From the NCBI RefSeq assembly GCF_016888135.1, contig NZ_JACSWB010000276.1, positions 1-64,000 of the forward strand: a DNA stretch of 64,000 nucleotides, in the 5' to 3' direction. Positions 1 to 64,000 of the stretch are shown in pieces. The notes beneath the pieces are model-generated. The model was not told the DNA's origin, did not search any database, and worked only from the letters and a program-made list of their open reading frames with translations. Source of the stretch: Leptolyngbya sp. CCY15150. Its GTDB lineage: Bacteria > Cyanobacteriota > Cyanobacteriia > RECH01. Each line of letters begins with the position of its first letter. The first letter of the stretch is position 1. A program made the translations under genes and the position numbers.

Positions 1-197
<197 letters not shown>

Positions 198-228
198 TCC
201 ATCGCTGAGCTAGTCTGATAGCTTGATG

Positions 229-255
229 AAAAGCGCTCCATCGGGGGCGCTTTTT
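229..255 (+). terminator. Rho-independent-type terminator of psbA
   Basis: An 11-bp stem (AAAAGCGCTCC against GGGGCGCTTTT, one G-T wobble) closes on a four-base loop at 240-243 and runs into a T stretch ending at 255. It lies just behind the psbA stop. Confidence 0.85.
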
Positions 256-635
256 CATGCTTATTTCTTGTCCAGGATCTTCCTCACCACGCTCTGATTG
301 ACCGCAAGTTCGGCTGGGGTACTCGCGATCGCCCTTGATCTGATCGAAGGATAGAAGATGAGTCCACACGGCTCAGGCCGAGTCATCTTCCGGTGAACAT
401 GAACATCCATAACCGTAGCGTGCTATTAGGCGCAGCCGTAACGCACCTCTCGTAAGGCATAAAGCTTTGATGGTCTGGTCAGATGTTGTTATGTCCGGTA
501 AACGTTCCTGGCTGGGACATTCTGCCTTCAATCCCCCGCTTCGATCCCCTACAGGGAACACCTCTCGAAGCTTCGATCGCCTCCCAAAGCCAAAGTCCTC
601 CTGCCTCCTGCCCAATGGGTAGGCTAGCCTGCAGG
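256..635. other. Intergenic stretch between psbA and ftsX
   Basis: About 380 bases with no convincing gene. Open frames on both strands have no family resemblance and no ribosome binding site. One HIP1-type site lies near 327. No promoter or RNA gene was recognised. Confidence 0.5.
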
Positions 636-1547
636 TTAATGCAAGGCAAAGCGGCGTACGGCCAGCAAACTGCCCATTAGACCAACAGAACTGCCCAGAA
701 CCAACAAAATGAGCGGTAAGAGTAAAGCCTGCTGGGGCGCTAACTCCAATCCTGTAGACAAAAAGCGAATAAAGTCTGCTTGCTGACTGAGCAGTTGCCC
801 TACAAACTCTCGCAGACCTAAGATCAGTCCCCAAGCGATCGCTGCCCCGACAATGCCAAAGGTAATTCCTTGAAGAATAAACGGTAGGTAAATCCAGGTG
901 GTGGTCGCTCCGACAAGCTGCATCACTTCAATCTCGTGCCGTCGGGCCATGACAATCAGGCGAATTGTGGTGGTGATGACAGCGATCGCCGTCATACTCA
1001 GCACGGTGGTCATCCCAATACTGACCCAGTTCAATCCTTGGTTAAGCTGGGCAATTTGGTTGACGGCTTCATTGATATAAAGCACCTCATCGACCCCCTG
1101 CACCTGCTTGAGATAGTCTGCGACCCTTGGCACATCTTCCGGGGAAGCCACTTTCACCGTGAGCTCATCCACCAGTGGATTGCCATTCAGTTGCTGCGTT
1201 GCACCCTGAATATCGGATAGCCCCAAGTCGCGCACCAGGCTATCCCAAGCTTCTTCCTTTGATGTGGGGATCACAGACTTCACCCCAACAATATCCTGCA
1301 AGGAAGGGCCTAGCAGATCCGCTTGTACCCCTGTTTCTAGGTAAACCGAAACTTCTAACTGACTGCCAAACTGGTTGAGTAGAGCTTCGAGTTGCCACGA
1401 TGACTGCAAACTAATGCCAAACAGAAAGAGTAAGACCGTCACCGTGCTGATGGCAGCCCAGTTCATCCAGCCGCCGCGCTTGAGCCCCAAGAGGGTTTCG
1501 CGCAGCAAGTAATCGGACTTGTTGAGAAAACGGAAGAAGCTTTTCAT
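636..1547 (-). CDS. ftsX: Cell division protein FtsX (ABC-type permease)
   Basis: FtsX is the membrane half of the FtsEX complex, which couples septal peptidoglycan hydrolysis to division. The ~303-residue protein has the family layout: a first membrane segment near residues 29-50, a ~110-residue extracytoplasmic domain, then three membrane segments in the C-terminal half. The motif ARRHEIEVMQLVGAT is the conserved FtsX/MacB permease signature. I chose the ATG at 1547; an in-frame TTG at 1559 would add four residues. No ftsE lies next to it. The gene sits 46 bases downstream of the ftsI-type gene on the same strand, so the two probably form one division-related transcription unit. Confidence 0.92.
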   Translation of the reverse strand: MKSFFRFLNKSDYLLRETLLGLKRGGWMNWAAISTVTVLLFLFGISLQSSWQLEALLNQFGSQLEVSVYLETGVQADLLGPSLQDIVGVKSVIPTSKEEAWDSLVRDLGLSDIQGATQQLNGNPLVDELTVKVASPEDVPRVADYLKQVQGVDEVLYINEAVNQIAQLNQGLNWVSIGMTTVLSMTAIAVITTTIRLIVMARRHEIEVMQLVGATTTWIYLPFILQGITFGIVGAAIAWGLILGLREFVGQLLSQQADFIRFLSTGLELAPQQALLLPLILLVLGSSVGLMGSLLAVRRFALH

Positions 1548-1593
1548 AGCAACACTCAATCAGGAACCTAAGATGAACGGAACGGCTTAGCAC

Positions 1594-3432
1594 CTAAGGC
1601 GTAACAGCGCGATCGCGGCTAGGTGGAATTCCATCGATAGCAATCAACGCCTCCATCACCGATCGCACCACGGGTGCTGCAACGGTTGAACCAAAGGTAT
1701 TCTCACCCTTAGGTTCATCAACCACTGCCAAGATCACGTAGCGCGGCTCATCGACTGGAAACGCAGCCACAAAACTGGTGATTTTTGCATATTCCTCATA
1801 CCCCCCTTGTTCACTGGCTTTTTGAGCCGTTCCGGTCTTTCCAGCAATACGATAACCGGGAATCTGGGCTGCTTCACCCGTGCCGTCGGCTACAGCTACT
1901 TCCATCATCTCCATCACCGCCCGCGTTGTGTCCGGGGAGAACACCTGTGGGGGTTCAGGGCGATCCGGTTGCCACTGAAGCGTACCATCGGGTTCTGCTA
2001 ACCCTTGTACTACATGAGGTGTGACTAAGCGCCCCCCGTTGGCTAGGCTGGCATGGAGCTGGAGAAGCTGGAGGGGGGTTAAGGATAATCCTTGCCCAAA
2101 AGCAGCGGTGGCGACTTCAACGCCCACAAAGTCCTCTAGGTCTTTCAGAAAGCCGGCTGCCTCAAAGTCCAAGTCAATGCCCGTGGGCTGTCCGATGCCA
2201 AGGCGCTCTAGCCAGTTGTGGTACAGCGCTGAAGGCAACTGCCGCATGATATGCACCATGCCCACATTGCTGGAATATTTGATCACGTCGGTGATGCTGA
2301 TAGCCCCTCGCCCACCAACGTAGCGGTAGTCTACATTTTCGATCGTCCAGATATCGATGTTAATGCGCCCTTCATCGTAGACCATGTCATCCGGCTGAAT
2401 GGCTCCTTCTTCAAGGGCGATCGCTATGTTGATGGGCTTGAAGGTAGAACCGGGTTCATACACATCGGCGATCGCCCAATTACGCATGGTTTCAGGTTCA
2501 GCTTCGTAATAGCGATTGGGATCATAGGTCGGTTCCGTGACCAGAGCCATCATGGCTCCATCTCGCACATCCATTACCAAAATTGCGCCGCGCTTGGCGT
2601 CAAACTGCTGCATTTGACGGCGCAGGTTTTGCTGAGCGACGCGCTGTAGATGACTATTTAGGGTGAGCTGGAGGCGGAGGTGATCAGGATGGAGCAGCGA
2701 GTCGGGCACCTGAGTGGGCAGGAGTAAACCATTGCCTGACCGACTCACCTGTACAGGATCCAGAGATTGTTCTAAAAGCTCATCCTGACTTAGCTCTAGG
2801 CCTGCCTGGGGATCTTGATCGACATTGACATAGCCGAGAATCGCTCCAAACAAATCTTGCTGAGGATAAAACCGCTGCTGGTAGGGCAAGAGTTCGAGAC
2901 CGTTGATACCCTGATCTCGAATACGTCGGGCAAGATTTTCGGACAGGGCCCGCTCTAGAATCACGCCCGTTTCAGCACTCGTCAACAAAGCTACGATCTC
3001 ACTGGGCGATCGCTCTAGGAGGGGCTCTAAGGTTTGAGCAATCTCTTGCAGCTCTTGCTCAAACATGATGGGGTGGGCATAGAGCGCATACCGCGTCTGG
3101 TCGATAGCTAGGATATGCCCATCTTGATCGACTATTGAACGACGATGGGCATAGGGATCAATGGCCATCACCTGCTGGGCGATCGCCCGTTGCTTGAGAG
3201 TAGGGCCTTCCAAGACCTGTAAGCGAATGAGGTTAGCGCCCAAAATGACGCATCCTAGCACTAAGACTCCCCATACCACCAACAGGCGACTAGGCGTTGC
3301 TACGGGAGCCGTCGTCTGAGGTGGTCGGAGACGGGGCGATCGCTCCCGAGACCTGGAGGAGGAGGGCTGAGACTGGGAAGAGGGCTGTCCTCGACGCGCC
3401 CGGCGACGAGCTAGGGACTTATCGATCGTCAT
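1594..3432 (-). CDS. ftsI: Peptidoglycan D,D-transpeptidase FtsI/PBP2-type
   Basis: This class B penicillin-binding protein of 612 residues cross-links septal peptidoglycan in the periplasm. It has a basic, Ser/Arg-rich cytoplasmic tail (1-48), one membrane anchor (about 50-70), a PBP dimerisation domain (about 90-240) and a transpeptidase domain. The catalytic motifs are all present: STFK with the nucleophile Ser329, SSN at 387-389 and KTG at 532-534. The next upstream gene ends 8 bases before this start and encodes a bitopic coiled-coil protein in the place where ftsL is found in many bacteria. ftsX follows on the same strand. FtsI is favoured over an elongation PBP2 because of the motif spacing and the neighbours. 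Confidence 0.93.
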
Positions 3433-3439
3433 AGGCGAC

Positions 3440-3991
3440 TCAGTACCCTAGGGGTGGACGGGTTGTCGGGGGCGGGGCCAAGTTCTCCGAGGGCTCATGG
3501 GCAGGGCGGCGATCGGACGGAGCCATGAAGATGAGTTGATCTGGATGGGGTACCCGGTAGTCTGAACCTTGCTGATCAATAGACTGAGCGGTTTGATACT
3601 TCAACATTTCCAAAGCAGCGGTCATCTGCTGCTGCTGCCGCTGTAGGGTTTCGAGCTGATGATAGGCCCGTCCCCAATTTTGTTGCACATACACCGTCCA
3701 GCCGTAGACTCCCAAAACAGAGGCTACGAGGGTCAGCATGACCACCGCGGATCCCTTCTGGGCCAAGATTAATCCTCGCAGCCACAGGGGCAGCGATCGC
3801 TGCGGCAGCACCCGCACCGTTGCCGGACGAGCCGCTGGACTTGTAGAGGATGACTGAGAAGACCGTGCAGAGCGAGTCGGCCAAGATTCATGAAGCGATC
3901 GCACCTCACCCTCCCGGCGCTCTCTTCTCTGCCGCCCCGCAGGCGATCGCCCGCCACGATCGTGATCCCTCGGCTTTAGCACAGCAGACAT
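3440..3991 (-). CDS. Bitopic membrane protein upstream of ftsI (FtsL-like candidate)
   Basis: I do not recognise this 183-residue protein by sequence. It has a long Arg/Ser-rich cytoplasmic N terminus (1-75), a single membrane segment near residues 80-102, a Gln-rich stretch (about 110-140) with heptad-like spacing suited to a coiled coil, and a Pro-rich end. That topology, and its place 8 bases before ftsI on the same strand, is what FtsL shows in other bacteria. FtsL is poorly conserved and is hard to find by homology in cyanobacteria. The division role is an inference from topology and context. The ATG start at 3991 is the only good one. Confidence 0.75.
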
Positions 3992-4252
3992 AGCTTACAC
4001 TCCTTACACATCACTCCAGCCCTTCACCCATCGTGGGCAGATGCCGCTGGAAATTGCCTTTAGTCTCGTTAGAAGATTGATGGTGAACTCCCTAGGCATA
4101 GCCTATGGCCATACTGAAGAGAGGGATGTTCTATCCTATCGAAATTGGGTCAAGTATAATCGCAATTCTGCGAATGCGATCAGGTTATAGACCCCTACAG
4201 CGCAATCAGTTCTAGATCAGCCCATCCTTCAGTCTGATAAGCTAGCGCTATC

Positions 4253-4717
4253 TTAGCCTGCTTCATGGCCGATGGCATGACGTTCAAGCCACAGGGTCAC
4301 AGGGCCATCGTTTTCAATCGAGACCTGCATCATCGCGCCAAATTGCCCTGTTTCCACCCGCAACCCACTTTGGCGGAGGCGATCGACAAATTGGTCATAC
4401 AGCGCTTGGGCCCGATCCGGCGGGGCCGCTTGGCCATAGGAGGGACGGCGGCCTTTGCGACAGTCGCCATAGAGGGTGAACTGGCTGATCACCAAAAGCT
4501 CACCGCCTAGATCCAGCACCGAGCGATCGCCCTTAGCCGATTCGTCGCTAGGAAAGATGCGGAGGTCGAGACACTTGCGGGCCATCCAGTCTAATTCTGC
4601 CGGGGTATCGCTGGGCGCAATGCCCACCAGCAGATTGAGACCTCGGCCAATCTGCCCCACCACGTCACCATCTACCCGCACTTGGGAGGCCGTGACCCGC
4701 TGCAGCAGCACCCGCAT
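4253..4717 (-). CDS. dtd: D-aminoacyl-tRNA deacylase
   Basis: DTD hydrolyses D-amino acids (and glycine) mischarged onto tRNAs, a cytoplasmic proofreading step. The protein starts [13 protein letters not shown], as in the family, and is 154 residues long, close to the usual 145-150. The active-site motif SQFTLYGD and the C-terminal N-x-GPVT loop ([11 protein letters not shown]) are present. The start is the ATG at 4717, which shares a base with the stop of the upstream cobW-type gene (TAATG), so translation is probably coupled. A longer in-frame start would only add non-conserved residues lying inside the other gene. Confidence 0.95.
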
Positions 4718-5883
4718 TAGCGACCAAATCCTTTTCCACGGGTTGCCGATGATGGGCAAAAACAGGCATTAATCTGCGATCGCAAGGTGTCGTGGTCGAG
4801 ATCTTGGCCAATCAGCACCAGTTGGTTTTTAGGCGTTGTCGTCCATTCCGTGTCATCCAGGGTAAAGCGGCGACCGCTGAGGTGGAAGACGTGGCGCTTC
4901 GGGCTTTCGTCAAACCAGAGGATACCCTTGGCCCGAAACACATTGCTGGGTAACTCGTTATCTAGAAAATGCTGGAATTTCTTAATCGACATGGGGCGAT
5001 CGCCCTGCACAGAGATGGAGGTAAATCCATCGATCGCCAGGTGATCGGAATGATGGGCATGGTGCCCGTGATCGTGATGGTCGTGATCGTGATGGTCGTG
5101 ATCGTGGCCATCATGCTCACAATGTCCATGGTCGTGGTCACAGTTGCTGTGATCGGCATGGTCGTGGGCGTCGTGAGTGTGAGCATCGTGATCGTGGGCA
5201 GGCGCTTCGGGTTTGAAGTACTGGTCAGACTCAAAGAGCCCCACGCTGAGAATCAAGGGCAGAGGTACTTGGGCATTGCGGGTGCGCATGATCCGAGCAT
5301 CGGGCTTCACGTCCCGAATTTTGACTTCTAGGAGATCGAGATCCGCGTCATCGACCAAATCAATTTTGTTGAGCAACAAAATATCAGCATAGGCGATTTG
5401 GTTATGGGCAGCCTGGCTGTTGAAGAGATCCAGGCTATAGTTTTCCGAATCGACGACGGTGACAATCGAATCCAAACGAGTGAGGTCGCGCAGTTCTGTG
5501 CCCAAAAAGGTGAGAGCGATCGGTAACGGATCGGCCAACCCCGTAGTTTCGACCACCAAATAGTCAATACGATCCTGCCGTTCGAGCACTCGATAGACCG
5601 CATCCATCAAGTCATTATTAATGGTGCAGCAAATGCAGCCGTTGCTCAGCTCCACCATGCTGTCATCGCCCATGCCGGTATTCACCAACAGGTCATTGTC
5701 GATGCCAATTTCGCCAAATTCATTGACCAGAACAGCAGTTTTTATCCCTTCCTGATTCGTCAGGATGTGGTTGAGCAACGTGGTTTTGCCACTGCCCAGG
5801 AAACCGGTAATGATGGTGACCGGTAAGCCTCGCTTAAGGTCATCCATGGACGATGCGGAGGTTGGAGTGATGACTGAGGTCAT
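4717..5883 (-). CDS. CobW/COG0523-family GTP-binding metallochaperone
   Basis: The 388-residue P-loop GTPase belongs to the family that inserts or handles metals such as zinc and cobalt. Walker A is GFLGSGKTT at residues 27-35, the metal-binding motif CICC is at 83-86, and the guanine-specificity motif NKID is at 172-175. A long insert at about 230-281 holds 24 histidines alternating with Asp, a clear metal-binding loop between the GTPase and the CobW C-terminal domain. No Zur box of the TGATAATNATTATCA type is visible in front of it. The stop overlaps the dtd start. The metal is not decided by the sequence; zinc is the usual guess for His-rich members. Confidence 0.93.
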
Positions 5884-6207
5884 AGCGTCGGAATAAAAAC
5901 GTCAAGAAGGGTGAACTACAAACAGATGCAGACATCTTCATGATGCCATGATCCAGGATGGAGCAACCATCGATCTCATCCGGGGTACTCATTGGGATCG
6001 CGATGGAAGCTGCTCCTATTATTGCCCATCTTTTCTAGATTCCCATCTGGATTCCCATCTGGATTCCCATCTGGATTCTAGGAGCGATCGCCCGAATTGG
6101 AGCTGGTCTAAGACCTAGGCTAAGACTTGGGCTGAGAATCGGCAACATTGCCCCACGAAGGGGCGCGATCGCCGTACACTGGTGGGTGAACCGACGATGC
6201 TGGATCC
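5884..6207. other. Intergenic region between divergent cobW-type gene and cysS
   Basis: The 324 bases must hold promoters for both genes. The only structure I see is the 12-bp tandem repeat at 6038-6079 and two HIP1-type sites. No Zur box was found. Confidence 0.45.
6038..6079. repeat. 12-bp tandem repeat upstream of cysS
   Basis: Three perfect copies of GATTCCCATCTG (6038-6049, 6050-6061, 6062-6073) are followed by a partial fourth copy. Function unknown; slippage-prone. Confidence 0.85.
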
Positions 6208-7686
6208 ATGGCCTTAACGTTTTACAACAGTCTGACCCGCCGCAAAGAGCCCTTTGAACCGCTGGAGCCGGGGCAGGTCAAAATGTATTGCTGTGGGGTG
6301 ACGGTGTATGACCATTGTCACCTGGGCCATGCTCGTTCCTATATCGTCTGGGATACGGTGCGGCGCTATCTCATGTGGTTGGGGTATCAGGTGAACTATG
6401 TGCAAAATTTCACCGATATTGATGACAAAATTCTCAACCGAGCCCGCCAAGAAAAAACAACCATGGAAGCGATCGCCCATCGCTATACCCAAAGTTATTT
6501 TGAAGACATGGCGCGGCTGAATATCCTCGAAGCCGATGACTACCCCCGCGCCACCCATACCCTGAATGGCATTCAGCGCCTCATCCATGAGCTAGAGCAA
6601 AAAGGCTATGCCTATCCTGCCCAGGGGGATGTGTATTACCGGGTGCGGCAGTTTGCCAACTACGGCAAGCTCTCAGGACGCAAGTTGGACGATATGCGGG
6701 CCGGGGCCAGCGGTCGGATGACCGACAGTGATCAGCCCATCAAGGAAGATCCCTTTGACTTTGCCCTCTGGAAGTCGGCTAAGCCGGGAGAACCTTCCTG
6801 GGATTCGCCTTGGGGAAGCGGCCGCCCAGGTTGGCACATTGAATGCTCGGCCATGGTGCGCGATCGCCTCGGTGACACCATCGATATTCATGTGGGCGGG
6901 GCAGATTTAGTTTTCCCCCACCACGAAAATGAAATCGCTCAGTCGGAAGCGGTGACCGGCCATCCCCTAGCCCACTACTGGCTGCACAACGGCATGGTTA
7001 ACGTGGGTGGCGAGAAGATGTCAAAGTCCCTCGGCAATTTCACCACCATTCGTCAGTTGCTGGATGCACCCCAGGCACCCGATCCCATGGCGATCCGGCT
7101 GTTTGTGCTGCAGGCCCAGTATCGCAAGCCCATTGACTTCACCGCCGAGGCGATTCAAGCGGCCCAAAATAGCTGGGAAACCCTCACCGATGGTCTGCTG
7201 TTTGGCTATGAGTTTGGCGAAGCGCTGGGCTGGGCCGATCGGGGCGATCGCTCCTTTGGTGATCCAGCAGCCATGCATATTGACCGTTCCAGTGACGCGG
7301 TGCAGCGCTTCCAGCAGGCCATGGACGATGACATCAACACCCCCGGTGGTTTGGCCGTAGTGTTTGAGCTGGCCAAAGAACTGCGGCGACAGGGCAATGT
7401 GATCCGGCATACCGGGAAGCCCGACGCAGCGGCGGACGAGTTGCGCCATCAGTGGCAAACCCTAGTGTGCCTGGCTCAGGTGCTGGGTCTTGAAGCCAAG
7501 CCGAAGGATGAGGATGCCAGCGCGGGTATCGACGATGCTGCGATTAGCCTGTTAATCCAGCAGCGGTTAGCCGCCAAGCAGGCGAAGAACTTTGCAGAGG
7601 CCGATCGCATTCGTGAGCAGTTGCAAACCCAAGGCATCACCCTGATTGATAAACCCGGTGGCGTGACCGATTGGATCCGCAGCTAG
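6208..7686 (+). CDS. cysS: Cysteinyl-tRNA synthetase
   Basis: This class I synthetase charges tRNA-Cys in the cytoplasm. The 492-residue protein has the full family layout: catalytic Rossmann domain with HLGH (residues 38-41, the HIGH motif), the zinc-site Cys in MYCCG near residue 28 and the zinc-ligand region FPHHENEIAQSE, the KMSKS loop at 270-274, and a helical anticodon-binding C terminus. It starts at the ATG at 6208. It stands alone: the divergent cobW-type gene is upstream and pyrD is convergent downstream, separated by a small hairpin at 7697-7725. Confidence 0.97.
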   Translation: MALTFYNSLTRRKEPFEPLEPGQVKMYCCGVTVYDHCHLGHARSYIVWDTVRRYLMWLGYQVNYVQNFTDIDDKILNRARQEKTTMEAIAHRYTQSYFEDMARLNILEADDYPRATHTLNGIQRLIHELEQKGYAYPAQGDVYYRVRQFANYGKLSGRKLDDMRAGASGRMTDSDQPIKEDPFDFALWKSAKPGEPSWDSPWGSGRPGWHIECSAMVRDRLGDTIDIHVGGADLVFPHHENEIAQSEAVTGHPLAHYWLHNGMVNVGGEKMSKSLGNFTTIRQLLDAPQAPDPMAIRLFVLQAQYRKPIDFTAEAIQAAQNSWETLTDGLLFGYEFGEALGWADRGDRSFGDPAAMHIDRSSDAVQRFQQAMDDDINTPGGLAVVFELAKELRRQGNVIRHTGKPDAAADELRHQWQTLVCLAQVLGLEAKPKDEDASAGIDDAAISLLIQQRLAAKQAKNFAEADRIREQLQTQGITLIDKPGGVTDWIRS

Positions 7687-7696
7687 TCCCACAGTC

Positions 7697-7725
7697 TGGT
7701 CTCTGTTAAGACAGCGTAGAGACCA
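7697..7725. terminator. Hairpin between convergent cysS and pyrD
   Basis: A perfect 8-bp inverted repeat (TGGTCTCT and AGAGACCA) with a 13-base loop lies between two converging genes. There is no T run, so a bidirectional terminator role is only likely. Confidence 0.45.
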
Positions 7726-7732
7726 ACATCGC

Positions 7733-8881
7733 TCAAGTCAGACCGCTGCCGATCGCCTCCTGAATATGCTTCATGCCCTGCTGCTCCAAGCGCTGAACCA
7801 AACCCTCCAGGATGCTGCGCACCATGCCCGGCCCTTCATAGACCAAGCCAGTGTAGGCCTGCACCAAGCTGGCCCCCGCCGTGATTTTGTCCCAGGCATC
7901 CGCCGCCGTGAAAATGCCGCCCACACCTATGATCGGCAGGCTGCCCTGGGTCTGCTGGGCGATGAAGCGAATCACCTCCGTGGAGCGCGATCGCAACGGC
8001 GCACCGCTGATGCCGCCTGCTTCTTGGGTGATCGGATTGCCCGTTTTGGCAATCACCTGGGTCTTGAGACCATCCCGCTGGATGGTGGTATTGGTGGCGA
8101 TAATGCCCGCCAGCTTATAGGTCAACGACAGATCTACGACCGCCGCGATCGCCTCCCAGTCTAGATCCGGAGCAATTTTCACCAGGATGGGCTTCTGCTG
8201 TTGATTTTCCTCCGAGAGCGCCTGCAGAATGCCCGTGAGCTGTTCCGTAGATTGCAGCGATCGCAGCCCCGGCGTATTGGGCGACGACACGTTGACCACA
8301 AAGTAGCGCCCTAGGTCTTTCAGGAGCCGGAAACTTTGGCGATAGTCGTCCGCCGCATCGTCTAACGCCGTGATTTTCGACTTGCCGAGGTTGATGCCCA
8401 AGGGAATGGGGCAGTCTGTCTCCCCCCAAGCCGCCTGCAACCGCTGGGCTAAGGCCGCAGCACCTTGGTTATTAAACCCCATCCGATTCAGCACCGCTTC
8501 ATCTTGAATCAGCCGAAACAGCCGAGGTTGAGGATTGCCTGGCTGGGCATGGAAGGTGACCGTTCCTAGTTCAGCAAACCCAAACCCCAAGCTGGGCCAA
8601 ATGCCCGTTGCGACCCCGTCTTTATCAAACCCTGCCGCTAGACCCACGGGATTGGCAAAGGACATCCCCCACAGGGATTGCTCTAGGGCGGGATGCTGGT
8701 AGGTATAGTTGTCGTGCAACTGATGCTGGATGAGGCGGGCGATCGCCATGGCTGAGGCGGGCTGGGTCTGGGCCTGACTTAGCCAACCGAGGAGCTTTAG
8801 AGTAGACTCGTGGAGCCATTCAGGATCAGACACAATCCCAGAAAATAAAAGCGGGCGCAAGCTGGTGCGGTAAAGATTCAC
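7733..8881 (-). CDS. pyrD: Dihydroorotate dehydrogenase (quinone), class 2
   Basis: PyrD oxidises dihydroorotate to orotate in pyrimidine synthesis and passes electrons to membrane quinones. The 382-residue protein has the N-terminal helices that mark the membrane-bound class 2 type, then an FMN-binding TIM barrel. Visible motifs are [15 protein letters not shown], the catalytic serine loop [11 protein letters not shown] and the phosphate-binding IGVGGI. The ATG at 8881 gives the normal N terminus. It is a single-gene unit, convergent with cysS. Confidence 0.96.
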
Positions 8882-9557
8882 GGTTCACCATGGAGAACGA
8901 CGGTTGGGGTCAAAATGCGGGCATACTTTGAACAATCGTCAGTATACAAGGACAACCGCGTTAGATTGGTGAGCGATCGCTGATGCCCATGTCTCCAAGA
9001 CCGGTCTATGTTTTGTAGCACAACCGCCATGATTCCAGCCTCGATTTACGGTAGCTTAGGGAACAGAGCCTCTTGGATGCCTATCAACGCAAAGGTTTTC
9101 AGGATTCTATCCTTGATGATGCCTCGGCTTTGTGGCTAAACCCGCTTAGAATGCTGACAATAGGATAGGGCGATCGTATGAGCATCTATAGGCGTCTATC
9201 TGCATGTGCAACGCCAGCTTCAGGGAGTTTGTGGATGTTCCTAATCTATGTAGGCAAGAGCAGTCAACCCAGAACAGTCAACCGGATTGGGAACTCCGTC
9301 TGTGTTACACAGAAACGTTACGCAGAAAACCTGACGTTGCCTCGAATCTTCCGGCTCTAGGTCTAACCTAGGTTAAGCAAGGGTTCACCCCCTGCATACG
9401 TCACGGGTCATCCTCAATAGTTCATCCTGAATGACATCCATCACCCTGTAGTCAACTATGTTCATCATGACTGATAGCCACATCATGCCTGAGGGATGCT
9501 CTGGACATCGTGTCCTTGATGTCAGGGCCATCCCAACCTGAGGGGGAGTTCATATCC
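8882..9557. other. Intergenic region upstream of the multi-GAF gene
   Basis: About 675 bases between divergent genes. A 60-codon frame at 9178-9360 has no ribosome site and no recognisable similarity, and I do not count it as a gene. Nothing else stands out. Confidence 0.45.
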
Positions 9558-12329
9558 ATGGGTTCGCAAAAAGATCTATCCGATTATGAGCGCCAACTAG
9601 TCGCACTTGGTCGCGCTTTGCAGTCGCTACGGGAGCAAGACACCCTAGGAGGGCTAGCTCAGGCTGCGTTGGACTATTTGCGATCGGAATTTCAGTATGC
9701 GCTGATCTGGATTGGTCTCTATCACCAAGTAGGGCACACCATACAGGGCTGTGCGGGGCTGATGCCATCGGCGGCGACCGCGCCCTTCATTCAGCAAAAA
9801 CTAGATCTGCAGCCCGGTGACTTGCTAGAACAGGTGGTGATCCAGCAGCGCCCGGTGGGGGTGCCCGATCTACGGGAAGAAACTAGGGCGGGGCAGTGGC
9901 GCACCATTGCCCAACAGCATAATATTCAAGGCACGGTCATTTTTCCGATTCGCCATCGCGATCGCTGCCTAGGGGTAACCATTCTTGGCTCCCACCTATG
10001 GGGCGTTTCTCCCCAGTCGGAGGAAAAGGCGCGACTCTCGATGGTGTTAGGAGAACTGGCCCTAGCGGTGCATCACCTTGAAGCCGAGCAGATTCGTCAA
10101 CAGGTGAAGCGCCCAGCCGAACCGCTTTTCCATCTTTTAAACCACCTGCGATCGCTGCCCACCCTGCAAGAGCGGCTCGATGCCGTCGTCGAAGCCACCC
10201 ATCAGTTTATTGGGCTCGACCGCACCAACATCTACTGGTTTGAACCCCAGCGCTATGAATTTTGGCAGCGAGCCAGCCGCCCGGATCGCGGTGTCATTTC
10301 CCGAGACATGCGAGCGATCGCTCCCATTCCCGTTGAAGACGTCAGTGCTTTCTATCAAGCCCTCATGGCCGATCAAACCATCGCCATCGGTGAAGCCAAC
10401 GGCACCCTCAAGGCTGATTTGACCGGCCGGCTGATGCAGCGTATCCAGGCGCGATCGCTCCTCGCCACGCCTATCCTATTCCAAAACCAACTCCTGGGTT
10501 TTCTATCCGTAGAAAGCCAGAAAGCCCATATCTGGACAGAACAAGAAAAAAGCTACCTGCAGGCCGCTGCCCAAATTGCGGCGATCACAGCCCCCTTAGA
10601 AACCCTTGAAACTACCCTTGAGCAAGTCAAAAACGATCAACTGCTCACCGCCGAACTCACCCGCGCCATCTACAGTGAAGACGACTGGACAAAAACCCTG
10701 CACGATGCGGCAGAACAAATCGCCCAGCGCTTAAAAACCCAGTGGTTCTTGGTGTTGCTCTACAATCCCGACCAAGAAAAGTTCGAGGTTTGCTACCAGC
10801 ACCAAGCCCCCCACTGTCCCTCATTACCAGCCTTCCTAGAACGCCTCAACCAAGTAGACTGGCAAATGCTAGAGCGCAGTACCGAGGCCGTCAGCATTGA
10901 GAACCTCTCCGATGACCTGAAACTCATGGCTTGGCGGGAAGTGTTGCTAACCGCCGGTGTGCAGTCTGTCCTAGTGTGCAACACGGCGGTGGATAACCCT
11001 CTAGAAGGCGTGGTGATGGTGGGTAATGAATCCACCCGCACCTGGGGACGGGATGAACGGGAGCTGATGCGAGTCGTGAGCCGGCAAGTGGGCTTGATTC
11101 TCCACCAATGGCAACTACAGCGCCAAACCGAGCAGCAGCAAAAAGCCTACCAGACCATTCAATGGGGTCTGGCGGCCATGCAGCAGATCCATGATCTAGA
11201 TCAGCTAGAAGAGGCCGCCATGCAGCAGATGGCCAATGTGTTGCAAGTGCCGTTGGCAGCCCTGATCACTTGGCTACCAGGACGTAAGGAAGCCCAAATC
11301 TCTGCGGCAGCGGTGGGTAATAATCACTATGTCCTCAACGCAGATAAAAAAATTAAAATCCATACCGATCTATTGGTGCAGTGGGCCCTGAAGTCCGACA
11401 GCGTTGTTTCCATTAGCAGCAATGAATTTTCTGTGGAAACCCGTCAATGGCTGAGCGGCTCAGAAATTGGACAGGTGTTGGTGATGGCCCTGCGCACCTC
11501 GCCCGACCATGAACCCACCGGCGTGGCCCTAGTGGCCGACTGCTTCGATCGCTACTGGCTAGAACGACAGCTTGATGCCTTCAGTAGCTTAGTCGGTCAG
11601 CTCGCTTGGTCGCGACGCTACCTCTTGCTCACCAAAACCTTAAATAATCAACGAGAGGCCCTAGAACGCCTCAACTGGTATAAGCAACGCCGCATTGAAG
11701 AAATTTATCGTACCTTAGGCGTCGGAATTAAACGCCTCAACGACCTCAGCCATCAAAAAGATGCCCTCGCCAGTATGCGGTATCACCAAATTCTCCGCCA
11801 GCTTGGCAATACCCTTTCCTCCATGGTGCCCGTGCTGAAATATGAGCAATGGCAACTGCGCACCGAGGTGGAGACAACGCCTCTGCCTACCCTGCTGCGC
11901 CGTGCCCTAGAGCGGGTGGATCATCTGATTAAGCAACGCCAGCTCTGGTCTCAGGTACATAACGAAGAAACGCTAACCGTGGGGGGAGATATTGGCAAGA
12001 TCGAGTTTGTCCTCCATGAGATTTTACTCTTTGCCTGTCGGCGATCGCCCAATAGTGGACGACTCGATATTTGGTGTCGCCCCTTGGATGCCCAATGGCT
12101 GGAGCTATCGATTACAGACAATGGCGTGATTGAACCGCGATTGGTGGAAGAACTGCACATAGGGCGATCGCAGGATCTCCTCATGCCCTCCACCCTCGAC
12201 TATCCGCCAGGACTCCATCTGGCTATCTGTCAATCATTAATGGAAACCGTTGGAGGTGAATTCACGCTCTTTAAGCTAGAAGATGAACGCGTGCTGAGTC
12301 GCTTAATTATTCCTATCGTCCCCAGTTAA
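9558..12329 (+). CDS. Multi-GAF sensor protein with degenerate histidine-kinase-like ATPase domain
   Basis: The 923-residue soluble protein has three or four GAF-type modules (roughly residues 20-160, 190-345, 370-515 and a weaker one at 530-680), a helical connector and a C-terminal region shaped like a HATPase domain. GAF domains bind bilins, cyclic nucleotides or other small ligands; no bilin-type Cys motif is obvious. The ATPase region is decayed. The N-box Asn is missing (LHEILLFACRRS) and the G1 box reads DNGVI instead of DxGxG. No clear H-box is present, so kinase activity is doubtful. I chose the ATG at 9558 because AGGGGGAG lies 9 bases ahead; a GTG at 9510 is possible. A small membrane-protein gene follows 30 bases later. 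Confidence 0.85.
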   Translation: MGSQKDLSDYERQLVALGRALQSLREQDTLGGLAQAALDYLRSEFQYALIWIGLYHQVGHTIQGCAGLMPSAATAPFIQQKLDLQPGDLLEQVVIQQRPVGVPDLREETRAGQWRTIAQQHNIQGTVIFPIRHRDRCLGVTILGSHLWGVSPQSEEKARLSMVLGELALAVHHLEAEQIRQQVKRPAEPLFHLLNHLRSLPTLQERLDAVVEATHQFIGLDRTNIYWFEPQRYEFWQRASRPDRGVISRDMRAIAPIPVEDVSAFYQALMADQTIAIGEANGTLKADLTGRLMQRIQARSLLATPILFQNQLLGFLSVESQKAHIWTEQEKSYLQAAAQIAAITAPLETLETTLEQVKNDQLLTAELTRAIYSEDDWTKTLHDAAEQIAQRLKTQWFLVLLYNPDQEKFEVCYQHQAPHCPSLPAFLERLNQVDWQMLERSTEAVSIENLSDDLKLMAWREVLLTAGVQSVLVCNTAVDNPLEGVVMVGNESTRTWGRDERELMRVVSRQVGLILHQWQLQRQTEQQQKAYQTIQWGLAAMQQIHDLDQLEEAAMQQMANVLQVPLAALITWLPGRKEAQISAAAVGNNHYVLNADKKIKIHTDLLVQWALKSDSVVSISSNEFSVETRQWLSGSEIGQVLVMALRTSPDHEPTGVALVADCFDRYWLERQLDAFSSLVGQLAWSRRYLLLTKTLNNQREALERLNWYKQRRIEEIYRTLGVGIKRLNDLSHQKDALASMRYHQILRQLGNTLSSMVPVLKYEQWQLRTEVETTPLPTLLRRALERVDHLIKQRQLWSQVHNEETLTVGGDIGKIEFVLHEILLFACRRSPNSGRLDIWCRPLDAQWLELSITDNGVIEPRLVEELHIGRSQDLLMPSTLDYPPGLHLAICQSLMETVGGEFTLFKLEDERVLSRLIIPIVPS

Positions 12330-12359
12330 AGCAGCTTATCCAAATCTCTGAAGCCACGC

Positions 12360-12737
12360 ATGAAGGGATTCATTCAATATCTGCAGGCGATCAAGCCAGG
12401 AAAGATGGTTCTCTGGTGTTATTTAATTTGGTATGGCGTAACGGTTTTCTTCTATTTCGATCCATCACCTAAGATCTGGGTGAATTCGGCGGGCATTAGC
12501 GCTGTCGTGGGCACTGGCTTATTATTGAGCGTTTCCTCTGGCAAGCGCGATCCTTGGCAGACCTTCAGGCTCTATCTGATGCCGTTTTGCGTCTCCAGCT
12601 TCGCTGCCCTAATTAAAGATCAAGGATTTATCGTATTTATCTCACCCAATATCCATGAAACACTGGTGTCTGTTCTGGGATGCTTCTTATTTCTGGCGAT
12701 GGTTCTAATCGTCAAAGCTAGGCGTCATCGAGCATGA
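12360..12737 (+). CDS. Small hypothetical membrane protein
   Basis: I do not recognise this 125-residue protein. It has about four hydrophobic segments (near residues 16-34, 42-57, 70-88 and 100-118) and ends with the basic tail KARRHRA, so it is an inner-membrane protein. It starts 30 bases after the multi-GAF gene on the same strand and probably shares its transcript, which suggests but does not prove a link to that sensor. Confidence 0.75.
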   Translation: MKGFIQYLQAIKPGKMVLWCYLIWYGVTVFFYFDPSPKIWVNSAGISAVVGTGLLLSVSSGKRDPWQTFRLYLMPFCVSSFAALIKDQGFIVFISPNIHETLVSVLGCFLFLAMVLIVKARRHRA

Positions 12738-12927
12738 GTTTCAAGAGAATTACGATCGCCCCCCTCTATGAACCGACATGTCATGACCAAAAGCGATCGC
12801 CTTTGCCGTCTCACAGAGAATCGCCCTTCATGAGTCCCAAAAAGCGATCGCCCTTGGTGTAAAGAGGAGAGCGATCGCCAGGATTTACGATGGACAAGCC
12901 TAGTCGTTTTGCGAGAGCTTTTCTAGA

Positions 12928-13128
12928 TCACCGACGGGCAACGTCTTCTGCTGAAATACCTGTGTTTCCAGTTTTTCGACGATTGCGAATTGCCATGAGG
13001 CTTTGTTCAAACTCTGGTTTGACTGTCCATTTGGCATCTGGATCGGGTACCAAGTCTTCAAGGGCCTCTAAGACAGTTTCACGGATTAGGTCTTTGAGTT
13101 CATCAATGGTGAGGTCTTTGACTTGCAT
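12928..13128 (-). CDS. Antitoxin-like small protein without partner toxin
   Basis: The 66-residue acidic protein starts MQVKDLTIDELKDLIRETV and ends GISAEDVARR. It resembles small cyanobacterial proteins usually paired with RelE/ParE-type toxins; this match is from memory. No toxin gene follows on the minus strand, where the DNA runs into HIP1-rich sequence with stops. After the TGA, the same frame reads nine codons and then RLGLS. Relatives tend to end in VARRLGL, so the end may have been shortened by a 27-base insertion. I chose the ATG at 13128; a longer frame upstream is not protein-like. An orphan antitoxin is the best reading. Confidence 0.6.
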   Translation of the reverse strand: MQVKDLTIDELKDLIRETVLEALEDLVPDPDAKWTVKPEFEQSLMAIRNRRKTGNTGISAEDVARR

Positions 13129-13440
13129 AGAAACCTGGCAATCATGAGGTATGAATTCTAGTGTAGTGGATAGACAAGGGTGTGGTAAAAATGGTGCGTT
13201 TTTGCAACATTCAGGTAGCGGAGACGATACCCGCGATCGCCCCACGTTATTAGCCGACCCTTCACTAGCAGATGCGATCGCCCAAATCCGACAAACTCGC
13301 GGGTGATGAAACGTACTGACGATCGCTCTAACAGCAAGCGCTATTGCTCTCAAATATAATTGCAGTGGTTTCACTAGACGTACAATCGCACCTTATGGGA
13401 ACAATGATCGTAGCCGTCCTAGCAGAGATCGCTCTGCTTT
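13129..13440. other. Gap between the antitoxin-like gene and the NB-ARC gene
   Basis: About 310 bases. A 51-codon plus-strand frame at 13151-13306 ends LADPSLADAIAQIRQTRG, which looks like the tail of a protein but has no usable ribosome site. It may be a relic. Several HIP1 sites are present. Confidence 0.35.
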
Positions 13441-16161
13441 CTAAGTTGACCGGCCCATCATTTGCCGCAACACGTCTAAACTCTGCTGCGTTCCGACTGT
13501 GTAGGGATGCTGGTTGCCCAAACGCTGCTGATACATGGCTAACGCTTGCGCCAACAAGGGTTCTGCTTCAGTCAATCGACCCTGATTAGCGTACAGGATG
13601 GCCAAATTGTTGAGACTGGCGGCGACGTCGGGATGGTTATCGCCGAGGAGCGAGCGTATCAGTTCTAGTGCCTGTTGGTAGAGCGGTTCGGCTAACTCGT
13701 AGCGCTCCTGATTGGCATATAGGACGGCCAAATTGTTGAGGCTGGCGGCAACGTCGGGATGGTTATCGCCAAGGAGCGAGCGTATCAGTTCTAGTGCCTG
13801 TTTGAGGAGCGGTTCAGCTAACTCGTAGCGCCCTTGGGCATGATAGAGTGCTGCCAAATTATTGAGGCTGGCGGCGACGTTGGGATGGTTATCGCCGAGG
13901 AGCGATCGCATTAGCTCCAGCGCCTGTTGGTAGAGCGGTTCGGCTAACTCGTAGCGACCCTGTGTTCGATAGAGTAGTGCCAAATTGTTGAGGCTGGCGG
14001 CGACGTCGGGATGGTTCTCGCCAAGGAGCGATCGCCGTAGCTCCAGCGCCTGTTGCAAGAGCGGTTCGGCTAACTCGTAGCGTCCCTGGTCATTATAGAG
14101 TTCTGCCAAATTGTTGAGGCTGGCGGCGACGTCGGGATGGTTATCGCCGAGGAGCGATCGCCGAAGTTCCAGCGCCTGTTTGAGGAGCGGTTCGGCTAAC
14201 TCGTAGCGCCCCTGGGCATAATAGAGTGCTGCCAAATTATTGAGGCTGGTGGCGACATCGGGATGGTTATCGCCGAGGAGCGATCGCCGAAGCTCCAGCG
14301 CCTGTTGGTAGAGCGGTTCGGCTAACTCGTAGTGCCCCTGTGTCTTATAAAGTCCTGCCAAATTGTTGAGGCTGGCGGCGACGTCGGGATGGTTCTCGCC
14401 GAGGAGCGATCGCCGAAGCTCCAGCGCCTGTTGGTAGAGCGGTTCGGCTAACTCGTAGCACCCCTGGGCATCATAGAGTGTTGCCAAATTGTTGAGGCTG
14501 GCGGCGACGTCGGGATGGTTATCGCCGAGGAGCGATCGCCGAAGTTCCAGCGCCTGTTGGTAGAGTGGTTCGGCTAACTCGTAGCGTCCCTGGTCATTAT
14601 AGAGTAGTGCCAAATTGTTGAGGCTGGTGGCGACGTCGGGATGGTTATCGCCGAGGAGCGATCGCATTAGCTCCAGCGCCTGTTGCAAGAGCGGTTCGGC
14701 TAACTCGTAGCGCCCCTGAGACTCATAGAGTCCTGCCAAATTGTTGAGGCTGGTGGCGACGTTGGGATGGTTATCGCCGAGGAGCGATCGCACCACGGTC
14801 AAACAAGTCTTTAACCAAGGCTCTGCTTCTGCGTAGAGTCCCTGACCTTTATAAAACCACGCAATCCGAGTAAACACCGTAGTTAGATTATCTTCTTTGG
14901 GCAGGTACAGTTCCTCCCTTGTGTTAATCTGCATCAAGTCGGTGGCGACTGCCTTCAGGTGCGGGATGGCAGCCTGCACTGCCTGAATCTGCGCCAGCGT
15001 CGGATTTTGGGGAATTTGTTTTGCCACGGCAATCATCGTGGTGGCTAGGGCTGTTTTCATGTGCTGCCGTTCCTCCCCGGTCAGCTTGGTGGCAAAAAAC
15101 TCCCGCAGCAGTTGATGCAGTTGATAGTGGCCATCCTCCGTCCGGGTCAGCAAATGCAGATTCAGGAGCTGCTTGTTTCGCACCGTAGCCACGGCTTCCT
15201 CATCCCACTCCGGCCAACACTGCTGCACCAGAGTCCAGGGAATTGCGGCCGGGGCAAATAGACTCAGCAGCTTGGCGACCCGTTGGGCATCCTCATCCAG
15301 CCGTTCCCAACTCAGCTCAAACGCCGCCGCTACGCTGAGCGATGCGGTCATGCCGGGGTAGGTGTCCCGCAGTGCCTGCACCTCCAGCCGTTTTTTCTGC
15401 AACCGCGCCCAGAGCACAGCCATCGTCACATCCTGATCCTCCGCCAGATACCGCCCCACCAGTTCCAAGCCCAAGGGCAAATAGCCCAACCACTCACAGA
15501 GTTGCTCGGCTTGGGGGATATCCTGGTCAATTCGCCCATCGTCCACCAATGATCGCAACAACTCTAACGATGCTTCTGCACTCAGCACCTGGATGTCGTA
15601 ATTGTTGACCGGGCTACCAAAGCGCGACCTCGACGTTAGCAAGAGTTTGAACTGCGATCGGGGTGGCGGCAAAAACGGGGCAATGTCTTGATAGGCCTGC
15701 ACATCATCCAAGATCAGCAGGGTCGGTTTAGCAGGCCAGCGCTGCCAGCAAAACGCCACTTGTTCCGCCAAGTCCAGTCCATCGGGCATCACCAGTCCCA
15801 AGTTGGCTCTGGCAAAGGACACGATTTGCAACCCCACATCCTGCCGTGCCTCTAGCCAACAAATACCGCCAGGATACGCATTTGCCTCTAGCTGCTGATA
15901 TGCATATTGCAGAGCCAGTTCGGTCTTACCAATGCCGCCCATCCCCGCCACGGCGGAAATGACCACGGTAGCGCTCGACTGGAGCTGCTGGTGCAAAGAT
16001 TCCAGATCGTCATCACGTCCCACAAATTGGGCAACGCCGCTGTAGGGGAGATTGTGGGGGATGCCAACAATTTCTTGAGGAGTTGGAGGATAGTTATGGA
16101 AATGCTGCTCTTGGGCTATCCATTGCTTTCCACCGTCATTTGCCTGAGCGTTAACATCCAT
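13441..16161 (-). CDS. STAND NTPase: NB-ARC domain with kinesin-light-chain-type TPR array
   Basis: The ~906-residue protein has a short linker (GGKQWIAQEQHF), an NB-ARC ATPase and a C-terminal TPR sensor. Visible ATPase motifs are FVGRDDDLESL, Walker A GMGGIGKTEL, Walker B LLILDDV, the arginine-containing LLTSRSRF and the GxP-type motif GYLPLGLELVG. One degenerate and ten nearly identical 42-residue TPRs follow, each reading NHPDVAASLNNLA then RYELAEPL. Such STAND proteins sense a ligand through the repeats and oligomerise on ATP binding; many act in defence or signalling. No effector domain is fused; the helper gene upstream may supply it. I chose the ATG at 16161 (GGTGA 8 bases ahead), because the frame further upstream crosses a palindromic repeat and 17-bp tandem repeats. 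Confidence 0.88.
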   Translation of the reverse strand: MDVNAQANDGGKQWIAQEQHFHNYPPTPQEIVGIPHNLPYSGVAQFVGRDDDLESLHQQLQSSATVVISAVAGMGGIGKTELALQYAYQQLEANAYPGGICWLEARQDVGLQIVSFARANLGLVMPDGLDLAEQVAFCWQRWPAKPTLLILDDVQAYQDIAPFLPPPRSQFKLLLTSRSRFGSPVNNYDIQVLSAEASLELLRSLVDDGRIDQDIPQAEQLCEWLGYLPLGLELVGRYLAEDQDVTMAVLWARLQKKRLEVQALRDTYPGMTASLSVAAAFELSWERLDEDAQRVAKLLSLFAPAAIPWTLVQQCWPEWDEEAVATVRNKQLLNLHLLTRTEDGHYQLHQLLREFFATKLTGEERQHMKTALATTMIAVAKQIPQNPTLAQIQAVQAAIPHLKAVATDLMQINTREELYLPKEDNLTTVFTRIAWFYKGQGLYAEAEPWLKTCLTVVRSLLGDNHPNVATSLNNLAGLYESQGRYELAEPLLQQALELMRSLLGDNHPDVATSLNNLALLYNDQGRYELAEPLYQQALELRRSLLGDNHPDVAASLNNLATLYDAQGCYELAEPLYQQALELRRSLLGENHPDVAASLNNLAGLYKTQGHYELAEPLYQQALELRRSLLGDNHPDVATSLNNLAALYYAQGRYELAEPLLKQALELRRSLLGDNHPDVAASLNNLAELYNDQGRYELAEPLLQQALELRRSLLGENHPDVAASLNNLALLYRTQGRYELAEPLYQQALELMRSLLGDNHPNVAASLNNLAALYHAQGRYELAEPLLKQALELIRSLLGDNHPDVAASLNNLAVLYANQERYELAEPLYQQALELIRSLLGDNHPDVAASLNNLAILYANQGRLTEAEPLLAQALAMYQQRLGNQHPYTVGTQQSLDVLRQMMGRST
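13513..14772 (-). repeat. Ten near-identical 126-bp coding repeats (TPR array)
   Basis: The DNA encoding TPRs 1-10 repeats every 126 bases with few differences, mostly at the codons just after NNLA and before RYELAEP. Such identity at the DNA level points to recent expansion or gene conversion and predicts repeat-number variation between strains. Confidence 0.9.
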
Positions 16162-16205
16162 AAGAGCAATCACCAAGTCGAGTAACACATCAGCGGCGGG
16201 GTTAA

Positions 16206-16236
16206 GATCCCCGACTTTTTGAAAAAGTCGGGGATC
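16206..16236. repeat. Perfect palindromic repeat (REP/MITE-like)
   Basis: Arms GATCCCCGACTTTTT and AAAAAGTCGGGGATC pair perfectly over 15 bp around a single G at 16221. This 'AAGTCGGGGATC' type of palindrome is, from memory, scattered through many cyanobacterial genomes. It lies between the NB-ARC gene and its helper gene and could fold in RNA from either strand. Confidence 0.85.
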
Positions 16237-16291
16237 TGGGCAAATCGGGGATCTGGGCAAATCGGGGATCTGGGCAAATCGGGGATCTGGG
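16231..16291. repeat. 17-bp tandem repeat
   Basis: GGGATCTGGGCAAATCG is repeated three times perfectly (from 16231, 16248 and 16265) with a partial fourth copy. The first copy begins inside the right arm of the palindrome, so the array probably grew from the palindrome end. The unit is not a multiple of three, which argues against coding. Confidence 0.9.
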
Positions 16292-16297
16292 TGCCTC

Positions 16298-16750
16298 CTA
16301 GTCTGACTCAGACGTACCAAAATACTGCTTTTCAGCAATCCACTGCTTACCCCCTTGCTCCGCTTTGGCCTGGACATTCATATTGTTGTTGCCGGTCACA
16401 TTCTGCACCATGTTGCTATTGTCTTGCAGCTTTCCAGCATTAATCTCCTGAGCCATCAAGCGAATCTCATCAGCAAACTGAGGGTCGTCATCCATCGCCA
16501 CCTGCAAATAGGCCGCAATCTGATTAATCTGTTCTGGCGTAATGGTTTGGGTTTTCTCAACCGAGGCTTTGACCTCTTCAATCCGGGGCTTACCGCGCAG
16601 CTTCGTCCAGATGCGCTTGAGCAAGCTTTCCATTTTGGCGATCGCTTCCATCGTATACTTTTCGCCCAACTTCCCCGCCCCCGACTCTAGGAACTTTTGC
16701 AGGGCAATCGTGGCGATCGCGCTAGCGGTCAATAATACAGGATCACTCAT
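16298..16750 (-). CDS. Small helper protein upstream of NB-ARC gene
   Basis: This ~150-residue protein starts with an apolar helix (LLTASAIATIALQKFL), continues with charged helices containing KMESLLKRIWTKLRGKP, then an acidic segment and an Asn/Gln-rich linker (NSNMVQNVTGNNN). Proteins of this look often precede or are fused to STAND ATPases in cyanobacteria; that is recall, not a search. Its end, GGKQWIAEKQYF, nearly matches the start of the NB-ARC protein (GGKQWIAQEQHF). This suggests the two were once one polypeptide or arose by partial duplication. I chose the ATG at 16750, with GGAG 8 bases ahead. Confidence 0.75.
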   Translation of the reverse strand: MSDPVLLTASAIATIALQKFLESGAGKLGEKYTMEAIAKMESLLKRIWTKLRGKPRIEEVKASVEKTQTITPEQINQIAAYLQVAMDDDPQFADEIRLMAQEINAGKLQDNSNMVQNVTGNNNMNVQAKAEQGGKQWIAEKQYFGTSESD

Positions 16751-16997
16751 CAAGGCAACTCCAAGCATAGGGCTGTATCTTTTCTAACAAAAGAACGTCC
16801 AACTTGGCTGAAAACTTTACACTTAATTCGTTAACAGCCTCTCTGTTAATGAATCGAATGCTTGAGAGATCTTGGTGACGATATCAAAGCTATCTATCTC
16901 AGCATATCTTAGAGCCTGCTGAACAAAGATCAGAAAACTCTAATTAAGGTGCGACATCAAAGATGCCTGCTAGATATTGAGCATCACTCAGCCCAGT

Positions 16998-17026
16998 CTG
17001 ACGTAATCATATGAAATTGCTATAGT
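16998..17026 (+). promoter_or_regulatory. Sigma70-type promoter of the DUF2806-type gene
   Basis: CTGACG (16998-17003) and TATAGT (17021-17026) are 17 bases apart, close to the consensus. The start codon lies 45 bases downstream. Confidence 0.5.
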
Positions 17027-17032
17027 GTAGTG

Positions 17033-17044
17033 AGCACAAGTGCT
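17033..17044. promoter_or_regulatory. Palindromic operator candidate
   Basis: The 12-base palindrome AGCACAAGTGCT (one central mismatch pair) starts 6 bases after the -10 box, over the expected transcription start. This is the place for a repressor site. The binding protein is unknown. Confidence 0.35.
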
Positions 17045-17070
17045 AACAGAAAAATTGAGTTATCAAGATT

Positions 17071-17991
17071 ATGAGCGACGGCAATTCCTTAATTAATTTC
17101 GGGGATATCTCAAAACCTGCGGTTGTTCTAATTGAAAAGATATCAGATGCTATTGGAGGATTATCTAAGCCATCTCAAATAAGAAGAATTGCGCGTGCAG
17201 AAGCCGATGCTGAAAGAATAAAAGCTATTAATCAGCTTGAGATAAGTGAATTGCAACGTCGAGCTTTGAACCGGTTCCTCCTTGAAGAAGCAAAAAAGCA
17301 AGACAACATCGAGTCTATAACTGCCAAAGCTTTGCCTTGCCTTAGAGAAGATGCAGACCCTAAGAGTGTCGAGGATGATTGGATTACAAACTTCTTTGAT
17401 AAATGCCGTCTTATATCAGACAAGCAAATGCAATCTTTGTGGGCAAAATTGTTGGCTGGAGAGGCAAACTCTCCTGGTAGTTACTCGAAGCGTACAATTG
17501 ATATACTGGGTTCACTTGACAAAACAGATGCTTTACTCTTTAGTACTTTATGCCGATTCAGCTGGTTTCTAGATCAAGTGTTTCCATTTCCATTAGTATA
17601 TAATGAGCAAGATTCAATCTATACAGATCATGGAATCAGTTTTGATGCCTTGGAGCATTTAGATAGTATTGGCTTGATTAATTTCAGTCTTATTGGTGTA
17701 TATGAGCGAACTGGACTCCCAAAGCATTATCCTGCCTTTTACTATGAAGCAGCTATTAATATTGAATTTCCTGCCGGAGAGAATAACCAGTTAGAACTGG
17801 GGCACGTTTCGCTCACAAAAGCAGGACAAGAGCTTTCGCTAATTTGCGCTTCAGAACCTATTCCAGATTTTCTTGAGTATATTTTGAGTAGATGGAAAGA
17901 TAATAAGTTGATTGTTTCATGTCCATATCCACTTAATTCACCAGTGACTAGAAACATCCAAATTGAGACGGCGCAGCATATAGACAACTAG
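17071..17991 (+). CDS. DUF2806 / TIGR03899-type hypothetical protein
   Basis: The 306-residue soluble protein opens with GDISKPAVVLIEKISDAIG. It has a charged helix region with RRIARAEADAERIKAIN, then DDWITNFFDKCRLISDKQMQSLWAKLLAGEANSPGSYSKRTIDIL, of which the SLWAKLLAGEA stretch is typical of DUF2806 proteins. Function is unknown. The gene is AT-rich, uses A/T-ending codons and contains no HIP1 octamer, unlike almost all its neighbours, so it was probably acquired recently. It is transcribed divergently from the helper/NB-ARC pair and may belong to the same accessory island. There is no strong ribosome site before the ATG. Confidence 0.75.
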   Translation: MSDGNSLINFGDISKPAVVLIEKISDAIGGLSKPSQIRRIARAEADAERIKAINQLEISELQRRALNRFLLEEAKKQDNIESITAKALPCLREDADPKSVEDDWITNFFDKCRLISDKQMQSLWAKLLAGEANSPGSYSKRTIDILGSLDKTDALLFSTLCRFSWFLDQVFPFPLVYNEQDSIYTDHGISFDALEHLDSIGLINFSLIGVYERTGLPKHYPAFYYEAAINIEFPAGENNQLELGHVSLTKAGQELSLICASEPIPDFLEYILSRWKDNKLIVSCPYPLNSPVTRNIQIETAQHIDN

Positions 17992-18194
17992 TGAGTCTCT
18001 TGCCTCGAATAGAGTCGCCTATTGCAGCAACGTCACTTTTCCTTTCAGGTTCGCACATCAGGCACTTACTCCTCTCCCGTCGTCTCCCAGATTGGAGGAT
18101 GCCCATCCAATCGCTATAATGTTTAGGCTGAAGCGCGATCGCTTGATGGCGCTAACTTCTCATTGCAATACCCACCCACCAGCCTGACCCTGCC

Positions 18195-19550
18195 ATGACC
18201 ACTGCCGCCCGTCGTTATCACATCACCACCTTTGGTTGCCAGATGAACAAAGCCGACTCCGAACGGATGTCTGGCATTCTGGAGTCGATGGGCTTTGAAT
18301 GGTCAGAATCGCCAGATGACGCCAACTTGGTGCTCTACAACACCTGCACCATCCGCGACAACGCCGAGCAAAAGGTTTACTCCTACCTAGGTCGGCAGGC
18401 TAGGCGCAAGCATGAGCAGCCGGATTTGACCTTGATTGTGGCGGGTTGTGTAGCCCAGCAGGAAGGAGAGTCGCTCTTACGACGGGTTCCAGAACTAGAT
18501 TTGGTCATGGGGCCCCAGCACGCCAATCGCCTGCAGGATCTTTTGGAGCAGGTGTTTAACGGCAGTCAGGTGGTGGCTACGGAGCCCATCCATATTGTGG
18601 AAGATATCACCAAGCCTCGGCGCGATAGTGATGTGACGGCTTGGGTGAATGTCATCTATGGCTGTAATGAGCGCTGCACCTATTGTGTTGTCCCCAATGT
18701 GCGGGGTGTGGAACAGTCGCGATCGCCCCAGGCCATTCGCACCGAGATGGAAGAACTCGCCCAGCAAGGGTTCAAAGAAGTGACGTTGCTGGGGCAGAAT
18801 ATTGATGCCTATGGGCGCGACCTGCCGGGCACCACCCCTGAGGGTCGTCATCTGCATACCCTCACCGATTTGCTGTACTTTGTCCACGATATCCCCGGTA
18901 TTGAACGGCTGCGCTTTGCCACCAGCCATCCTCGCTACTTCACCGAGCGGCTGATTCGCGCCTGTGCTGAATTGCCGAAGGTTTGCGAACATTTCCATGT
19001 GCCCTTTCAGTCGGGCGATAATGACATCCTCAAGGCCATGTCTCGCGGCTATACCCATGAGCGCTACCGCCGCATTATTGACCTGATTCGGTCATACATG
19101 CCGGATGCGTCCATTAGCGCGGATGCCATCGTTGGCTTCCCTGGGGAAACCGATGCCCAGTTCGAGAAAACGCTAAAGTTGGTGGAGGATATTGGCTTCG
19201 ACCAAGTGAACACCGCCGCCTATTCTCCTCGCCCTGGCACCCCGGCCGCCCTGTGGGATAACCAGCTCTCGGAAGAAGTGAAGCGCGATCGCCTCCAGCA
19301 GTTAAATCATCTGGTCTCGGTGCAGGCCAGTGAGCGATCGCAGCGCTATCTAGGTCGAGTGGAAGAGGTGTTGGTGGAAGCCCAAAATACGAAAGATCCC
19401 ACTCAAGTGATGGGGCGGACGCGGGGTAATCGGCTCACCTTCTTCCCCGGCTCCATTGATGATCTCAAAGGGCAGGTGGTGTCGGTGAAGATCACGGAAA
19501 TTCGCGCCTTTAGCCTCACGGGTACGCCCCTCATTCCTGCCCTACGGTAG
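18195..19550 (+). CDS. miaB: tRNA-2-methylthio-N6-dimethylallyladenosine synthase
   Basis: MiaB is a radical-SAM methylthiotransferase that adds the methylthio group to i6A37 of tRNAs reading UNN codons. The 451-residue protein shows an N-terminal UPF0004 domain with cluster ligands Cys15, Cys51 and Cys85, a radical-SAM core with the CNERCTYC triad (157, 161, 164) and a C-terminal TRAM domain (about 375-445). Length and motifs match MiaB rather than MtaB or RimO. The ATG at 18195 is the natural start. ddl follows 117 bases later on the same strand. Confidence 0.96.
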
Positions 19551-19667
19551 GCGGTTCAGCCAACCCGATCGCCTCCGCCAGACCCCGGTTGCGATCGCCC
19601 TATGCCGATCCATGGCGTAGCTTGGTGTAGCATATTAGCCACAGATTGAAGGTGAGGAGGTCATGCT

Positions 19668-20723
19668 ATGACAAAGCTGCGAGTTGGACTCTTGTTTGGT
19701 GGCTGTTCGGGGGAACATGAGGTGTCGATTAGCTCAGCCAGGGCGATCGCTCGGGGTTTGGCGACGGCGGAGAATAGCGATCGCTATCAGGTGGTGCCGT
19801 TTTATATTCAGAAAAATGGCTTATGGCAGGGCAGCGATCGCGCCCAGTCGGTGCTGGAGTCTGGTCAAGCGTTAGGGGACGATGACGGCGTGGTGAACCG
19901 CTGGCAGTTTCCCGCCGGTGTTCACGAGGTGGATCTGTGGTTTCCGGTGCTGCATGGCCCCAACGGCGAAGACGGAACGCTGCAGGGATTGCTGCAACTG
20001 ATGCAGGTGCCCTACGTGGGCTGCGGCGTGATGACTTCATCTGTAGCTATGGATAAGTTAGCCATGAAAAGTGCCTTTGCCCAGGCAGGTCTGCCCCAGG
20101 TACGCTATCGAGGCGTCACCCGTGCTGAAGTATGGTCAAATCCCTGTGTGTTTCCTAAACTCTGTGATGACATTGAGGCCGAGTTAGGCTATCCCTGCTT
20201 TGTGAAACCGGCGAATTTGGGATCCTCCGTGGGTATCTCCAAGGTGCGATCGCGATCGGAACTGGAAGCATCTCTAGACAGTGCCGCCAGCTACGATCGC
20301 CGGATTATTGTGGAAGCTGGGGTGACGGCGCGGGAGGTGGAATGTGCTGTTTTAGGTAATGATCAGCCCAAGGCATCGGTGGTGGGTGAAATTAGCTTCG
20401 ACAGCGATTTTTACGACTACGAAACCAAATACACGGAAGGACTAGCCCAACTCCATATTCCGGCTAAGTTACCGGAGGCCGTTACTCGCCGTATTCAAGA
20501 CATGGCCATTAAGGCATTCCTGGCCCTAGATGGAGCCTGCATTGCGCGGGTAGACTTTTTCTACGTGGAGGCCACCGACGAGGTGCTGATCAACGAAATC
20601 AATACCCTCCCCGGCTTCACCGCCACCAGTATGTATCCCATGCTCTGGGAAGCGTCGGGGGTTGCCGTTCCCGATCTGTTACACCAGTTAATTCAACTGG
20701 GTCTAGAGCGATCGCGGACGTAA
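19668..20723 (+). CDS. ddl: D-alanine--D-alanine ligase
   Basis: Ddl joins two D-alanines for the peptidoglycan stem peptide in the cytoplasm. The 351-residue ATP-grasp protein has the N-terminal [12 protein letters not shown] motif, the ATP-grasp loop [13 protein letters not shown] and the metal-binding end [18 protein letters not shown] good ribosome site (GAGGAGG) precedes the ATG at 19668. Its last 21 bases overlap the end of the convergent carotenoid-oxygenase gene. Confidence 0.96.
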
Positions 20724-22238
20724 GGCTGGGCCGAAATAATGGGGGGTGAAGGTGCCGTGCAGACCGTAGGGAATAGAGTGCTTGAGCCAGAGATCAGCGA
20801 TCGCCCCCCGTCCTAAATCCTCTGCATCCAAGATCACCAGGTGAGAACGTTCCTGTTCTGCGTCAAATACTAAGGTAAGCAGCCAACCAGCATCCTCCGG
20901 TTGGGGACTGGAGGTATGAGACTTGAGCACAAACACCGGCTCACTGGTAAACCCTCGCGGGGCCGCGCTCCACAGATGGCGATCGCCTGTTTCTAGGTCA
21001 ACTTTAGCGATCGCCTGCAGCGGCGCATTGCCTGTGGGGTGATGGGCTGCGGCTAGGTAAGCATAGCGGTAGGGGCGTCCCACATGGTCAGGGTGCAGGG
21101 TGGGAAATTCGCAGCAGCGTTCGTCCAGCAACTGTCGTTGAATGGTGCCGCTGGCGGGCTGCATTCGGAAACGCCAGAGCTGTCCGGCAGGCAGGCGATC
21201 GAAGTTAACCTGGCGGAAATCTTGATTGGGCTCCACCGTGGGAAAGTCGGCATAGCAGATGGAATCTATCACCAAATCGTCGCCGTCTTGGAAGGCATTG
21301 GCATGGTGAAAGACAAAACCGGCGGGCATGGCCAGGGTCTGCATTGGGCGATCGCTATGCCGAGGAATTAGGATCACCTGGGTGGGTTTCTGGGCTTGGA
21401 AGGTGATGCATTGCGCCGCGCCCTTTAACCCCAAGGCAAAGGGTAGGAGATTAAAGTCTACGGGATTCTGGAAAAAGATACAGTAATCTGGCGTGATCGC
21501 GAAGTCGTGGATAAACGCAAATCCAGGCACAGATTGCGATCGCTCCCAGGTCACCTGTCCGGCTCTATTTAGCTCGTAGACCGTGATCTGGGTAGAACGG
21601 CCCTCAGGGCGTACCGCAAAGTTCACCAAACATGGCTCTCCCCCATAGCGATCGCAGCTTGGATCAATCCAGGGATGGGCCGCGAAGGACTGCCCTGGCT
21701 GCAAGACTCCATCAAAATATTCCAGCCCTAAGGTATCTAAGGTATGGGGATCGAGGCGGTGGGGTTCGGCTGCTTCCCAGAGAGCCAGCAGCTTCTCACC
21801 CCAGTAGATAACCTGGGTATTCGCGATATTTTTGAGACGAAAATCAAAAGCATTGGCGAGCCAGCCCCCAGGTTTCTGGGTGCCAAAGGTGCCGCGATAC
21901 AGTACTTTACCCGCTGCTTGCTCCTCAACAAAACCTTGGGTGCGCACGAAGCGATTGCGAAAATAGGCCCGTCCTTGGGATAGGGCAATGGAGCTGATCA
22001 TGCCATCACCATCAAAGGGATGCTGCAGGGGCTGTCCGTAAATCTCTAACTGTCCTGGGCCGTTGCGAAATAAGGTACCTTCCAGATCAGCCGGGATCGT
22101 ACCCTGGACGTCGTCAATCCAGTAATCCTGTTCGCTAGTCAGCGATTGATAACCCTTTTGCCAGTCTTGGCGGCTATAGGAACGATCGGAAGCGATCGCC
22201 TGAGGCAGGCTTGATGATGGAGTCGATGGAGTTGGCAT
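20703..22238 (-). CDS. Carotenoid cleavage oxygenase (RPE65 family)
   Basis: The 511-residue seven-bladed beta-propeller dioxygenase uses Fe(II) to cleave carotenoids or apocarotenoids. The four iron-ligand histidines sit in family contexts: [23 protein letters not shown] and GLHGTF near the C terminus. The N-terminal motif [13 protein letters not shown] and the DGDGMI stretch are also typical. Substrate and cleavage position cannot be read from sequence; an apocarotenoid 15,15'-oxygenase-like enzyme is plausible. It is convergent and slightly overlapping with ddl. A transporter gene lies 88 bases upstream on the same strand. Confidence 0.92.
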
Positions 22239-22326
22239 ACAGTATCACTAGACCGCTGAACATACGGGAACATCAACGTAACGAGCGTTCGCTTCAGGCT
22301 ACGACCGATACGTTGGGGGGAATAAC

Positions 22327-23715
22327 TTAGGTTTGGGAACTCACAACCGCAACCTCGGGGGTTGGTTCTGGTGACTCAGAGGCGATCGCTTGCTGATCTT
22401 CCGGCAGCCAGCGCAGCAAGGGCAGGGGCAGCAGAGTACTGAAGTTGGTGATGACTACCAAAATCCAAAGATTCTGAAAATTCGACTCAGTAATCCCTAA
22501 CCAAGCCGTCAGCAGCGCTCCCAACTCATGGGACACCAGCCCCGCCAGATTGCTCACCGACATCAGCAGGGCAAATAGGGTAGCCTCGATGCCGGCGGGA
22601 CAGATGCGTGCCGCCAGCACCAGCACCGGCATAAAGGCAATTTCCCCCAGCACGGTCAGAATGAGGCTATCGCCGAGACTAAACCACTGATCATCAATGC
22701 CAATGGCGCGGTTGGCATGGGTGACCAGCAGCAGAGTGGTCATTCCCAACAGGGTGGAGGCAATAGTCGTCCAAAAGAAGATGGTGCGGAAGGGCACCGA
22801 TTTGAAGAACCGCTGAAACATCCAAATGCCCAGCAGCGCCGCCATACTGGTGACCAGACGCACCCGTCCCAAAAACTCTGGCTGAAAGCCTAGATCATTG
22901 GTAATGAAAAAGAAAAAGGCGGAATCGGAGCTGGGGGTCGCTTGCCAAAGGAAGAGAAAGGCCGTGGGCATCCAAATGGCTGGCTGGCGGATAGCGCCCT
23001 TGAGCTGCTTCACCTGCCGGGCAACAACGGCCCATTCTGAGGACGACTGGATGGGCGTTTCGGCAATCAGCCCCGCCACGAGGGTCACGATCAGCGGAAA
23101 CACGGCGGTGATGCCAAACACCACATGGGTGCTGAAATATTCCAGCAGCACACCGCTGAAGTAGGCGGTCAGCAAGCCTCCCAGGGCGGACGCTCCCCAA
23201 GAAACCGACTGCAGCGATCCGGCCTTGGCAACGGATTCCTTGCGGGCCCGTTCCACCACCAAGGAATCCACAATCACATCACTGATGGCCACCGAGAGGG
23301 AGTTGAGGGCGATCGCCACCGTTGCCGCCCAGGCAGTATTCACCACCAACGCGAGAGACAACCACGATCCCGCACCTAACAACCCTGCCAAAATCAGGTA
23401 GGGACGCCGCCGATAGCCAAAAATCGGCAATCCGTCAGACATGAAGCCAAACAGCGGCTTCACTACCCAGGGCAGGGCCGCAATCCCCATCAAGGCAGAC
23501 ACCTGAGCCGGACTCAGCCCTAGATCATCCTTCAGGAAAAAGCTGACCGCCAACCGGGCCAGCCCTAGGATGCCCTGGACAAAATACACCAGCAAAATGG
23601 CTGTCAGTTCTGGACTCGGCTCATTGCCAAACAGCACCTTGTCCTTCAGGAACTGCCTGGACTGTTGCTTAACGTGATGGATGCGATCGCTCAAGTCGGG
23701 CAAAAAAACAGCCAT
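22327..23715 (-). CDS. BT1-type folate/biopterin transporter family (MFS)
   Basis: The 462-residue inner-membrane protein has about twelve hydrophobic segments. Stretches such as GIAALPWVVKPLFGFMSDGLPIFGYRRR and ISDVIVDSLVVERAR are characteristic of the FBT/BT1 family found in trypanosomatids, plants and cyanobacteria. Cyanobacterial and plant members include folate carriers, but substrate cannot be assigned here. The carotenoid oxygenase follows on the same strand after 88 bases. Confidence 0.9.
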   Translation of the reverse strand: MAVFLPDLSDRIHHVKQQSRQFLKDKVLFGNEPSPELTAILLVYFVQGILGLARLAVSFFLKDDLGLSPAQVSALMGIAALPWVVKPLFGFMSDGLPIFGYRRRPYLILAGLLGAGSWLSLALVVNTAWAATVAIALNSLSVAISDVIVDSLVVERARKESVAKAGSLQSVSWGASALGGLLTAYFSGVLLEYFSTHVVFGITAVFPLIVTLVAGLIAETPIQSSSEWAVVARQVKQLKGAIRQPAIWMPTAFLFLWQATPSSDSAFFFFITNDLGFQPEFLGRVRLVTSMAALLGIWMFQRFFKSVPFRTIFFWTTIASTLLGMTTLLLVTHANRAIGIDDQWFSLGDSLILTVLGEIAFMPVLVLAARICPAGIEATLFALLMSVSNLAGLVSHELGALLTAWLGITESNFQNLWILVVITNFSTLLPLPLLRWLPEDQQAIASESPEPTPEVAVVSSQT

Positions 23716-23846
23716 GTCATCCGAGATTATTAAGAAATGTCAACACTGATTCCTATCATAGCCCGCCCATTCCGCTTCCGCCGTCCTGCTGGGGGAGGAA
23801 CCCTCAGAACGGCCTCGACTGGAGATAGGCTCCCCTAGACCTAAGC

Positions 23847-23882
23847 TGCTCTGGTTGGGCTGGGCAGCGCGCCCCTTGATGA
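23847..23882. repeat. Direct repeat, copy A
   Basis: This copy starts TGCTCTGGTTGGGCTGGGCA and ends CCCCTTGATGA. It matches 24003-24040 except for one base and the loss of AT from the HIP1 core (GCGC against GCGATCGC). Confidence 0.75.
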
Positions 23883-24002
23883 TTAGGGTGCCAGCGCTTA
23901 TGGTACCAGCGCTCCTGCGGCTATTCTTCTGCGACGATAGAGATCTGGGCGCAGGAGCACCGCTGGGGTATTCCCACGCTCAGCGTAGGAACGATATCGA
24001 GA

Positions 24003-24040
24003 TGCTCTGGATGGGCTGGGCAGCGATCGCCCCTTGATGA
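24003..24040. repeat. Direct repeat, copy B
   Basis: Second copy of the ~37-bp repeat, with an intact HIP1 site at its centre. It ends right before the A/T-rich leader of ilvC. Confidence 0.75.
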
Positions 24041-25147
<1,107 letters not shown>

Positions 25148-25179
25148 GCGTCTACCAATCCTTCGGGATTCGAGGAACT

Positions 25180-25234
25180 TAGGGGATCGATGTGGTGCTG
25201 CGGGTGCAGATTCGCGGCCCATCCAGATCCCCTA
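25180..25234. terminator. Inverted repeat downstream of ilvC
   Basis: TAGGGGATC (25180-25188) pairs with GATCCCCTA (25226-25234), and GATG/CATC can extend the stem inside. There is no T run, so it is a terminator-like or mRNA-stabilising hairpin at most. Confidence 0.4.
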
Positions 25235-25280
25235 TCGCCTCCTTCATGGTCTATCGAAGAGCCTTGAATCTAAGGGAACC

Positions 25281-25547
25281 TTAAAGCTGAGCCACTTGGA
25301 TTTGAGGTTCCCAGGTAGGCCAAGCTTCCCAGGCGCGGGTGACGATTTCACTCAGCAGTAGCCGCAGTTCTGGATCGAGAAGGTTGTGATCGGTCAGCAA
25401 TTCTGTCTTGACGTCCTCAAGCGATCGCCCCTGAGCTTTGGCCATGCGAATCACCTGAGCGATCGCCGCTAAGATGAGGTCTGAGTCTACAGGTGGCGGT
25501 TTCAGACTAGTCACAGGCTGGGGGGAGAGAGACATCGAATTATTCAT
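25281..25547 (-). CDS. Small conserved hypothetical protein
   Basis: I do not recognise this ~88-residue soluble protein. The body reads DLILAAIAQVIRMAKAQGRSLEDVKTELL, then LLDPELRLLLSEIVTRAWEAWP: two or three amphipathic helices with a regular pattern, so it looks like a real protein. I chose the ATG at 25547; another at 25535 is possible, and the longer frame upstream is not protein-like. It is convergent with ilvC and divergent from cruA. Confidence 0.65.
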   Translation of the reverse strand: MNNSMSLSPQPVTSLKPPPVDSDLILAAIAQVIRMAKAQGRSLEDVKTELLTDHNLLDPELRLLLSEIVTRAWEAWPTWEPQIQVAQL

Positions 25548-25972
25548 CACTGTACGGCAGAATCTCCCATTCAGGGACTCTTTGAACCCATCGGATGTCT
25601 GTGATCCGATCATGAGAGCTATGTAACGTTTTTTAACCATCAGGGTATTGGGCAGTGTAGCGTACTGGAACCTCAAGCGGCAAGCCGGTGGTTGAATCCA
25701 GTGTGGTATCCCCGTTAAGATCTCCCAAAAGACTCGTGGCTGCGGGATGAATCAGGTGTACTGTTAAACCGATACGATGATTCCTCTGCCGATGTTTTGT
25801 ACTCCTTCTTGATAGAAGTTCCCCTAGGGCGTCCACAAGAAATTCCCATGCTTGTCTATCGTGGTTCTAAGAGGCGAACGACGATCGATGCACTCGTTCT
25901 ATTAGGATCGATGGACAGCACCGCTCTGGACTGTTGTAGCAGTAGCCATCTTGAATTGATTGAATCATTACG
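25548..25972. other. Intergenic region upstream of cruA
   Basis: About 425 bases between divergent genes. I see no gene and no clear regulator site. Confidence 0.4.
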
Positions 25973-28063
25973 ATGAGAGAAATCCTTTATCTAGAGGTGC
26001 CGACCCCCGATACGGCCGCTGTTTGTACCTGGCTACAGCACGACTTTGAGCCGACTGTGGGCAAGGTGCTACCGACACCCGACGGCATTCGCATCCAGCT
26101 TGACCATCCATCGGGTGCTTCCAGGGAACCCAAAACCGCCGACCAGCTCCCCCGCGAACTTTCGGTGGTGACCTGGTCACTGCAGCGCACCACCTACCTC
26201 AAGGTGTTTCGCTGGGGTAATGCCCGCTTTCCGGGAGAACAAGCCACGCTACGACGCTTGACTCAGCATCTGCGGCAGCGGTTTCCCAATCAGTATCCGG
26301 CCCCTCCAGTTCTGGATCTGTCCCAGCAATCGGTCTTTGATGCCCTAGCGCCCTACTATCCCGAAACGGTGCGCCAGTTTAAGAAAATGCCCAATGGCGA
26401 CTACGATCTGCGGCGGGTCTATTGGTGGGAGCAGCGCTGGCGGGAGGGTGTGCGTCAACCCACTCAGCCCAAGCCCGTGGTGGTGTCCCAAAGTGGCTCA
26501 GCTCCATCTGTGGAGGCCGCCTACGACATCATTTATGTGGGAGGGGCGCTGGGAGTGCTGCATGCAGCGGTGATGGCTCGCTTGGGCTATCGGGTGCTGT
26601 TGCTGGAACGCTTACCCTTTGGACGCATGAACCGCGAGTGGAATATTTCGCGGGAGGAGTTTGAAAGTCTGCTCGACTTGGGCTTATTTACGCGGCAGGA
26701 ATTTGAGTCGCTGATCGCCCGCGAATATGTGAACGGCTTTCACAAGTTTTTTGATGCCAATAACCCACCCCAGGCCAAAGCGCCGGTGCTGCAAACGCCG
26801 ACGGTGTTGAATATTGCCCTGAATTCAGACAAGCTGCTGGCCCTCTGCGGTGAAAAACTGCGGGCGGCGGGCGGTGAGATCTGGGATGAAACTGAGTTTC
26901 AGCAGGCCACGGTCTATACCGATCAGGTGATCGTGCAGGCGCGGCATTTACCTTCTGAGGGCGATCGCCAAGCCGCAGGCCAACTCTTGGTGGATGCCAT
27001 GGGTACGGCCTCACCCATCGCTTGGCAACTGAATGGCGGGCGCTCCTTTGATAGCGTTTGCCCTACGGTGGGCGCGGTGATTTCCGGTGGCTTTGAGCCG
27101 GGCGTCTGGGACGAGCAGTATGGCGATGTGCTCAATAGCCATGGGGATATTTCCCGAGGGCGGCAGTTGATTTGGGAACTGTTTCCTGGGCAAGGCGACG
27201 ATCTGACCTTCTACCTCTTCCACTACCACCAGGTACATCCCGATAATCCTGGCTCCTTGCTGGAGATGTATGAAGACTTTTTCACCATCCTGCCCGAATA
27301 CCGACGCTGCGACGTCGATCAGCTCGTCTGGCAAAAGCCGACCTTTGGCTACATTCCCGGCTACTTCAGCCTCACCGGCAGCGATCGCCACGTTGCCTTC
27401 GATCGCCTAGTGGCCATTGGCGATGCTGCATCTCTGCAATCGCCCTTAGTGTTCACCGGCTTCGGGTCGCTGGTACGCAACTTGGCCCGCCTCACCCATT
27501 TGCTGGATACGGCCCTGCGCCACGATTTGTTGACCCGTCCCTACCTCGATCAGATTCGCGCCTATCAAAGCAATGTGGCCGTCACCTGGATTTTCTCCAA
27601 AGGCATGATGGTGCCGACGGGGCGATCGCTGCCGCCGCAAATGATCAATGCCATGCTCAACACCTTTTTTGGCGTCTTGGCCGCCGAGCCGCCGGAGGTG
27701 GCAAATCGGTTCATCAAAGATCGCGCTAGCTGGTGGGACTTTAACCGCATGGCGCTGCGGGCCGCCTGGAAGAATCCGGCCTTGCTAGCGTGGATCTGGG
27801 AACTAGCGGGCCCCGCCGATATGGTGCGCTGGCTCTGGAGCTACATCACCTTCACCCTAGGAGCGCTGCTGGGCTGGCTGTTCCAACGTCTGCCCGCCTT
27901 TAGTCAATGGATTCAGCCCTGGCTAGAACCACGCTTCCCAGCCCTATGGTTCTGGCTGCTGAGCCGCTACTATGCCCTGTCCTATGGCATCGGCCGCCCA
28001 GCAGCAACCTCGTTCCGCTTACCCCGCCCACCGGCAGCGATCGCCACGCCCATCCCCAAGTGA
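25973..28063 (+). CDS. cruA: Lycopene cyclase CruA-type
   Basis: CruA cyclises the ends of lycopene to make gamma- and beta-carotene on the membrane surface. The 696-residue FAD-type protein has the dinucleotide-binding motif YDIIYVGGALGVLHAA near residue 184, the signature LPFGRMNREWNISREEFESL, and the long middle domain AYVQTPTVLNIAL-type region (here VLQTPTVLNIALNSDKLLALC). FGRMNREWNIS favours CruA over the paralogue CruP, which I recall as reading RGREQEWNIS. The hydrophobic C-terminal helices (about 610-680) fit membrane attachment. The ATG at 25973 is the first good start. It is convergent with the topoisomerase gene. Confidence 0.82.
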   Translation: MREILYLEVPTPDTAAVCTWLQHDFEPTVGKVLPTPDGIRIQLDHPSGASREPKTADQLPRELSVVTWSLQRTTYLKVFRWGNARFPGEQATLRRLTQHLRQRFPNQYPAPPVLDLSQQSVFDALAPYYPETVRQFKKMPNGDYDLRRVYWWEQRWREGVRQPTQPKPVVVSQSGSAPSVEAAYDIIYVGGALGVLHAAVMARLGYRVLLLERLPFGRMNREWNISREEFESLLDLGLFTRQEFESLIAREYVNGFHKFFDANNPPQAKAPVLQTPTVLNIALNSDKLLALCGEKLRAAGGEIWDETEFQQATVYTDQVIVQARHLPSEGDRQAAGQLLVDAMGTASPIAWQLNGGRSFDSVCPTVGAVISGGFEPGVWDEQYGDVLNSHGDISRGRQLIWELFPGQGDDLTFYLFHYHQVHPDNPGSLLEMYEDFFTILPEYRRCDVDQLVWQKPTFGYIPGYFSLTGSDRHVAFDRLVAIGDAASLQSPLVFTGFGSLVRNLARLTHLLDTALRHDLLTRPYLDQIRAYQSNVAVTWIFSKGMMVPTGRSLPPQMINAMLNTFFGVLAAEPPEVANRFIKDRASWWDFNRMALRAAWKNPALLAWIWELAGPADMVRWLWSYITFTLGALLGWLFQRLPAFSQWIQPWLEPRFPALWFWLLSRYYALSYGIGRPAATSFRLPRPPAAIATPIPK

Positions 28064-28084
28064 CGGCACTCCAGGAACAATCCC

Positions 28085-30598
28085 CTAGCGATCCGGCGCG
28101 TCCTGGGGGGTAAAGGAAACAATACTGGCGATCACCTTCTCACCTCGGTTCGCTTTCAAGAGGCGATCGCCCGTTTCCGTAGCGCGGGCCTTGGCGACGG
28201 TATCAGACGAAAACTGGGCCGCGCGCTGGGCATCGCTGAGCAACGTTAGGTGTAGTCCCGGCTGGAGGGCAGCCAACCCGACCAAGGCATCGGTCTTCAG
28301 GGCAAATCGCATGGCCTGCAGCCCTAGATCACCCCGATGGGCTAGGCGCAAATCCTGCACCGCCAGCCGCTTGAAATAGCCATGCTGGGTGAACAGCACC
28401 ACCGCTTGATTGGGTCTAACCGCCACACAGCCCACCACGGTTTCCCCCTTACGCATACGCACGGCCGTATTGCCCTGGGCCGTGCGGGTCATCATCGGCA
28501 GTTGCTCATCATCCACCGCAAAACGCAGCACCCGTCCGCCCGACGTACCCACCACCATCTGCTCGTCTGGTCGGGCAAAGGTGACATACTTCAGCTCATC
28601 CCCCTCCTTCAGCTTCAGCGCCGTCAGACCGCGGCTGGTGCTGCTCACCAACTCAGATACCGCCAACCGCTTGATCCGCCCCTGTTGGGTCAGCAGCACC
28701 AGATCGGGAGCGTTATGCTCCGGCAAAATGTCATAGAAGGCGATCGCTTCCTGAGTTTCTTGGGCACTCGGCGGCAGCAAGCTGATGAATGCCGTGCCCC
28801 GAGAGTTGCGGGGCGTGGGCGGAATATCGGCCACATTCACGGTGAAGGCCTTGCCGGTACTGGTCAACACCAACAGGGTTTGCTTCGTCGTAGCAGCGAT
28901 CGCCTGCAGGGGAATATCGTCATAGTCATGCAGGGTCGCTTCTTGGACATCCCGCTGTTCTTGGGCCTTTTCAAACGCCCGGGGCGATCGCCGCTGCACA
29001 TAGCCTCGGCTGGTGAATTCTAGCACCACCTCTTCCGCCTGGGTTGCCTCCTCCTCCTGCAGTTGATCAATACGGCGAGATTCCGCTGCCCGCTCAGCCT
29101 CGCTCTGAATCCGGGTGCGGCGTTCATCGCCATGCTGCCGCTTCAGGGCCCGCAGTTCCTTTTTCAGCGCCTTCAATAATTCTCGGCGATCGCCCAGCAG
29201 GGTACGCAGATCCTCCCGGCGGCGGTTGAGACTTTCATACTCGGTTTGGAGATTTTGGCGCTCCAGACCGGTCAAGCGGCGTAGGGGCATGGAAAGAATC
29301 GCATCGGCTTGGCGATCGCTAAAGTCAAACTGGTTTTGCAGCGTCAGTTTAGCCGTTGTGCCATCGGGAGCACTGCGGAGAATGTCGATCACCTCATCCA
29401 AATTGGCTAGGGCAGAGAGCAGACCATGCACCAGATGGATGCGAGTTTCCACCCGCTCTAGCTCATGGTTATATTGGCGGGTGAGCGTCTCTTCGCGAAA
29501 CTGTAGAAACTGCTGCAGCACCTCCCGCAGCGGCATTTGGCGCGGCTGCCCGTCCACCAACGCCAGCATGATGGTGCCGAAGTTGGTTTGCAACGGCGTC
29601 ATCTTGTACATGCGGTTGAGAATTTTTTGGGCATTGGCCTCCCGCTTCAGCTCAATCACCACCCGCATACCATCGCGATCGCTCTCATCACGAATATCTG
29701 AAATTCCCTGGATGCGACCTTGGTTCACCAAGTCGGCCAGCTTCTCAATCCAAGCCGCCTTATTCACCTGAAACGGCAGTTCTGTGACCACAATCGCCGA
29801 TCGCCGCTGCCGTCCACGTCCACCGGGAATCTCTTCAAACTGGGCAATGCCTCGCACCGGAATACTGCCCCGTCCCGTCAAATAGGCATCGCGGATGCCC
29901 TCCGTGCCAATAATCTCGCCGCCGGTGGGAAAATCTGGGCCGGGAATAATCTCCAGCAAATGCTCATCGGGCAAGGTGGGACGATCAATCAAGGCAATCA
30001 GACCATCGACAATTTCACCCAAATGATGGGGCGGAATGTTGGTAGCCATGCCCACAGCAATTCCCGAGCAGCCATTTAACAGCAGGAAGGGCAACTGGGC
30101 CGGCAAGACAATTGGCTCTTGCTGGGAGTTGTCAAAGTTGCCGATGAAGTCCACCGTGGCTTCACCAATTTCCGCCAGCAAGGCCTCATTGCCAATGGAG
30201 GCCAGGCGAGTTTCGGTGTAGCGCATAGCCGCCGGTGGATCGTTATCCACGGAGCCGAAGTTGCCATGCCCTGCCAACACCGGATAGCGGCTGGAAAAAT
30301 CTTGCACCATCCGCACCAGGGCATCATAGACCGCCTGATCGCCGTGGGGGTGATACTTCCCCAACACATCCCCCACCACCCGGGCGCATTTCCGATAGGG
30401 GCGATCGGGGGTGAGCCCCAGTTCATGCATGGCGTAAAGAATGCGGCGATGCACCGGCTTCAAGCCATCTCGCACATCGGGCAAAGCCCGTCCGACAATC
30501 ACGCTCATGGCATATTCCAAGTAGGAACGCTGCACCTCGGTATGCAAGGCGGTGGGTACGACTTGTCCTGAAGAAAGAATATTGAGCTGCTTTGCCAT
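28085..30598 (-). CDS. DNA topoisomerase (ATP-hydrolysing) subunit A, ParC/second GyrA-type
   Basis: The ~837-residue type IIA topoisomerase A subunit cuts and rejoins DNA. It has [30 protein letters not shown], the DEAD helix-turn-helix area, and the catalytic tyrosine in [10 protein letters not shown]. Six C-terminal beta-pinwheel blades follow. The GyrA box (QRRGGKG-like) needed for DNA wrapping is not seen; the first blade reads [11 protein letters not shown]. It is therefore better read as the second A subunit found in cyanobacteria (topo IV-like) than as canonical GyrA. I chose the ATG at 30598 (AAGGA ahead; [13 protein letters not shown]). The longer frame upstream is not conserved. 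Confidence 0.88.
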
Positions 30599-31265
30599 GA
30601 AGTTTGTCCTTAAATTCCCAATGGTGCGGTCATCCGGAGGGCGATCGCCCATTCTACATTCAATCTGGTTTAAGCCAAGCTGGTTTGGGCCAGGTTTGGA
30701 CGAGTGCAACCATCTCAGTGCCATCTGCTAGGGGCTGAACACTAGATGTGCCGCATCAATCTTGTATCCTACGATGAGTTGCCCATGGAGGCGCGGGATT
30801 TTGAGCAAGATCCGATCGCCCCCCAGAGCATCCTGCCATCCTGGATCTAGGTCACCCTGTTCTATCAACTTGTTCTATCAACTTACTGTATCGCTCCTGT
30901 ATCTACCGTAGACTGAGCAACCAGATTCATGCCATCTTCAGACAAGAGCGCGATCGCTCCCCAGAGATGACACCAGACAGGGCCGCGATCGCCTGCTCTT
31001 TGCATCCGCTACACTCATGGAAACAGATTGTTGATCGCCTTGTTGATCGCCATCGGGGCGATCGCCCTAGCTCTGTTTGTAGAGATTTGGTCAAGTCTTC
31101 TGCTCAGAGATTCAAAAGCGTCCCGTCTTAGGGTAAAGATTGATGTGGATTGCCATGATCGATGGTAGCGATCGCCGGTTGTATCTCCATCGATCTGCCC
31201 AGGTTGCCCCCTATTTCCTAACGTCACTGATTGATAAACTACCCAAGGCTTGCGAGGAGTTGTCC
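30599..31265. other. Intergenic region upstream of the response-regulator gene
   Basis: About 665 bases between divergent genes with several HIP1 sites. I found no gene, RNA or clear operator. Confidence 0.4.
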
Positions 31266-31664
31266 ATGAAAACAGTCCTGATCGTCGAAGATGACCCGGT
31301 GAATGCACGGGTTTTTTCCAAGATTTTGACAAAGCGAGCGGGCTTGGCGGTCAAGCATACGGAAAATGTGGATGAGGTGATGGAGGCGGCCCAGGGTCAC
31401 CAAGTGGACGTCATCCTGATGGATGTATCCCTAGCAAGGAGTATGTATCGCGGGAAACCCGTTGATGGCATTAAGATCACTCAGTTGCTGAAGGCCGATC
31501 CCGAAACCGCAGACCTGCCAATTATTTTGGTCACAGCCCATGCCATGGAGGGCGATCGCGAACATTTTTTAGCCCAGAGCGGGGCCGATGGCTACATCAC
31601 CAAACCCGTTATCGACCATCAGCTTTTTGTGGATCAAATCATGGCCGTCATGCCTCAGGATTAA
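31266..31664 (+). CDS. Single-domain response regulator (CheY-like)
   Basis: The 132-residue receiver domain has no output domain. It has the acidic pair in IVEDDPVN, the phospho-acceptor Asp53 in VILMDVS, the Thr in LVTAHA and the Lys in YITKPV. A short insert (ARSMYRGKPVDGIKI) follows the Asp. Such proteins relay phosphate or act on partners by binding. The ATG at 31266 has GAGGAG 6 bases ahead. The next gene begins about 10 bases after the stop, so they may be co-transcribed, though their functions look unrelated. The cognate kinase is not evident. Confidence 0.92.
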   Translation: MKTVLIVEDDPVNARVFSKILTKRAGLAVKHTENVDEVMEAAQGHQVDVILMDVSLARSMYRGKPVDGIKITQLLKADPETADLPIILVTAHAMEGDREHFLAQSGADGYITKPVIDHQLFVDQIMAVMPQD

Positions 31665-31674
31665 GTTGATACAA

Positions 31675-32895
31675 TTGTACTACATCAAGAGCCGGATCCT
31701 AGGGGCGGGGCGATCGCTGCTGGCCACCCTCCATCGCCTGAGAACCGGACTGAACTGGATAGGCTGGGCAGGTCTAGGTATGGCGATCGCCCTCAGTCTT
31801 GTCCTCACGCCCGTAGCCCTGTCATCCGCCCCCCAGACAGAGATTCGCGGCGTGTGGTTGACCAACGTAGACAGCGACGTTCTGTTTTCTCGTTCATCCC
31901 TCAACCAAGCCGTCCGCCGTTTGCAGCGACTCCATTTCAACACCCTCTATCCCACCGTCTGGAACTGGGGCTATACCCTCTATCCCAGCAAGGTAGCGCA
32001 GCGAGATATTGGGCGATCGCTCTATCCCCATCCCGGTCTAAGCGATCGCGATCTGCTAGCAGAATTGGTGCAGCAAGGACATCGGCGCGGGCTCAGCGTC
32101 ATTCCCTGGGTCGAGTTTGGCCTCATGGCTCCCGCCGGTTCAGAGCTGGTGCATCGCCATCCCGACTGGGTGACCCAGCGCTCCGACGGCAGTCAGATTA
32201 TCCTAGAAGGCGGCGTCCATCCCCGCGTTTGGCTGAATCCAGCCCATCCTGGCGTCCAGAGGTTTTTGGTGGACTTGGTCACCGAACTGGTCAGTCAGTA
32301 CGACATCGACGGCATCCAGTTTGATGACCATCTGGGTATGCCCGTGGAGCTAGGCTACGACGAGTACAGCCTGGGTCTCTATCGGCAAGCCCATGAGGGG
32401 GCAGATCCACCCACAGATATCCACGATCCTGCCTGGATGCGCTGGCGAGCCGACCAGGTCACCAACCTAGCAGAACAGATCTTCTATGCCGTCAAAGCCG
32501 TCCGTCCCGACTGTCTGGTGGCGCTGTCGCCCAACCCCCGCGAGTTTGCCTATGACATGTACCTGCAAGACTGGTGGAACTGGACGCAGCGCGGCTTTGT
32601 GGAAGAGCTGATCGTGCAGCTTTACCGCAGTGACATGGATCGCTTCCGGGAGGAATTGGATCAACCCGAGATTGAACAGGCCCACATTCCCCTAGGCGTT
32701 GGCATCCTCACGGGTCTACGCAACCGCCCGGTGGAGATGGATCTGATTGCCGAACAGGTGCAAACCGTGCGCGATCGCCATCTGGCAGGCGTATCGTTTT
32801 TCTTCTATGAAAGCTTAGGCGATCGCGATCGCCAATTTCGCCGACTTTTCCCCGATCCGGTTCCCCGGCAAGAACTTGCCTTAGGATCGGAATGA
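31675..32895 (+). CDS. GHL10-type glycoside hydrolase-like protein (secreted or anchored)
   Basis: The ~406-residue protein has a basic N terminus and a hydrophobic segment (GMAIALSLVLTPVALSS), then a TIM-barrel domain of the GHL10/DUF187 type. Visible motifs are EIRGVWLTNVDSDVLFS, FNTLYPTVWNWGYTLYPS, VIPWVEFGLM, DIDGIQFDDHLGMP and LVALSPNPREFAYD. Family members are presumed to act on cell-surface glycans outside the cytoplasm; the substrate is unknown. The start is uncertain: a TTG at 31675 gives a normal signal peptide with positive n-region, while the first ATG (31780) gives a shorter one. Confidence 0.85.
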   Translation: MYYIKSRILGAGRSLLATLHRLRTGLNWIGWAGLGMAIALSLVLTPVALSSAPQTEIRGVWLTNVDSDVLFSRSSLNQAVRRLQRLHFNTLYPTVWNWGYTLYPSKVAQRDIGRSLYPHPGLSDRDLLAELVQQGHRRGLSVIPWVEFGLMAPAGSELVHRHPDWVTQRSDGSQIILEGGVHPRVWLNPAHPGVQRFLVDLVTELVSQYDIDGIQFDDHLGMPVELGYDEYSLGLYRQAHEGADPPTDIHDPAWMRWRADQVTNLAEQIFYAVKAVRPDCLVALSPNPREFAYDMYLQDWWNWTQRGFVEELIVQLYRSDMDRFREELDQPEIEQAHIPLGVGILTGLRNRPVEMDLIAEQVQTVRDRHLAGVSFFFYESLGDRDRQFRRLFPDPVPRQELALGSE

Positions 32896-32938
32896 TGCGC
32901 CGGTGGCCTGATGCTTACTTAATAGTGATGGATGTAAG

Positions 32939-33012
32939 GGCGAACGATGGGACTCGAACCCACGAATGGCGGGACCACAACCCGCTGCCTTAACCTCTTG
33001 GCTACGCTCGCC
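32939..33012 (-). tRNA. trnH-GUG: tRNA-His (GTG)
   Basis: On the minus strand the sequence folds as a 74-nt cloverleaf. The acceptor GCGAGCG pairs with CGTTCGC (one G-T), and the extra 5' G at position -1 pairs with C73, the hallmark of tRNA-His. The anticodon stem GCGGG/CCCGC encloses the loop TTGTGGT with anticodon GTG. The T arm reads GTGGGTTCGAGTCCCAT. The 3' CCA is not encoded, so it must be added after transcription. Confidence 0.96.
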
Positions 33013-33067
33013 ACGTGTCTTCTTCAGTTTAATATCATAACACTGTGTCTCTCTTCTTTGCAAACCG

Positions 33068-34003
33068 ATGAAAGTTCAGATCAAACTTGGGAGGCTACAG
33101 GTTAGTTTTCCCGGCGGAGCCGATGATGCCAGCGGCTGGACGATTTTGGGGGCGCGATCGCAGCCCTACCTATTTCTGCTGCCAGCCCTCTTAGTGTTGA
33201 CGCTCACCGTCTTTTGGCCAGCCCTCCAGGCCTTCTTCCTCAGCTTCACCCTCTACGAATACGACATCACCCAACCGCCCCGCTGGGTGGGGTTGGCCAA
33301 CTTTCAGCGCCTTTGGAGCGACCCTGTCTTTTGGAAAACGCTCACCAATACGCTGATCTACCTCGTCGGCGTAGTGCCTATTTTGACCCTGATTCCCCTA
33401 GGACTTGCCATCTTAGTTAACCAGCGGCTGCCGGGAATTCACTGGTTTCGCGCCGCCTACTACACCCCCGTGGTCATTTCCATGGTGGTAGCAGGCATTG
33501 CCTGGCGCTGGCTGTATGCAGAAACAGGGTTGCTCAACCAACTGCTGCGGGGATTGCACCTGTCAGACATGGGTCTACCCTGGCTCACCAGTCCCAACTT
33601 CGCCCTCTATAGCGTCATGGCCGTCACCATCTGGAAAGGGTTGGGATACTACATGGTGATCTACCTGGCAGGTTTGCAGGGCATTCCCCCCGAACTCTAT
33701 GAAGCGGGAGCGATCGACGGTTCCGATGGCTGGCAACGGCATTGGGATATCACGCTGCCCCTCATGCGTCCCTATCTCTTTTTAGTCGCGGTGATCTCCG
33801 CTATCTCTGCCACCAAGGTCTTTGAGGAAGTCTACATCATGACCAAAGGGCAACCCCTCAATAGTTCCAAAACCTTGGTGTATTACGTTTATGAACAGGC
33901 TTTTGAAACCCTAGAGATCAGCTATGCCTGCACCGTGGGCCTGGTGATGTTCTTGGTCATCCTGGGGCTATCGTTGCTGCGCCTGAGCCTGGGCCGCCCC
34001 TAG
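33068..34003 (+). CDS. Sugar ABC transporter permease (UgpA/LacF/GgtC-type)
   Basis: The 311-residue inner-membrane protein has six predicted membrane segments and the EAA loop EAGAIDGSDGWQRHWDITLPLMRP, which contacts the ATPase. It belongs to the MalF/UgpA side of binding-protein-dependent carbohydrate or osmolyte importers. No partner permease, ATPase or binding protein lies next to it, so the transporter is assembled from genes elsewhere. A glucosylglycerol-type or disaccharide substrate is possible but unproven. The ATG at 33068 is the only reasonable start. Confidence 0.9.
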   Translation: MKVQIKLGRLQVSFPGGADDASGWTILGARSQPYLFLLPALLVLTLTVFWPALQAFFLSFTLYEYDITQPPRWVGLANFQRLWSDPVFWKTLTNTLIYLVGVVPILTLIPLGLAILVNQRLPGIHWFRAAYYTPVVISMVVAGIAWRWLYAETGLLNQLLRGLHLSDMGLPWLTSPNFALYSVMAVTIWKGLGYYMVIYLAGLQGIPPELYEAGAIDGSDGWQRHWDITLPLMRPYLFLVAVISAISATKVFEEVYIMTKGQPLNSSKTLVYYVYEQAFETLEISYACTVGLVMFLVILGLSLLRLSLGRP

Positions 34004-34010
34004 TCGTTCC

Positions 34011-35492
34011 CTAGCTAGCCGTAGACTGAGGTACATCATCCGCACTGGTTAAACGCGGCAGGGTGATCAGGTAGCGAATGCCCGTATCGCTGGTTTGCAC
34101 CATCAGCTCCCCACCATGGCGCTCCGCCAAGTGCCGACTGAGTTCCATCCCCAACACCTGTCGAGTTTTCACCCCATGGGCCGACGAGTCTGCCATCGTC
34201 GCCACGGCCGTGGATGACTCCAGCGATCGCCTTGCTGCCCGAGACGAGGCGGTGGAGCGATCGCGCCCCTCCCCATGAGCCTCAGATAGCCCATCGGCCG
34301 ATAGATTGGGAGACGCATCGGCCTGTAAACCGTCCTCTAGCCATGGATGGGCAGACCATAGCAGCATATGCAACTGCTCCGCTTTCCGGGAAACATGAAT
34401 ATGGATGATGCTGTCGGCGTTGGAGGATTGGATCATGCCAAAGGCTAGGTGGTAGAGCATTTGCCGCACCTTGTCCTTGTCTAGCAGCCAAATACGATGC
34501 CCCGGCTCCACCGAGAGCTGGAGGGTAATGCCCCGCCGCTGTGCTAAGGCTTCTAAGGGCTGGAGCGCCTGCTGCCCCAACATCTCAGCATCCACGGGCG
34601 CTAGATCCAGGGCGCGATCGCCATCATCTAACCGCCCCAGTTCTAAAATTTCATTGACCACCGCCAGCAGGTATTGACCACTGCTGTGAACCACATCCAG
34701 ATATTCTTTTTGCTTCTCCGTCAGGGGGCCATAGATTTCCCGTTGGAGCACACTCGTCATGCCCAACACCGACGTGAGGGGAGTGGTTAAATCATGGGTC
34801 ATCTGCACGATCAAATCGGTGCGCACCTGCCGGGGATCGTGGATAGACGAGGGGGGCAGGGCAGATGGTGCAGGTGTGGCAAGGGCATGGGATGGTTCGG
34901 GATTGGGCAAGGCTGGGATGGCAGTGAGCGATCGCTTCAGAACCTGATTGCGTTCATATTCGCTCATGCCCCAGCGGGCAATCATTTCTAAAAAGGTGAT
35001 CTCTTGGGACGTGAAGGAGCGCGGCACTAGATCCATCACCGCCAAGCTACCGAGGCAAAACCCTTGAGCATTCAGCAAGGGCACGCCCAGGTAGGCCTGA
35101 ATGCCATAGCGCTGCACCAACAGGCCATCTTTATAGGCCGGTTCGATAGAGGCATGGTCGATGGTGAGCGATCGCCGCCGAGTAATCACCTGGTCACAAA
35201 ACGCTTCACAACGGGGCAATTGGCGAGAGGTAGCCAGGTCATTCATCAACCCCAACCGCGATAGACCCACGGCATAGCGCAACCATTGGCGATCGCGATC
35301 CACCAATCCCAGAATACAAATTGGGGCATGGATGAAATGGGCCGCGGTTTGGGTCGCTTCCTCGAAGACGGGTAAATTCTCGGTGTCTAATAAACCAGAT
35401 TCAGCTAACGCTTGCAGGCGATACTGTTCATGCTCTTGGTTTAGTGGTTGATCAAGTCGTCCAAACATAGTGTTTCCAGGGTTGCTCATCAT
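34011..35492 (-). CDS. GAF-domain sensor histidine kinase with degenerate ATPase domain
   Basis: The 493-residue soluble protein has a GAF domain (about 25-185) of the type that starts RLQALAESGLLDTENLPVFEEAT, a Pro/Ala linker and a HisKA dimerisation domain with the H-box QMTHDLTTPLTSVLG (His233). The ATPase part is degraded. The N-box reads LYHLAFGMIQSS with no Asn, the G boxes are replaced by a low-complexity Ser/Ala/Asp stretch (about 385-440), and only the end (LSRHLAERHGGELMV) keeps the kinase shape. It may receive rather than donate phosphate, or act as a scaffold. This is the second such decayed kinase in the window. Confidence 0.85.
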   Translation of the reverse strand: MMSNPGNTMFGRLDQPLNQEHEQYRLQALAESGLLDTENLPVFEEATQTAAHFIHAPICILGLVDRDRQWLRYAVGLSRLGLMNDLATSRQLPRCEAFCDQVITRRRSLTIDHASIEPAYKDGLLVQRYGIQAYLGVPLLNAQGFCLGSLAVMDLVPRSFTSQEITFLEMIARWGMSEYERNQVLKRSLTAIPALPNPEPSHALATPAPSALPPSSIHDPRQVRTDLIVQMTHDLTTPLTSVLGMTSVLQREIYGPLTEKQKEYLDVVHSSGQYLLAVVNEILELGRLDDGDRALDLAPVDAEMLGQQALQPLEALAQRRGITLQLSVEPGHRIWLLDKDKVRQMLYHLAFGMIQSSNADSIIHIHVSRKAEQLHMLLWSAHPWLEDGLQADASPNLSADGLSEAHGEGRDRSTASSRAARRSLESSTAVATMADSSAHGVKTRQVLGMELSRHLAERHGGELMVQTSDTGIRYLITLPRLTSADDVPQSTAS

Positions 35493-36094
35493 CCCCCATG
35501 CCCTTTTCTCGCCGCATCATCATTCGTGGAACGCATTACCTGATGTACAGATAGTGCCCGTACCGCTGCCACAACAAACATCCACCTAGCAAACAAGGGA
35601 CAACGGAAGGCAAATCTTCCGTCCATCTTGGATGATGACGTGTGCCCATGATCGTTAATCCATCATGAGGTTCAGATGGCTAGCATCTATGGTAAGTTCC
35701 GGCGTTGTTAAAGACGTGCTTGCCGTTTGGGGGAGAGTATAAATACGGATCAAGTGAATTGAGGGGGCGTCATGATACCTGAAGCTGTGCGATGGTCAGG
35801 GGGAAAAGTCAGGGGGAAAACCATGGGGCGATCGCCCCGGCTTCTACCACGATGGAGTCAACAGGGCGATCGCCCCTGGGACCTCTTGGCTTAGATAGAT
35901 AGTTCTGGACGTTGGCGGTCGATGAACACAGATGAGCTAGCAAGGATGGCTTGGGTGGGCCGGGGACGCTTCTTAGGATACTGACAAACGTCAAGATTGC
36001 GTGAATGGTTCCTGCCCCCCAGGTTGCCGGAGCCGACGAGTTTGGCTCCAGAAAGCCCTTCCCTGCTCTGTAGTCCTAGCGTCAAGAGCCGTGA
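35493..36094. other. Intergenic region between sensor kinase and EamA gene
   Basis: About 600 bases. It contains two facing HIP1-centred sequences (GGGCGATCGCCC near 35826 and 35863). No convincing gene; small frames here are not protein-like. Confidence 0.4.
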
Positions 36095-37030
36095 TTAAGG
36101 CGATGATGGCATCGATGGACGATCCTGATTGCCAATTGCGGCGATCGCCACCCCACTTAACAGAATCATGGCACCTAAGAGCACCATCGGCCCGGGATAT
36201 TCTTGGAAGATGACCAAACCCAAGAGGCCAGCGCCAACAGGTTCCGCCAAAATTACAAGGGTGACAAGCGTGGGTGACATCCAGCGCACCGCCCAGTTGA
36301 GGCTAGTATGCCCAATCACCTGGGGAAATAGCGCCATTAAAGAAATATATACATAGACCCTGGGAGAATAACCTAGATAGGAGGTATGGGCTAGCCAAGG
36401 CATGGGAATGAGAACCAGGGCTGCCAAACTATAGGTAATGGCTACATGGTGCTGAGTGGAAACACCGTTGCGCTGTGCCTCTCGGCTGAGGAGAAAATAA
36501 GCGCTCACGGCCCACGATCCGATTAAGGCCAGGGCGTTCCCCAAGAGCGGATGCTGTCCAGGCGACGCAACCCCTAAATCACTGAGACCAATGACTGCAC
36601 TGCCTGCGATCGCTACCCCAATGCCCACCGATGTCAGCCAGGTGGGCCGCTCTCGCCAAATCCACCAAGACAGCAGCGCCACCCAAATGGGATTGGTGGT
36701 CACCAAGGTGGTTGAGGCAGCAATGGAGGTATAGGACAGTGAGGTAATCCAACTGGCAAAGTGGATCGCCAGACAGATGCCCGCCACCATGGAATAGAGC
36801 AGCGATCGCCTCTGGATCTGCCCTGGATGAAAGCTGCGCCAGGTTGGCACCAGCATCAGCGCGGCAATGCCCATGCGCATGGCGGCTAAGACTAAGCTAA
36901 AGCCTACCCCCCGTTGATCGGCAGCATCGAGGGCCAGGCGAATGAACACAGCGGCCGTGGACACTGCCAGAATGCCAACCGTGAGAATGAGAGCGATCGC
37001 CCAGCGGGTGGGAGCAGGAGACGTCTGCAT
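36095..37030 (-). CDS. EamA/DMT-family transporter
   Basis: The 311-residue inner-membrane protein has about ten hydrophobic segments arranged as two EamA repeats, with repeat signatures AASTTLVTTNPIWVALLSWW and WMSPTLVTLVILAEPVGAGLLG at equivalent places. Drug/metabolite transporters of this type export amino acids or other metabolites; the substrate is unknown. The ATG at 37030 fits the family N terminus. It stands alone downstream of phoX on the same strand, beyond a strong terminator. Confidence 0.92.
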   Translation of the reverse strand: MQTSPAPTRWAIALILTVGILAVSTAAVFIRLALDAADQRGVGFSLVLAAMRMGIAALMLVPTWRSFHPGQIQRRSLLYSMVAGICLAIHFASWITSLSYTSIAASTTLVTTNPIWVALLSWWIWRERPTWLTSVGIGVAIAGSAVIGLSDLGVASPGQHPLLGNALALIGSWAVSAYFLLSREAQRNGVSTQHHVAITYSLAALVLIPMPWLAHTSYLGYSPRVYVYISLMALFPQVIGHTSLNWAVRWMSPTLVTLVILAEPVGAGLLGLVIFQEYPGPMVLLGAMILLSGVAIAAIGNQDRPSMPSSP

Positions 37031-37165
37031 GGCAGGCTATATTGCAGGCTATGGATGGGACAACGTATGAGCGAGGCTCCGTGTGGTTATCCTAGCAGGA
37101 GAGCGATCGCTGTTCTTGGACTTCCTAGGGGGAGCGATCGCTTGATGAGTCTGAATGCTAGCCAT

Positions 37166-37201
37166 AAAAAAGGGAGGCCAGCCGTGATCTGCCTGCCTCC
37201 C
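37166..37201 (-). terminator. Rho-independent terminator of phoX
   Basis: On the minus strand GGGAGGC (37201-37195) pairs with GCCTCCC (37178-37172), the stem can extend further inside, and six Ts follow at once (37171-37166). It lies 36 bases past the phoX stop. Confidence 0.85.
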
Positions 37202-37236
37202 GATATCCGTGCAACTAGTGATGGACAATCAACACC

Positions 37237-39345
37237 TTAGGTGCCAATCATGCCGCCATCATCCTTGGTAATCACCACCGTAGAAGAACGGGGATACATA
37301 GAGGCACTTTGATCCGGCCAACGAGACTTGAGGTTGCCGGCAGCAAACTCGTCCGCCGTCACCGTTGCCCCAGGATGCTGCACGTTAATGAACATCGTGC
37401 GCTGATCCGGGGTTGTGACCACACCAGTAATTTCTTGACCAATGGGGCCCGTCAGAAAGCGACGAATTTCACCGGTGACTGGGTCAGCAGCCAGCATTTG
37501 GTTATTGCCAAACTGAACAAAGTCCCCAGTATTCATGACGCTTTCGCTGATATCCGTCTGAATCCACAGACGGCTGCTCGCATCAAACCATAGACCATCT
37601 GGACAGCAGAATTTGCTATCTTCGCTCAAGGCTTGACCGTTGAGCATGGTGCTATCGTCCTCCGGCCCGGCCAAGACAAAGAGATCCCACTGGAAGGTTT
37701 TGGAAGTCGGGTCATTGTTGCCTTCGCTCCAGCGAATGATATGTCCCCACTCATTGGCTGCCCGAGGGTTGGCAGCATCTACCTCGTCATCCGTCCGACG
37801 GCTGTTGTTGGTCAGGGTGAAATAGACTTGCTTGGTGTTAGGATCCACCGCGCCCCACTCAGGACGATCCATCTTGGTAGCACCCACAAAGTCTGCGGCT
37901 GTCCGAGTGTTGACCAAGACATCCGCTTGGCTATTGAACCCGTTCTCCGGCGTCAAGCCATTTTGGCCAAACACCAACGCGATCCATTCACCGCTACCGT
38001 CTTCGTTGAACCGAGCCACGTAGAGGGTGCCGTTGTCCAACAAATAGCCCCCAGCCGTTGCGCTGAAATAGGGCTGGGCAGACACATATTTGTAGACATA
38101 CTCAAACCGCGCATCATCACCGGAGTAGCAGACCACCGGTTCTCCTTCAACTGCCGGCTGGAAAACCACGCCTTCATGGGCAAACCGGCCCAACGCCGTG
38201 CGCTTCTGGGGGGTGCTGGTGGGATCAAAGGGATCAATTTCTACGAACCAACCAAAGGTGTTGGGTTCGTTGCGGTAGTCTTGGGTGGCGCTGGCGGCCT
38301 TGGTGGAGGCATCAAAACGGATATAGTCATCAGCGCCGTTGCTGGCCAGTTCCCAGCCATAGCGAGAAACACCTGTTGCTACGCCATAACGAGCCTGTTC
38401 ACGGGGTAGATTGGGTTCCACTTCCCCTTGATTGCTGCCTGCAACCACATCGCCGTTGCGGAAATAGCCGGCCCAGTTTTCTTCGGAGGCCAGATAGGTA
38501 TTCCAGGGGGTAACGCCATGGGCACAGTTGTTGAGGGTGCCACGGGTGCGAGTTCCATCAGGGCTATAGCGCGTCTTCACCAAATCGCTGCCGCGCACTG
38601 GGCCGCTGATCTCCATGGGCGTTAACCCCGTGATCCGACGGTTACGGTCATCCTGTTCCATCGCCCAAGTGCCATTGGACTGTTTGCGCACCCGCACGAT
38701 GCTAACGCCATGACCATTCAGCTCCTTCAGCACTTGGTCAGCATCACGCATCTCGCCCATCATGGGCACACCATCGCTGTCCAACGCCATGCCGATGGCA
38801 GCGGCATGCATATAGCGCGGCTCAACATATTCATGGTTGAGTACTAAGAGTCCATCATCAGAACTCCCTTCGTAGGGCGACTCACCTTCAATGGGAAAAA
38901 AGTGCATACCATCGTGGTGGCTGCCCATTTGCATAGCCTGGTCTGCGCCCGTGCTTTCTAAGCTGTAGGCAGGATAGCTGCCGGTGATCGGTTCCCCAAA
39001 CGACACTAAGGGGCTAGCTGTGTAGCCTTCAGGGACAATAACGGTGTCAAGCTCGCCGACCGGAACCGCTTTGAAGCCTAGAAGGGTGCTGCTTGCCGCT
39101 GCTGGACGAGCGCGCAGGGTGTTGATGGCTGGCCCAGCAAACATCGAGGTGACGGCCAAGGCCAAGCTGCCCTTGAGCACCTGGCGACGCTGCAGGCGGC
39201 TATTGAGAATAGATGCGAAATCCGGGTTGCTAGACTGATTGCAGATCGGCTCATCGCCGTGGTTATGCTGCCTCGGATCATCACAGTGAGTTTCGCCCTT
39301 AAGAATTTGGGCATACTTTTGCCGCAGGCTTCGTTTATCGGACAT
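37237..39345 (-). CDS. phoX: PhoX-family alkaline phosphatase
   Basis: PhoX is a calcium/iron-dependent monomeric phosphatase that releases phosphate from organic esters outside the cytoplasm. The 702-residue protein has a Tat signal with the twin arginines Arg53-Arg54 (SRLQRRQVLKGSLALAV) about 50 residues in, and then the DUF839/PhoX beta-propeller. Typical motifs include GLLVLNHEYVEP, NNCAHGVTPWNTYLASEENW, GRFAHEGVVF and VVCYSGDDARFEYVYKY. It is a single-gene unit with its own terminator. A weak Pho-box-like sequence lies about 130 bases upstream. Confidence 0.94.
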   Translation of the reverse strand: MSDKRSLRQKYAQILKGETHCDDPRQHNHGDEPICNQSSNPDFASILNSRLQRRQVLKGSLALAVTSMFAGPAINTLRARPAAASSTLLGFKAVPVGELDTVIVPEGYTASPLVSFGEPITGSYPAYSLESTGADQAMQMGSHHDGMHFFPIEGESPYEGSSDDGLLVLNHEYVEPRYMHAAAIGMALDSDGVPMMGEMRDADQVLKELNGHGVSIVRVRKQSNGTWAMEQDDRNRRITGLTPMEISGPVRGSDLVKTRYSPDGTRTRGTLNNCAHGVTPWNTYLASEENWAGYFRNGDVVAGSNQGEVEPNLPREQARYGVATGVSRYGWELASNGADDYIRFDASTKAASATQDYRNEPNTFGWFVEIDPFDPTSTPQKRTALGRFAHEGVVFQPAVEGEPVVCYSGDDARFEYVYKYVSAQPYFSATAGGYLLDNGTLYVARFNEDGSGEWIALVFGQNGLTPENGFNSQADVLVNTRTAADFVGATKMDRPEWGAVDPNTKQVYFTLTNNSRRTDDEVDAANPRAANEWGHIIRWSEGNNDPTSKTFQWDLFVLAGPEDDSTMLNGQALSEDSKFCCPDGLWFDASSRLWIQTDISESVMNTGDFVQFGNNQMLAADPVTGEIRRFLTGPIGQEITGVVTTPDQRTMFINVQHPGATVTADEFAAGNLKSRWPDQSASMYPRSSTVVITKDDGGMIGT

Positions 39346-39954
39346 GGTCAGTTCTCCTCTTGTACTGCCCAGATCAGCCTCGCGTGAGTTGGTCTAAACC
39401 AATGGCGCTATGCAGAACTACTCTGGGCGGATGAAAGTCCGTCCTGATGGTAGAAGCACAGGGTTATGAACTGAATAAGTAAGGGTTAAGTTTTCCGTTT
39501 AAAATCCTGAAGGTTAGGCTAAATCTCAGCGATCGCCCCCCACGACACTCTATAACCTCTTTGTTTTAGTCCAGTGGATTATCTGTTGTAACGTGATGCT
39601 GGATCAGCGATTCTGGAAGCCGGTTGCCAGCGATCGCCATAGAAAACCTAGCTGTCATACCCGAAGAAATTGTTATCCCGGTCTTAACCGTTGAGGGAGC
39701 ATCCTTTGCTAAGCTGGTGTTGCCTAAATGGCCCAGCGATCGCTTCCGTCCTCACCCCAATCAACGCCCCTCTCCCCCACTCATCATGACCAGCAAATGT
39801 TGCCTAGGTCTGATCTAAAGGGCTTGAGATGATGTTCATCCTTTGGATACAGGAAATAGCCGTATCCATCATGCTATCCATCATGATCACAATCAAAGTT
39901 CAAGACTAGCTCTAGAGTGCCAGTTCTTAACGCTATAGGGAGAAGCTCTCTGTT
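39346..39954. other. Divergent regulatory region of phoX and the metallophosphoesterase gene
   Basis: About 610 bases that must hold promoters for both phosphate-ester hydrolase genes. Apart from the weak Pho-box candidate at 39472-39490 I see nothing definite. A 64-codon frame at 39624-39818 is not protein-like. Confidence 0.4.
39472..39490 (-). promoter_or_regulatory. Pho-box-like half sites upstream of phoX
   Basis: Reading on the minus strand, CTTAACCC is followed after three bases by CTTATTCA. The cyanobacterial SphR box is three CTTAACCT-like octamers spaced by three bases; here one is good, one weak and the third not seen. Confidence 0.3.
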
Positions 39955-40845
39955 ATGCATAGGCTATTATCTGGGTCGCTAAGCATTGAAACCATCACGG
40001 TTTCCATCTCGGGGCTGCCATCTCATCTAGGTGGCATCAAGATCGCCCAATTATCAGATTTACACTACGACGGCCTACGGCTGTCAGACCGGCTCCTAGC
40101 CCAAGCGATCGCAGCGACCAATGCGGCTCAGCCGGATCTCGTGGTCATCACGGGAGATCATGTCACCGATGATCCCTCCCCAGCTCCGGCCCTAGCACGA
40201 CGGCTAGCCTCCATCCAAAGCCGCCTGGGTACCTACGCCATTCTCGGCAACCACGACATCGTGCCTGCCAGTGCCAAAGGGTACATCACCGATGCATTTA
40301 CCCTGGCGGGCATCCAAGTTCTATGGAATCAGATTGCTTATCCATGGGGTGCCGATCTACCAGTGGTGGGGTTGGCGGATCTATGGTCACGGGAGTTTAA
40401 CCCTAGTCTGGTGATGAACCAGCTTGATCCCGCCACACCGCGCATCGTTCTATCCCATAATCCTGATAGCGCCGTGCAGCTCCAAAAATGGCGGGTTGAC
40501 CTCCAGCTCTCGGGTCACACCCACGGCGGTCAGATTGTCATTCCCGGTCTAGGGCCCGTGCCTACCTGGTACCAAACCGTGCGGCGCTGGGTGCCGCGAT
40601 CGCTACGGCGCTGGGTACCCTACATGCGGGAAGACTGCCATCGCGTCGTCAAACATTGGGAATGGGCCCAGGGGCTGCACCAGGTTGGTCAAAACCGTTT
40701 GTATGTGAACCGAGGCTTAGGGACATTTCCGCCCGCCCGCCTCTTTTGTCCTCCAGAGTTGACGATCATCACCCTGGTTCCCCAACCTGCCGCAGCGATC
40801 GCCCCCGCCATCGCAGACCATCGGTCTGTCTTGGCAGCCCACTAA
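39955..40845 (+). CDS. Metallophosphoesterase (YkuE-like)
   Basis: The 296-residue calcineurin-like phosphoesterase shows all metal-binding blocks in order: QLSDLHYDG, VVITGDHVTDD, AILGNHDI, VLSHNPD and LSGHTHGGQ. YkuE-type members are membrane-associated phosphodiesterases, some acting on UDP-sugar lipids. This copy lacks a clear signal peptide. A Pro-free basic stretch (RRWVPRSLRRWVP) near residues 210-222 may touch the membrane. It starts at 39955 with AGGGAGAAG about 9 bases ahead. A hairpin follows the stop. It is divergent from phoX. Confidence 0.92.
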   Translation: MHRLLSGSLSIETITVSISGLPSHLGGIKIAQLSDLHYDGLRLSDRLLAQAIAATNAAQPDLVVITGDHVTDDPSPAPALARRLASIQSRLGTYAILGNHDIVPASAKGYITDAFTLAGIQVLWNQIAYPWGADLPVVGLADLWSREFNPSLVMNQLDPATPRIVLSHNPDSAVQLQKWRVDLQLSGHTHGGQIVIPGLGPVPTWYQTVRRWVPRSLRRWVPYMREDCHRVVKHWEWAQGLHQVGQNRLYVNRGLGTFPPARLFCPPELTIITLVPQPAAAIAPAIADHRSVLAAH

Positions 40846-40870
40846 GGCGAATCACACCGCGCAAACGAGA

Positions 40871-40900
40871 AAGAGGCTATTCCCTAGGGAGCAGCCTCTT
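40871..40900 (+). terminator. Hairpin downstream of the metallophosphoesterase gene
   Basis: AAGAGGCT (40871-40878) pairs with AGCCTCTT (40893-40900), and CCCTAGGG inside can pair further. The stem is strong but no T run follows. Confidence 0.5.
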
Positions 40901-40995
40901 AGTGATGTGTCTTGGGTGATGGGGATGCTGATCTTGAGGGCTTGGGTCTTGCAGATGAGAAGCACCAAAACCTGCAAGCATCGAACTTGGCATCC

Positions 40996-41175
40996 TCAGC
41001 TTCTGTAATGTTCTTCTGGACGATAGGCCTTGTCTAAACAGCGTTCTAAGTGCTGAATTCGATAGGAGCACCAGAACCGACGGGGATCTAAAATAGCAGG
41101 CTGCTGACGGCTAAAGAGTGGCTGGTTCAGAAACTGCCACACGGGCTTTAAGGCTTTATGGTATCTAGAGTTCAT
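40996..41175 (-). CDS. 59-residue basic protein, unannotated-size gene
   Basis: The minus-strand frame from ATG 41175 to TGA 40996 encodes 59 residues beginning MNSRYHKALKPVWQFLNQPL and ending RCLDKAYRPEEHYRS. It has balanced, protein-like composition with many aromatics and basic residues, two cysteines, and no low complexity, unlike the noise frames nearby. I do not recognise the family. There is no membrane segment. It lies between convergent-type neighbours in what would otherwise be a 500-base gap, and its codon use looks like that of flanking genes. Real gene is likely, function unknown. Confidence 0.6.
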   Translation of the reverse strand: MNSRYHKALKPVWQFLNQPLFSRQQPAILDPRRFWCSYRIQHLERCLDKAYRPEEHYRS

Positions 41176-41381
41176 GGTGCGAAAACAGAGATGAGGAGTA
41201 CGAAGAGGAATCTCAAACCAGACGGATGGGTTGTGTTTGAGTTTTCTAGAAATAGCATTCCCAAACCTAGACCCTGAATCCTCATGGTTTTTTGGAAAGT
41301 CAACAAAACGCTAAATACTTTAGTATTTTTCAATACAGAAAGTTTTTCTGAGAATTGTCCTGAATGAATCAAGGGATGAGT

Positions 41382-41915
41382 ATGGCCCGACGGAGCACAA
41401 TGCAAGACACCTATCAAGATGTGGTCATTCGAGATTGGCAACCCAGCGATCGCCACCCTGCAGCGGCGCTCATTGGTGCAGTCCTCGGTGAATATGGCCT
41501 TGCTCAAGAGGCTGACGGGGCAGATTGGGATGCCTGGAATGTGGAAGCGGCCTATTGGCAAACCGGCGGTCAGTTTTGGGTAGTGGAATGCCAAGCCAAT
41601 GTGGTTGGCACAGCCGGATTCTATCCAATTAACCGCTCAGTGGGTTCAGTCGAAATTCGCAAGATGTACCTCCACCAAGACGTTAGGGGCAAGGGACTTG
41701 GACGATATTTACTGAATGCCCTCGAACAAGCGATCGCTCTCCAAGGCTATCAACAGATTTGGATTGAAACCGCATCGGTACTCAAAGAAGCCGTGCGCCT
41801 CTACGAAACCAGCGGCTATCAGCGGGCGTCTCCAGGAGAAACGGTACGCTGTGATTTGATGTATGTTAAGACTTTACCGAACCTGCCCCCCCCATCTGCA
41901 CCTATCGCAAGATAG
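41382..41915 (+). CDS. GNAT-family N-acetyltransferase
   Basis: The ~177-residue acyl-CoA-dependent acetyltransferase has the acetyl-CoA-binding motif A, MYLHQDVRGKGLGRYLLNALE, and the following helix-strand QGYQQIWIETA and AVRLYETSGYQ. The substrate is unknown. The ATG at 41382 has AAGGG 6 bases ahead; starts at 41364, 41376 and 41400 are alternatives. The TonB-like gene follows closely on the same strand. Confidence 0.87.
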   Translation: MARRSTMQDTYQDVVIRDWQPSDRHPAAALIGAVLGEYGLAQEADGADWDAWNVEAAYWQTGGQFWVVECQANVVGTAGFYPINRSVGSVEIRKMYLHQDVRGKGLGRYLLNALEQAIALQGYQQIWIETASVLKEAVRLYETSGYQRASPGETVRCDLMYVKTLPNLPPPSAPIAR

Positions 41916-41990
41916 AGTTGATCAGAATTGTGTTCAGGTTTCAAGCATGGGTATGGAGCAAGACAACATCATGGGGCAGGGAGTGGTGTG

Positions 41991-43058
41991 ATGCGATCGC
42001 CCTCCCCGATGCCAAGGCTCATGACAGAAAGTTGGGCTTCATTGCGCCAGCATTCTCCCCAGTTTTGGCTAGGCGTTGGTCTAGTCTCCCTAGGTGTTCA
42101 TGGGCTAGGTTTCGCCTATCTGCTGCCTTGGATGACCTCGATGGGTGCATCGCAGCAGGCTACGCTCACCCCGGTGGAGGTGATTGAGTGGTCGGAACAG
42201 CCAACCAGCGATCGCAGCGCCGAGCGATCGCCCCGCTCAGATCCAGCAGCACCAACCGATCCCGCTGCTGCGGATCCCGTCGTGACCGATCCCGCCGTGA
42301 CCGATCCCGCCGATGTGCCGATCCTTCGAAGCGATCGCCCTCGCCAAGACAGTCCGCCCGAAGCAACGGATCGACCAGCACCGGTTACACCCGATGACCC
42401 TCCCCCGGAAGTTCCTGACGAGCAGGATCAACAGGATCAACAAGAAGACACACCTCCCCCGGACGAGTCCACGGAGCCCGATGAGGTGGAGCCCGAGGTG
42501 GAACCTGAAACGGAGCCCGAGGTAGAGCCCGAAGTGGAATCCGAGGTGGGGACTCCTGAGTCATTACCCGATGTCCCCGATGTCCCCGATCCAGGGCAGC
42601 CCAATCTAGGCAACGAGGAAACGGCCGAGGATCCAGACCTTCCCGCCCTTCCCATTGGGCAAGATCCAATCAACCAGGTTTATGGCGTGCGGATGATGCG
42701 GGCAGACGTAGAGCCTCGTAGCCTTGACGGCACGCTCCGCGATATCTATGACCAACCACCGCAGTTGCGCGACTATAGCGACCAGTTTCGCGATGATCCC
42801 ACCACCACCTCATGCCGGATGACCCCCGAGGCTCGCCAAAATCTTGGAGAACCGGTGAGGTTTCGCGTGGAGCTGGATCGGCAAGGACAGGTGGTTAGCT
42901 TGCGATCGCTGACCCAAACTCCCCTCAATCCTGACTACATCAACCTGGCCGACTGCCTCGTGCGCGAGTGGGAATTTACCCCTGCGCAGATGGAGGGGCA
43001 GCCGGTCGCTAATAGCGATTTGGTGGTTGAGCTAGCCGTTGTTGCCGCAGGCGAGTGA
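41991..43058 (+). CDS. TonB-like protein with acidic Pro/Glu/Asp-rich linker
   Basis: The ~355-residue protein is anchored by one N-terminal membrane segment (FWLGVGLVSLGVHGLGFAYLLP). A long periplasm-spanning linker follows, very rich in Asp, Glu and Pro, with EPEV repeats, and then a ~100-residue C-terminal domain (VRFRVELDRQGQVVSLR, NLADCLVREWEFTPAQ) that resembles a TonB C-terminal fold. TonB proteins pass energy from ExbBD to outer-membrane receptors. The usual TonB linker is Pro/Lys-rich, so the acidic linker is unusual. No exbB or exbD is nearby. I chose the ATG at 41991 (GGGAG ahead). Confidence 0.65.
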   Translation: MRSPSPMPRLMTESWASLRQHSPQFWLGVGLVSLGVHGLGFAYLLPWMTSMGASQQATLTPVEVIEWSEQPTSDRSAERSPRSDPAAPTDPAAADPVVTDPAVTDPADVPILRSDRPRQDSPPEATDRPAPVTPDDPPPEVPDEQDQQDQQEDTPPPDESTEPDEVEPEVEPETEPEVEPEVESEVGTPESLPDVPDVPDPGQPNLGNEETAEDPDLPALPIGQDPINQVYGVRMMRADVEPRSLDGTLRDIYDQPPQLRDYSDQFRDDPTTTSCRMTPEARQNLGEPVRFRVELDRQGQVVSLRSLTQTPLNPDYINLADCLVREWEFTPAQMEGQPVANSDLVVELAVVAAGE

Positions 43059-43070
43059 GGGGCTAGCCAT

Positions 43071-43445
43071 CTAGGTGAGGGCGTCAAAGTCTAGGGCTTT
43101 GCCGGTGCGTCGTTCGAGCTGGTTTAACAACCGCCCAAGCTGATACCACACTAGCCCAGCACTGCCCACGGTCAACGGGAAAGCGATCGCGTAGGAGGGG
43201 AGAGCTGGGAAGGCAAACAGTTGCAAACTGGAGGCGAGGAAGACACAAACGCCACCACTCACTCCCACCACCGGCACCAGCAGCGGCGCACCGCGCAGGC
43301 TCTGCAAGGCACGGGTTGAACGGCTGCGAGACCAAACAGCAACCAGTTCTTTCAGGGTTGCCTGAAATGCGTAGGCAGACGTGATGCCGGCTATCAACCC
43401 TGCAACCATCAGAACATAGGGTGGAGAAGCAGCGGAGTAAAACAC
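43071..43445 (-). CDS. Small hypothetical membrane protein next to aarF-type gene
   Basis: The ~124-residue protein has three or four hydrophobic segments: PPYVLMVAGLIAGITSAYAF, LVPVVGVSGGVCVFLASS, and FPALPSYAIAFPLTVGSAGLVW. It ends in a basic, charged tail (RLLNQLERRTGKALDFDALT). I do not recognise it. I chose the GTG at 43445 because AAGGA lies 7 bases ahead; the frame continues further upstream into the end of the kinase gene but is not protein-like there. It follows the AarF-type gene on the same strand and may be co-transcribed. Confidence 0.65.
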   Translation of the reverse strand: MFYSAASPPYVLMVAGLIAGITSAYAFQATLKELVAVWSRSRSTRALQSLRGAPLLVPVVGVSGGVCVFLASSLQLFAFPALPSYAIAFPLTVGSAGLVWYQLGRLLNQLERRTGKALDFDALT

Positions 43446-43512
43446 AGATGTATCCTTTTGATGCAAGTTGATGCAAGCCGTTGATGTCCAGATCAACGGC
43501 AACAGGGGTTGA

Positions 43513-45228
43513 CTATCGCAAAACCGAGGGCTCCGGCGAGGAGGTTTGGGCAAAGGCTGGGATGAGGGCAGCGGCCCGCTCTGCCGAGAAACTTGTGAGG
43601 GCACCAAGGGCCACATTGAACAAGTTGGCTGGCTGCAGATCGTCTTTCACCAATTCCCAGATGCGCTGAATTTCTTCCGTGTGGAAGCGATCGTCTTCCA
43701 CCAACGCCAAAATGAGCTGACGGCGCAGAAACGCTCCCTCCTCGGAGAACAAGTATTGTAACCCGAGCTGAGCCGTGGGCAATAGGTCAAAGCTGGCATC
43801 GGCACGGGCGATCGCCAACAGGTTTTCCAACCGGTGCCACTGGAATTTGCCATCGCGAATCAGAATCTCCAGCAACCGGCGACGCAGTTGGGGAGACTCT
43901 CCCTTCAACAACCGCCGCGCAATGTAGGGATAGGCCACATCCACAATCTTAAAGTCAGGATTGAGGCTAAGGGCTAGCCCTTCCTGGGTCACCAAGGAGC
44001 GAATGATCAAGGCAAACTTAGCAGGCACCCGGAACGGATACTCATACATCAACTCCGAAAATTGATCGGTGATGGTTTTGAAGTTAAAGTCCCGAACACT
44101 TTCCCCCAAGGCACTGCCCAACACTTTTTCTAGCGCTGGCACAATCGGCATGATGTCGGTATCAGGCGTGAGGAAGCCCAGCTTAACAAAGTCCCGGGCT
44201 AGGTCGGCATAGTCTTGGTTGATCAGATGGACGACCGCATCCACTAGGGTCTCTTTCATCTCCTGACCAAGCTGATCCATCATGCCAAAGTCAATGTAGG
44301 CCATGCGGCCATCGGCCATGGCAAACAGGTTGCCGGGATGGGGATCGGCGTGGAAAAAGCCAAACTCTAGTAACTGCTGGAGCCCCGAAGTGACCCCGAT
44401 CTCAATTAACGTGTCTTGGTCGAGCTGGGAATTGCGCACCTGCTGGGTGTCGGTGAGCTTAAAGCCATCAATCCACTCCAGTACCAGCACTTTCCGGCTG
44501 CTGTAGCGCCAGTAAATATCGGGAACTTTGATTTGGGGACTGTATTGAAAGTTGGCCGCAAAGGTTTCCGCATTGCGCCCTTCGTTGAGGTAGTCGATTT
44601 CTTCAAAGAGCTTGGTGCCAAATTCATCCACAATCAAGGTCAAGTCATGACCCAGATTCAGCGGTAGCCAGGGAGCCAGCCAGCCAGCCGCCCAGCGCAT
44701 CAAAAACAAATCGACGGTAATTTTGGGCAAGAGGTTGGGGCGTTGCACCTTCACTGCCACCTCTTCACCGCTCATCAGCCGAGCTCGGTAGACTTGCCCC
44801 AAACTGGCTGCCGCCACCGGCTGAGACGAAATATCGGCAAAAACTTCAACCAGCGATCGCTCTAGTTCTGATTCAACAATATTGAAGGCTTGAGGGGTGG
44901 GAAAGGGAGGAAGCTGATCTTGAAGCTTGGTCAACTCATCCAAAAAGTCTCGGCGCACCAAATCTGGACGCGTGGAGAGCGATTGTCCGACTTTGATAAA
45001 GGTGGGGCCGAGGCGAGTGAGCAATTGACGCAACTGGGCTGCACGCTTGAGCCTAGTGGCCTCCGATCGCTTTAGCCAACCATCCCAGGCAAAACCCCAG
45101 AGAAAGCCGAGGAACGAAAGAACAACAACCAAACCGCGCCAAATTGTGAGCCAAGGACGCAGTCGATAGTAGCGAGCGATCGCCTGAACGTCGTAGCGTT
45201 TCATCTGTTCGAGCACTGACTGACTCAC
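43513..45228 (-). CDS. AarF/ABC1/UbiB atypical kinase
   Basis: This ~571-residue protein-kinase-like protein belongs to the UbiB/ABC1 family tied to quinone and prenyl-lipid metabolism (plastoquinone and tocopherol in cyanobacteria and plastids). The family marks are present: LGPTFIKVGQSLSTRPDL with the KxGQ motif, the Ala-rich loop AAASLGQVYRA in place of a Gly-rich loop, EEVAVKVQRP, EEIDYLNEGRNAE (ExD) and FFHADPHPGN. A membrane segment lies near residue 35. Start choice is open: GTG at 45228, ATG at 45204 or TTG at 45264. Confidence 0.93.
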   Translation of the reverse strand: MSQSVLEQMKRYDVQAIARYYRLRPWLTIWRGLVVVLSFLGFLWGFAWDGWLKRSEATRLKRAAQLRQLLTRLGPTFIKVGQSLSTRPDLVRRDFLDELTKLQDQLPPFPTPQAFNIVESELERSLVEVFADISSQPVAAASLGQVYRARLMSGEEVAVKVQRPNLLPKITVDLFLMRWAAGWLAPWLPLNLGHDLTLIVDEFGTKLFEEIDYLNEGRNAETFAANFQYSPQIKVPDIYWRYSSRKVLVLEWIDGFKLTDTQQVRNSQLDQDTLIEIGVTSGLQQLLEFGFFHADPHPGNLFAMADGRMAYIDFGMMDQLGQEMKETLVDAVVHLINQDYADLARDFVKLGFLTPDTDIMPIVPALEKVLGSALGESVRDFNFKTITDQFSELMYEYPFRVPAKFALIIRSLVTQEGLALSLNPDFKIVDVAYPYIARRLLKGESPQLRRRLLEILIRDGKFQWHRLENLLAIARADASFDLLPTAQLGLQYLFSEEGAFLRRQLILALVEDDRFHTEEIQRIWELVKDDLQPANLFNVALGALTSFSAERAAALIPAFAQTSSPEPSVLR

Positions 45229-45567
45229 CGGTGGTTCTACCTCTTCTAAGCGATTTCGACACAAACGATTAGCAACCCTTGTGAATCCAGGGCCCGATCG
45301 CTATCGATAGAATCAAGGTCTCAGCGTGACTGACCCCTCAGGTGCGATCGCGCTCAATCCAACAGTCGTTGCAACAAGCTAGGCAGCAAGTGCAGGGATG
45401 GGAGTTTATGCAAAACCACCCCGGCCGGACGTGACGACTCACCGGTTCTCTAGTTCGATGAGTCCACTCAGTTCAGTAAACCTGATTGACGGACAAAACT
45501 TCTGCCATCTTGATTCGTTTTTGGGCTGGCTTAGCGCCAGGGCAACCCAGCAGAATCTAGACCGATA

Positions 45568-45592
45568 CTGGGTTTCACGTTGCTCAACCCAG
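45568..45592. repeat. Dispersed palindromic repeat (CTGGGTT...AACCCAG type)
   Basis: CTGGGTT and AACCCAG form a 7-bp stem with an 11-base loop and are followed by CCTACG. This resembles the well-known 'TGGGTTTCGTTCCTCAACCCA' intergenic repeat of cyanobacteria, recalled from memory. Confidence 0.6.
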
Positions 45593-46237
45593 CCTACGCA
45601 AAAAGGCTTGCTAGTCAACCAGTCCGTAAACTCATGTTTACTTCTTTACGTTCTCTTAAATATAGTATAAAAAACTACAAACAAATCCAGAATTTGCTTC
45701 ATGAAAATTTAAGATAAGTAGACCTAACCATTACGCCACGCTTCTAAGTTTTTCCGTTATGAATGTTGAAGAACTAACACCTTCCATAGAAGCAAACCTC
45801 ATACCATGACAGTCCTATGAAAAACCATGCCCTGGCTGCAGTTCTGTCCTAGAGCTTACCGTTTGTCCTGCATTAATGCGCTGTTTCCTTGCAGGGTGCC
45901 AAGGGGCTGCAGGCATTTCTACGCCCTTGCCAGCAAGCTAAACATCTCAAACCTGTTGCCTCTCTTCACTCTATTGCATCCATAGATCATCACGGGATGA
46001 TCGAGAAACAATTGAAGACTCATCCATGCTGAAGCTTCGCGGGAGCGATCGCCCTTGACCTGTCCTAAAGTACCTCACCGCAGCGACCCGATCCCTCACC
46101 AACCATCTCCGATCTGAGACCTGCTAGAAGATCGCCCCAAATCCCCTCCCTCAGACTGATTCAGAATGTTGAATTGGTTGAGAAGTGGCTGAAAAGCTAT
46201 CTACGTAACCGGTTTAGCAATTTTGCCGAAACGAAGT

Positions 46238-46251
46238 GTAATTCGGTATAC
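46238..46251 (+). promoter_or_regulatory. NtcA binding site upstream of the ammonium transporter gene
   Basis: GTAATTCGGTATAC matches the NtcA consensus GTA-N8-TAC exactly. The hexamer TGCAAT at 46275-46280 follows after 23 bases, the normal spacing to the -10 box in NtcA-activated promoters. This predicts nitrogen-controlled expression, with a leader of about 240 bases. Confidence 0.7.
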
Positions 46252-46526
46252 AGAATCAATGGATACAGAATTGGTGCAATCAACTTGATTAAGATTGCGA
46301 TCGCTCGTACTCTTGATGAAATCTAGAACGCGATCGCGACATCCTGTTTGATCTCAGGAGATGCGTCACACCACAAATCTCAATAGGCGAACCTCAGTTT
46401 GACACTGTGCGATTTCATACGTTGGAACTAGACCAGGTAGATCGTCAAAGACAAACTACTCAGGTTGAGATGGCCTCCAGAGTGGGGTAACGCCGTTACG
46501 TGTAACTTGTTAAGGAACGTCCAGTG

Positions 46527-48044
46527 ATGATGTCTAATAAGTTGATGCAAGCAAAACGGTTACATGGTAGCCGACGAAGGAAGACCTTCGGCTCTTCATA
46601 CTTACCCGATGCAGTAGGGTTCTTTAAGCGACTGCAGCGAGTTCTTCCCAATCGCTCCTTTGCTTGGCTAGCCATTGTGCCGCTAGCTGTCTTAATTGTG
46701 GGTGCTTGGGGCCTAGCCGCATCCGCACAGGAAGAAGCAGCAGCACTCACACCCGAAGATGTTCAAGCCGTCTTGGACAACATTTGGATCTTAGTTGCTT
46801 CCATCCTTGTCATTTTCATGAACGCCGGGTTCGGGATGCTAGAAACCGGGTTCTGTCGGCAGAAAAATGCTGTCAACATTCTCAGTAAAAACCTGCTGGT
46901 TTTCGCGTTAGCCACCCTAGCCTTCTGGGCTGTTGGTTTTTCGCTCATGTTTGGTGCTGCAGGGGGTGGCTTCCTCGGTTTTGGAGGATGGTTCCTCAGC
47001 AGTACAGACCCAGCAACCTACGGGTTAGATGGCGGTACGCTGACGATCTCGGTATTCTTCCTATTCCAAGCCGCCTTTGCCGGCACCGCTGCCACCATCG
47101 TGTCTGGGGCAGTGGCTGAACGGATTAAGTTTATCGATTTTGTCATCTTCAGCATTGTCTTAACTGCCATTGTCTACCCCATCAGCGGACACTGGGTCTG
47201 GGGTGGTGGCATGTTGTCTGAGATTGGTTTCTTGGGCGGTGCTGGTTTCTCTGACTTTGCTGGCTCCACGGTGGTTCACTCCGCTGGTGGTTGGGCAGCT
47301 CTCATGGGTGCAGCCATTCTCGGCCCCCGGATTGGTAAATACCAAGACGGTCAACCCAGCGCTCTACCCGGTCACAACATGAGCATTGCCACCCTGGGAT
47401 GCTTGATCCTGTGGATCGGCTGGTTTGGGTTCAACCCCGGTTCTCAGTTAGCGGCTGATAGCGCCGTTCCTTATATCGCTGTAACCACTAACCTAGCGGC
47501 AGCCGCTGGTGGGGTTGCAGCCACCGTGACGTCTTGGACATTGTCGGGCAAGCCTGACCTTTCCATGATCATCAACGGTATCCTGGCAGGTCTTGTTGCT
47601 ATTACCGCCGGTTGTGCTGGTGCTAGCTTCCTCGGCGCAGTGGTGATTGGTTTGATTGGTGGTGTCTTAGTTGTATTCTCCGTGTACTTCTTCGACAGCA
47701 TCCAAATTGATGACCCAGTCGGCGCTGTGTCGGTTCACTTGGTGAACGGCATTTGGGGCACCTTGGCAGTTGGTCTCTTTGATATGGAAAACGGCTTGTT
47801 CTACGGTGCTGGCCCCACGCAGTTGCTAGCCCAAATCATGGGTATCCTTACCGTTGGTCTCTGGGTGGTGGTGTGTAGCACCATTGTCTGGTCGATCTTG
47901 AAGGCCACCCTATCGCTCCGGGTAACCCCAGAGGAAGAGCTGATGGGTCTCGACATCGGCGAACACGGCATGGAAGCCTACAGTGGCTTTATTAAAGAAA
48001 GCAGCAGCATGCCCTCTAGCACCAGTGCTGGGGTTGGCAGCTAA
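46527..48044 (+). CDS. amt: Ammonium transporter (Amt family)
   Basis: The ~505-residue inner-membrane channel takes up ammonium. It has an N-terminal basic stretch and a signal-like segment ([23 protein letters not shown]), then eleven membrane helices. The twin pore histidines lie in [17 protein letters not shown] and [14 protein letters not shown], and the Phe gate is in [14 protein letters not shown]. The C-terminal tail [20 protein letters not shown] is the conserved cytoplasmic piece contacted by PII in Amt proteins. AAGGA lies 10 bases ahead of ATG 46527; GTG 46524 and ATG 46530 are alternatives. An NtcA promoter lies upstream and a strong terminator downstream. Confidence 0.96.
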
Positions 48045-48116
48045 CGCTTGGTTGTCCCTTCCGTCACTCTAGGATGAGCGATCGCCCCTAGACCCGACGG
48101 AATCTCCTGTGAATCT

Positions 48117-48171
48117 AGCGGTAGCTTTATCCATGTTGGTTCAACAACGACAGGATGAGCTACCGCTTTTT
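48117..48171 (+). terminator. Terminator of the ammonium transporter gene
   Basis: AGCGGTAGC (48117-48125) pairs perfectly with GCTACCGCT (48159-48167), followed by a T run to 48171. TTTATCC/GGATGA can extend the stem inside. Confidence 0.8.
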
Positions 48172-48320
48172 ATGGGAGAAAGAAATATCGTAAGACGCTG
48201 CACAATCAACGAAAATCACTATAAAATTTGCGTAACTAGCGATCGCCCCAACGGAGATTCAGGTTGACGCGATCGCCCTAATGTTGATAGTCAAGCCCCA
48301 CGGGGTGAGGATACAGTCCA

Positions 48321-49196
48321 TTGGTAAGGCGGGCAGAGAGTAGAAAAAGGCAGCGATCGCTGCGATTGCCGCACCCCTATGAGAGGCGATCGATACCGTT
48401 TTGGGCCATCTTGTCTCTAGTCCTCAATGTCGTAGGGCTAGCGGGCATCGTGGCCATCGTGATGCAGAGCCAGGGCAGCGATCGCCTAGATTATGGTTTA
48501 CCCCTAGGCGCACCCCCCTCTCGCCCTAATCTGATGGCCGTCGTTGCCACGCCAGACCTAGGACCTCGCCACCAGCTAGCCTACCGAGAATGGTTAGCGA
48601 TCCTACAGCAAGAAGCTCAATCTATCGCCGGGCGCGCTCCCGAAAACCTTTCTATCCTGGCTGGAGACTCCATTAGCCTCTGGTTTCCGCCCGAAATTTT
48701 GCCCCCAGAGCGGCAATGGCTCAACCAAGGTATTTCCGGCGAAACCTCCGATGGGTTGCTGGCACGCCTCTATTTATTTGACGATACGCGCCCTGACCAG
48801 ATCTTTGTGATGATTGGCATTAATGACCTCATCCAAGGCGTTGATGCAGCCGTTGTTCTTGAGCAGCAACAGGCGATTATCCAAGATCTCAAGCAGCGGC
48901 ATCCGAGGGCAGAGATCATTGTGCAGTCTATTTTGCCCCACGCAGGCGAGCAGGCCACCTGGGAAGGACGCGATCGCCTCTTAGCGCTTCCCAACACCGT
49001 CATTCGTGACTTAAATAGCCAGCTCCAAGCGATCGCCGAGCAGGAAAAGGTGGAGTATTTAGATCTCTATCCGCTCTTTGCCGACCCCTCCGGACACCTC
49101 ATTCTCCACCTGACCACGGATGGTCTACATCTAAGTGAGCAAGGCTATTGGGTGTGGCGATCGGCTATTCAGTCCTACAACCTGCACCATCCTTAA
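48321..49196 (+). CDS. SGNH/GDSL hydrolase, membrane-anchored
   Basis: The 291-residue protein has a very basic N terminus, one membrane segment (FWAILSLVLNVVGLAGIVAIVM, about 27-48) and an extracytoplasmic SGNH esterase domain. The catalytic blocks are AGDSIS with Ser117, the Gly in NQGISGETSDG, the Asn in MIGINDLIQG and the Asp/His pair in TDGLHLSEQGY. Such enzymes remove acyl groups from glycans or lipids in the envelope; the substrate is unknown. I take the TTG at 48321 as start because GGTGAGG lies 10 bases ahead and no ATG precedes the membrane segment. Confidence 0.87.
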   Translation: MVRRAESRKRQRSLRLPHPYERRSIPFWAILSLVLNVVGLAGIVAIVMQSQGSDRLDYGLPLGAPPSRPNLMAVVATPDLGPRHQLAYREWLAILQQEAQSIAGRAPENLSILAGDSISLWFPPEILPPERQWLNQGISGETSDGLLARLYLFDDTRPDQIFVMIGINDLIQGVDAAVVLEQQQAIIQDLKQRHPRAEIIVQSILPHAGEQATWEGRDRLLALPNTVIRDLNSQLQAIAEQEKVEYLDLYPLFADPSGHLILHLTTDGLHLSEQGYWVWRSAIQSYNLHHP

Positions 49197-49246
49197 GGAC
49201 GGCAAGCGAGATCAGGCGGGGCTGAATAGCATGATTCTGCAACAGT

Positions 49247-49271
49247 CTACAGGGAGTATCAGATCCTGTAG
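49247..49271. terminator. Hairpin between convergent SGNH and cupin genes
   Basis: CTACAGG and CCTGTAG form a 7-bp stem with an 11-base loop in the short gap between converging genes. No T run; a terminator role is a guess. Confidence 0.3.
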
Positions 49272-49303
49272 CGATAGGTTCATCTCCTGGCTCACGCCCG
49301 AGA

Positions 49304-49678
49304 TCAAACGCCGCCGTCTGGATAGACCGTTTCATCTTCTTTCTGCCAGGCTGGATCTACAATGCAGATGAAAATTAAGGGATCATTCCCGGCATTGTGG
49401 ATAAACTGGCGAGCGTTGGGGGGAATGTAGATAGCATCTCCCGCCTTCACGATCGCGGTTTCATCATCAATATGCATTTCGCCCACGCCGCTGAGAATGT
49501 AATAGACCTCCGAGGTGGTCAGAGCGTGGGGAGTGGAGCGTTGCCCAATCGGTAAAATCGCATGGGCGAGGCTGTAGCGCAGAGCGATCGCCTGTTTGTC
49601 GGGATGGAGCAATTCACGAAGCGTGGTGCCATCGCCGGCCGTAAATTCAGTACAATTTTCAAGTTTGCTAATCAACAT
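49304..49678 (-). CDS. Cupin-domain protein
   Basis: The 124-residue single-domain beta-barrel has cupin motif 1 around ALTTSEVYYILSGVGEMHID and motif 2 around KAGDAIYIPPNARQFIHNAG. The motif 1 histidines are partly replaced (PHALTTSEVYY keeps His and Glu), so a metal site is possible. Members range from isomerases to small-ligand binding proteins; no function can be given. The ATG at 49678 is clear. It is convergent with the SGNH hydrolase gene. Confidence 0.9.
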   Translation of the reverse strand: MLISKLENCTEFTAGDGTTLRELLHPDKQAIALRYSLAHAILPIGQRSTPHALTTSEVYYILSGVGEMHIDDETAIVKAGDAIYIPPNARQFIHNAGNDPLIFICIVDPAWQKEDETVYPDGGV

Positions 49679-49908
49679 AAACTGGAGCTAAATCCTGATT
49701 ACCCTCAAAATACTGTATCTCACCTGTCTACCTAGACACAGGAACCTTAAGGATTCTCCCCCATATATCCTTGCAACGATACAGCCCATGTCAATGCATA
49801 CGCCGATTTCTAAGCCTAGAACGTCCCTACCCCAGAATTGGATGTAATAGCGCAGGCATGGTTTAACCTGCTGTCAACAGGTTCACAGATGTCCGACCTG
49901 TAATCGAC

Positions 49909-50229
49909 TCACAGCGTTATGTAAGGAGACGTTTGGGCTGGATCTGCATCATAGTCTGGACAACCGATCGCTGCTTCCGACAGGGCTGCCCTCGGCTGCA
50001 CCGGACATTTGAGATGATAGTCTTGGGTGAAAAACCGACAGGTGCTACAGGGAATTTGATGCATTTGTTTAGCCCGCTGCAGGCCAGATCGCAGACCCGT
50101 CAACACACTCAAGACGGTTAGCCCCACAATGACCCAGGCCGCGACCAAGCAGAGTGGCACTAGGATAGGCTCAAGGGCCTGCACTAGCCCATGAGCTAAC
50201 CCATACACAATGGATAGAAGGCGATACAC
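49909..50229 (-). CDS. Cys4-containing small membrane protein
   Basis: This ~106-residue protein starts with two hydrophobic segments (about 1-20 and 24-48). A basic stretch and a cysteine cluster follow: IPCSTCRFFTQDYHLKCPVQP and AAIGCPDYDAD. The CxxC...C...C pattern suggests a zinc or iron-sulphur site on the cytoplasmic side. It resembles conserved hypothetical proteins of cyanobacteria, from memory. I chose the GTG at 50229 (GGGAGA 7 bases ahead); a GTG at 50244 is also possible. Confidence 0.72.
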   Translation of the reverse strand: MYRLLSIVYGLAHGLVQALEPILVPLCLVAAWVIVGLTVLSVLTGLRSGLQRAKQMHQIPCSTCRFFTQDYHLKCPVQPRAALSEAAIGCPDYDADPAQTSPYITL

Positions 50230-50461
50230 AGATGGTTCTCCCACTCACAACATTTTCCCCACCTTGGGAAGACAAAACCGTGGCGCTAGGATGATGGTAT
50301 GACCAGAGATGCCCGTGATGCGTAATCTCTGTGATTTCCATGGGAAATGGAGGCACGTCTGGGTGCCAACACCCTATTCTCCTTTCATCGTACCCTAGTT
50401 TTTAAATGCTGAACGTTAACATCCTCTACCGTTTCCTCTACCGTCAGAGAGGCGATCGCTC

Positions 50462-50755
50462 ATGATGGAGAGCCCACCTGACATGCCGAAACACGTCCTG
50501 ATCTGTCAGCATACAGCCTGCCGCCGGGCGGGAAGTCATCGAGTCTTAGCCGCCTTTCAGAGCCAGCCTATTGAAGGGTGGACGATTGTGGCTAGTTCCT
50601 GTCTTGGACATTGTGGCAACGGCCCGATGGTCTGGGTGTTGCCTGATGATATTAAGTACCACCATGTGCTCCCGGAAGAAGTCGGGGCGATCGCCACCCG
50701 TCATCTTCTGCAGGGAAAACCCATCGCCGCCATGCAGTATCCCAGACGTCCTTAG
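50462..50755 (+). CDS. Thioredoxin-like [2Fe-2S] ferredoxin-domain protein
   Basis: The 97-residue protein has the four-cysteine pattern of thioredoxin-fold [2Fe-2S] proteins: CQHTAC, then SSCLGHCGNGPMVWVLPD. This domain occurs in NuoE-like subunits and in many small cyanobacterial ferredoxins, where it carries single electrons. Partners are not known. The ATG at 50462 has GAGG ahead; ATG 50483 would remove seven residues. Its neighbours on both sides also look iron- or metal-linked. Confidence 0.87.
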   Translation: MMESPPDMPKHVLICQHTACRRAGSHRVLAAFQSQPIEGWTIVASSCLGHCGNGPMVWVLPDDIKYHHVLPEEVGAIATRHLLQGKPIAAMQYPRRP

Positions 50756-50783
50756 TAGCAGCTATGCCATCGCAGAGGGAAGC

Positions 50784-51032
50784 CTAGGCGGAACCCTGCC
50801 AGCAACGCGCCAGCCAGTTGAGATGATCTTGGCGAGAAGCCATCACCTGCCGTAAGACACTCCAGAGCTGAATAGCTGTAACCGCATCATGAACACTAAC
50901 TCGCAGAGGTTGGCCATATTGATAGAGGCAGGGAATCGCTAACTGTTCTAGGCGATGATAGACATGCCAGCGATCGACGCAATCGACTTGGATGGTCTCA
51001 TTAAAATCAAGATGAGGCTGAACCGGTTGCAT
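50784..51032 (-). CDS. Asr1405/Asl0597-family small protein
   Basis: The 82-residue protein reads VDCVDRWHVYHRLEQLAIPC, then GQPLRVSVHDAVTAIQLWSVLRQVM and LNWLARCW, the pattern of the cyanobacterial Asr1405/Asl0597 family (unknown function), recognised from memory. I chose the ATG at 51032 because AGGAG lies 8 bases ahead; an upstream ATG at 51074 adds a hydrophobic, non-conserved stretch. It is convergent with the ferredoxin-domain gene. Confidence 0.75.
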   Translation of the reverse strand: MQPVQPHLDFNETIQVDCVDRWHVYHRLEQLAIPCLYQYGQPLRVSVHDAVTAIQLWSVLRQVMASRQDHLNWLARCWQGSA

Positions 51033-51164
51033 GGATAGAACTCCTAGGGGAAAAGGATGAAAGAGATGCATCACAGATCATCTGTGCCTACACCGCTAAC
51101 CTCAGGAGCTGGCTCCCTGGGGAATGCCATGCACCCCCCAGAGACATACCGGGCGATGCCTAGA

Positions 51165-51707
51165 TTAGGTAGCTAGACCAAGGGTTAGACTATCCGAGGC
51201 GAGGAAGTGGCTATTGTGAATCGCCCGATCTTCCGTAGACAACAGAATCTGTTCATACATATATCGAGTGGCGCGATCGCCCAAGCTTTCTGCCTGGGTA
51301 GCCAAACGCCGCAATAGATTGACCAACGCTTGTTCTGCAGCTAGATCGTTGTTGAGCATTTGGCGGGCATTAAAAATCCCGTCTGGCTCTGGGGTAAAGC
51401 AGCACAGCTCTGCTAACGTTGCAAAACTGGCCACAGGCACACCGCCCAAACCATTAAGGCGTTCGCCTAGATTGTGGACATGGTCGCGAACCTCCGATGC
51501 ACTCTCTTGAAACCAGTTGTGCAACATGTAGAACTCGCTACCTTCCACAACAAAGTGGTGCTTCTGGTACTGCAAATACAGAGCTTGAAAGCTAGCAAGA
51601 GCTGTGTTCAGTCCTTCGCACACCGGGGTGGTAACCGTAAGATCGAGATGGATTGGGTTTTCAGTGACCTCTCCCCACGATTGAATGAGGTTCTGTGTGA
51701 TTGTCAT
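51165..51707 (-). CDS. dpsA: DNA-binding ferritin-like protein DpsA
   Basis: Dps proteins form 12-subunit cages that oxidise and store iron with hydrogen peroxide and protect DNA. The 180-residue protein has the four-helix ferritin fold with the inter-subunit ferroxidase ligands in [22 protein letters not shown] and [21 protein letters not shown]. Cyanobacterial DpsA-type length and the NGLGGVP loop support the call. The ATG at 51707 has GGAG 6-7 bases ahead. About 1 kb of non-coding DNA lies upstream. Confidence 0.93.
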
Positions 51708-52684
51708 ACAAGTCTCCAGATGTTATGTCGATGAATAGAAGCGCCCAAGTTTAGGGGTCACTGCTTGTAGTATGCCTCTAATGTCATAACAGTGTGGAGT
51801 ATTTAAGACTCATTGTCCTGACATAACACAAATTCTTGCAAGATTTCTCAAGACTGCAAGCTGTTCTATAGAGACAGTTAAGCGATCGCTTGGCCATCCC
51901 TCGACCCTAGCCTGACCATCTCTAACCCCAAGACTCATAGGTTAAGGCATTATTAACAACCATCGGAAACATCTCCAGTCACAATCTAGGGTTGACTATC
52001 AACAGCGTGACACCTCACTCAAACTAGCAGCTTATTGAGAATTTATATGAGTAATTCTCCCTCTATCCAATCTAGACTTAATGACATAGATTGTCAATAA
52101 ACCAGATTGAATTTCAGCACAGGATCATCCTGCATAGCCGTCAACGGAATGATTAGAACAGCGCTCTAGCCAGCAGCATCTCCTAGGGGAGCGATCGCCC
52201 AGCGGCTTTCTGGGAGGTATGGGATGTGTTGGGGTGTTTTGCACCCTAAGCGATCGCAGACCCAATGGGATATTTGGACTAAGATCCGGCGTTGCAGAAT
52301 CGCGGTAGGATTCCGCCATACTTTTCCTCGGGTTTCAGATCTGGCGGTACTGGCTGAAGATATGAAACGTATCTTGATATCTTAACCCATGGAACTATGG
52401 CTGATAGGGCTCACACTATAATGCTGTCTGTCCCTAAAACCCTTAAGCATCAAAGGTTTTATTCCACTATCTTTCCAATTTTGAGCCCTAACCTATGGCC
52501 ATACGCAGCGTTGCTGAATCGATAGATGATTTGCCCTCATCCCCAACCCTTCTCCCTAGGGAGAAGGGAGCTAGAATTCTTGTCCCCTCTTCCTAGAGAA
52601 AGGGCTAGGGTAAGGGGGGATTGAGCGATTCCTACTTGTATTCAGCAAAACCGCCATACGTTATCATTCTTCGGGCTTGGCGTC
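51708..52684. other. Long gap upstream of dpsA, containing a MITE
   Basis: About 980 bases. The first ~300 bases are AT-rich and should hold the dpsA promoter. A ~146-bp MITE sits at 52506-52652. I found no gene; a 64-codon frame at 52125-52319 is not protein-like. Confidence 0.5.
52506..52652 (+). mobile_element. MITE copy 1 (~146 bp) with target-site duplication
   Basis: The element begins CAGCGTTGCTGAATCG and ends TTCAGCAAAACC, giving terminal inverted repeats around TTGCTGAAT. It is flanked by the 8-bp direct repeat GCCATACG (52498-52505 and 52653-52660). The interior reads CCCTCATCCCCAACCCTTCT and is rich in inverted CCCTAGGGAGAAGGG-type sequence. It has no reading frame, so it must be moved by a transposase elsewhere. 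A second, inverted copy lies at 55780-55925. Confidence 0.8.
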
Positions 52685-53074
52685 CTAATATAGACGATAG
52701 CGGATCAAATCTTGGATATCTTCAGGCTGCAGCCCTAGATCTTGAGCGATCGCTCGTTCCAGATCTGCATAGTTAACAAACGGATATTCAAACTCTAGCT
52801 CTTGCAAGGAGGAGCCCCCCGTGCGAATACCTACCTCGGTGTTGCTTGACTGACGATCGATTTCTGCATCAATCGACAAAATAGTGACGGAAAACGAGAG
52901 GTTAACCTGTTGAGTATTGTTAATAGTAATCTGGTTCGCTGGTGAATAGGTTTGGCTGAAAACTTGATGCGTGAACCATCCACTTCCCAGCCACATGACG
53001 ACCCCAAGTATTCCTAGGGGAACCCAAAACTCGACGATCATTCGAAGGGCGCGGCGAAGGCGATGTACAGACAT
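52685..53074 (-). CDS. Small membrane-anchored protein, paralogue A of the signalling locus
   Basis: The 129-residue protein has a basic N terminus, one membrane segment (VPLGILGVVMWLGSGWFTHQVF, about 18-40) and an extracytoplasmic domain of ~85 residues. That domain reads ILSIDAEIDRQSSNTEVGIR, TGGSSLQELEFEYPF and AQDLGLQPEDIQDLIRYRL. The same order of motifs occurs in the protein at 56853-57233, so the two are paralogues. I do not recognise the family. It is divergent from the response-regulator gene across only 59 bases, which suggests shared control. Confidence 0.78.
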   Translation of the reverse strand: MSVHRLRRALRMIVEFWVPLGILGVVMWLGSGWFTHQVFSQTYSPANQITINNTQQVNLSFSVTILSIDAEIDRQSSNTEVGIRTGGSSLQELEFEYPFVNYADLERAIAQDLGLQPEDIQDLIRYRLY

Positions 53075-53133
53075 GACAATGATACAATACGTAATCTGAG
53101 TATACCGCTTGCCCAGACGAGAACGGCACCCCG

Positions 53134-53817
53134 ATGAAAATTTTGTTGGTTGAGGACGATCCTGCTCAGCTCAAGCCTATTCATAGTGCGCTGATCAAGG
53201 CAGGGCATATTGTAGATGCTGTCTTGGATGGGGAAACAGCTCAGTGGTTAGTGAGCGATCGCAGCTATGACTTACTTGTGCTCGATTGGATGCTTCCTCA
53301 CATCAGCGGCATCGAGCTATGCCAGCAGTATCGTCGTTTAGGTAAAACAACTCCCGTTTTATTTCTGACAGCAAAAGATGAAATTCTAGATAAAATTACA
53401 GGCCTCGATGCTGGAGCTGATGATTATTTAGTTAAGCCAGTTAACCTCAATGAATTCCTGGCGCGGGTGCGGGCATTGGGACGGCGATCGCCCTTATGGG
53501 TAAGCGATCGCCTATCGTTGGGCGATCTAGACCTCAATCTCAGCACCCTTACATTGACCCGCCAAGACAAAACAGTCAATTTATCAGGTCGGGAGTTTCA
53601 GCTTATGGAATATTTGCTGCGACACCCTCAGCAGGTGTTAACTCGCGATCAAATTGAGCAAGCCCTATGGGAATGGGATAGACAGCCAGAAAGCAAAGCC
53701 GTTGCTATTTTGGTGCATCGGGTGCGCCAGCGTCTACAAAGTCTTCAGGCAGACCACTGGCTGCAAACGATCTATGGAATGGGCTATCGGTTGATGATTC
53801 CTGAAACGGAGCAGTAA
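53134..53817 (+). CDS. OmpR-type response regulator (RppA/NrsR-like)
   Basis: The 227-residue DNA-binding regulator has a receiver domain with ILLVEDDPAQ, the phospho-acceptor Asp51 in LLVLDWMLPH, LFLTAKDE and YLVKPVNL. A winged-helix output domain follows (about 130-222; REFQLMEYLLRHPQQVLTRDQIEQALW, GMGYRL). The wording DWMLP-x-ISG-x-ELCQ-x-YR and GKTTPVLFLTAKD is close to RppA/NrsR regulators of cyanobacteria, known for redox and nickel control. The kinase gene begins 5 bases after the stop. Targets likely include the divergent gene and the downstream OB-fold gene. Confidence 0.94.
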   Translation: MKILLVEDDPAQLKPIHSALIKAGHIVDAVLDGETAQWLVSDRSYDLLVLDWMLPHISGIELCQQYRRLGKTTPVLFLTAKDEILDKITGLDAGADDYLVKPVNLNEFLARVRALGRRSPLWVSDRLSLGDLDLNLSTLTLTRQDKTVNLSGREFQLMEYLLRHPQQVLTRDQIEQALWEWDRQPESKAVAILVHRVRQRLQSLQADHWLQTIYGMGYRLMIPETEQ

Positions 53818-53822
53818 GCCTG

Positions 53823-55103
53823 ATGTTTGTAAGCAGTCGGCTCAATCTAGCCCGTTGGTTTACCCTATCCATGGGTAGCATCCTCGTCGTTTTTGCTAGT
53901 GTTCTCTACACAAGAGAAGCAAGCGATCGCCTGCATGTTTTCGATCAGACTCTCTACAGCACGGGTCAGGTCGTTGCCTCTGGAGCTGAAGAGATTGTGT
54001 ATGGAGATATTCGCCAGATTGATTTAGAAAATGCTCCCCTTCTAGGTAGTGATTCTCTTCGCTTAGATACTGATATTCTATGGGCTCGTTGGTATACGCC
54101 CGACAAGCAACTATTACAGTTCATGGGAGATATTCCTCCCCATACTTTAGACCAGGACTTAGGTTTCCAAACCTTAATGGTATCAGAAGCAGAACAGCTA
54201 GATAGATTACGACAGCTCACCTTGCCAGTCTATCGAGAAGGACGATTACTCGGTTATCTTCAACTAGCTGCATCTCTTGATCCAGTAGAGCATCCATTGC
54301 AGGAACTCCGTTTATTTCTAGTGCTTGGTGTGCCAATAACGCTGATTGTGATTGCCGGGGCGGGATGGATATTGGGTGGTATGGCTATGCAGCCCATTCG
54401 GTTGTCATACCAACGGCTACAGCAGTTTACCGCTGATGCTTCCCATGAACTACGAACACCACTAGCCGCGATTGTGAGCAATGCTCAGGTAGCCTTGATG
54501 GAGCCCATTTCACTAGAAGAGCAGACTGCTTGCCTTAAAATAATTTCCGAGGTCAGTGAGTCGATGGGAGATTTGGTCGAGCGATTGCTATTCTTAGCTC
54601 GCTACCAAGGAGACGTACCCTCTCAGGTGTTTCAAACCCTGGATATATGCCACTTACTGGCTTCCATAGCGGCTGATTATGCCTCTCAAGCATCCGGGTT
54701 AGGTGTGCAGTTTGAGGCGGATCTACCCTCCGCTCCATGCCACCTGCAGGCAGAACCAGATTTACTCCGTCAAGCTGTAGTGAACTTGCTCGACAACGCC
54801 TTTCGTTATACATCGGCAGGGGGCACCATTCGCTTGAGCTGTCGCGGACAAGGCTCTTGGCTGTCTCTTCAGGTGCATGATTCGGGAATTGGCATCGCAG
54901 CAGAGGATCTACCTCATATCTTTGAACGGTTTTATCGGGTCAATAAAGTGCGATCGCGGCATTCGGGGGGCTATGGGCTAGGATTGGCGATCGTCCGGCA
55001 AATTATTGATCTCCATCATGGATATATTACCGTCTCCAGTATACCCATGAAAGGGACACAGTTTGAAATTCGCTTACCTCTCAATCAAGCCATGGCATCT
55101 TGA
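53823..55103 (+). CDS. Sensor histidine kinase (RppB/NrsS-like)
   Basis: The 426-residue kinase has two membrane segments (about 15-30 and 163-187) around a ~130-residue periplasmic sensor domain, then a short HAMP-like linker. The HisKA domain has the H-box DASHELRTPLAAI (His208). An intact ATPase domain follows: VNLLDNAFRYTSAGG (N), VHDSGIGIA (G1), FERFYRV (F) and GYGLGLAIV (G2). Unlike the other two kinases in the window, it is complete. The start TLSMGSILVVFASVLYTRE and VFDQTLYSTG resembles RppB/NrsS. It is co-transcribed with the regulator. No NrsS-type metal motif is clear in the sensor domain. Confidence 0.94.
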   Translation: MFVSSRLNLARWFTLSMGSILVVFASVLYTREASDRLHVFDQTLYSTGQVVASGAEEIVYGDIRQIDLENAPLLGSDSLRLDTDILWARWYTPDKQLLQFMGDIPPHTLDQDLGFQTLMVSEAEQLDRLRQLTLPVYREGRLLGYLQLAASLDPVEHPLQELRLFLVLGVPITLIVIAGAGWILGGMAMQPIRLSYQRLQQFTADASHELRTPLAAIVSNAQVALMEPISLEEQTACLKIISEVSESMGDLVERLLFLARYQGDVPSQVFQTLDICHLLASIAADYASQASGLGVQFEADLPSAPCHLQAEPDLLRQAVVNLLDNAFRYTSAGGTIRLSCRGQGSWLSLQVHDSGIGIAAEDLPHIFERFYRVNKVRSRHSGGYGLGLAIVRQIIDLHHGYITVSSIPMKGTQFEIRLPLNQAMAS

Positions 55104-55281
55104 AACCTTCTTGTTACTTTTTCGCGTCATCCTAGAGCATAAGCAGTTTTGACAGCATCAGGTCTTGCTGATAGCCGAGATGAATTGAGAGTTGTAGGAC
55201 CTGAAATTCTGGTCTCGGGCATAGGGCTTGTCAGCAATGCCAACCGCTTAGAAACAACCTAACGCACAAGGAGAATATCTC

Positions 55282-55608
55282 ATGAAACTTTTACTAGGAA
55301 TTGGCTCTGCCGCACTGATGACCCTAGCTTCTGCCTCTGTCAGCTTTGCACAGGAAACAATTCGAGACCTGCGTAGCACAAATACCCTGACCCTATCTGG
55401 CGAGGTTATGCGGATCATGGGCGATGATTTTGTCCTCGATGATGGTACCGGGCAAATTTTGGTGGATGCTGAGTCTTATGCGATTCGGCAAGCTGGATTA
55501 TCCCTTGGAGATACAGTCACCGTGACTGGCACCTATGATGATCACGACTTTGAGGCGATTAGCATTACGCCAGATGGTGGAGAAATCATCTATATCTTTG
55601 ATGATTAA
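55282..55608 (+). CDS. Secreted bacterial OB-fold (YgiW/BOF-like) protein
   Basis: The 108-residue protein has a signal peptide (MKLLLGIGSAALMTLASASV, cut near SFA-QE) and a single OB-fold domain: TLTLSGEVMRIMGDDFVLDD, GTGQILVDAES, LGDTVTVTGTYDDHDFEAISI. This is the pattern of the periplasmic BOF/YgiW family, which binds cationic or envelope ligands. In enterobacteria ygiW sits next to the qseBC two-component genes; here the gene follows a kinase in the same way. It may be a target or an accessory sensor. A good ribosome site (AAGGAGA) precedes the ATG at 55282. Confidence 0.85.
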   Translation: MKLLLGIGSAALMTLASASVSFAQETIRDLRSTNTLTLSGEVMRIMGDDFVLDDGTGQILVDAESYAIRQAGLSLGDTVTVTGTYDDHDFEAISITPDGGEIIYIFDD

Positions 55609-56087
55609 AATCTTTGATGATTAAAGTATCATCTCAAGAAGATGCCCTATGAGTGGGCAGGATGCGCTACGTAGTAATGCATCGAAAGCTTACAAGAAGG
55701 GCATTACAGCCCTATCTGCGCCCTACAATATAGCTTCTGGACGCCCACCTACTGACCATCCTTAGAATGTCCCCGCTCTGGCGTTGCTGACTACAAGTAT
55801 GAATTGCTCAATCCGCCCTCACCCTCTCCCTAGGGCTATGGCTAGGGAACAGGAGTTCTAGCTCCCTTCTCCCTGAGGAGAAGGGTTAGGGATGAGGGCA
55901 AATCATCTTATCGATTCAGCAATGCCCCCGCTCTCAGGGCACAGACGAGCCGTAAGGATGGGCAAAGGATTACCCCGTGCCCATCCCAACTCAATCAAGG
56001 GTTAGATATTCCACCTAGAAATAGAGTCATTGAACGAGATTATCTTACCCATTTCAAGATCACGTATTGGATAATTTTGGAGGTTAT
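55609..56087. other. Gap between the two OB-fold genes, containing a MITE
   Basis: About 480 bases. The MITE at 55780-55925 occupies the middle. No gene is seen; the promoter of the RTX/OB-fold gene should lie in the last ~130 bases. Confidence 0.5.
55780..55925 (-). mobile_element. MITE copy 2 (~146 bp), inverted relative to copy 1
   Basis: The element begins GGCGTTGCTGACTACAAG and ends ATCGATTCAGCAATGC. It is flanked by the perfect 9-bp direct repeat CCCCGCTCT (55771-55779 and 55926-55934). Read on the minus strand it matches copy 1 through most of its length, including the TTGCCCTCATCC and GAAGGGAGCTAGAA segments. The two copies bracket the kinase/regulator genes and the BOF gene in opposite orientation. 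Confidence 0.82.
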
Positions 56088-56780
56088 ATGGTTTTGATCA
56101 GCCGTCTACGACCTGGACAACAGGGCAGGATTCGTGGCAGAGTCATTCGCATCACAGATAATGATGAATTCATTCTGAGCGATCGCTCTGGCTTTATTCG
56201 GGTAGATGCCAACTTGGATGATGATCGCCGATTACAAATCACTAGGGGCGATCGCCTCATTGTCACCGGTAGACGCGATGGTGATGACATGGAATTTGAT
56301 GCTGTTCGTATCCGCACCAGCGAGGGCGATCGCGTCTTAAGCACTCCTAGTTTTGGCGATGATGACTGGTTTGATCGTGATCGATTGGATGATGATGATC
56401 TGATGATAGGGAGCAACACTAGAAATAGGCTAGTTGGCACCGACGATGATGATGTGCTGATTGGCAAAGGCGGCAACGATGTTCTGACGGGTGGAAGAGA
56501 TCGTGATTTATTTGTCTTTGAGCGAGTGAGCGATGGGCGCGATCGCATCACGGACTTCTCCCCAAGAGAAGATGCTATAGACATGCGTGCAATGTTTAAT
56601 CAACCTAACTATCGCAGCCGAAATCCTCTAGATGACTATCTTGAGCTTCGGCAGTTCGGTGCTCATACTCAAGTTCGCATTGATCCAGATGGTGATTTAG
56701 GAAACAGACCTTTTCAAACGTTGGTTATTCTTGAGAATACCTCGTCCAGCAACATATCCACAAAAAATATTTTGACCTAG
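56088..56780 (+). CDS. OB-fold protein with RTX-type calcium-binding C-terminal region
   Basis: The ~230-residue acidic protein has an N-terminal OB-fold (GQQGRIRGRVIRITDNDEFIL, SGFIRVDANLD, RGDRLIVTGRRDGDDMEFDAV) similar in layout to the secreted BOF protein upstream. An Asp-rich linker follows, then RTX-type nonapeptides (LVGTDDDDVLIGKGGNDVLT, then GGRDRD) and the DLFVFERVSDGRDRITDFSPREDAIDM motif typical of C-terminal modules of type I secreted proteins. It has no N-terminal signal peptide, which fits secretion through a C-terminal signal. RTX repeats bind calcium outside the cell. I chose the ATG at 56088 because GGAGG lies just ahead. Confidence 0.83.
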   Translation: MVLISRLRPGQQGRIRGRVIRITDNDEFILSDRSGFIRVDANLDDDRRLQITRGDRLIVTGRRDGDDMEFDAVRIRTSEGDRVLSTPSFGDDDWFDRDRLDDDDLMIGSNTRNRLVGTDDDDVLIGKGGNDVLTGGRDRDLFVFERVSDGRDRITDFSPREDAIDMRAMFNQPNYRSRNPLDDYLELRQFGAHTQVRIDPDGDLGNRPFQTLVILENTSSSNISTKNILT

Positions 56781-56852
56781 CGTATAGACTTATCTCATAA
56801 CCGCCATCCAGCCATTGAATGAACCCAAAGAGATTCCAATCCATGCAGTCCC

Positions 56853-57233
56853 ATGGCAATAGGAGCACCCAGGCACCGCTTACAGATCCAAATTTGGCTA
56901 CTCATTCCACTAAGCAGCCTTCTCATTGGGCTAGGCACCCATTGGATGACCAGCCTGGCTCTTAACCATCCGCTTCCTTTGCAAGCTCAGTCAGCAAGCT
57001 ACGCTTATCCAAAAACTCGCATCACGCTTTCTCCTTCAATTACCTCTATCCATATCAAGATTGATCTTAGGGATCATCAAAGCGAGGTAAAGATCTACAG
57101 CATCGGCAGTTCCCTTAGCGCCATGGAGTTTGCGTTTCCAGAAACAGATATTGCTCACATTAAAGCTCACTTGAGCCAGCAATTCGGCATAGATATTCAT
57201 CAGGTGGAGCCCTTCATCCAATACTCCGACTAA
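56853..57233 (+). CDS. Small membrane-anchored protein, paralogue B of the signalling locus
   Basis: The 126-residue protein has one membrane segment (IWLLIPLSSLLIGLGTHWM, about 14-32) and an extracytoplasmic domain reading SITSIHIKIDLRDHQSEVKI, YSIGSSLSAMEFAFP, and LSQQFGIDIHQVEPFIQYSD. It matches the protein at 52685-53074 motif by motif (SI...ID, GSSL...EF.P, QQFG/AQDLG, IQY/IRY). Family unknown. It lies on the same strand as the RTX/OB-fold gene, 72 bases after it, and 61 bases before the GH3-type gene. The ribosome site is weak. Confidence 0.75.
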   Translation: MAIGAPRHRLQIQIWLLIPLSSLLIGLGTHWMTSLALNHPLPLQAQSASYAYPKTRITLSPSITSIHIKIDLRDHQSEVKIYSIGSSLSAMEFAFPETDIAHIKAHLSQQFGIDIHQVEPFIQYSD

Positions 57234-57294
57234 GATCCAGATTTAGCCATCGTGTTCACATCAAACATCTTACCTAAACCTATCGCCTTTTTGC

Positions 57295-59010
57295 ATGATC
57301 ATGCTAGATAACCCAGCATTGTCTTTACTATCTGTTTATGCATCCCATGCAAAACAGCGCCTCATCCAAAAAACTCTAAATGCCCAAGCATCTCAAGAGT
57401 TGTTTTTGTTTGACTTACTCAGAGCCCATCAATCAACCGAACTAGGTCAAACATTCAATCTTGCTGCTATTCGTACCCTAGATGACTTTCGGCGGCAGGT
57501 GCCTATCTGCTCCTACGAATTTTACCACCACTATACCAATCGTATTGCTAATGGGGCATCTCAGCTTCTGAATCCAGATCCGGTGACCTATATTAACCTC
57601 ACCAGCGGTTCTACTGGAGCTAAGAAGCTTGTGCCCGTCACCCGTCATTTTCAACGAACCTTACGACGTGCTGACTTAGCCAGCATTGGGTTTGCGATCG
57701 CTGGACTTAAGCAACATCAACGTTCTTTCGGGAAAGCATTGCTGACCAATAATGCTACCCAACAGAATCAAACTGCGTCTGGCATTCCTTTTGGCCCTGT
57801 GAGTGTAGGCAGCATTCGCCAGGGTAAATGGTTGGTGGATCAAATCTTCTGTGTTCCTTTTCGATCTCTAGAAATTGATGATACCTTAGCGCGACATTAT
57901 GTTTGCTTACTTTTTGCTTTGAGCAACCCTCAATTGCGAGGCTGGGTAGCCAACTTTCCCATGCTGATTTTACGTACCTGTCAGTATTTGGAAGACTATG
58001 CAGAGCCCTTAATTCACGATCTACGTCAAGGCACCTTACCAGAATGGCTGCCTTTAGATCCTCTCAGTCACGATCGCCTTCTGCGTTGGTGGCGATCGCA
58101 ACGCCATGGTTCTGAAGCGCATCGCCGTCATCGGGCAGATGAACTGACGGCTATTCTGCGCGTCGAGGGACGGCTAACGCCCCGCACTGCCTGGCCATTG
58201 CTCAGCTATATAACAACTGCGCGAGGTGGCACGTCTGATTTTTATCTGCAGCGCTTTCCCGACTACTTCGGCGACACGCCTGTATTTGGAGGAGTCTACG
58301 GTACAGCCGAGGCTACTTTTAGCGTATGTCATGAACTAAACTCCGATGCAGGTATCTTAGCTATCGAAAGTGGATTTTTCGAATTTGTGCCTGTTGATCA
58401 GTGGGGACAGCAGCAGCCCAAAACCTTGTTGCCCCATGAGCTAATCGTGGGCGATCGCTATCGAATTTTAGTCACGAGCTACAGCGGTTTCTATCGCTAC
58501 GATATTGGTGATGTGGTAGAAGTGCTGGGGTTCTATAATCAGGTACCGCTGATTGTTTTTCGGCATCGCTACGGGGGACTGCTTTCATCAACGACTGAGA
58601 AAACCACTGAATTTCACGTGGTACAAGTCATGTATCAACTTCAAGCTGAATTTAATATCAAGCTTGAAGACTTTTGTATTACCCTGTCAGACCATGAGTT
58701 TCCGGCTCGATATTTAGTGAATATTGAGCTAGCAGACGGACATACCTTATCCAATCCATGTGCCTTTCTCCAGCAGTTTGAATATTGGCTTGGTCAGGTA
58801 AACATGCCTTACCGAATCGCTCGCCAATCCCAGGTTCCTCCTCCCTTGCTGAGGATTTTACCGTCCAAAAGCTTTAGCTATATCCGCCAACGTCAGGTCA
58901 GTCGAGGGATGTTTGATTCCCAGCTCAAAATACCTCACATTACTGAAGATCGAGCCTTTCTGGCTGACGTTCCCGTTATCCACGAGGTAGATTTATCGGT
59001 ATCCGCCTAA
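57295..59010 (+). CDS. GH3-family acyl-acid amido synthetase-like protein
   Basis: The 571-residue adenylate-forming enzyme belongs to the family of plant GH3 auxin/jasmonate amido synthetases. The signature blocks are present: the P-loop-like INLTSGSTGAKKLVP, VFGGVYGTAEATFSV (YGxSE-type motif) and YSGFYRYDIGDVVEVLGF. Bacterial members join a carboxylic acid to an amino acid or similar nucleophile via an acyl-adenylate; the substrate is unknown here. The N-terminal ATG at 57295 or 57301 is suitable. It follows paralogue B closely, but a functional link to the signalling genes is uncertain. Confidence 0.88.
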   Translation: MIMLDNPALSLLSVYASHAKQRLIQKTLNAQASQELFLFDLLRAHQSTELGQTFNLAAIRTLDDFRRQVPICSYEFYHHYTNRIANGASQLLNPDPVTYINLTSGSTGAKKLVPVTRHFQRTLRRADLASIGFAIAGLKQHQRSFGKALLTNNATQQNQTASGIPFGPVSVGSIRQGKWLVDQIFCVPFRSLEIDDTLARHYVCLLFALSNPQLRGWVANFPMLILRTCQYLEDYAEPLIHDLRQGTLPEWLPLDPLSHDRLLRWWRSQRHGSEAHRRHRADELTAILRVEGRLTPRTAWPLLSYITTARGGTSDFYLQRFPDYFGDTPVFGGVYGTAEATFSVCHELNSDAGILAIESGFFEFVPVDQWGQQQPKTLLPHELIVGDRYRILVTSYSGFYRYDIGDVVEVLGFYNQVPLIVFRHRYGGLLSSTTEKTTEFHVVQVMYQLQAEFNIKLEDFCITLSDHEFPARYLVNIELADGHTLSNPCAFLQQFEYWLGQVNMPYRIARQSQVPPPLLRILPSKSFSYIRQRQVSRGMFDSQLKIPHITEDRAFLADVPVIHEVDLSVSA

Positions 59011-59101
59011 GTTGGTGGGCGTCAACCTCGCCATTGATGATGATCACAGGCGATCGCTAGGAGGCATTGCTTAATCACAAGATAAGTTGCGCTAGCAAAC
59101 C

Positions 59102-59124
59102 GTGAGCGTCTCGGTCACGCTCAC
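59102..59124. repeat. Small hairpin repeat downstream of the GH3-type gene
   Basis: GTGAGCGT and ACGCTCAC form a perfect 8-bp stem with the loop CTCGGTC. A second, weaker hairpin (GAGC-ATCTT-GCTC) lies about 30 bases further. The TTCAGCAACG at ~59179 resembles the MITE end, so this short gap may be built from repeat debris. Confidence 0.55.
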
Positions 59125-59197
59125 AATTCGTTCAACATCAAGGTAGGGTGAGCATCTTGCTCCCATGCCGATGTCACAGCTTCATTCAGCAACGTCG

Positions 59198-61999
59198 CTA
59201 GGAGTTCCCTGATCTTTTTATCCCATCTGTCTCTAAGGGAAAGTGCTGACGCAGCAACTGTTCTGCACTAGGGCGATCGCTAATCTCCCCATCCAACATA
59301 GCAACCAGTAGGTGATCGAGCATGACCTTAAAGTGCCGACCGGGTTTATAGCCCATGGCCTGCAAATCGTTTCCATCTAGGGGCGATCGCACCTGAGAAA
59401 GCTGAGTGAGATATATCCAGATAGAATGACGCAGAGTGCGATCGCCTGTGGCACTTAGTAAAACCAAAGTGGGCAGACTGTAGGGCTGGAGCAACTGTAC
59501 TAGGTGGCTAGGACGCTGGCACCGGGGTAGCTGCACCAGAATATGCCGTCGGTTGAGATGGAGTTGAGTTAGGCGTTCAATACTATCGGCAGGCAGTTGC
59601 AGATTGCTGGCAATGCGGCCGCGATCGCCCTCAGGTAAGGAAGCTATCAAAACTTCCAGCAACACCTGCCAATGGGATACTTGAGTTTGGTGATCAAATC
59701 GCTTGAGCCATCGATCGAGTAACTGCAGTTGTTTCCAAAGGCGATCGCTTAACTCTAGCTTGGGATGGATGCAGCATAGGGCACCCAGATCCGCCAGCAG
59801 TCGCAGGGCAGGTCGCCAGTAGGGAGCCTGGAGAATATACCGAAGTTCCTGCTTGAGCCGGGTTTGTAGCGCCGGAGTTTTATCGACTTCGATCTGAATA
59901 CGATGGTAGATACCGCTAGCGATCGCATGGCGGATATAGCCCTCGGTTTGGGAATCGAGGGTGAAGTCTAGGCGCACGGCAAAGCGCACGGCTCGAAAAA
60001 TCCGCGTTGGATCTTCAATAAAACTATTGGGATGCAGCACCCGGATCTGGCGCGATCGCAAGTCAAGTAACCCACCAAAGAAATCCAACAGTTCCCCAGG
60101 GCGCGGTAATGTCAACCGAATTGCCATGGCGTTGATGGTGAAATCTCGGCGATACAAGTCCTGGCGGATAGAGCTCGCCTCCACCTCGGGGTTTGCTGCC
60201 GGGTAAGGATAAAACTCCGTGCGTGCCGTAGCAATATCCAACCACAGCGATCCCAAAACCGGATCCTGATGCCAGAGCAGCGCTGCGGTTTGAAAGCGGC
60301 CATGTACCTGCAGGCGCGCTTGAGGATAGTCTGCCTGCAGCGATCGCGCCAATTCTACTCCCGCCGCCCCATCCGCCGACGTTTGCACCCCATCCACCAC
60401 CAGATCAATATCCTCCAAGCGCAGCGCCGATGCTCCTTCATTAAGCAACAAATCCCGCACCGCGCCGCCCACAAGATAAATCTGCCAGCCCCGCGCCTCC
60501 GCATCTTGAGCGATCGCCCCCAGCAACTGCCACAATTCTGGAGCAAGACGCTGCTGCAGCCAGCGCTGCACCGTGGCAGGAAGAGGACAGGACACCAGCC
60601 GTCCCCCGACAATATCCTTATCTTGGGCTACAATACTCTCCTGTCCAGACAAGATATCGAGATCGGGCCTAGCATTCAGGGCTTTTTCTTGATGCAGTTG
60701 GCGCAACACATCCGTCCGCGTCACAATCCCCACCAAGTTCTTCCCATCCAACACCGGCAACCGCCCAATATCATAGGTCACCATTAACGCTTCAATATCC
60801 GACAGCGTCGTCGTGGGGGTAATCGTCTTCAACTGCGTGGTCATAAAACCTTTCACAGGCGCATGGCTAAAATCATGGTGCAGGGCAATATCCAAGTCCC
60901 GCCGGGAAATCATGCCAATTAAACAACTCTCTTCATCCACCACCGACAGTCCCGAATGGCCATAGCGCAGTAAAATCCGCTGGGCTTCACCAATGGTGGT
61001 ACTTGGGCGAATGGTGCGCACAGGCGACGACATCAACTCCCGCGCCGTGGGGGAATGGGGCACCGCCTGCCGTAGTTGCTCCACCAAGTCGGCCAAAAGG
61101 CGATCGCTCTCCTGCCCCCGCCAGCTCAGGGACGCCGCGCGGGCATGGCCACCCCCACCCCAAGGACGAAACAGCTCTCCCAAATGCAGGCGATCGCTGC
61201 CGCTGTGCGAGCGACCAATGACCGTCAGTCGTTCTTCCTCACCGCTTTGCTGGCGAGTCGCCAGCAGCAAAACATCCACATCGATTAAACTCAGCAACCG
61301 CGACGCCAAACTAGAAAGCCCTTGAACATAGCCCTCCACCTCCAGCAGCACCCAGGCCAGGGCATAGCCCTCCACCTCCTCCACCGTGAGCTGATCGAGG
61401 GCTAGGGGCAACAAGTCTTGCAACTCCGAGGATAGGCCTGGCTCCACATAGTCAGCGATCGCCCGTTGGCTAGCCCCCTGTTCCATCAACCAAGTGAGCG
61501 CTGCTCCATCCCGTGGGGTGGCATGGTCAAAGGTCAACGAGCCCGTATCCACATGGATGCCTAAAGCCATCACGGTAGCTTCCGTACCAGACACCGTCAC
61601 CTGCTGCTGCCGTAGCGCTTCCACAATCAACGTAGTCGTTGCGCCCACCGCCTCAATTTGAGTATGGGTTGCCACAATATCGCCCATGGGGCCCTCATCA
61701 CAGCCATGGTGGTCATAGACCGTAATCTCCAAGCCAGGGTAATCCAGCCATTCCGCTGCCTTGCCAAGGCGATCGCGCCACTGAGTGTCTACAATACTGA
61801 GCGATCGCACCGTCGCGATCGTGACTGACCGCCGTTCGATCAACGCATATTCATCTCGATGCAAGGCCAAGAAATCCCGCACGCCAGGATGACATCCCCC
61901 AGTCAACACAATCCGAGCGCCGGGCAGCAAGTGAGTTAGCCCCACAGCGGCCCCCAAGGTGTCAAAATCTGCGGTGGTATGGCACAAAATCAAGTCCAT
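59198..61999 (-). CDS. DHH-CBS-tRNA nucleotidyltransferase fusion (CCA- or A-adding enzyme)
   Basis: The 933-residue protein joins three modules. Residues ~1-300 form a DHH phosphoesterase domain (HTTADFDTLGAAVG, VYDHHGCDEG, ALGIHVDTGSLTFDH, GGGGHARAASLSW). Residues ~310-425 are two CBS domains. From ~480 there is a class II nucleotidyltransferase with VGGAVRDLLL, the catalytic DIDLVV, RRDFTINAMAIRL and EDPTRIFRAVRF, then the tRNA-binding helical body. Cyanobacteria are known to split CCA synthesis between CC- and A-adding enzymes, and fusions like this occur there; which activity this one has cannot be read by eye. The tRNA-His in this window has no encoded CCA. Confidence 0.92.
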   Translation of the reverse strand: MDLILCHTTADFDTLGAAVGLTHLLPGARIVLTGGCHPGVRDFLALHRDEYALIERRSVTIATVRSLSIVDTQWRDRLGKAAEWLDYPGLEITVYDHHGCDEGPMGDIVATHTQIEAVGATTTLIVEALRQQQVTVSGTEATVMALGIHVDTGSLTFDHATPRDGAALTWLMEQGASQRAIADYVEPGLSSELQDLLPLALDQLTVEEVEGYALAWVLLEVEGYVQGLSSLASRLLSLIDVDVLLLATRQQSGEEERLTVIGRSHSGSDRLHLGELFRPWGGGGHARAASLSWRGQESDRLLADLVEQLRQAVPHSPTARELMSSPVRTIRPSTTIGEAQRILLRYGHSGLSVVDEESCLIGMISRRDLDIALHHDFSHAPVKGFMTTQLKTITPTTTLSDIEALMVTYDIGRLPVLDGKNLVGIVTRTDVLRQLHQEKALNARPDLDILSGQESIVAQDKDIVGGRLVSCPLPATVQRWLQQRLAPELWQLLGAIAQDAEARGWQIYLVGGAVRDLLLNEGASALRLEDIDLVVDGVQTSADGAAGVELARSLQADYPQARLQVHGRFQTAALLWHQDPVLGSLWLDIATARTEFYPYPAANPEVEASSIRQDLYRRDFTINAMAIRLTLPRPGELLDFFGGLLDLRSRQIRVLHPNSFIEDPTRIFRAVRFAVRLDFTLDSQTEGYIRHAIASGIYHRIQIEVDKTPALQTRLKQELRYILQAPYWRPALRLLADLGALCCIHPKLELSDRLWKQLQLLDRWLKRFDHQTQVSHWQVLLEVLIASLPEGDRGRIASNLQLPADSIERLTQLHLNRRHILVQLPRCQRPSHLVQLLQPYSLPTLVLLSATGDRTLRHSIWIYLTQLSQVRSPLDGNDLQAMGYKPGRHFKVMLDHLLVAMLDGEISDRPSAEQLLRQHFPLETDGIKRSGNS

Positions 62000-63290
62000 G
62001 GGATATCCGTCTGCCTGAACATGTGACTAAGACAACGGCCTAGCTTCTCATATTTTGGCAGACAGCACCCTAGGATGCAGATCGTTCAACTCTTGCCTAG
62101 TACTCTGAGGCGTAAGTCACCCGCCCATTTGCTGAGGCAGGAAACCTGGCTTGTCCTGGACTTCCTTTTCGTTCTTCTGTCTTCGTTCTTCTGTCTTGCG
62201 GCACTAAGCTCCATGCAACGAATCACACAAGCTCAGCGTGCAGCGTTTATGAAGATAGGATTAACTCACGCTTCCCCTTCCTACATCTCCGGGGAAAAAG
62301 CACGTAGATCTACATAGAAATTATTATACTTACGACTCTTTAGACACATCGACATCCCGCTTGCTGATAGAAGCCGTAGTCAAAGCATCCTGTTTCATTA
62401 CTTTCTTGACATAGATGAACTAATATGAGACTGCTACTAAACGGTTTAAACTTCTGCGATCGCCCCCAGCCTAAGCATCTCTAAGGCTTCCCATGCATAG
62501 AAAACTCTACGCATAGCGTTATCAAACTCACCTTGATGGAGCAACGCCGATGTTTACAATCAGAAATGACCAAAGCAGACATCTATAAAGGGATGGTAAA
62601 CTTGCGGTAAAGGAGCTATAAAAGCTTTAGGGCAGGGTTGAAATCTAGCTGTTTTTTATGAGATTGTACGGAGAAGGCAATCCTTTACCGTAAAGATATC
62701 GGGAATTAGGGTCGCTCTACATGTGGTATTGGCTATCAGGCATAGCTCTTTACTAGCGTCTACGTAACGTTCACCTCTACATGATCAAGTCAGGATAGCC
62801 CCAACGGTATAGTCATGCCGCAGAGCTATGTTGGATCATGTTAAGCGTGGTTGTTGTACCTTAAACCAAGCGATCGGTAGACGTCTCTGTCTATTAGCGT
62901 CGTGAAAAAGTATGACCTGCAGCTTATCTTTCTGGGTTTCAGAGATGGTAGGTCGGTTTTAAGTGCTTGCGCTTAAGCTTCTTATCATTCAAGTATTGAT
63001 TCAAAAAAAGGGATAACAATAGACTGAAAGCTAGTGAATCCTATTCTGATTCGATGCTTGAGACAACGTAGTTAGGCTGTTTGATGTTGAGTCATCTAGG
63101 TCAAGTATCCGCATAATTTCGCACAAGTATAGATTTTGATTCTGCTCCAATAGTGGAGAGACGAATGGGTTAACAAATCCTGTTCTACCCACTGTCCTTT
63201 GCATCAACCGTGATAGACAGAGGATATCTAGGTTCAGATCAGAGGTTAACTCACCTGCATTTAGATGTTTACCCCAAAGGCATTCATACC
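62000..63290. other. Long non-coding stretch before the glycosyltransferase gene
   Basis: About 1.29 kb, AT-rich, only one HIP1-type site. An 80-codon frame at 62075-62317 has no ribosome site and looks like noise. A hairpin TTAAGTGC/GCGCTTAA lies at 62959-62976. No RNA gene was recognised, but an unknown small RNA or long leader is possible here. Confidence 0.45.
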
Positions 63291-64000
63291 ATGGCAGCTA
63301 CTCATCCTCAGGTTGTAGTTGGTTTACTTGTATACAACGGCGAAAAGTATCTTGCAGAAACCATCGAATCAATCTTGGCTCAAACCCTAACGGACTTTAC
63401 GTTAGTGATTGGAGATAATGCGTCAACCGATTCAACAGAAGAAATCTGTCGCAGATATGCTGCTCAAGACCGTCGCATTGTCTACCAACGTCATCCTGAG
63501 AATGTAGGGGCGTCTGGCAATCACAATCTTGTCTTTCAGCCTGGGGATGCTCCCTATTTTAAGTGGGCGTCTCATGATGACCTCTTAGCACCCGATTATC
63601 TACGTCAATGCATTGAGCTTCTGGAGGACAATCCATCGGTTGGGGTTGCCCATTGCCGCTCCTATCAAATCGACGAAGAGGGTCATCTCCTAGGCAATCT
63701 TGACTATGAAGTGCGGCTAACCAGCTCTAGTCCTAGTCAACGGCTATGGCGCATGTTGTGGGCTGGCTATCTACCGGAAGTTCATGGCGTGATGCGATCG
63801 CACCTGGTTAAAAAAACCAAACTCTTCAGAGGTTTCCCAGGCGACGATCGCAGCTTTTTGTCTGAAATGCTGATGCAGAGCGATGTGGGCTACGTTGAAG
63901 ACTATCTGTTCTCCCGTCGCGACCATGCCGATAGCTTCTGCCGCATTGCCGACCAAACATCCCGACAAAGTTTCTACAATCCCAAAGCCAAGCGATCGGC
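63291..64000 (+). CDS. Family 2 glycosyltransferase (partial, runs off the window)
   Basis: The open frame from ATG 63291 continues past the end, giving 236 residues. It has a GT-A nucleotide-sugar fold: VVVGLLVYNGEKYLAETIES, then TLVIGDNASTDSTEEICRRY, NVGASGNHNLVF and the DxD-like metal motif KWASHDDLLAPDYL. GT2 enzymes of this kind build exopolysaccharide or lipopolysaccharide sugars; donor and acceptor are unknown. The catalytic acid region is partly visible (GDDRSFLSEML). What follows outside the window would show whether a surface-glycan cluster begins here. Confidence 0.88.
   Translation, partial: MAATHPQVVVGLLVYNGEKYLAETIESILAQTLTDFTLVIGDNASTDSTEEICRRYAAQDRRIVYQRHPENVGASGNHNLVFQPGDAPYFKWASHDDLLAPDYLRQCIELLEDNPSVGVAHCRSYQIDEEGHLLGNLDYEVRLTSSSPSQRLWRMLWAGYLPEVHGVMRSHLVKKTKLFRGFPGDDRSFLSEMLMQSDVGYVEDYLFSRRDHADSFCRIADQTSRQSFYNPKAKRS

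Follow-up and report, generated by a model that had tools for sequence, protein, structure and literature searches.

The gene directly upstream of ftsI in the window, by which we mean the whole 64,000-nucleotide stretch of Leptolyngbya sp. CCY15150 analysed here (contig NZ_JACSWB010000276.1, positions 1 to 64,000), is very probably the divergent ftsL ortholog of cyanobacteria, and an FtsL function is inferred for its product. The initial annotation had proposed FtsL from topology and gene position, and the proposal has gained support from the rsmH-X-ftsI slot and from a 94% profile link to the FtsL of sister classes. Published accounts treat FtsL as absent from cyanobacteria, a gap that the candidate would fill: a passage of a 2020 review names FtsL and FtsB among the proteins absent from cyanobacteria (PMC7766704), and a passage of a 2016 paper describes both as undetected there (PMC4748335). 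As FtsL and FtsB were considered absent, the switching-on of FtsW and FtsI lacked its central regulator in this phylum. A deficiency of FtsI or of FtsW has been reported to cause filamentation (PMC7381316), and ftsI of S. elongatus is listed as Synpcc7942_0482 (PMC7766704). The passage on dcw genes in a further source has these, with the exception of mraZ and ftsA, as generally present and dispersed in cyanobacteria, and does not name ftsL; its data files may therefore hold an ftsL call (PMC8871954). The window gene is unnamed in the open-licence PMC literature found.

The candidate gene (Table 1) has a good ribosome-binding sequence, and 7 nt lie between its stop codon and the ATG of ftsI, which it directly precedes as first described. 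The product of ftsI matched PF00905 (2.8e-77) and PF03717 (3.7e-9) in a Pfam scan, and the reading of the next gene as ftsX agrees with matches of its product to FtsX_ECD (5.3e-15) and to the NCBIfam model FtsX_Gpos (8.1e-61; 205.9 bits, below the cut-off of 225). This position of ftsX is local: it follows ftsI in none of the 31 loci with ftsI among L036-L075, within the sequence fetched, and the arrangement is therefore probably lineage-specific.

Table 1. Position of the candidate ftsL gene, its neighbours and the parts of its product in the window.
Feature	Position	Strand	Basis and remarks
candidate ftsL	3440..3991	(-)	183 aa, stop codon within coordinates, ATG start; open frame, family spread, profile and synteny links
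AAGGAG, Shine-Dalgarno-like	4000..4005	(-)	8 nt before ATG of candidate ftsL; sequence
ftsI, class B penicillin-binding protein	1594..3432	(-)	7 nt downstream of candidate ftsL; PF00905, PF03717
ftsX	636..1559	(-)	follows ftsI; this order is not general
basic cytoplasmic tail, aa 1-78	3758..3991	(-)	charge count, column tally, dN/dS
transmembrane (TM) segment, about aa 79-101	3689..3757	(-)	hydropathy by eye; within AF2 helix 69-141
predicted unbroken TM and periplasmic helix, aa 69-141	3569..3787	(-)	AF2, periodicity, column tally
IFL motif (IFM in window protein), aa 154-156	3524..3532	(-)	column tally; candidate C-terminal beta strand of FtsL
C-terminal PLGY, with invariant Y183	3443..3454	(-)	alignment of 48 members

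The product is predicted to be bitopic, with a single transmembrane helix and the N-terminus inside, an orientation that follows from the distribution of charges (16 Lys and Arg against 6 Asp and Glu in residues 1-78, and 7 against 8 in residues 102-183). The long cytoplasmic tail reported at the outset would thus be a basic one of about 78 residues. In the AF2 monomer, calculated with an alignment of 48 sequences, the helix from residue 69 to 141 is unbroken with block means above 90, and confidence is medium (block means 71-80) over residues 151-180. Hydrophobicity of residues 102-141 peaks at a period of 3.5-3.6, which suits the coiled-coil-like outside helix of the initial annotation and would equally suit any amphipathic helix; in the column tally, hydrophobic positions recur at regular spacing (113, 116, 123, 130 and 134) in the periplasmic half of the helix. 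The model is consistent with a long helix that leaves the membrane and continues as a periplasmic coiled coil, as in FtsL.

Several features thus liken the family to FtsL: the predicted bitopic, N-in topology, the continuous transmembrane and periplasmic helix, the slot after rsmH or before ftsI, a conserved hydrophobic segment after the helix, and profile homology through sister-class FtsL. In the sections of a structural paper that deal with P. aeruginosa FtsL, a long first helix is followed by a short second one and then a strand, the latter two touching the transpeptidase domain of FtsI (PMC7614612). In the AF2 monomer of the window protein the long helix is followed by neither a short second helix nor a beta strand, though the IFL motif, in which F155 is conserved in 45, I154 in 37 and L156 in 40 of the 48 aligned members, could be a strand. 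Where FtsL has its IE..A..LGM helix, the family differs in having a Pro/Gly linker (approximately P..GL..P.P...IFL, with residues 141-150 rich in Pro and Gly), and it ends in GY, the Y183 position being invariant in 48 of 48. A further difference is the long and variable basic tail, of median length 73.5 residues (range 37-125 among the 48), compared with 11 residues in P. aeruginosa and 34 in E. coli (PMC7614612); only its end is conserved, as LPxxxxPLWLRxL at residues 62-74 in the column tally of the 48. The same source describes a conserved basic residue just past the transmembrane segment of FtsL (E. coli R61, P. aeruginosa R38; PMC7614612), and the family carries Arg or Lys at residue 108 in 27/48 and at residue 104 in 10/48 members, positions of uncertain equivalence. 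Foldseek returned no match for the window protein in the PDB, a result expected for a single helix and for this reason evidence neither way. Among three genomes of the genus, dN/dS of the gene was 0.15-0.17 overall, 0.05-0.07 over residues 66-160 and 0.36-0.46 over residues 1-65, pointing to strong purifying selection on residues 66-160.

Searches with the window protein gave a match in 262 of 290 genomes of the class at E<=0.1, the weakest of these being taken without verification one by one. We read 71 loci of the family, made up of the 31 best-scoring ones returned by searches (the window's own included) and 40 chosen for spread across families. In 62 of the 71, ftsI lies downstream on the same strand within about 0.4 kb; two end at a contig edge with ftsI out of sight (L067, L074), and seven have other neighbors (L036, L038, L043-L046, L068). 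Twenty of the 28 class genomes that gave no match were listed, and 19 of these belong to one small-genome family, f2, probably the picocyanobacterial marine Synechococcus and Prochlorococcus; the twentieth (G127) has a contig that ends just before ftsI. We built a profile (A1) of 48 family members, taking the window protein and 47 from the remaining 70 loci. At E<=1 it had matches in 12 of 16 f2 genomes, with E from 4.6e-13 to 0.025, and in each of the 12 the best match sat immediately before ftsI. A frame ending in GY precedes ftsI in 15 of the 16 f2 loci, although in L133 it is inside a longer frame with an uncertain start; in L134 the open reading frame filter listed no GY frame, yet A1 matched there. 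Among named cyanobacterial records, which include Calothrix sp. NIES-4105, Planktothrix sp. PCC 11201, Roseofilum halophilum and Candidatus Cyanaurora vandensis, the gene was seen in 17 of 19 loci, all 17 products ending in Y; in the other two (L190, L206) no such gene passed the frame filter.

The order rsmH-ftsL-ftsI is the textbook setting of ftsL. In sister classes of the phylum, presumably its non-photosynthetic ones, rsmH lies directly upstream with one small bitopic gene between in 15 of 20 ftsI loci. Within the class itself the order rsmH, family gene, ftsI was found in 8 of 110 loci with ftsI: four from genome family f13 (L143, L180, L184, L188), that of Ca. Cyanaurora vandensis (L205), and three whose proteins are members of A1 (L042, L049, L051). 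We take f13 and Cyanaurora to be relatives of Gloeobacter. RsmH was confirmed by PF01795 in L143, L106 and L112. The slot is therefore rare in the class, yet survives in more than one lineage, and the family gene occupies the position of ftsL, between rsmH and ftsI or just before ftsI. In L042, L049 and L051, outside the f13 group, the arrangement is a remnant of the dcw cluster. L188 (G077:C159:30500-35500) has two TGA, one TAG and one TAA codons within the small frame that separates rsmH from ftsI, owing either to an assembly error or to decay of the gene.

The proteins encoded in the sister-class slot provide the bridge to known FtsL. Fifteen of them were combined in a profile (A2), L124 being excluded because its start is uncertain. 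NCBIfam models matched among the 15 were FtsL_Actino (11), ftsL_broad (6) and FtsL_COG5462 (5), and Pfam returned DivIC for 5 of the 15 versus FtsL for 2. For comparison with other phyla, 27 proteins preceding ftsI were taken from 61 loci (L208-L268), of which 29 had no upstream frame passing the filter (75-330 aa, strong transmembrane segment), three (L240, L245, L255) held a clearly different protein, and two (L208, L212) were left out for a GY ending that possibly comes from the phylum's own lineages. The ftsL_broad model matched 26 of these 27 proteins (best 7.7e-19), and hhalign aligned A2 with the set at 98.2% (E about 4e-14). By these comparisons the sister-class gene between rsmH and ftsI is FtsL. 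Its consensus keeps the second-helix motif E..A..LGM, and all 15 members end in Y or F. The two excluded records, titled Proteobacteria bacterium (L208) and Actinobacteria bacterium (L212), encode a bitopic protein ending in SGY before ftsI; this ending resembles that of the phylum studied here, and the titles may be wrong.

Sister-class FtsB is a separate gene, with Pfam DivIC over its cut-off in 10 of 23 genomes searched. A2 also matches it at 90-96%, and FtsL and FtsB are related families. A set of ftsL_broad matches in genome family f46 (L076-L105) was considered as sister-class FtsL and rejected, there being no FtsI match in any of the 30 loci; in G291 and G316, moreover, DivIC exceeds its cut-off at the same places, so that the set came to serve as an FtsB control. 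In four other f46 loci (L113, L118, L119, L122) no FtsL-like frame was found upstream of ftsI; the two of these genomes that were searched for FtsB, G291 and G316, do have it, with DivIC over its cut-off.

Alignment of the family profile A1 with A2 in hhalign gave 94.2% (E 1.1e-7), and 95.4% in the other direction; reversed profiles gave 1.2-1.5%, and 20 column shuffles at most 0.5%. Against sister-class FtsB, A1 reached 5.0% with 12 sequences; restricting these to the 10 above the Pfam cut-off gave 2.4%, and 7 of the 10 gave 0.7%. The 12-sequence set held a sequence of the class from f13, L279, and one below the Pfam cut-off, L280, and the result for the family was unchanged on repeating without them. 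In half-sampling, the medians were 93.7 for FtsL versus 3.6 for FtsB, with FtsL ahead in 30 of 30 samples and a lowest A1-A2 value of 79.8%. The periplasmic part alone also gave 79.8% and the transmembrane segment alone 15.8%, so that the link is independent of the transmembrane segment; the transmembrane region of FtsI, taken as a control, scored 2.0% against A2. The family is thus closer by profile to FtsL than to FtsB/DivIC, and the match to A2 shows its homology to the FtsL of the sister classes and, through these, to known FtsL.

The FtsB place could be taken by a second small bitopic protein, encoded in the same genome outside the window (G000:C174:35762-36157 (-); L146:1501-1896), which has matches at E<=0.01 in 175 of 195 class genomes. 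All 26 members in our profile of this family (A4) match the NCBIfam model 'slr1601 family putative cell division protein' (NF052344), and the AF2 prediction places a short helix after a long one, a layout described for FtsB and FtsL (PMC7614612). Like FtsB/DivIC (PF04977), it shares with the window family one transmembrane helix leading into a coiled-coil helix, from which the window family is set apart by its other gene position and by its low profile match, 1.6% to the slr1601 family as well as the 0.7-5.0% to FtsB. We regard the slr1601-family protein as the strongest FtsB candidate, chiefly on the ground that the FtsL slot is already occupied; profiles give little reason to prefer FtsB to FtsL. 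Against FtsB, A4 scores 90.4% with the 12 sequences, and this match falls to 27.8% without L279, 17.0% with the 10 over cut-off and 10.6% with the 7, and we have lowered the FtsB claim because the match rests largely on this one sequence.

These values leave some room, if little, for the assignments to be swapped, with the slr1601-family protein as FtsL and the window protein in the place of FtsB, the two still forming a coiled-coil pair. For such an exchange speak the 87% match of A4 to FtsL of other phyla, where the window family reaches 48%, the FtsL_COG5462 matches in 11 of the 26 A4 members, the fall of the FtsB match on removal of L279 and the 2.5% of A4 against the f46 FtsB. We consider the swap unlikely, however, as it is the window family that holds the rsmH-ftsI slot and matches sister-class FtsL at 94%, whereas A4 reaches 8.3% there; Pfam DivIC, moreover, is the commonest Pfam model among A4 members (9/26, versus 1 for FtsL), and FtsB was ahead of FtsL in 24 of 30 half samples of A4, the set in that case including L279. 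CyDiv (All2320 of Anabaena) is another division protein of cyanobacteria that combines one transmembrane segment with a coiled coil, described from filamentous cyanobacteria and proposed to be FtsB/DivIC-like; in contrast to the window protein, its transmembrane segment is near the C-terminus and its N-terminus periplasmic, according to the description given of it (PMC4748335).

Compared with the curated FtsL models (TIGR02209 ftsL_broad, NF053549 FtsL_Actino, PF04999), the window family remains below every cut-off. The window protein alone gave nothing usable against Pfam or NCBIfam and no FtsL model over cut-off, and TIGR02209 exceeded its cut-off in 0 of 292 genomes of the phylum. Among the 48 members of A1, FtsL_Actino came first in NCBIfam (6/48, best 1.4e-3), followed by ftsL_broad (5/48, best 3.7e-4) tied with the type II secretion GspM model (5/48, best 0.0033); the commonest Pfam match was Coa3_cc (10/48), and neither FtsL nor DivIC was among the 25 Pfam families shown of 46 matched. 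Directly against FtsL of other phyla, A1 gave a weak and unstable match of 48-49%, with half samples from 0.8 to 82%. With no curated model and a weak direct match, the link to FtsL therefore runs through the sister classes and synteny. One sister-class protein preceding ftsI (G296:C233:40928) is a hit of A1 (E 2.2e-4) as well as of ftsL_broad (E 3.9e-5). A1 found a match in only 2 of 22 sister-class genomes searched, that in G434 being weak and away from ftsI. A search of 146 class genomes with A2 gave 20 places in 19 genomes; of the 15 examined, 13 are the window family, which is thus reached in only 13/146, one is the FtsB candidate and one looks like an anti-sigma protein.

The failure of the curated models and the weak similarity outside the phylum would be expected if an accessory division protein of unrelated origin had taken over the FtsL slot and worked alike. 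We regard this as highly improbable given the 94% profile match with clean controls, and because the family shares with sister-class FtsL an aromatic C-terminal residue and the YxxTVxxQ/E with which the periplasmic helix begins. Still less probable is a co-transcribed membrane protein with no role in septal synthesis: at least 7 of the 71 loci lack an adjoining ftsI, so that the link to ftsI is not obligatory, but the family is found in 262/290 class genomes, stays beside ftsI even in the small picocyanobacterial ones and experiences strong purifying selection on its helix and strand region.

If the gene encodes FtsL, then extrapolation from the P. aeruginosa FtsWIQBL structure suggests that its periplasmic helix would pair with the helix of FtsB, for which the slr1601-family protein is the best candidate, that one face of the helix would contact the FtsI pedestal and FtsW, and that the IFL segment would add a strand to the FtsQ-FtsB sheet. 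A model of the E. coli complex has FtsQ, FtsB, FtsL and FtsI contribute their extreme C-termini to a single sheet (PMC10390529). FtsQLB would thereby position FtsI and turn on the synthesis of septal peptidoglycan. For the basic tail, FtsW or cytoplasmic proteins of the divisome are possible partners, and the Pro/Gly linker in place of the IE..A..LGM helix could alter the contact of FtsL with the transpeptidase domain of FtsI or with FtsQ; that the C-terminal Tyr contacts FtsI or FtsQ is a guess. As a tentative extension, it is possible that cyanobacteria have a complete but remodelled FtsQLB, in which FtsL signals through linker, strand and C-terminal Tyr instead of a second helix, a phylum-specific switch for the septal wall. 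A class-wide FtsL candidate, together with the weaker FtsB candidate, makes the activation of FtsW and FtsI testable in cyanobacteria, and the candidate proteins could be useful for studies of septation in filaments. The family would further exemplify an FtsL that has diverged past the curated models and is traceable through synteny and sister lineages.

Elsewhere in the window, a His/Asp-rich repeat of the HDHDHH type lies at about 5040-5200, inside an open reading frame on the same strand (4717-5883 (-)) whose product we take to be CobW-like; the repeat is a possible metal-binding linker.
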